Program-made: the position numbers and the translations under genes
The notes under the pieces: model-generated
What the model saw: only the letters and a program-made list of their open reading frames with translations
What the model was told of the DNA's origin: nothing
Databases searched by the model: none
In this document: positions 1 through 30,000 of the stretch, one piece after another
Layout of the letters: each line of letters begins with the position of its first letter
Position numbering within the stretch: the stretch's first letter is position 1
NCBI GenBank assembly: GCA_016748015.1
Contig: JAAOMT010000563.1
Location: 58,598-88,597 of the forward strand
Length of the DNA: 30,000 nucleotides
From: Geosiphon pyriformis
Lineage: Eukaryota > Glomeromycota > Glomeromycetes > Archaeosporales > Geosiphonaceae
Direction: 5' to 3'

Positions 1-248
1 TAATACTTTGGGTTGTGATAGTTCCGTTTTAAATATTCTTTTTCATTTCTTTTTGATTTTTAAAGGTTTCTTGGGATATTTAATTTGAAAGTATGATTTA
101 AAGTGGAGTTTGTTGGATAAAATTGGATCTATTGCTTGATAAGTTATGATTTTTATTACTTGATTGATTATTTCCCAATATTAAAACTACTGTATATATA
201 CATGTTTGTAGTTCTACGAGAAAATACTTTCTTTTTGATATTTTAACC

Positions 249-340
249 TGGTGTTTGCTGCTATTACCAGTTGGTGTTGGCTGCTATTGTGAACTGGTGC
301 TTGCCACTATCACAAGATGGTGTTTGCTACTATGTTAATC
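249..340. repeat. Four-copy 23-bp imperfect tandem repeat
   Basis: Copies at 249-271, 272-294, 295-317 and 318-340 share the core TGGTG(T/C)TTG(C)(T/C)(G/A)CTAT, followed by a more variable tail. The repeat lies about 80 bp beyond the last recognisable retroelement codon. The rest of 1-420 is AT-rich, with no gene seen. Confidence 0.8.
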
Positions 341-420
341 ATTACCTTTCTAAGATTATTACTGTGCTATATTATGATTGAATAGTTTGTATTATTTTTA
401 TGATTCTTTTTTCTAAATTC

Positions 421-1338
421 TTAAACTGTAACAGCGTCAGCTAGCATCTCCCACATTCCATCCAAGTTGCTACCATCCTCAGCCATCTTGAACCCATCCA
501 GAGAACCCAAAAGCACACACTCAGAAAGGTCCTTAAAATGCACCCACTTTTTTTCATCAGCATCCTTAATCTTAAACTTCTAGTGATCCTTATTAGCGTG
601 TTTGTGGATGCTGTTCAAATGAGCATCCAGAAGACCACCCAACCCAATAGATGTCAACACAGCCAAGTGATCCATGTTGAAAAATTCTGAGACAGAACCA
701 ACATCATGATCCACAACCGCTGAAATCAAAGATTCACTAACTAGAATGTAATTCAGAACTTTGCTAACGCCTCTTGAATTGTTCCAAGTAGGAATTCTAG
801 CTAGAGAGTGACCACCAAAAACATTAACCAAACCCAAACCTAAACATTTCCTAAGACTTGTCCCTTTGACTGAATTGTCCTCATTGAAGTTCTCACCCAA
901 AATGACAAAAGAGCTCTTATTGACAGCATCAGCAATAAATGAATTAATAACAGAAGCCTGAGCAAAATGGTCACTACCAGACACACAGGCATAAAGCCCA
1001 ATGACAGACACAGAAAGCTTGTTCTTGAACAAAAGGCAAATTAAAAGAACCCTGCCCTTTACCTCCTCAATTTTAGAAACATGACAAGCTAGAGAGTCAT
1101 TTACAAAAATAGCCACACCAGTCCCATGAAACCCAATGTCCAGACCAGATGTAAAAACTCAGACACCCTCAAACCTTTTCATAATCCATGGTTGTGAACT
1201 AGAACACAACTTGGTTTCCATAACAATTGAGATCAAATTACCAGATTCCCTATGCCAACAATAAATGTCCTTCTGTTTCGCAGGATTGTTCATTCCCCTA
1301 ACATTATACGTGGCAATTCTCCAAATAAAACCAGTCAT
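421..1338 (-). pseudogene. Retrotransposon ORF2 remnant: apurinic-like endonuclease with two in-frame stops, RT missing
   Basis: The frame starts at ATG 1338-1336 with WRIATYNVRGMN, then IVMETKL, the N-terminal signature of the L1/exonuclease-endonuclease-phosphatase fold. It is stopped by TGA at 1159-1161, resumes in the same frame, is stopped again by TAG at 580-582 and ends at TAA 421-423. Between the stops are LGENFNED (family pattern GDFN), SKVLNYILVS (family S-IDYI-VS) and MDHLAVL (family SDH), so two conserved aspartates read as asparagine. An alternative upstream ATG at 1377 overlaps ORF1. The first stop sits where CGA is plausible and the second where TGG (Trp) is plausible. The endonuclease is very likely inactive. 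Confidence 0.82.
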
Positions 1339-3188
1339 TGTGATGAAAAGACAACCAAAGGACCCGAGCCAGCACACAACTGATCCAACTTAGCCAAAAT
1401 CGAACCAATGGAGATGTCAAGAGTGACCAGCTTTGATTCCAGACCACCAACTTTGGAAGTTAGGACTTTGGAACTACTTGGACCCAATAGTGAACTGGTA
1501 ACACCTGAAGAGAAAGAAGTAGGCTGGACAAAAGGATCATCAACCGCCATGTCAAAGTTCAAGTCGGAGTTTGCAACCACAAGAGGGGACTGAGAAACTA
1601 CCACAGAAGGAGCCACATGAGAGGAAGGCGCCAAGGGAGCCGAACTAATATTGTCAAGATGAAAAAGAATGTTTGAAATTTGTTCAGACAGAAGCTCTAC
1701 AGAGTGTTCCAGAAGTGCTAAGCGAGCACTCAAAGGAGAATTGACCACAGGTAGAGGGGGAAGTACTCCACCCGAACTCAAATCACCAGAAGGCAGGAAA
1801 CCGAAACCAGAACCAGCACGAAAACCATAAGAGACTGAAGCAACTGAGATCACTTGAGCCCACGATTTGCCACCAAAAGCAACAGAACGAAAGATCAGCA
1901 CATTCTTCTTCGCATACAATTTGGCCAGCTGAAGACAAGTATTAAGGTTGGTAGGCCTTATAAAAAACTTTGAAGATTTGGAAGCTGATGCAACCTCAGC
2001 ATCACATTCTAAGGCAGAATGACCAAACTTCTCACACCATTCACAGTGAACCAAATCTAGCCTAGCCCATGAGAGTTTTATACCACCAAGGATTGGTTCT
2101 GTGTGAAAAACTGACTCCAAAACCTCATCAGAATCAAAACACACAACAGCACAGTGAACTCTATTACCAGTCTCCAATGACCAATTTATGACACAAGTTT
2201 TCCTACCAGCCCTTTCAAGAAGATTCTCAAGATCATAAGCAGTAGTCCCTACTGGCAAAGTAAACAAAAGTGCTCTAAACTGGTCCCTAGATGCCCAAGT
2301 CTCACAATTGTCCACCACCATAGTCACACGAACTGAGTTTTTACCAATTAGGAAGGACCACCTAGCAGCCAAAGACACAGCCTGTTCCAATTCGGCGAAT
2401 TCCACCACAGTCTTTTGCCATAAACCAATCAACTGGATTTTGATCAACTTAATTTCTCCAAACTTGGATACTGCGGTGACAATCATTTCTTTCGGCGTGT
2501 TCATGGGAATTTCCTTGATTACTATGGTCCGATTTGAGCATATTCTCTGTCTCTTAAGATCACTGTTTACAATGATGTTATTTTTCTTGGCCAATGATGT
2601 GGCCTTTTCCATGCTTTCCAATGAAGTAAATGTTAATCGGATGATCCCTTCAAATTTTAAAAGGGTAGTGGCCCCCCCAAAACCATTGATTCCTGAAAAT
2701 AATTTCCTCACAACCTGAGTTTTAGCCGTTGCCGATTTCCCTTCCACAGCCGAAAGATTGATGTCCAAAGCGAAAGATTTCTTCACAGCCACTTTCATCT
2801 GAGTTTTAACAATTTTGGGGTCCACCCACACCTTTTCCAAAAAGAAAGACAACTGGAGAGGAAGAGAAACTTCCTCTTCATCATCATCCATGTCATAATT
2901 GATAGAGCTGAGAGGGGAACCGATAGTCACACCAGTATTGAAACGCTTCGCATTGGGCGTATTCATTTGGGAGTCAGAGATAACTTTACCATCAAAAACT
3001 TCTCCATCCATATCCATGCTAGTAAGTTGCCCATCTATACTAACAGGTTCACCAACTTTGAGATTTTTATCTGTACTTGAAAGTTTAACACCACTGAGAG
3101 GCTTTTTGACTTTTTGAGTTGAATCACTACCAACTGAACTAGTGGTCAAGACTCTGGCAGACCTTCTCTTAGCACTAGGACCACTCAT
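1335..3188 (-). CDS. Retrotransposon ORF1: gag-like RNA-binding protein with RRM and CCHC zinc knuckle
   Basis: An uninterrupted 617-aa frame. The first ~110 residues are polar and low in complexity, with an acidic DMDDDEEE stretch. A middle segment starting NRTIVIKEIPMNT and ending SVRVTMV (about residues 220-295) has the size and hydrophobic pattern of an RRM fold. Further on, CEWCEKFGHSALEC fits the CX2CX4HX4C zinc knuckle of LINE and retroviral nucleocapsids. The C-terminal third is Ser/Pro/Val-rich with a heptad-like stretch (LALLEHSVELLSEQISNI). In LINEs, ORF1 coats the element RNA to form the ribonucleoprotein. Its TGA stop overlaps the ORF2 start as ATGA. It is intact while ORF2 is broken. 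Confidence 0.82.
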   Translation of the reverse strand: MSGPSAKRRSARVLTTSSVGSDSTQKVKKPLSGVKLSSTDKNLKVGEPVSIDGQLTSMDMDGEVFDGKVISDSQMNTPNAKRFNTGVTIGSPLSSINYDMDDDEEEVSLPLQLSFFLEKVWVDPKIVKTQMKVAVKKSFALDINLSAVEGKSATAKTQVVRKLFSGINGFGGATTLLKFEGIIRLTFTSLESMEKATSLAKKNNIIVNSDLKRQRICSNRTIVIKEIPMNTPKEMIVTAVSKFGEIKLIKIQLIGLWQKTVVEFAELEQAVSLAARWSFLIGKNSVRVTMVVDNCETWASRDQFRALLFTLPVGTTAYDLENLLERAGRKTCVINWSLETGNRVHCAVVCFDSDEVLESVFHTEPILGGIKLSWARLDLVHCEWCEKFGHSALECDAEVASASKSSKFFIRPTNLNTCLQLAKLYAKKNVLIFRSVAFGGKSWAQVISVASVSYGFRAGSGFGFLPSGDLSSGGVLPPLPVVNSPLSARLALLEHSVELLSEQISNILFHLDNISSAPLAPSSHVAPSVVVSQSPLVVANSDLNFDMAVDDPFVQPTSFSSGVTSSLLGPSSSKVLTSKVGGLESKLVTLDISIGSILAKLDQLCAGSGPLVVFSSQ

Positions 3189-3340
3189 AGTGGCAGCCGG
3201 GCCAACAACAAAAGGGTTTGATTCTTGTGAAATATTGGAAGACAGTATGCAAAAACAGAAAAAACTTCTTTCAAAATTTGACTCTTTTTCAGGAATTTGG
3301 GACGAAGAAGAGAAAGAAGTTTATAAATTTTCTTTAATAA

Positions 3341-4201
3341 ATTTAATGTAATTTAATTTTGACCAGCTTAGATGGTTAATTATATGTAAAAAATGCATAA
3401 ATTATGGTTATTTATAAAATATCTTAGTTTTATGTTATAATTAACAATAGAATTGTATTTTGTTAAAGCAATATAAAAAAAATTAACAATATAATTAACC
3501 AAATTTATAATTAAATCTGTTTTATTTTCTATTTTCTATTTTTTTGTTATATGCTTAAATTGTTAACTAATTGGGTATTTTTACTTGCAATTTGCTTTTT
3601 AAATTTAATGTTAAAATTAAAAAAAACCAAAAATTGTTAATTATCTTATAAAAAATTAAAGTTTAATAAAAAACCACTTTATGCTATATTTTTAACTTAT
3701 ATTAATGGATTTGAAAAGTTGGCAAAGCAATTTTTTGTAATAATATTTTAAGTGTTTTGATTCCAATAGTAAATACTTGTAAATGAATAAAACTGCAACT
3801 ACCATTTATTAAAATAGAAAAAAATGGTTTTACATATTATAAATTAGTTTGAATGGTTAATTACATATAAAAAGTGCACGGTTTATATTTACAATAAACA
3901 TGCACATATACTATAATGTAAATTGTAAAAAAGCTACACTTAAAGCAATAAAAAAACTAATACATGGCGAATGGCGAATGGCGAATAGAGTATTGTGATA
4001 AAATTGGCAAAAACAAATTCGCGTGCGAGGATAAGACGCGTGAAAGTATACCATTTTCTCCGTTAAACTTGATGAACATGTCATGATTAGTCAGAGGATT
4101 CGGCGATAGTGCTTAGCCTTAATTGGATTGGTTGGCAGAATGCGCGTTGTTATATCCGCCGCGTGTATTACCGAATCACTTTTCCAACTTATAATTTTGC
4201 C
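3341..4201. other. AT-rich spacer between retroelement and BRL1-like gene
   Basis: No coding potential was seen. It contains a diverged direct repeat (about 3370-3397 and 3851-3878, both reading roughly ATGGTTAATTAnATnTAAAAAnTGCA) and a 7-bp tandem GGCGAAT x3 at 3966-3986. The GC content rises just before the gene (4020-4200), which probably includes its promoter and 5' UTR. A short upstream ATG at 4139 opens a 62-codon frame overlapping the main start at 4202. Confidence 0.6.
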
Positions 4202-6500
4202 ATGGCTTCTCAAGACCAAGAACCTCCAAAAGCAAGGGGCTTGGGATTTGTATCGATTCCTCAAATGTCAGAAGAGCTTGCTTCGTTGGATTCCAACAAC
4301 CTTTTGGGAGGCAAAAGAACTTTAGAAGAAAGCCAAGATGATATCCTGAGTCATGAAATTTCTGGGCTTTCTGTAGGTCATGAAAGGTCAGGCACTTTTA
4401 TATCGAGTCCAAACCGAAGGGAGTCAGGGCCACTTTTCGGTAATTTTAGAGAGGAAACGATAAAGAGTGAACCTCAACTGGAAACAAAAAACCTTGGAAT
4501 TTCTCAAGACTTCAACTTCGTTTTTAAGGCGCCTAACAAAAGGGAGTTAAATCCATATACGATAAATCAAATAGAAAAGTCTATACAATTTGACCCTCAA
4601 CACGAAAACAAGAAACCAAACGATTCCATTGATTCACAAAAAAGCGAAGATATTAATTTTGTCTTGAAGCCGCCAAGCAGACGCCAGTCCCTGCTGCCAG
4701 GAAACTCAGAAAGTGAGAAATCACCAGCAATTCCCAATGCAGCTGATAAATTCCACGATTTTCAGCTTTCGAGAATACCAGAATCCTCAATATCAGGTAC
4801 ACCAACCAAACTAGACTCAAATAATAAGGATCTGGCTACCGATCAAGATAAAATATCGAATGCAACCAGATTTACCGAAGACTCTCCATTCTTGGTTTCT
4901 CCACAGCAATCTGCTAACTTGATTAACAAAGAGACCACAAGATTTATGAGGACAATCAAGCAAGATGCATTGGAGAATAATCAATGGCCTCCAACAAAAC
5001 GTAAACGATCAATCGTCTTTCTGTTTCTCTCCAATCTATACTGAGCGTTGAAAACAAAACATTATGTGACTTTTACTCGAATACCGAATCTTTCGTTCTC
5101 TTTTTCCCCAGATGCCAGTCAAATACCTTACAATGTACCTTTCCTTTTTTCCCCTAAAATGGACGGCTCTTCTGTGGCTTCGGAAGAAAATACTTATACT
5201 GGTCCAATGCCTAGAACCATATCTGGAAATGTCATTAGAAGAAGGACGCGGGAAAAAAGATACAAATATGAATCGTCCAGGATGAGGATGAGGATACAGC
5301 AAAAGAAAAGCATTTTTGATATCGAACCCATTGATAGCGACCATGAGGTCGACAATGAAAGAATGCTAGGACAAATTGCATCAAGGCAAATTACGCAAAA
5401 TTTTATCGAAGGAATTCATCAACCTGTGAATCAACCTATTACTGAAACACGATATAATATTGATTTCGCTAATAGAATATCAAGGTCATTGTTAATTATA
5501 TTTTCCTCCTTAATGCCAAATTTTCACTAAACCAATATTATGAATTTGACATCTCAAATACATTCACAGATGCCTGTGTCTGGTTCCTCAGATCATCATT
5601 GTTTTCTTTCTTATTTGGTTTATTGGACAATTTGCCTCTGATGTAAACTGGATTATTGGTGAAAATTTGCAAGGTAGGTGGTATTCGTCGATTTTCAAGG
5701 CAATAACAACCCTATTTCAATTTCCGAGTTCCAAATATTCTCTTATAGATCGTATTCACGAAACAAGAGAATGTTCAAAGAACTATTATCAGAATCGATG
5801 TGAACCTGATAATAGGGTGCCAGCCTTGAATGCTCTTTGTACTAAATGGGAACAATATCCTTTTTGAATCAGATTAAAGTTTAAAAGGAAATTTACTTTT
5901 TCTCTTCAATACCTATTTTGTCGACCTTGACCATTTCGATATTTGGACACATGCATGAATCGCAACCCAATTGTTGCCAAGTAAGTTATTATCCTAGGTT
6001 TTAAATTAAGAGTTTTCTTTCAATTATTCCGACCCGTTTCTTATTTTTATAGAGCTGAAGTATCTGCCGAGGTCATTGGCAAAGTGGTGAATCGGCTCAT
6101 CGAACAACTTTCATATAAGGCCATGGTATATCATTATATTGCTTTATCATATTCAATGACCGAGTAAATTTAATATTTCTTGAAAACTTAGGGCTTCTTG
6201 GGTGGTGCTTTTGTCATTTCTCTTGCAGTGGTGGTATATTTTCGATCACGTACTCAATCTGCACTTCCTAGTACACCTCATCATCCCGGTCTCTATTCGG
6301 CGTCAAATACCCCACTATCGTTTCCCATAACCCCTATGACACCCCTATCACCTTCCTCAGCACAACAAATTTATTCCCCAATCGGACAAGTGCAACAATA
6401 CAACCAAACACCAGTTCGACATCCATCCTCACCAAAACCTCATCAGGCTTATCGAAATACAGATATGTATTACGTTGTTTCACCTACTCATACAGTTTAA
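4202..6500 (+). CDS. BRL1: Brr6/Brl1-family nuclear envelope membrane protein (599 aa, seven exons)
   Basis: Proposed exons: 4202-5000, 5112-5490, 5570-5673, 5749-5854, 5951-5980, 6053-6125, 6192-6500. The total is 1800 nt and closes in frame. The N-terminal ~390 residues are polar and unrecognised. A first membrane helix (QIIIVFFLIWFIGQF) is followed by the conserved luminal domain with four cysteines: RECSKNYYQNRC, VPALNALCTKWEQ, CMNRNPIVAK. Then come AEVSAEVIGKVVNRLIEQLSYK and a second helix (GFLGGAFVISLAVVVYF). This is the disulfide-bridge nucleocytoplasmic transport domain of Brr6/Brl1, proteins that act in nuclear pore assembly and membrane lipid balance. The tail is Pro/Ser-rich. The 3' end of exon 2 is uncertain (alternative donor 4-10 nt upstream). 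Choice between the Brr6 and Brl1 names is not firm. Confidence 0.88.
5855..5950 (+). other. Candidate U12-type AT-AC intron in the BRL1-like gene
   Basis: The intron begins ATATCCTTTTT (U12 donor consensus RTATCCTTT) at 5855 and ends AC at 5949-5950. A branch-site match CCTTGAC lies at 5925-5931, its adenosine about 20 nt from the 3' end. Only this joint restores WEQ|CMNRNP, placing the fourth conserved cysteine of the domain correctly; reading through gives WEQYPF and a stop. No GT-AG pair nearby gives the same protein. Confidence 0.87.
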
Positions 6501-6700
6501 ACCCAGCGATACCAAATTTGGGAGGAATTCATTTATTATCTTTGTGTCCCAATTGATTTTGATCATGGTTGAGTTCAAATAATTAATTTTAAAGTTCAGC
6601 ACACTAATAATTTAGCATTCAAGTGTATAAAAATGCAGCTCAGTAACCGTTTATTGATAAGCAAGAAAATGATAATCATTTTTACAATGATTTATCTGCT

Positions 6701-6742
6701 GAACATATTCAAACAAAGATTGAACATATTCAAACAAAGATT
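6701..6742. repeat. 21-bp perfect tandem duplication
   Basis: GAACATATTCAAACAAAGATT occurs at 6701-6721 and again at 6722-6742, in the 3' intergenic space between the convergent BRL1-like and GRDP-like genes, probably within one of the two 3' UTRs. Confidence 0.9.
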
Positions 6743-6817
6743 AACAATATTCTGTTTAGATTTGCAAGTATATAAATATAAAATACAAGATGGAAGACAT
6801 TTGGTAGTTCATCAACT

Positions 6818-8970
6818 TCAGCCACCACCACAACCACCACCACAACCACCACCACAGCCACCACCACAGCCACAACTACCAGCAGAATGATCTGTACTAA
6901 TGGAAACATCCAATGTCATAGCATTGCTTGCTAGGCCTGGTGATCAACCAAAAAATTGAGATTAAATATCTTTAGAATATTTTCAAAAAGTTCAAAACAA
7001 GATTTAAAGTTAGAAGTACAATCAATACCGTTACTGTCGCTTATTCCAGATGAGTCGCCTCCATAAAAGAACGATCCATTGTTCCTAAAAAAAAAATTTT
7101 AGATTCGTAGAGAAATCCAAGAAGGTTTCTTCAAAATGAATAAAAGTTGGCAACCAAACTAACCTTTTGATTTTTTTCTCTTGAAGTACTTTTGATTCAT
7201 TGGTCTTTTTAGCTTTCTTTATTTTCCGTTTTAAATAAAACGGAGACGATATCATACCCTTCAATTTTCGCAATATTGTATTCGTATATTTTTCGGAATT
7301 GTGAATACAATAAGGTTCTTGATACTTCTTGTACCAAGCACACATTGTAATTTTAAGCGCGCTAGAAAGAATGATTTTAGGTATGGTATCATCATGGTCA
7401 ATAACTCGGCCAATTTCAGATTTAGTCATCTGACGGTAGAGTGAAGCGTGAAGAAGATGGGTATGCCAAGCGAGATCAATATCAAGTGCTGGAACCAGAC
7501 AAGTTTTTGGGTTTTCTTTCATTAATAACAAGAACCTATCATATCGAATGGTTGCTTGCGAAAGTATTTGCATATTATTGATCCAATTGGGATTATCGTG
7601 AATCATTTTCTTTGTAAATTCGCGTTGTCGAATAATAGCAGCTATAAGGCTGATGGAGAATGGAAATGGGATGTCACAGTAAGAGCTGTAAATACGATCG
7701 ATAATTCCTTTTCGTATTTTTTGTAGTTCGCCACGTTTTTCTAAAGTTTCGATGATTTTTCCAAAAGTGGATTTTATTTTCGACCATGTGCATTTCGAAG
7801 CACTGTTTCGTGATTGAGTGAGAAGGTCGGTGAGGATATTTTGATTCAAGCCAAATAATATTTCAGAATCCGCTCGGGCCAGAGATTCAGATTTTTGGCC
7901 AGTGGCTAAATCGACTAAAAGACCACTTAACACCAAAATGAAATGCACAGAAAACGGGATTGGTTAGAAAGCTCGAGATGATTTAAAAATGAGGATATAG
8001 AGAATTACCCGACAAAATCTTGTTTATTGTTCATGTATTTTTCCAAGTCATCTAAAAATCTTTTTGCACTTAGTTGGTCGCGGGATAGGTGTTTTAAACA
8101 TCGGGTGCAAGGTATTACGTGATTGGCGGTCATGAATTTTACGTAATCCGATCTGAAGAGATTATATTTATTCAGACATTGGCATCCCTTCCTTTAAATT
8201 TTGGGAATACTCATCGGTAAGTTGAGAATAAAGATATTAAGCATATGCTCACGGGCTGACTGTCACAAATATCTTGCACCATCCGCATTCAATCTTAAAA
8301 CTTGAGTCATCTAAGGGATCAAGAATCCAAGGTTGGGAAGTTTTTTCCTCCCAGACTTTTTTCGAGTGTTGTTCGATGTCACCAGATTGATTCAAAGACC
8401 ACATTTCATGCTTTCAAAAAATAATTGAGAAAAGGCCAGCAAATATGAGATGAGGTTTAAAAACCTGGATATGATGAACAAATTCTCAAAAAAGAAAGAG
8501 AAAAGCAAAATTTTAAAGACAAGAGGTTTACCAATCTTTTTAATGGAAAATCAAGATTTTCTAATCTTCCATCATTATATCGTAACATATCCTCATAATA
8601 GCGTAAGGGGGAAAGACAATGTGCGTGCCATACATAGCATACATCTAGAATTTATAAATATGGTAGAAGCTTGCTTCTTTTACACTTTTGAACCATGTAG
8701 CTTATTGAACTCACCAATAGGAGGTAAATATGTGACTTCAAGGATTCGATCATGAACCTGGACTGTACCAAGCTTTTCATGAGTGAGTTGTTCCTTTTCG
8801 TCTGTTCGTAGACATTCCAACCACAACATGTATCGGTTCTGAGCACGTAACAGGTATTTTATGTCTTGTTCCGGGTTTGTGGTTTGTTCTAACACGCTAA
8901 ACTTTGACAAAAGGGCCAAGTGAGCTTGGAGGGTGTTGGGGGTAACCACCTCCAAAAATTTCTCACCCAT
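6818..8970 (-). CDS. Glycine-rich domain-containing (GRDP/DUF1399-like) protein, 535 aa, seven exons
   Basis: Proposed exons in reading order: 8970-8715, 8644-8532, 8410-8253, 8152-8009, 7925-7164, 7084-7029, 6936-6818, totalling 1608 nt and closing in frame. It starts at MGEKFLEVV. The family signatures are RAQNRYMLWLE, then PPIDVCYVWHAHCLSPLRYYEDM across the first splice joint, and a second copy of the motif, VPALDIDLAWHTHLLHASLY, in the large exon. Two Cys pairs (ECGWCK and PCTRCL) between them could bind a metal. The last exon ends in a Cys-Gly repeat, (CGGG)4 then stop, encoded by a CCACCACAA/CAG-type microsatellite. The molecular function of this family in fungi is unclear. It is divergent from SLY1. 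Confidence 0.87.
6821..6874 (-). repeat. Coding microsatellite for the Cys-Gly-Gly-Gly tail of the GRDP-like protein
   Basis: On the plus strand this is a CCACCACCACAA/CAG-type 12-bp repeat. Read on the plus strand it would give a PPPQ run, but splicing on the minus strand places it in frame as repeated CGGG at the protein C-terminus. Copy number changes of 12 bp would keep the frame. Confidence 0.8.
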
Positions 8971-9944
8971 GTTTAGGAGGGTGGTTTTTTCAAAAGATGA
9001 AAAAAAGGCAGTGGAAAAACTTTGTAAAAAGTTAGGAGTTCTCGAATTTGATTGTGTGTATTACATATCAAGACTTTAAAAGATGCGATATTTTCTAATC
9101 TAATCATAATTCAGTTGTTTGTCTACTACTCGTTTAGGATAATTTAGACAAGACAATGGAGAACTTTGTTTGGTCTAGCTAAAGTTTCATTTAATTTTGT
9201 TAACAACTTATCATTTTTCACACCGTGGAAAACAAAGAAATTAAAAGAACTCGTCCAGAAGCTCATGTTAATACAGCATTCATATGTAAAAAGAATCTAC
9301 CAAAATTATCATAAATAAATAACTTGAATTTTTTGTAAAATTTGTAATTGAAATTAAAATATTAATGTCAATAATTATAAGCTTTTTTGTATTTCATTTT
9401 TAAAACAAAAAATTTTAACAAAATTTATTTTACTTAAATATTCAAATACAGTATTCAAATAAAATTATCAAAAAATACAAAAAACAAATTAAGGTTATAA
9501 AATAAATATTAAAACATTTAACAAAAAATAATTTTAATATAAATATTTTATAAATATTAAATACCAATTTGATAAATTTTCAAGATTTACCAATTCAGAA
9601 ATAAAATTTAAAACAAAAAAAAATTATTTGTTTTGTTATCTAATTAAAATTATTTTACTTAAACATATATATTTTATTCAATTTAAAATATTAAAGTTTT
9701 TTAAAAATGTAAATTTAATCTAACAAATAAATTATGTGTATAAAATATAAAATATTTGTTATATTTGTGATCTAATCATTAATTACGTTTCTGATCTTTT
9801 TATCTTTATTATTATCATTATTAAGTTGCTAGACTCAAATATTATACAGAAAATTAAAATTTTATTGCACTACTCTTCAGCTCACAAAATAAGTTGTTTT
9901 GAAAGGTTCATTTCCCACTATAATTGCCTTTTTATAACTTCCAA
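8971..9944. other. Very AT-rich divergent intergenic region between GRDP-like gene and SLY1
   Basis: No exon or RNA gene was recognised. 9080-9870 is dominated by A/T homopolymer-like sequence. It must hold both promoters. Nothing else can be supported. Confidence 0.6.
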
Positions 9945-12367
9945 ATGAACACCATAACAAAAGAGTTGTCTTTACGAGATCAGCAAATTGGTAGGTCATG
10001 ATTTGATATATCAAAGAGAATTGTTTTTGAAAAGATTTCTTGTATTCTTGAACTTTCATGTTGTTCATAATAAGAGGCAATAATCACTATGCTGAACCTC
10101 AACATAAAGCCTGACCCTACAATACCTACAACTTCTGAGGCTTTGGTTGATACTTCCCATGTCGATCTTGTATGGAAGGTGTTAATATTCGACGATTTTG
10201 GTCGAGATATCATATCTTCAGTGTTAAAAGTAAACGATCTCCGAGAAAATGGTGTGACTGTCCACATGTAAGTTTTGAAAATGAAATAGCGAAGAGGTCT
10301 AACATCCATTTACTTGCTCATTCTGCCCGTATATCTTTTTTTTTAATTCACAGGTCATTGAAAAGCGACCGACAGTCTATTGCTGATGTTCCTGCGGTAT
10401 ATTTTGTTGAACCCACTTCCGAGAACATTCAACGTATTAGTGAGGTAACACCACTCGTTCATAAGTTTATGTACACCAAGATCAATAAATATTGGTTACT
10501 AACTGAAAAATGATTTATTTCAAAGGACGTATCTAGAAATCTATACGAGTCTTATTACATTAATTTTCAAAATTCGATTCCTCGAACTTTACTCGAGGAA
10601 CTTGCTGCCGCCACGATACCAACAAACACATCTAATATGATCGCTCAGGTTTACGATCAATATTTAAACTTCATTGTTCTAGAATCAAATTTATTTTCCC
10701 TCAATCAAAAAAACATTTACCATTCGTTAAATGATCCGATTGCTGCTGAGACTTCAATCGAGCGAGTAATTGATTGTACAGTGAATTCTCTTTTTTCAGT
10801 CTTAGTGACGATGGGTGTTATTCCGATCATAAGATGTCCTCGTGGAAATGCAGCCGAGATAATTGCTCAAAAGTTGGACGGTCGTTTGCGGGATCATATT
10901 CTGAACTCGCGGAATAATTTATTCGCAGAAACTACTGCGACATTGAGCTTTCAGAGGCCTGTTTTGATAATTCTTGACAGAAATATAGATTTGGTTCCGA
11001 TGTTGAGTCATTCCTGGACTTATCAAGCTTTGGTACATGATGTATTAGATCTGCATTTAAACAGGATTACCCTGGAAAAGGAGGAGATGGGACGAACAAC
11101 GAAAAAGAGTTATGATTTAGATAGTAAAGACTTTTTTTGGGCGAAAAATGCGGCAAGTCCTTTCCCCCAAGTAGCAGAGGACATTGATGTAGAATTAAAT
11201 CGATACAAGTCGGATGCTGCAGAGATTACTAAGCTTACCGGTGTAAACTCTTTGGATGATTTTGATCAATCCGACTTTTCTCATAATACTCAACATTTGA
11301 AATCTGCAATCACTGCCCTTCCCGAGCTTACAGCACGTAAACAAACTTTGGATATGCACATGAACATTGCAACTTATTTATTGCAAGGTATTGGGGATAG
11401 AAAGCTTGATAATTTCTTCCAACTCGAGGAATCAATTACGCGTCAGAACAAATCAACAATACTCGATGCTCTTAAAGACCCCGAGAAAAAATCTTCACAG
11501 GATAAGCTTCGTCTCTTTATAATATTTTATCTTTCTGTTGATGAAGTCACGCGGGAGGATATGTCTGATTATGAAGCTGCCTTACGTGAGGCTGGTTGTA
11601 ATTTAGCTGCGCTGGAGTATGTCAAAAAGTAGGTAATATTTCTAAACCTCTAAAATTGAATCTTTAGTTATGCCTATATTAGAAATCAAGATTTTTTTAT
11701 CAGAGTCCGAGAAATTACTCGGATGAATATCATGTCGAATCCAGTGCCTCAGAGTTCAGGGTTCGGTTTTCAGGGCTTTAGCTCTATCGGAAATAAAGTG
11801 GGTCCTCATTTTATTTCAACCTAATTCCATTTAGATTAATTTTAAAGCAAATCATATATTAATCCACTAAATAAATGATAATTTTTCAGCTCACCGATCG
11901 ACTCAAAGAAGGTGGATTAGGTGGTGGCTTTGAGAATTTAATTTCTGGGGTCAAGAATTTACTTCCAACACGCAAAAATTTAACCTTGACAAGAATTGTC
12001 GAATCAATCATGGAACCAACCACCGCGACTGCACCTGAGACTGATGATTATCTTTGGTTCGACCCAAAATTGTCTCGAAATTCTAGCACTAAACAACCTC
12101 GGCATAAACATGCTTTTCAAGAAGGCATTGTTTTTATGGTTGGTGGTGGAAATTATATAGAATATCAGAATTTGCAAGAATTCTCTCAGGTAAGGGGCAA
12201 GGCTTTTGACTCGTCAAAGTTCATATTCACTCTATACAAATTAATTTGCCATTATGAATTATTGGAAAATACAACAGCGCCAAGCTGTCAAAAAGAAAAT
12301 TATTTATGGGTCGACCGATATATTGAATCCGAACTCATTCCTCAAAGAGCTCGAGATGCTGGGTTGA
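9945..12367 (+). CDS. SLY1: SLY1, Sec1/Munc18-family protein for ER-Golgi vesicle fusion (638 aa, seven exons)
   Basis: Proposed exons: 9945-9990, 10075-10267, 10354-10444, 10526-11628, 11704-11797, 11890-12189, 12278-12367; the total of 1917 nt closes in frame. The short first exon encodes [15 protein letters not shown], matching the SLRD-Q--AI--ML start of Sly1. Then follow [113 protein letters not shown] and [18 protein letters not shown]. The final exon gives [20 protein letters not shown]. Sly1 binds the syntaxin Sed5/Ufe1 and drives SNARE assembly in ER-Golgi traffic. The length matches the family (about 640-670 aa). All introns carry ordinary GT-AG ends. Confidence 0.95.
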
Positions 12368-13330
12368 AACAATTAACGATCTAAATCGAAGATATAGATC
12401 CGTAAAAATTTGAGCCTATTGTCACCCTATAAATACAAACCCAGGCGCCATTGGTTGGGAGTGAAGAAGCAATCTTAACTTTTTGATTACCTTTTATTTT
12501 TATTTCTCTTAATGGATAATTGCTGTGACTGATTTTACGTACAATTTGGACTTAATTTAAATAGTTTGAGTAAATATCAGACCGAAATTTTGCTATTCCT
12601 ATTTGAGCTTCATATTAATGTCTATCAATAAAAATACTTCGCAATGCTTATTATTTGCCTGTCTTGCCTAAAAAGAATGAATATCTTTTTCCCATGGTAG
12701 TTTTACATAAACGTATATTGTAAAGTAAATCTTTTTGCAACATATTATAATTAAAAATTGATTTGTATATAAAAAAACTATTTTTGAAAATAATAAACAC
12801 ATTTTTTAAATTAAAAATTAAAAAACTTTTGTTTTTAGTGCCAGCCTTCTTGTGTTGTAATTTATTTTGTGAATGCAAGTTTATTTTAATTTCAAGTAAA
12901 TTTAGGCTTTGGAGAATTTTTAAGTCAAAGAAAAATATTACATTACACATGTTTCGATAGATTGTTTAAACACCAACATTCATTAGAGCTGTGAATTCAA
13001 AACAAATGATAAGATTGTATTCTACTCATCTCATTTTCCTGTGATCAAAGAATATTTCCCCAGATTATTTGATTTTGATCCTTACTGTTTTCCCGAAGTA
13101 ATTATACAGATCCAGTCAAAAATTTCTTATTGTATCAACAGAGAACCTTCAAAATTCGACAAAATTATAACTAAATTAATAAAAAATTTCAAATCGTCGA
13201 TTCAACTATTATTTCTTGCAATTCCTCACTAGAGATTCCAAATATTTTAAAATTAATTCATATATTCATATATTGTGTGTTGGTTATAGATTAATGATTC
13301 AAAGGAACTAAAACTTTGTTGGATTGGTAG
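12368..13330. other. Intergenic region between convergent SLY1 and COX7a-like genes
   Basis: AT-rich, with no family-like coding segment on either strand. The open frames at 12651-12960 and 13041-13232 are compositionally biased (Lys/Phe/Ile/Asn-rich) and match nothing I recognise. The two 3' UTRs should lie here; AATAAA-like signals are present but not discriminating in this composition. Confidence 0.5.
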
Positions 13331-13977
13331 TTAATTCTTCTTTCCCTGTAATTTAGATGAGAATGAAATTTATTAAAATTGTTCGAGCATCGGAATTTGA
13401 GGGACCTCTCGAAAGAACCCTGGATGTCACTAGTTTCCACCGGTCTGCCATCAGAGATGGCAGGCAGAAAAGCCGGTGGCTTACCTGTACAAGCAGAACG
13501 TTTGCCGTCAGGGATGGGAGGCAAGGTCGTTCTGCTTGCACTTCTGCTCACCGGTCGTCAGAGATGGCAGACTGATGAGCAGGCGTTGCTTCGAGATCAC
13601 CGTCAGAGATGGCAGGTGATTGTCTCTCGTCGCACTTGCAGCAGCGTCCGCCGTCAGAGATGGCAAGTAGGACGTGTGAAAACGAATAAACTCACCTTAG
13701 CCATTCTCACAGTACCCTCAAGGGCGCCGACAAATGCGACGGTCAAAATAACAGCGTAAACACCAAGAAACGCTTTGTTCAGTTTTCCACCTCTAAGATA
13801 AAGGGGTTTATGGGAAGACTTGTTGACCAAGACGAAACCGAATAAATGGTTGTCATAATATAGTTTTCCGAGTTTTTATTAATTCAAAAGGGGTATGTTA
13901 CATCCAATTTTTTTTACCTGAAAATGTTTTTGTAATTCAATCACTCTATTTTCTGGGGGTTTACCGAATAATCCCAT
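13331..13977 (-). CDS. COX7A: Cytochrome c oxidase subunit VIIa-like protein (65 aa, three exons)
   Basis: Exons in reading order: 13977-13918 (MGLFGKPPENRVIELQKHFQ), 13818-13696 (SSHKPLYLRGGKLNKAFLG, then a membrane helix VYAVILTVAFVGALEGTVRMAK) and 13345-13331 (GKKN, stop). The introns are 13819-13917 and 13346-13695, both GT-AG and both phase 0. The pattern FQ-x(4-6)-PLYL(R/K)GG followed by a single membrane helix and a short basic tail is that of subunit VIIa, a nuclear-encoded inner-membrane subunit of respiratory complex IV. The length fits. Because every exon is short, this gene is easily missed; frames crossing 13353-13759 are not real coding. The family assignment rests on a short protein, so it is good but not certain. 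Confidence 0.75.
13437..13674 (-). repeat. Array of five hairpins with a common 13-nt loop and different paired stems, inside the COX7a-like intron
   Basis: On the sense (minus) strand each unit has the loop TGCCATCTCTGAC (one copy TCCCATCCCTGAC, one ending GAT) between complementary arms. Loops on plus coordinates: 13450-13462, 13507-13519, 13557-13569, 13602-13614, 13653-13665. Arms: CCACCGG and CTGCC (13437-13449) with GGCAG and CCGGTGG (13463-13479); CAAGCAGAACG and TTGCC (13490-13506) with GGCAA and CGTTCTGCTTG (13520-13538); CTGCTCA and GTC (13544-13556) with GAC and TGAGCAG (13570-13582); ATCACC with GGTGAT (13596-13601, 13615-13620); CGTCC with GGACG (13645-13649, 13670-13674). Arms differ in sequence but pair within each unit. 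The block is visibly GC-richer than its surroundings. Confidence 0.88.
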
Positions 13978-14368
13978 TTTGTGTCAAGAAGAGGGAAGGA
14001 TTTGTATAAAATAAACCTGGGAATATACAAGTAAAACGTTTTATGATAAAACTTTTTAAGTGAGTTCGAGGACCTTTAAAAATCTAGTCATTTCCGATTT
14101 AACTAGTGTCTGCACCCTCATAATTCTGGCCGCCACTAAGAAATGGTGAACCTGGGGTGAATTTATTTTTAGGAACACTAAACTTGGATATTTGACCTTT
14201 AGTTTGATGGATTTTAACGCCGACCATTTTACAAAAATTCTGTACCGGAGGTTTTTGCTTAGTATCGAATTTTGAAATTTCAAATTAGTTCAAAATGTCT
14301 GGTTGAATATTGATATTTTAGTTTTAACACATCTCACACTAATCAAAAGGAAAACGCTTGATGTGATG
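13978..14368. other. Spacer between Clf1 3' end and COX7a-like start
   Basis: Holds the Clf1 3' UTR and the promoter of the COX7a-like gene, both on the minus strand. A minus-strand open stretch at 14056-14283 gives no recognisable protein in any frame, and its status is unclear. Confidence 0.5.
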
Positions 14369-17300
14369 CTATTCCGTTAAGTTTCTGGTTTGCGATGATG
14401 GCTGCTGTTTTAGTTGCTGTCAATGGGTGAAGAGAATAAAGAAAAAGAATGAACTTGATGAAAAATTAATAAATCAAGATTAGGGTAGAAATTTAATTGG
14501 CACAGTATTCTACGACACTTATATCGTGATTGGTTTAACAGTATTGATTTTTTATATCGAGTTGAGCGTATTTTGGAAATATTGTAAAGTTCTCGAAGAA
14601 TAGTGCGTTAAAGTTCTTACCCCAAGACAAAGATTAGGTGACAACTTACCTGTTGCCTCCAGGCATGCGCAGTTGCCAAAAATTTGAGATTGGGTAGCTG
14701 AGTTTGATCATCAGGGAATATATAATCAAAGTATTCTTCCCAAGCTACACCAGCTTGCCCTTCAGTTTCGTCTAGTTTTCTTCGTTTCTTCACCACCTGC
14801 GGCATTTTACCTACAACAACAGACAAAGTTTCTGGCGAGCCTTGATTTTTTTCGAAGTCCTTCCATGATTCGAGGAGAAGAACACGCTAGCAATTTAAAT
14901 GTTTTTTTTTATAGATATATACAAGATTCAATTGATGATATCTTCTTGTATTTAAAAGTAAATAAGAGACATACCTCCTCCTTTAATTCTTTTTCTTTCA
15001 AACTTTTATATGCATCTTCAAAAACTTTTCTTGCTCTTATTATGGATGCCTTTCGATCATCGTCAGCATTCAATTCGAATTGGGCAAAACTAATCCATAC
15101 TTTAACATGACCAGTTTTTCTTAGAAGGCGTTCATACAAACTCCGGGTTTTATCAAATTCCTCCTCTGTGAATTCAAAGTCAATGTATGCTTTCCAAAGG
15201 AACTCGGGCATATCAAGCACCGGTTGATCAACGGCCAGCTCAAAGATTGCTCGACACCTGTCATAGTCGCCCAGCATGCGCTCTAACTCTGCAAACTTGA
15301 TCCATGCATAACAGTTAGCAGGATTATGCTCCAAATATTTTGTATATAAAGTTCGACAACGATCGAATTCGCGAAGCTACAAAAGAACTGTGTTAATTCA
15401 TTTTCTGTGAAAGATTTCTTCATTATATTTACTACATACTTGCAACTCTAATTCAATATATCCTTTAAAGAGCCTATCCTTTGGGCACATACCTCAAATA
15501 CAAAGCTCAGTAAATGTTATTGAGGATGATTAAAGACTCACAATAATCTAACGCATTTACAACTTGCCCTTACCTATAGCTTTTCCCAAAGTTAAACGTG
15601 CTGTCTGTAAATCTAGTCTTCGTATCTCAAATTGGGCATATAGTAGCCAAATCTTTGCAAAGGTAAATTTTTTGTGGGGTATCAGACCAAGGCATTCAGT
15701 ATAGATTTGCTTCGTTCGATCCAAGTCCTTAGGAGGTTATTGATTTTTTAGATAATATCAGCTGCAAACAATCAACGTGACCAACCAACCAACCAACCTT
15801 GGTGACAAGTTCTTCGAATAAAGCGTAGTTGATCCACAAATATATATACCGCCGCCAAAACCGCTTCTCTTTGGTGGGAGGCACCTGTGCAATAGCACGC
15901 TCATAAACCTCACGTACTTTTTCAATATCCTCGGCGTTCTCTTCCAGTCGAGCGTAATCAAACCATATATCATAATTTTTTGGGTTAGCTTTCAATTCCT
16001 ATAATAGATGGGTTTAAGAACTAGAAATATTGGAATAAACTAAATTTCACTTATAGTAACCTCTTCATATTGTAGACGACGTTTTCCTACTACGACATCT
16101 TCAATTCCCTGTTTATCCCCATATTGTTTTTCAAAATGGGTATAAGCATTATATAAAGCTTCGGACTTTGAACGTGGTAGCTTTTCCAAAGCGTATTTGT
16201 AGATAACACGCGATCTCTCGAACTAGCAAAATTTCATATAAAATAAATCATCGATAAGGGTCATGAAACTTAATATCATATGATCAACCAGAAATTTTTC
16301 CTACCTCTTTTGATCTTGTCTCAAATTTTGCGAAGGCAATAAAAATTTTTTGTTCCATATGATCTTCCCCCAACATTTCTATAGCCTGACTAAAAATCTC
16401 TCTGCATTTTTCTAATATGAACAGACAACATGATTAACGATAGATAAAAGGAAAAGCCCATTTTACTTATCATTATCTTACAAAGAATATAGATCACCTA
16501 AATTATTTTGTTCTTCTTCAAATTTGATCCACTTCAGCCAATTTTTCGACTGAGGATGAACATTCACAAATCGCTCATATATAGCTCTTGCTCTATCTAT
16601 TTCATTATACCGCCTTTCCATTTTTATATAAGCGTTCCACGCAGACTCATCGGGTTCCCATTGCATCCAGCGCTCAAATATTTGCCGTGCTCCTGCAACA
16701 TTCCCAAGCATCTCTTCCATATAAGTATATTTAAACCTAATAGAAATTGATTGAATAAATAACTGAAATTTGTTACCATGCCAAAATTAAAGTCTTTTGT
16801 ATTTTTATCAAATACCAGAATTGATCCACTCGAGGAAGTAATGTTACAGCGCGATCGAACAGATTTCTTGCGTGATTAATATTCCGATTCTTCATTTCCA
16901 TTTCAGAATATTTAATATACACAGTGATATTGCGGGAATCAACATCCAAGGCTCGTTCATAGATTGAGCGCGCTCTTTGAAAGTAAAAGATATGAGGAAA
17001 GAAAATATCTATGCTGTCATTAAAGGCGATCAGGATAAAACTATTTTCACCTGTCCAATTCTTTCTGGCTTTCTTCCCAAGCCGCATATTTCAGCCAGCT
17101 TCCGACATTTAACCTATTTCTTCGAATAGAATCTTCAAACTCTTTTCGTTTTCGTAATCTATATTCAGAAAGTTCTTCTAGATCGGATATTTTTTGACGC
17201 GGAGCTTGCTTGGCAGTTTCTTGTCGCTCCTTTGCTTCGCGAAGAATTTGTTCGGCTGTGATTTGAATTGGAGCCGGATTTTTATTTTTAATCTGGCAGG

Positions 17301-17427
17301 ATAAGATACATATATATGTCAAAATAAAGGCAATTCAGAAGTGCGGCGTCCAAAGTGATCAACAAGAGCCTACTTTTGGGGGACCACGCTGTTGTTTGTA
17401 TAAATTGGGCACTTGTGATGGATCCAT
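14369..17427 (-). CDS. CLF1: Clf1/crooked neck-like pre-mRNA splicing factor (685 aa, 12 exons)
   Basis: Exons in reading order: 17427-17374, 17292-17051, 16974-16816, 16736-16498, 16411-16305, 16222-16061, 15998-15798, 15727-15574, 15492-15440, 15376-14975, 14886-14650, 14416-14369; the total of 2058 nt closes in frame. The N-terminus has [24 protein letters not shown], then [24 protein letters not shown] (half-a-TPR) repeats follow throughout: [68 protein letters not shown]. Near the end are KKRRKLDE and [12 protein letters not shown], also typical of the family. The last exon ([15 protein letters not shown]) follows a 233-nt intron and is the least certain part. Clf1 is a scaffold of the Prp19-associated NTC complex in spliceosome activation. 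It matches the usual length of about 690 aa. Confidence 0.95.
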
Positions 17428-17846
17428 TTTAATATACGTTTACCAAGATACAAATTATAGATAATTAAAAGCCCAAACTTGTTTTAAAGGATGGTTTTGT
17501 TATATAGCACAACACGTTCTCAATTACCAAAATTGTTCGAATCGCTTTATCTTTGAAGATCTTAGAACTCGTTGTGATTGGATTCCGGCTGGTAGGATCC
17601 TGTTTTTAATGAAAGTGAGTCACTGATCTAAGGTGAAAATTTCAGAACGAGTCAAGCATGTTTAAACGATACGAAATGCAAATGGTTGCCAAAGGTTTTG
17701 AAAATCTTAATATTTGAACATTTGAAAACGAGTTTTCATATCTTCTACCACAAGAACCTAGATTTTGCCACTCAAATAAAAATTTTGGTTAAATCGCAAA
17801 AAAATAGACTTGTTTTTAAAGTACTGAACACACGTCAGTTACCCTG
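17428..17846. other. Divergent promoter region between CLF1 and the MIX23-like gene
   Basis: 418 bp without coding signal; it must contain both promoters. No specific binding sites could be supported by eye. Confidence 0.5.
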
Positions 17847-18517
17847 ATGGGAGACAAAGAAAATTCTAATTTCGATGGGAGTATATGTAACAACTTGACC
17901 TTTTTCAAAGGTATGGGAAAATAATACCTGTATTTTTATAAGAAATCTGAAATTTATCGTTACAATATATAATCAATATTTTACAACTAACAACTTTTAA
18001 TTCAAAGATTTAATGAAAGAATATAGGAAAATAGACGACAATATCATGATTCGACTAAACACTACAGATACGCATTCTGTAACTTCCTGTGAGGATTTAT
18101 TTAAACAATTGGCTGGGGCTTATACGAAACGAGAAAAGGCCATCAAGTCATGTTTAAAGGTAGTTTTTTTGATTCAAGGTTTAATTCCCAAAAAGTTGAC
18201 TCAGATCTGCCATTTATACTTTCTTCAGATTTTGGACGAAGAATTATCACAAAAACTGAAGGCCCTCGAAGACGATCCTTTTGATAGTGTTATAAAGAGC
18301 CAGGTGTTTGTTAGCGAATCAAAGGTAAATAAAGTCATTTTTCTCGATTCCTTATATAACCCGATATCCTAAATATTATTTTCGTCAGCGGCGAATGATT
18401 GCTAACGAGATGTCGGTTGAGGAAATTGTACGTGAACGAAGCCTGAATGTTTTCAAAAATAAATGTCGAATATTCAAGATACCGCCTGATTTTCAAGAAT
18501 TTATTGATAGAACTTGA
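17847..18517 (+). CDS. MIX23: MIX23/CCDC58-like mitochondrial intermembrane space protein (146 aa, four exons)
   Basis: Exons: 17847-17910, 18008-18159, 18229-18324, 18389-18517; the 441 nt close in frame. The protein reads FFKDLMKEYRKIDDNIMIRLNT, SCEDLFKQLAGAYTKREKAIKSCL, then a charged helical middle and MSVEEIVRERSLNVFKNKCRIFKIPPDF. This matches the MIX23 (human CCDC58, fission yeast Cid2-related) pattern: (K/R)xIDD-I---LNT, a Cys-flanked helix ending IK-C, and (N/S)VE-(I/V)V--RS--VF---CR---PP at the end. Family members are small cysteine-containing proteins of the mitochondrial intermembrane space linked to protein import. The length agrees (about 145 aa). Introns have GT-AG ends. Confidence 0.9.
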
Positions 18518-19200
18518 TATAAACTAGATCTGAGTGGAAAAACGCAAGGCTTTTTGTTTTTTCATCATTAAAATTATTTTTCGGAATTGGGAATTTATTT
18601 GACCAAATAAATATTTTGTGCAAATTCAAAGATTCCTCTCAGAGGGGCAATATTCCAAAAAAAGGGAAACTACCAAGAAACACAAGTATGCGGAGAAGAA
18701 ATCATTTGGTAACTAATGACTACATCATTCCGAATTTAATCCGGAAAATCCCTAACCAAATCCCTCCATTCCTTTTTTTGGTATTTGCTCAACTTGTGCC
18801 ACACAAAAGATTTAAACGTTATCAACCAAAGATTACGAGCAATCTTCCCACGTTATCAAACAATTCAAGGTGACTTGTGAGGAAAGTTGCATAAAGCTAT
18901 TACATTAACGAGACATTTACAAATGCTAAATCTGCAAAGGAACAATAAGGTCGTGTAAATGTACAAAACCCTGCCTTGCATGGTATAATCCTTTCCGATC
19001 ATTCGTTATGGCGACGACTTTTCAGTATACTTGCTGATATGACGAATAGCCTTTTCTCTATAAACTTTTGATCATCCAATTACACCATATTCTCTTATAT
19101 ATTTACTATATAACCGTAAGTCAAAAACCTAGAACTTTCACTTAACCGCGTATTTTCATAAAAATAAACAAGAATTTTATAGTCATATAAAAGTATTGGT
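18518..19200. other. Intergenic region between the MIX23-like and CBS-domain genes
   Basis: Contains the MIX23-like 3' UTR and the promoter of the next plus-strand gene. An open frame at 18616-18873 encodes a basic, proline-containing peptide with no recognisable family pattern, and I do not call it a gene. Confidence 0.5.
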
Positions 19201-20359
19201 ATGTCTATTAAACCTGAACACCTTTCTTTTGTTGAGGATCAAACGATTGCCAAAGTATTAGCCGAGAAACAAATTATACAGTCTCTTATTGAACTCCCAG
19301 TGAGTGCAACGATCGAAGAGGCCTTTGACCTTTTGTTGGCTGAGAATATTTTGAGTGTACCAGTTTATCGGATATGGAAGAATCACCGAGAACCAATAGC
19401 TTTAGTCAGCGCCTTTGACCTGGTCACTTTTGTATGTCTACAGGTGAGAAATAAAACTACTGAGACACAGCAAAAGAAGTATGTTCGATAAAATCAGTGG
19501 TTGGTGTTAATTTTATCTATAATAAAATGCAAATCAATCAAATTATAATTTATAGCCGATATTTGATGATTTAAACGGCCCGATCAGCGATCAAGATGAA
19601 TTCAATGGGAAATCCGTCTTTTTACAAAAATCTATCGGAGAACTCATCGGTCTCACTCCAGAAAGCACCCATCTTACTATACGTCACCCAGACGATAGTC
19701 TTCACGATCTTATAACACTCTTTACTCGACATAAAGTTCATCGAGTTCTTGTGACTGAACAACAGCCAACTGGGGATGAAGATATTCGCGAAGTTATCAA
19801 CGCAGACCTGGTTCAACCTTGCTTCATATCACAAACTGATGTGGTCCGATTTCTTTTAAAACATAATCACAAGCTTGGCAAGGTTCTGGATTTACCAGCT
19901 TCAATGGTAGCTGGCCGTGCAACTCGGTTACAACCACTCAATATTGAACGCCAACACTTAATCAATAGACCTTCATCAATTACTATTCACGATCAAGCTT
20001 TGGCGGCATTTCGAAAAATATACCAAGATGGGGTGAATGCAGTGGCCATTGTTAATGATGATGGTGTTCTTGTGGGAGAAGTCTCAGCAGCGGATCTTCG
20101 TGGATTGAATCGTGAAAGATTAAGTGATTTAAAAAAACCGGTGATCATATTTCTGGATTTATGTAAAGGAGGATTGATAAAGCCACATACATGCCGTCCT
20201 CGATTCACTTTGAGCCAAGTTATGTCTGGAATAATGCTGAAAAAAACTCATCGTGCTTGGGTGGTGGATGAAGATGATGTCCCTATTGGAGTTATTACTC
20301 TTAGCGATATTCTGAGCATGTTTTTACCTGACACAGCTGATGATTGGTATCATGCTTAA
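19201..20359 (+). CDS. Four-CBS-domain protein, AMPK-gamma/SDS23-like (348 aa, two exons)
   Basis: Exons 19201-19443 and 19556-20359, GT-AG intron, phase 0. Four CBS motifs can be followed: VSATIEEAFDLLLAENILSVPVY with an AFDLVTFV end; HPDDSLHDLITLFTRHKVHRVLV with TDVVRFLL; SSITIHDQALAAFRKIYQDGVNAVAIV with GVLVGEVSAADLRGL; and RFTLSQVMSGIMLKKTHRAWVVDE followed by PIGVITLSDILSMFL. Two Bateman modules of this kind bind adenine nucleotides in the gamma subunit of AMP-activated kinase (yeast Snf4) and occur in Sds23-type proteins. HRAWVVDE and ITLSDIL are close to the gamma-subunit pattern, but I cannot tell whether this is the kinase subunit or a relative. No extra catalytic domain is attached. 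Confidence 0.85.
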
Positions 20360-21144
20360 AATTGGGAACCTTTATGACATGTACCGATAATATGCGTTAG
20401 GGAAAACTTTTTGAGGGTTATATTTTAGAAGGAAATAGATATTTGATTTGCTTTTCTTTTTGCATTCATTTATATTCTTGCTATCAATTTTGTATATATA
20501 AGTTATATTTAGCTTTCAACAGATTATTGAGAATTTTGAATAAACCAAAATGTGCTTTGGAATGAAATAAATTTTCCAAATATGAATGGTTGAAGAATGT
20601 TCGAGGCTCAGCCCGCTGAATACATCATCTCTATCAATTATATTGGAACATTTAAGTATCTGTTATTTTGATCGTCTTGAATTCAAAAGTAATTTTTTAA
20701 AATAATCGGATTCGTACATTATAGGGTACGCAGCAAAACTGACGGGAATTTTCAAGTTCTCCGGGATTTGAAAATTTTCTAGGCCTATCCTCTTTAAACC
20801 GCAGAACATCAAATATCTATTGGTACACGGACGCGCTATAACATTAAAGTTGAAGCGGAGTTTACAATCTGTCTTACAATTTTAAAAAAGTATCATTCCA
20901 TCATTGATTATAAACTCAGACTGTGCAAATGCGATTAGCGATTAGAAAATCGTATAATTTTAATAAATTTGAGAAAGAAATATTACACAAACTAACTACT
21001 TAAAGTAAAGACTAAAACGTCTTCATTTTCCATGATATATAAACTTGGGGGATTTTTTATTATTATAGGCTAGCGGGAATTCAAACCAAGTCACCTATTT
21101 CACTTTTTTTCATTTTATACTGACCGGAAAGGACATTAGCTAAA
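20360..21144. other. Intergenic region between the CBS-domain gene and CUL1
   Basis: AT-rich, no gene seen. It includes a small inverted repeat, AATTTTCAA (20747-20755) and TTGAAAATT (20768-20776) around a 12-nt GC-richer loop, about 370 bp upstream of the cullin start. Its meaning is unknown. Confidence 0.5.
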
Positions 21145-24912
<3,768 letters not shown>

Positions 24913-25593
24913 GAGAAGGGTGATTTCAGCGTCTCGGAAGGCGTTGAATTGAATTTGACCGGGTGTTTACCTTGGGTATGAAAGTTAGTAATTTATATAA
25001 AGAGGTCTCAAAAAGCCGGAAAGGTTACGCACGATTCCTTATTGTAATTTGCTAGTACTTCTAGGATAAGGGTTAACATATATTATATAGTACGGTACGC
25101 GTTCATAGAGATTAGTTTCCCATTCCATTCAATTCACCTATTTTTTTTACTTTTTACAATTTTTGTGGACAAATTTAGACTGAGAACAACATCATAATTT
25201 TCACTCACACACCATCACCAATTTTTTCCCTTGTAATAAAACCCTCGAAATTCCCAATCAAATTTTTTGTGGAAATAAAATTAAATGAAGCAATGAATCG
25301 GAAGTAAAAAAAATGTTATCACTCTAATTTTCAGGCCATCATTGAAATCAGTACATAAATATATCACGCCTTACTTTGATCCCAGAATACCGTGGGTTAT
25401 ATTACATTCAAACATTACATAATTAATGCTTATATGGATTTCAACCAAAAGTCTCATTTATAGTACATTGAAATTGGAGAAGCAGGTATTATAACATTAG
25501 ACAAGAGATTATTCTTTTTATCTATATCTCAAAGTGCCAACTATTGATGTGTCTATTAAATTAAAGAGGCTGAATTCTTTCTTTCTGCAATGA
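24913..25593. other. Intergenic region between convergent CUL1 and chitin deacetylase
   Basis: About 680 bp, AT-rich, holding the two 3' UTRs. No coding or RNA feature was recognised. Confidence 0.55.
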
Positions 25594-26730
25594 TTATAAC
25601 AATAGGTTGGAGATTATGGTAGTTATAAATAAAACAGAAATAAAGGAAAGAGGTAATAGCGAAGTTGCAAGGGAGCTTGCAGCAGTACCATCCTTGCTAG
25701 CACTATCACTAGCACTGTTACTTGAATCTTGCGGACTGTCCGAGGTGCTGCCTTTGGTAGTCGTTGATGATGAAGTGGTATTAGAAGCTTTAATATTTGC
25801 CACATTTCCAGAAAGAGTTTGATAAGGATTTTGGTCACCGAGACAAGAGGCGATAGTTTGAGGCCGGTAACCAGCTTTTTTAATTATAGGAACAATAATT
25901 GGTACAGCATTAACAGCAATTCTATGAATATCATGTTCAAGAGAACAAACACCACGTCCAGAATTAGGTGTTTGCATCCAATTTGTGAGATTAGAGACAA
26001 TCCAATCAGGATTGAATTTTGTTCCACTTGCAGCGGAGAAGTCACCACTATCGAAACTCCAGCCGACTATAATATATCCTAACAATTTCATAATGGCGCG
26101 AACCCGATTATCAATATCACCCTGAGGAGGACGCATATATTTGGGAACGATACCAGTCGAATCTTTGATGATTTTTTCGGTCCAAAGCATTTCAGCAATA
26201 ATTTCTTCGTTGGTTTGAGTGGTTAAGGGAGTATGAGACCAAGTGTGAACACCGATCTGATGTCCAAGTTGTAAAGTTTTGTTCAGAGTGGCCGGAAATT
26301 CGACCACACGTGATCCAACAATAAAGAATGTTGCTTTGATTTGAAGAGTATCAAGTATCTTCAAGAGATTTCCGGTTTCTGATGAGGCCGGACCATCATC
26401 AAAAGTAAGGCCCCAATCATTTTTATTCGGGCAAAAGAAAACATCATCTTTTGATTCACAATGATCACAACTCCAGGCACAGTTCGGATTGCTTGCGCCT
26501 TTTGGTGGGCAGTCACTTATAGATTTTCTTACTGGAATATTTGGAATTTGGGTCATATCAATTTTACGGAACCAAGGTTGATTAATTGGTGGTGGAGCAT
26601 CCATTGGTGGCCACCCTGTTAATTGCGCTTGCTTGCTTCCAGGAATAGAAACAGCAGGGGGATCGGCAGCCATCGCCGTAACAGTCAAACTAAGAAAAGC
26701 TAAAAACAGATGGTTCAACTTCATTTTCAC
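25594..26730 (-). CDS. Secreted, GPI-anchored chitin deacetylase-like CE4 polysaccharide deacetylase (378 aa, one exon)
   Basis: A signal peptide (KLNHLFLAFLSLTVTAMA, cut near residue 21) is followed by a Cys-containing N-terminal part. The NodB/CE4 domain carries its motifs in order: TFDDGP at 109-114 (catalytic base and metal Asp), HTWSH at 162-166 (metal His pair), RPPQGD at 200-205, WSFDSGDF at 224-231 and LEHDIH at 264-269. The tail is a Ser/Thr/Asp-rich linker ending in a hydrophobic segment (SFISVLFITTIISNLLL), as in GPI-anchored proteins. Such enzymes remove acetyl groups from wall chitin to give chitosan. Glutamine at 203 replaces the aromatic residue usual in motif 3. It is the only complete gene here without an intron. 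Confidence 0.92.
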   Translation of the reverse strand: MKMKLNHLFLAFLSLTVTAMAADPPAVSIPGSKQAQLTGWPPMDAPPPINQPWFRKIDMTQIPNIPVRKSISDCPPKGASNPNCAWSCDHCESKDDVFFCPNKNDWGLTFDDGPASSETGNLLKILDTLQIKATFFIVGSRVVEFPATLNKTLQLGHQIGVHTWSHTPLTTQTNEEIIAEMLWTEKIIKDSTGIVPKYMRPPQGDIDNRVRAIMKLLGYIIVGWSFDSGDFSAASGTKFNPDWIVSNLTNWMQTPNSGRGVCSLEHDIHRIAVNAVPIIVPIIKKAGYRPQTIASCLGDQNPYQTLSGNVANIKASNTTSSSTTTKGSTSDSPQDSSNSASDSASKDGTAASSLATSLLPLSFISVLFITTIISNLLL

Positions 26731-27392
26731 GAATGAAAGGTTGGTTTTGAGGAGATTGAAAACTATGAATTTTCCTTTTTTCTATAAAGGTAATATTCCC
26801 AATTAGTGAGTGAGTGAGGCTCCCAGGTGATGAATGAAATCAGCGGTTTTTAAGGTTGCAATTTCACTTGACAAGTAAGATTTGGACCAGCCACTTGAGC
26901 AAGAGTTTTAGGAGAGAAGTGAGAAGAGGGTGGTGGGATTTAAGTGAGAGAGCGTTAGGAAAGGAAAGGAAAGGAAAGGAAAGGAAAGAGAAGGGAAGAG
27001 AAGGGAGCGGAAAGAGAATGGAGTGGGAAGAAAGGAAGGAGTCAATGATTGAAAGGACTGAAAAGGATGGAGTATAAATGAACAAACCACTTGAAATGAG
27101 AAAATCATTTTTTTATATAGATGAATCTTAGCTGCTGCATGCTAATAATTATTTTCGTTTTTCCGGTAATACATTGTACACAAATTTGGAACCACATTTA
27201 ATCACGGTTAGGCCGAACACGCATTTATAATTTATATTTTGTTTGTGACAAAAGGATTTATTTTAGTCACTGATCAATTGTTTATTATTTTGGTTGACGA
27301 ACCAAATTTTGATGACATAAGAGTTTAGATTTTCAATAAATGAAATACGTTATTGGTGTTGAAAAAAAAAAATTTTGTCAAACAATTTTCAA
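26731..27392. promoter_or_regulatory. Divergent upstream region of chitin deacetylase and XPA/RAD14, with polypurine tract
   Basis: The spacer holds both promoters. A nearly pure purine tract on the plus strand spans about 26945-27065, including AAAGG repeated about six times (26959-26988). No coding signal. Specific promoter elements could not be resolved. Confidence 0.55.
26959..26988. repeat. AAAGG pentanucleotide microsatellite
   Basis: About six uninterrupted AAAGG units at the core of a longer polypurine stretch, 230-260 bp upstream of the chitin deacetylase start. Confidence 0.85.
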
Positions 27393-28578
27393 ATGACTTC
27401 TTTACCCGATAACAAAAATAATGCGAAAGATCCAACCATACGTCCTCTGAAAAAATTTCAAAATTATGTCGATTACGATTTTTCTAAAATGCGTGATTCT
27501 CATGGGGGGTTTTTATTTGACGAAGAGGAAAATGTGACGGGAGGCAAGCAAAAGAAACGAAAATGGCAACCTGTTTTTCAAGAGGATCCAAGAAATGGTA
27601 AATTCATGTTGGTTGAAAATTTTTCAGGAGAAAAATTTAGTCTTTTTTTACACTAGATTTAAGTATGGATATATCAAAAAATCCTAAATGTAACGAGTGT
27701 AAAGAATCAGTTGACCTTGATTACCAAATTAAAGAAAATTTCGGTGTATTGGTCTGCATTGAATGTAGAAAAAGTCACACAGATAAATATAGTTTGTTGA
27801 CAAAAACCGAGGCAAAGGAGGTAAGTAATTAGAGCAAAAGACACTTATAAGCTTTGAAGTAAAAAATTTTTAGTTACTAATTATTTTACATTGGTATATG
27901 TAGGATTATCTGTTGACTGATTGTAAGTTTTTCTCTCAATATATTTAGGATTAGTTGGCTAGTTTATTTTAAAAAGATTTTTATTGTTGCAATTTTACAC
28001 AGCTGAACTTCGAGATAGCGAGGTATTGCCTCATTGGTTAAAACCTAATCCTCGTAAAGCGACCTGGAATAGCATGATGCTATACCTTCGGATGCAAGTA
28101 AGTCTTCCATATTAAATTAAATAATTTTACTTTACAATTATTCCCAATCGAAAAAAGTTGAATATCACTAAATAACATCAATCGTGTACTATATTCGAAC
28201 TTAAAAAATCAAGGTCGAGGAGTTTGCATTTAAAAAATGGGGTGGTGAGGAAGGTCTCGATAAGGAATATGAACGACGAGTAGCAGATAAACAGAAAAAA
28301 AAAGAAAAACAGTTTAAAAAGAAAATCTCTGGTGAGATTTTTTCAAGATTTTTATTAAAAAATATTCTTCATAATATCTTTTTATTACATTACATTACAT
28401 TAAATTATATCATTTTAAAGATCTAAGAAAACGTACCCGAACTGACGAAGTTGAAAGAAGCAGATCAAGTAGTATTCATAAGCATGATTGGGGTGACTCT
28501 GTACTGAATCCTGAAACAGAAATATCTACGCAAACTTGTAACACTTGTGGTTTGAAGATTGAAGTTGTTGAGTTTTGA
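27393..28578 (+). CDS. RAD14: XPA/Rad14 nucleotide excision repair protein (252 aa, six exons)
   Basis: Exons: 27393-27597, 27657-27820, 27904-27922, 28003-28097, 28214-28331, 28421-28578; the 759 nt close in frame. RPLKKFQNYVDYDFSKMRDSHGGF opens the XPA core. The zinc finger follows with Cys80, 83, 102 and 105 (NPKCNEC, then VCIEC). Next are HTDKYSLLTKTEAKE, DYLLTD|SELRDSEVLPHWLKPNP, TWNSMMLYLRMQVEEFAFKKWG and EEGLDKEYERR, all XPA signatures. The C-terminus, HDWGD then TCNTCGLKIEVVEF, also matches. XPA verifies damaged DNA and holds the pre-incision complex with RPA and TFIIH. The third exon is only 19 nt. The first intron (59 nt) was chosen because it alone joins EDPRN to DLSMDISKNPKC in frame. 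Confidence 0.94.
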
Positions 28579-29128
28579 TTTTATTCAATGTTTTTGATTC
28601 TTGATTTTCCTTTAAAAATATTTGTATATATATACATATATATATATATCATTTAAATGCAAGTTTTTCCGGTTATTAATACTAATAATCTAAATGAATT
28701 GAGAGTGATATTGTGGATTATCACTTTTTATAATCAAAAACAATGAATTCTGTGAAGACTTTTATTCTTTATCAGAGACTCTTTGGAAAACATTAATTTT
28801 CGGAGAGCATAAACAAAAAATGTCTTTTCTCAAATTTTCTTCCGGGAATTTTAAAAAGAAGATAATAAAAAAATAGATATAATTTTAATTAATTTGTAGC
28901 ATTTAAAGATAATGTTTTTAATTTTAATTAAATACAAAAAAATAAAAGTTTTAATATGATTAATAAAAAATATTTACACTTTTATTGATTTTTGGATCAA
29001 TTCAAAAACCAAACCAAACCAAATTTGAATTTCAATGTAAAAACATTAATTTTTGATATATTAATAATTAAATGGTATTAAATAATAATTTCGAAGCTTT
29101 TTTAAAAATTTTACTTTTTAACAATAAC

Positions 29129-29168
<40 letters not shown>

Positions 29169-29354
29169 TATTAATGTAAAAATGTGATAAAAATAATTAT
29201 TGTTTACATAAATTATAAATAATTATATCTTTTAAATAAAATATTATTTAAATATTTTTAAATAGATAAATTTATCTGGGTGGTTAGTTACCGTCTAAAA
29301 AGCGCACTATCCTCTTTTACTTTAGAATATGTATACGATTGATTTATATACATC

Positions 29355-29434
<80 letters not shown>

Positions 29435-29775
29435 TAATAATAATAATAATAATAATTGTATTCAACTCATTTATGATAATAAAGCAATTTAAAAAATAAA
29501 ATAAAGTCTAAATACTTTTATCATATTAAAACTTTAAAATAAAATTTTTTAAATAAATACTACTTTATTTTATTGAAGGTAAATAAAGTATATTTGAAAA
29601 TTCCAATAAAAGAAAGTTAGTATATTAATTTACATAATAGGAAAAATCAATGAATTAACCGATTATCACTTATAATTTATATAAATTAACCTTTTGAGAA
29701 ATCAACAATCTTTGCAATTAAAAGAAGATTTGTATAAACTGAAATATTATTATTATTATCTTGGATAATTTGTTG
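28579..29775. other. AT-rich intergenic region with trinucleotide microsatellites
   Basis: No gene signal. It contains a TATATA-type run near 28626-28650, an (AAT)n tract at about 29120-29168 and a longer (AAT)n tract at about 29358-29456, the latter interrupted once by AAC. Confidence 0.7.
29358..29456. repeat. (AAT)n microsatellite, about 33 units
   Basis: Direct reading shows about 99 bp of AAT repeats with one AAC interruption. A shorter tract of the same motif lies at about 29120-29168. Confidence 0.9.
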
Positions 29776-29957
29776 TTAATCTATTTCTGAGGTTGCTGTT
29801 GTCGAGGGTTTTGCTATCTCGTCACGTTTATTAGTTTTTTTAAGGAATTTTATATATTTTGAAAAAATTCCTAAAGGTTTTTTTGTCTCCACAAGAACAT
29901 TTTCTGAAGATTTTGTTGTAGAGTCGTCGCCTTCCACAATTTCTTTTACGGATTCGT
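29776..29957 (-). CDS. Last exon of an unrecognised gene (partial, continues past the right edge)
   Basis: The minus-strand exon follows an AATCTTTAG acceptor (29958-29966) and reads two bases plus 59 codons to TAA at 29778-29776. The peptide is charged and polar: ESVKEIVEGDDSTTKSSENV, then KKPLGIFSKYIKFLKKTNKRDE, ending TTATSEID. The codon pattern and composition differ from the surrounding AT-rich spacer, which supports real coding. No family was recognised. The intron before it carries an AATAAATAAT-type repeat reaching the window end. Confidence 0.6.
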
Positions 29958-30000
29958 CTAAAGATTAAAAATAATAAATAATAAATAATAAATAATAAAA

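Follow-up and report, generated by a model that had tools for sequence, protein, structure and literature searches.

Geosiphon is a glomeromycotan fungus that harbours an intracellular Nostoc symbiont. The window analysed here, meaning the whole stretch of 30,000 nucleotides taken from contig JAAOMT010000563.1 of the Geosiphon pyriformis assembly, carries on its minus strand a COX7a-like gene, and the last intron of this gene contains an array of five hairpins built around one common word. The coding sequence was assigned through Pfam, in which a query of 52 codons, with an approximate 5' exon border, matched PF02238 at 26.4 bits (cut-off 22.1); a protein search with the same stretch (13696-13851) returned no candidate. 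The predicted intron runs from a donor site reading GTGAGT to an acceptor site reading TTACAG, and the exon beyond it gives, as read by eye, a predicted protein end of GKKN followed by a stop codon. An earlier note on this DNA had placed the array in a 350-nt last intron of a COX7a-like gene, and this placement holds, with the splice sites inferred and the adjoining upstream exon identified as COX7a by Pfam. By comparison, a CBS-domain gene of the same window has an intron of 112 nt. The window also encodes a CBS-domain protein with 100% identity to G. pyriformis G9A89_017902. The features discussed below are as follows, with no strand assigned to the module or its units.

13696-13851, minus strand: COX7a-like coding sequence, homologous to cytochrome c oxidase subunit VIIa
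13346-13695, minus strand: 350-nt final intron of this gene, predicted from splice sites
13398-13682: G+C-rich hairpin module, 285 nt, 56% G+C, delimited by base counts along the intron
13437-13479: unit 1, loop ATCAGAGATGGCA at 13450-13462, CTGCC/GGCAG as upper stem, a bulge of 4 nt on the 3' side (plus strand), lower stem CCACCGG/CCGGTGG of 7 bp (8 bp in a constrained fold)
13490-13538: unit 2, loop GTCAGGGATGGGA at 13507-13519, 5-6 bp in the upper stem, a bulge of 2 nt on the 3' side (plus strand), perfect lower stem of 11 bp (CAAGCAGAACG/CGTTCTGCTTG)
13544-13582: unit 3, exact loop 13557-13569, stem of 13 positions with one G-U and one C-A
13592-13629: unit 4, exact loop 13602-13614, upper stem of 5 bp (6 without the bulge), lower stem of 5 bp beyond a 5-nt bulge on the 3' side (plus strand)
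13645-13674: unit 5, exact loop 13653-13665, poor upper stem, lower stem CGTCC/GGACG, one out of register

Elsewhere in the window, two long open frames lie on the minus strand, one at 1335-3320 with a weak RRM match (20.3 bits, just under the Pfam cut-off of 20.7) and one at 580-1158 with no Pfam family at E 0.01; both may be parts of something like a glomeromycotan non-LTR element. A polysaccharide deacetylase gene (PF01522, E 2e-34), perhaps a chitin deacetylase, occupies 25594-26781 on the minus strand.

Architecture of the hairpin module

The five units share a 13-mer, GTCAGAGATGGCA on the plus strand and TGCCATCTCTGAC when read along the gene, which starts at 13450, 13507, 13557, 13602 and 13653. 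The resulting spacings of 57, 50, 45 and 51 nt agree with the range of 45-57 nt given in the earlier note, and the spacers between loops (44, 37, 32 and 38 nt) differ in sequence. The description of a loop common to five units needs qualification, because the 13-mer is exact in units 3, 4 and 5 only, and unit 1 retains 12 and unit 2 11 of the 13 positions. When the 13-mer is held open, the upper stem measures 5 bp in unit 1, 6 bp in unit 2 and 5 bp in unit 4; a same-side bulge of 4, 2 and 5 nt, respectively, separates it from a lower stem of 8 bp in unit 1, 11 bp in unit 2 and 5 bp in unit 4. Unit 3 has stems of 5 and 8 bp on either side of a one-by-one mismatch, and unit 5 a single 5-bp helix with three outer pairs. 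Units 1 to 4 thus have a common layout of upper stem, irregularity and lower stem on differing stem sequences. The stem lengths first reported, a perfect 11 bp in unit 2 and 7 bp in units 1 and 3, were reproduced.

The array had been described as GC-richer than its host intron, and base counts bear this out: the intron outside the module has 28% G+C (64 counted bases), with a sharp break at the border, and the G+C-rich module, at about 13398-13682, is wider than the array first outlined. We compared it with a non-random 230-kb sample that consisted of the window and 20 loci picked for near-matches to the 13-mer. Among 4,495 windows of 285 nt in this sample the top five by G+C all overlap the module, and when the sample is cut into 120-nt windows (5,708), the three lowest-energy folds all lie in the array. 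Constant-loop arrays were also sought throughout these 230 kb, which yielded the present array and one A+T-rich, chance-like case (L018); beyond the array, the locus with the strongest fold (L020:6600-6760) contains no constant-loop hairpin array. Fold z-scores for 13420-13700 are −5.6 on the minus and −5.3 on the plus strand. The border regions 13370-13439 and 13660-13711, themselves approximate, have no direct words of 5-12 nt and no inverted words of 6-12 nt in common, words of the kind that a target-site duplication or terminal inverted repeats would leave. A small imperfect palindrome (AGGGACCTCTCGAAAGAACCCT, 13400-13421) marks the left end of the module without belonging to any of the five units, and a very large palindrome spanning 13398-13605 appears to be built mostly from nested unit hairpins.

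Pairing, covariation and likeness between units

Pairing across the loops is far above expectation. Among the first six in-register pairs of each unit, 27 of 30 are formed when G-U is allowed and 23 of 30 are Watson-Crick, against 11.9 +/- 2.6 and 7.8 +/- 2.4 in mononucleotide shuffles of the spacers, none of 20,000 of which scored as high on either count. The summed duplex energy of the units' own arms is −77.6 kcal/mol, compared with −32.9 +/- 6.0 after shuffling (0 of 3,000). Arms are in register in units 1 to 4 and poorly so in unit 5, and the left arm finds its best partner in its own right arm in four of the five units, the exception being unit 5, whose left arm favours the right arm of unit 2 (−15.4 versus −10.6).

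In a five-unit alignment on the plus strand, pairing in the outer six pairs reaches 90%, and five of these six have changes on both sides. The test of covariation is a small one, with five units and with two of the six pairs hardly varying, and in it the outer stem scored 0.80, against 0.39 +/- 0.12 when partners were shuffled (1 of 500 as high). This score falls to 0.07-0.22 when the register is slid by 1-3 columns, so the claim that the stems covary is upheld for the outer stem and in the correct register only. The minus strand behaves similarly (0.70 versus 0.37 +/- 0.09; 0 of 500). One of the five covariation measures, that of further pair types, is unexceptional (88 of 500 on the plus strand, 100 of 500 on the minus). 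The two pairs adjacent to the loop are C-G in four of the five units and thus nearly invariant, so that variation is found mostly in the outer four pairs. A small inner hairpin in and beside the 13-mer is 93% paired with no both-side change, and covariation therefore lends it no support.

The stems had also been called unrelated in sequence, and this claim is nearly correct. Local alignments of whole spacers sum to 86, against 80.5 +/- 4.7 in shuffled sequences (p = 0.14; lag-2 pairs p = 0.09), and the spacers are thus without significant similarity; on the other side, two C-G pairs recur and, before correction, p falls below 0.05 in 4 of 20 comparisons of flanks anchored on the loop, a likeness that is due at least partly to the recurrence of these loop-adjacent pairs. 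The spacer left of unit 1 resembles that left of unit 3 (p = 0.04, uncorrected), and CACCGGTC is common to both left arms. Spacer 1 matches the reverse complement of spacer 2 along most of its length (0 of 1,000 shuffles), so the palindrome of unit 2 extends into the facing arms of units 1 and 3. A two-unit period seen in direct self-alignment (units 1-2-3 against units 3-4-5) was rejected because it is not significant once the loops are removed (lag 2, p = 0.09). Likewise, the view that this is not a simple tandem repeat was confirmed: Tandem Repeats Finder reports none there at a minimum score of 40, and an ordinary tandem repeat or minisatellite would also be at odds with spacers that are not significantly alike.

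Copy number and comparison with known systems

Searches of the 124.7-Mb assembly indicate a single locus. Among the matches listed, the exact 13-mer occurs in three copies, all in the array. With up to one mismatch there are at least 60 sites (30 per strand) against 12 for a reversed control, and the array accounts for the three exact copies and unit 1. The flanks of the 56 other listed sites, 20 in 10-kb loci and 36 in 126-base stretches, were examined for arms. Six of six in-register pairs were found at one of these 56 matches (L025; about 0.2 expected from background), at least five at two (about 2.1 expected), and runs of six pairs with bulges of up to 2 nt at three. A 19-mer search that allowed three mismatches at most identified the five units and one further site (L052), which has no arms; its control gave none. 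There are three places with two copies of AGAGATGG at a distance of 30-60 nt, and two of these places lie within the array; the reversed control also gave three. A search with the whole module, in which very common words were skipped, returned the self-match only. The array is a single-locus feature of this assembly.

These counts bear on both sides of the earlier note. Its suggestion of a tiny mobile element is not borne out, since among the matches listed the exact word is confined to the array and the 19-mer adds one armless site; a dispersed element of the MITE, REPIN or SDR type was rejected because copies at several loci are not found in the organism's own assembly. The note had also named genomic copies without complementary flanks as evidence against its reading, and taken literally this is what we find, with six in-register pairs absent from 55 of the 56 one-mismatch copies listed; such copies are probably chance matches, however, and we therefore do not count them against the array itself. 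Fifteen of the 56 read GTCAAAGATGGCA: L017, L019, L030, L034, L037, L038, L053 and L057, all in one repeated sequence; L011, L042, L047 and L050, all in another; and L021, L041 and L055. The repeated sequences are perhaps multicopy genes or transposons.

Beyond Geosiphon, an exact two-copy pattern was found at four loci in genomes of bacterial or archaeal species and in no viral contig, and every copy at these four loci has at most four of six in-register pairs. One locus, L067 of an uncultured Lachnospiraceae, has on its reverse strand at about 3500-3710 a 50-nt tandem repeat with TCAGAGATGGCA; its flanks are near-identical from copy to copy, whereas the stems of the Geosiphon array differ. 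A plasmid search gave no match, and a phage search gave three short matches, spread over two phages, with a best E of 0.02. No homologue of the module was found in the bacterial and archaeal, viral, plasmid and phage sequences searched.

Several known classes of element were considered. Rfam, at E up to 10, has no family in the module, its two snoRNA-family matches both lying outside the array, and a tRNA gene search of the window found none; a known RNA family and a tRNA were thus rejected. Protein coding on the plus strand was set aside because a 130-codon open frame matched one protein, the window's own. In a CRISPR array unrelated spacers separate the repeats, which does not fit spacer ends that are complementary across each repeat. 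Iron-responsive elements are known from untranslated regions and combine a conserved CAGUGN loop and a short upper stem with an asymmetric bulge (a bulged C on the 5' side) and a lower stem whose sequence is free. The array units are similar in having a loop, an upper stem, a bulge and a free lower stem, but an iron-responsive element was rejected: Rfam gave no match, the loop on the plus strand holds CAGAGA instead of CAGUGN, and the array is intronic. Hairpins bound by the SAM domain of Smaug or Vts1 are read through a CNGG loop, with a stem of free sequence; they differ from the array in that the required CNGG is missing from the 13-mer. Cyanobacterial small dispersed repeats (SDRs) are tiny palindromic repeats with compensatory stem changes, and REPINs, as described in the part of the literature available, are likewise tiny palindromic elements; both are dispersed in many copies, unlike the Geosiphon array at its one locus. 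We know of no named element with this layout, and a literature search, largely outside subscription journals, found no description of such an array in the texts available.

In its working, the nearest analogue may be RsmZ, which we regard as no relative of the array. The Csr/Rsm sponge RNAs (CsrB, RsmZ), according to the accessible parts of their literature, also place multiple hairpins with a constant loop motif on one RNA and bind one protein multivalently, and RsmZ is reported to sequester up to five RsmE dimers (PMC12047976, available text). They are, however, free small RNAs of bacteria with a GGA loop, compared with a fungal intron, a 13-nt loop and a putative partner here. Several hairpins with one loop are present in the array too; that loop is open on the minus strand in three of the five units (0.72-0.73 mean unpaired in units 2-4; 0.30 in unit 1 and 0.37 in unit 5) and largely self-paired on the plus strand in four (units 1, 3, 4 and 5; 0.24-0.40).

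Possible origins: selection, template switching and others

The array is real, statistically strong and single-locus; its function we infer, together with selection, a binding partner, action at the RNA level and an effect on COX7a. Selection on a structure, one of the two explanations in the earlier note, is possible. Because the loop is kept, pairing is kept and the spacers lack significant similarity, we prefer, tentatively and with less than even confidence, a reading in which the array of five loop-specific hairpins is a multivalent docking platform selected for loop and structure. What is maintained would be the 13-nt loop together with a stem of nearly any sequence, and the putative partner would be a factor specific for sequence and structure that is offered several copies of one binding site. 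Such a factor might act on the COX7a pre-mRNA, modulating its splicing or accumulation, or on an antisense RNA. The excess of in-register pairing, the covariation of the outer stem, the common layout of the units and the stability of their folds speak for this reading; the single locus, the loop that is largely self-paired on the plus strand and open on the minus strand in units 2-4 only, the weak pairing of unit 5, the small size of the covariation test and the even split of departures described below speak against it. If the units are of common descent, their pattern is the one that would be expected of a factor that reads the loop and needs a helix, but hardly the sequence of the stem.

Template switching during replication is a serious rival that was absent from the earlier note's two explanations. 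Here the flank of a short repeated word would have been copied repeatedly in inverted form, with no structure selected and with the common word as the remnant of an older short repeat. The mechanism is a published one: in the text available of PMC8794818, template switching can create perfect stems in one event and can fix stems with the loop retained. The hairpins described there resemble ours in having perfect, arbitrary stems around a retained loop, and differ in being stems of RNA genes (microRNA, rRNA) rather than five units on one word. The departures from pairing are informative in this respect. Within the six pairs closest to the loop, the cells that depart from Watson-Crick pairing number seven, and every one is a transition (p = 0.0005 for an expectation of one third, six pairs being the best of five lengths tried). 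On the plus strand they comprise four G-U and three A-C, the latter reading as G-U on the minus strand. This split favours neither strand, whereas selection on an RNA from one strand would be expected to leave G-U mainly on the strand concerned; it looks more like the strand-neutral decay of once-perfect inverted copies, or like a DNA-level structure. The inverted match of spacer 1 to spacer 2 beyond the stem of unit 2 and the presence of CACCGGTC in the left arms of units 1 and 3 are also as template switching would leave them. Nevertheless, the same 13 nt would have to be left as the loop several times between spacers without significant similarity, the loop too should erode under neutral decay, and the excess of transitions, which persists over five pairs (p = 0.012), is not significant over 8, 10 or 13 pairs (p = 0.088, 0.056 and 0.090). 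As a consequence of the even split and the published mechanism, we keep our preference for selection tentative and regard a neutral origin as a less probable explanation that still deserves substantial weight. The two can be combined, as the stems may have been born by template switching and then retained for presenting the loop.

Other origins appear less probable. The module could be a non-coding RNA gene in its own right, placed on the plus strand, antisense to COX7a and inserted in its intron, which we consider unlikely. Plus-strand folds are better in four of the five single units and over the whole intron (−136.3 versus −119.0 kcal/mol), and the inner hairpin within the 13-mer (GUCA-GAGA-UGGC or CCGUC-AGA-GAUGG) stays paired on this strand through G-U at two one-sided changes that read as A-C on the minus strand. 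On the other hand, the plus strand is better in only three of the five units when the 13-mer is held open, the z-scores of the array are about equal on the two strands, and neither an Rfam family nor a tRNA gene was found, as described above. DNA from elsewhere (mitochondrial hairpin elements, the cyanobacterial symbiont or another microbe) with no role in its present place would account for a base composition that differs from the host; set against the four bacterial or archaeal loci without a copy above four of six pairs, the absence of viral contigs and of plasmid matches, and the three short, weak phage matches, such an origin is quite improbable. Least credible of all is a tiny mobile element that inserts widely and copies its flank inverted. 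The G+C break within the intron is insertion-like, but the single locus disfavours such an element, no common direct or inverted words were seen around the approximate module borders, and the listed one-mismatch copies carry arms no more often than background.

If the array has been selected, as the docking-platform model holds, it would be a natural demonstration that the unit of recognition is a loop with a helix and not the sequence of the stem, and it would provide a test case for the way in which compensatory changes in stems come about, in steps or through template switching. If it has not been selected, template switching would mimic the covariation of a functional RNA, which would call for caution in covariation tests. 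There is, finally, an outside chance that the array represents a new eukaryotic regulatory element, in which intronic hairpins are read via an invariant 13-nt loop and their stems are freely replaced, each time by templated inversion, and retained for presenting the loop, and which regulates a respiratory-chain gene. Were this regulatory reading true, it would mean control of a nuclear respiratory-chain gene in the host of a photosynthetic symbiont.
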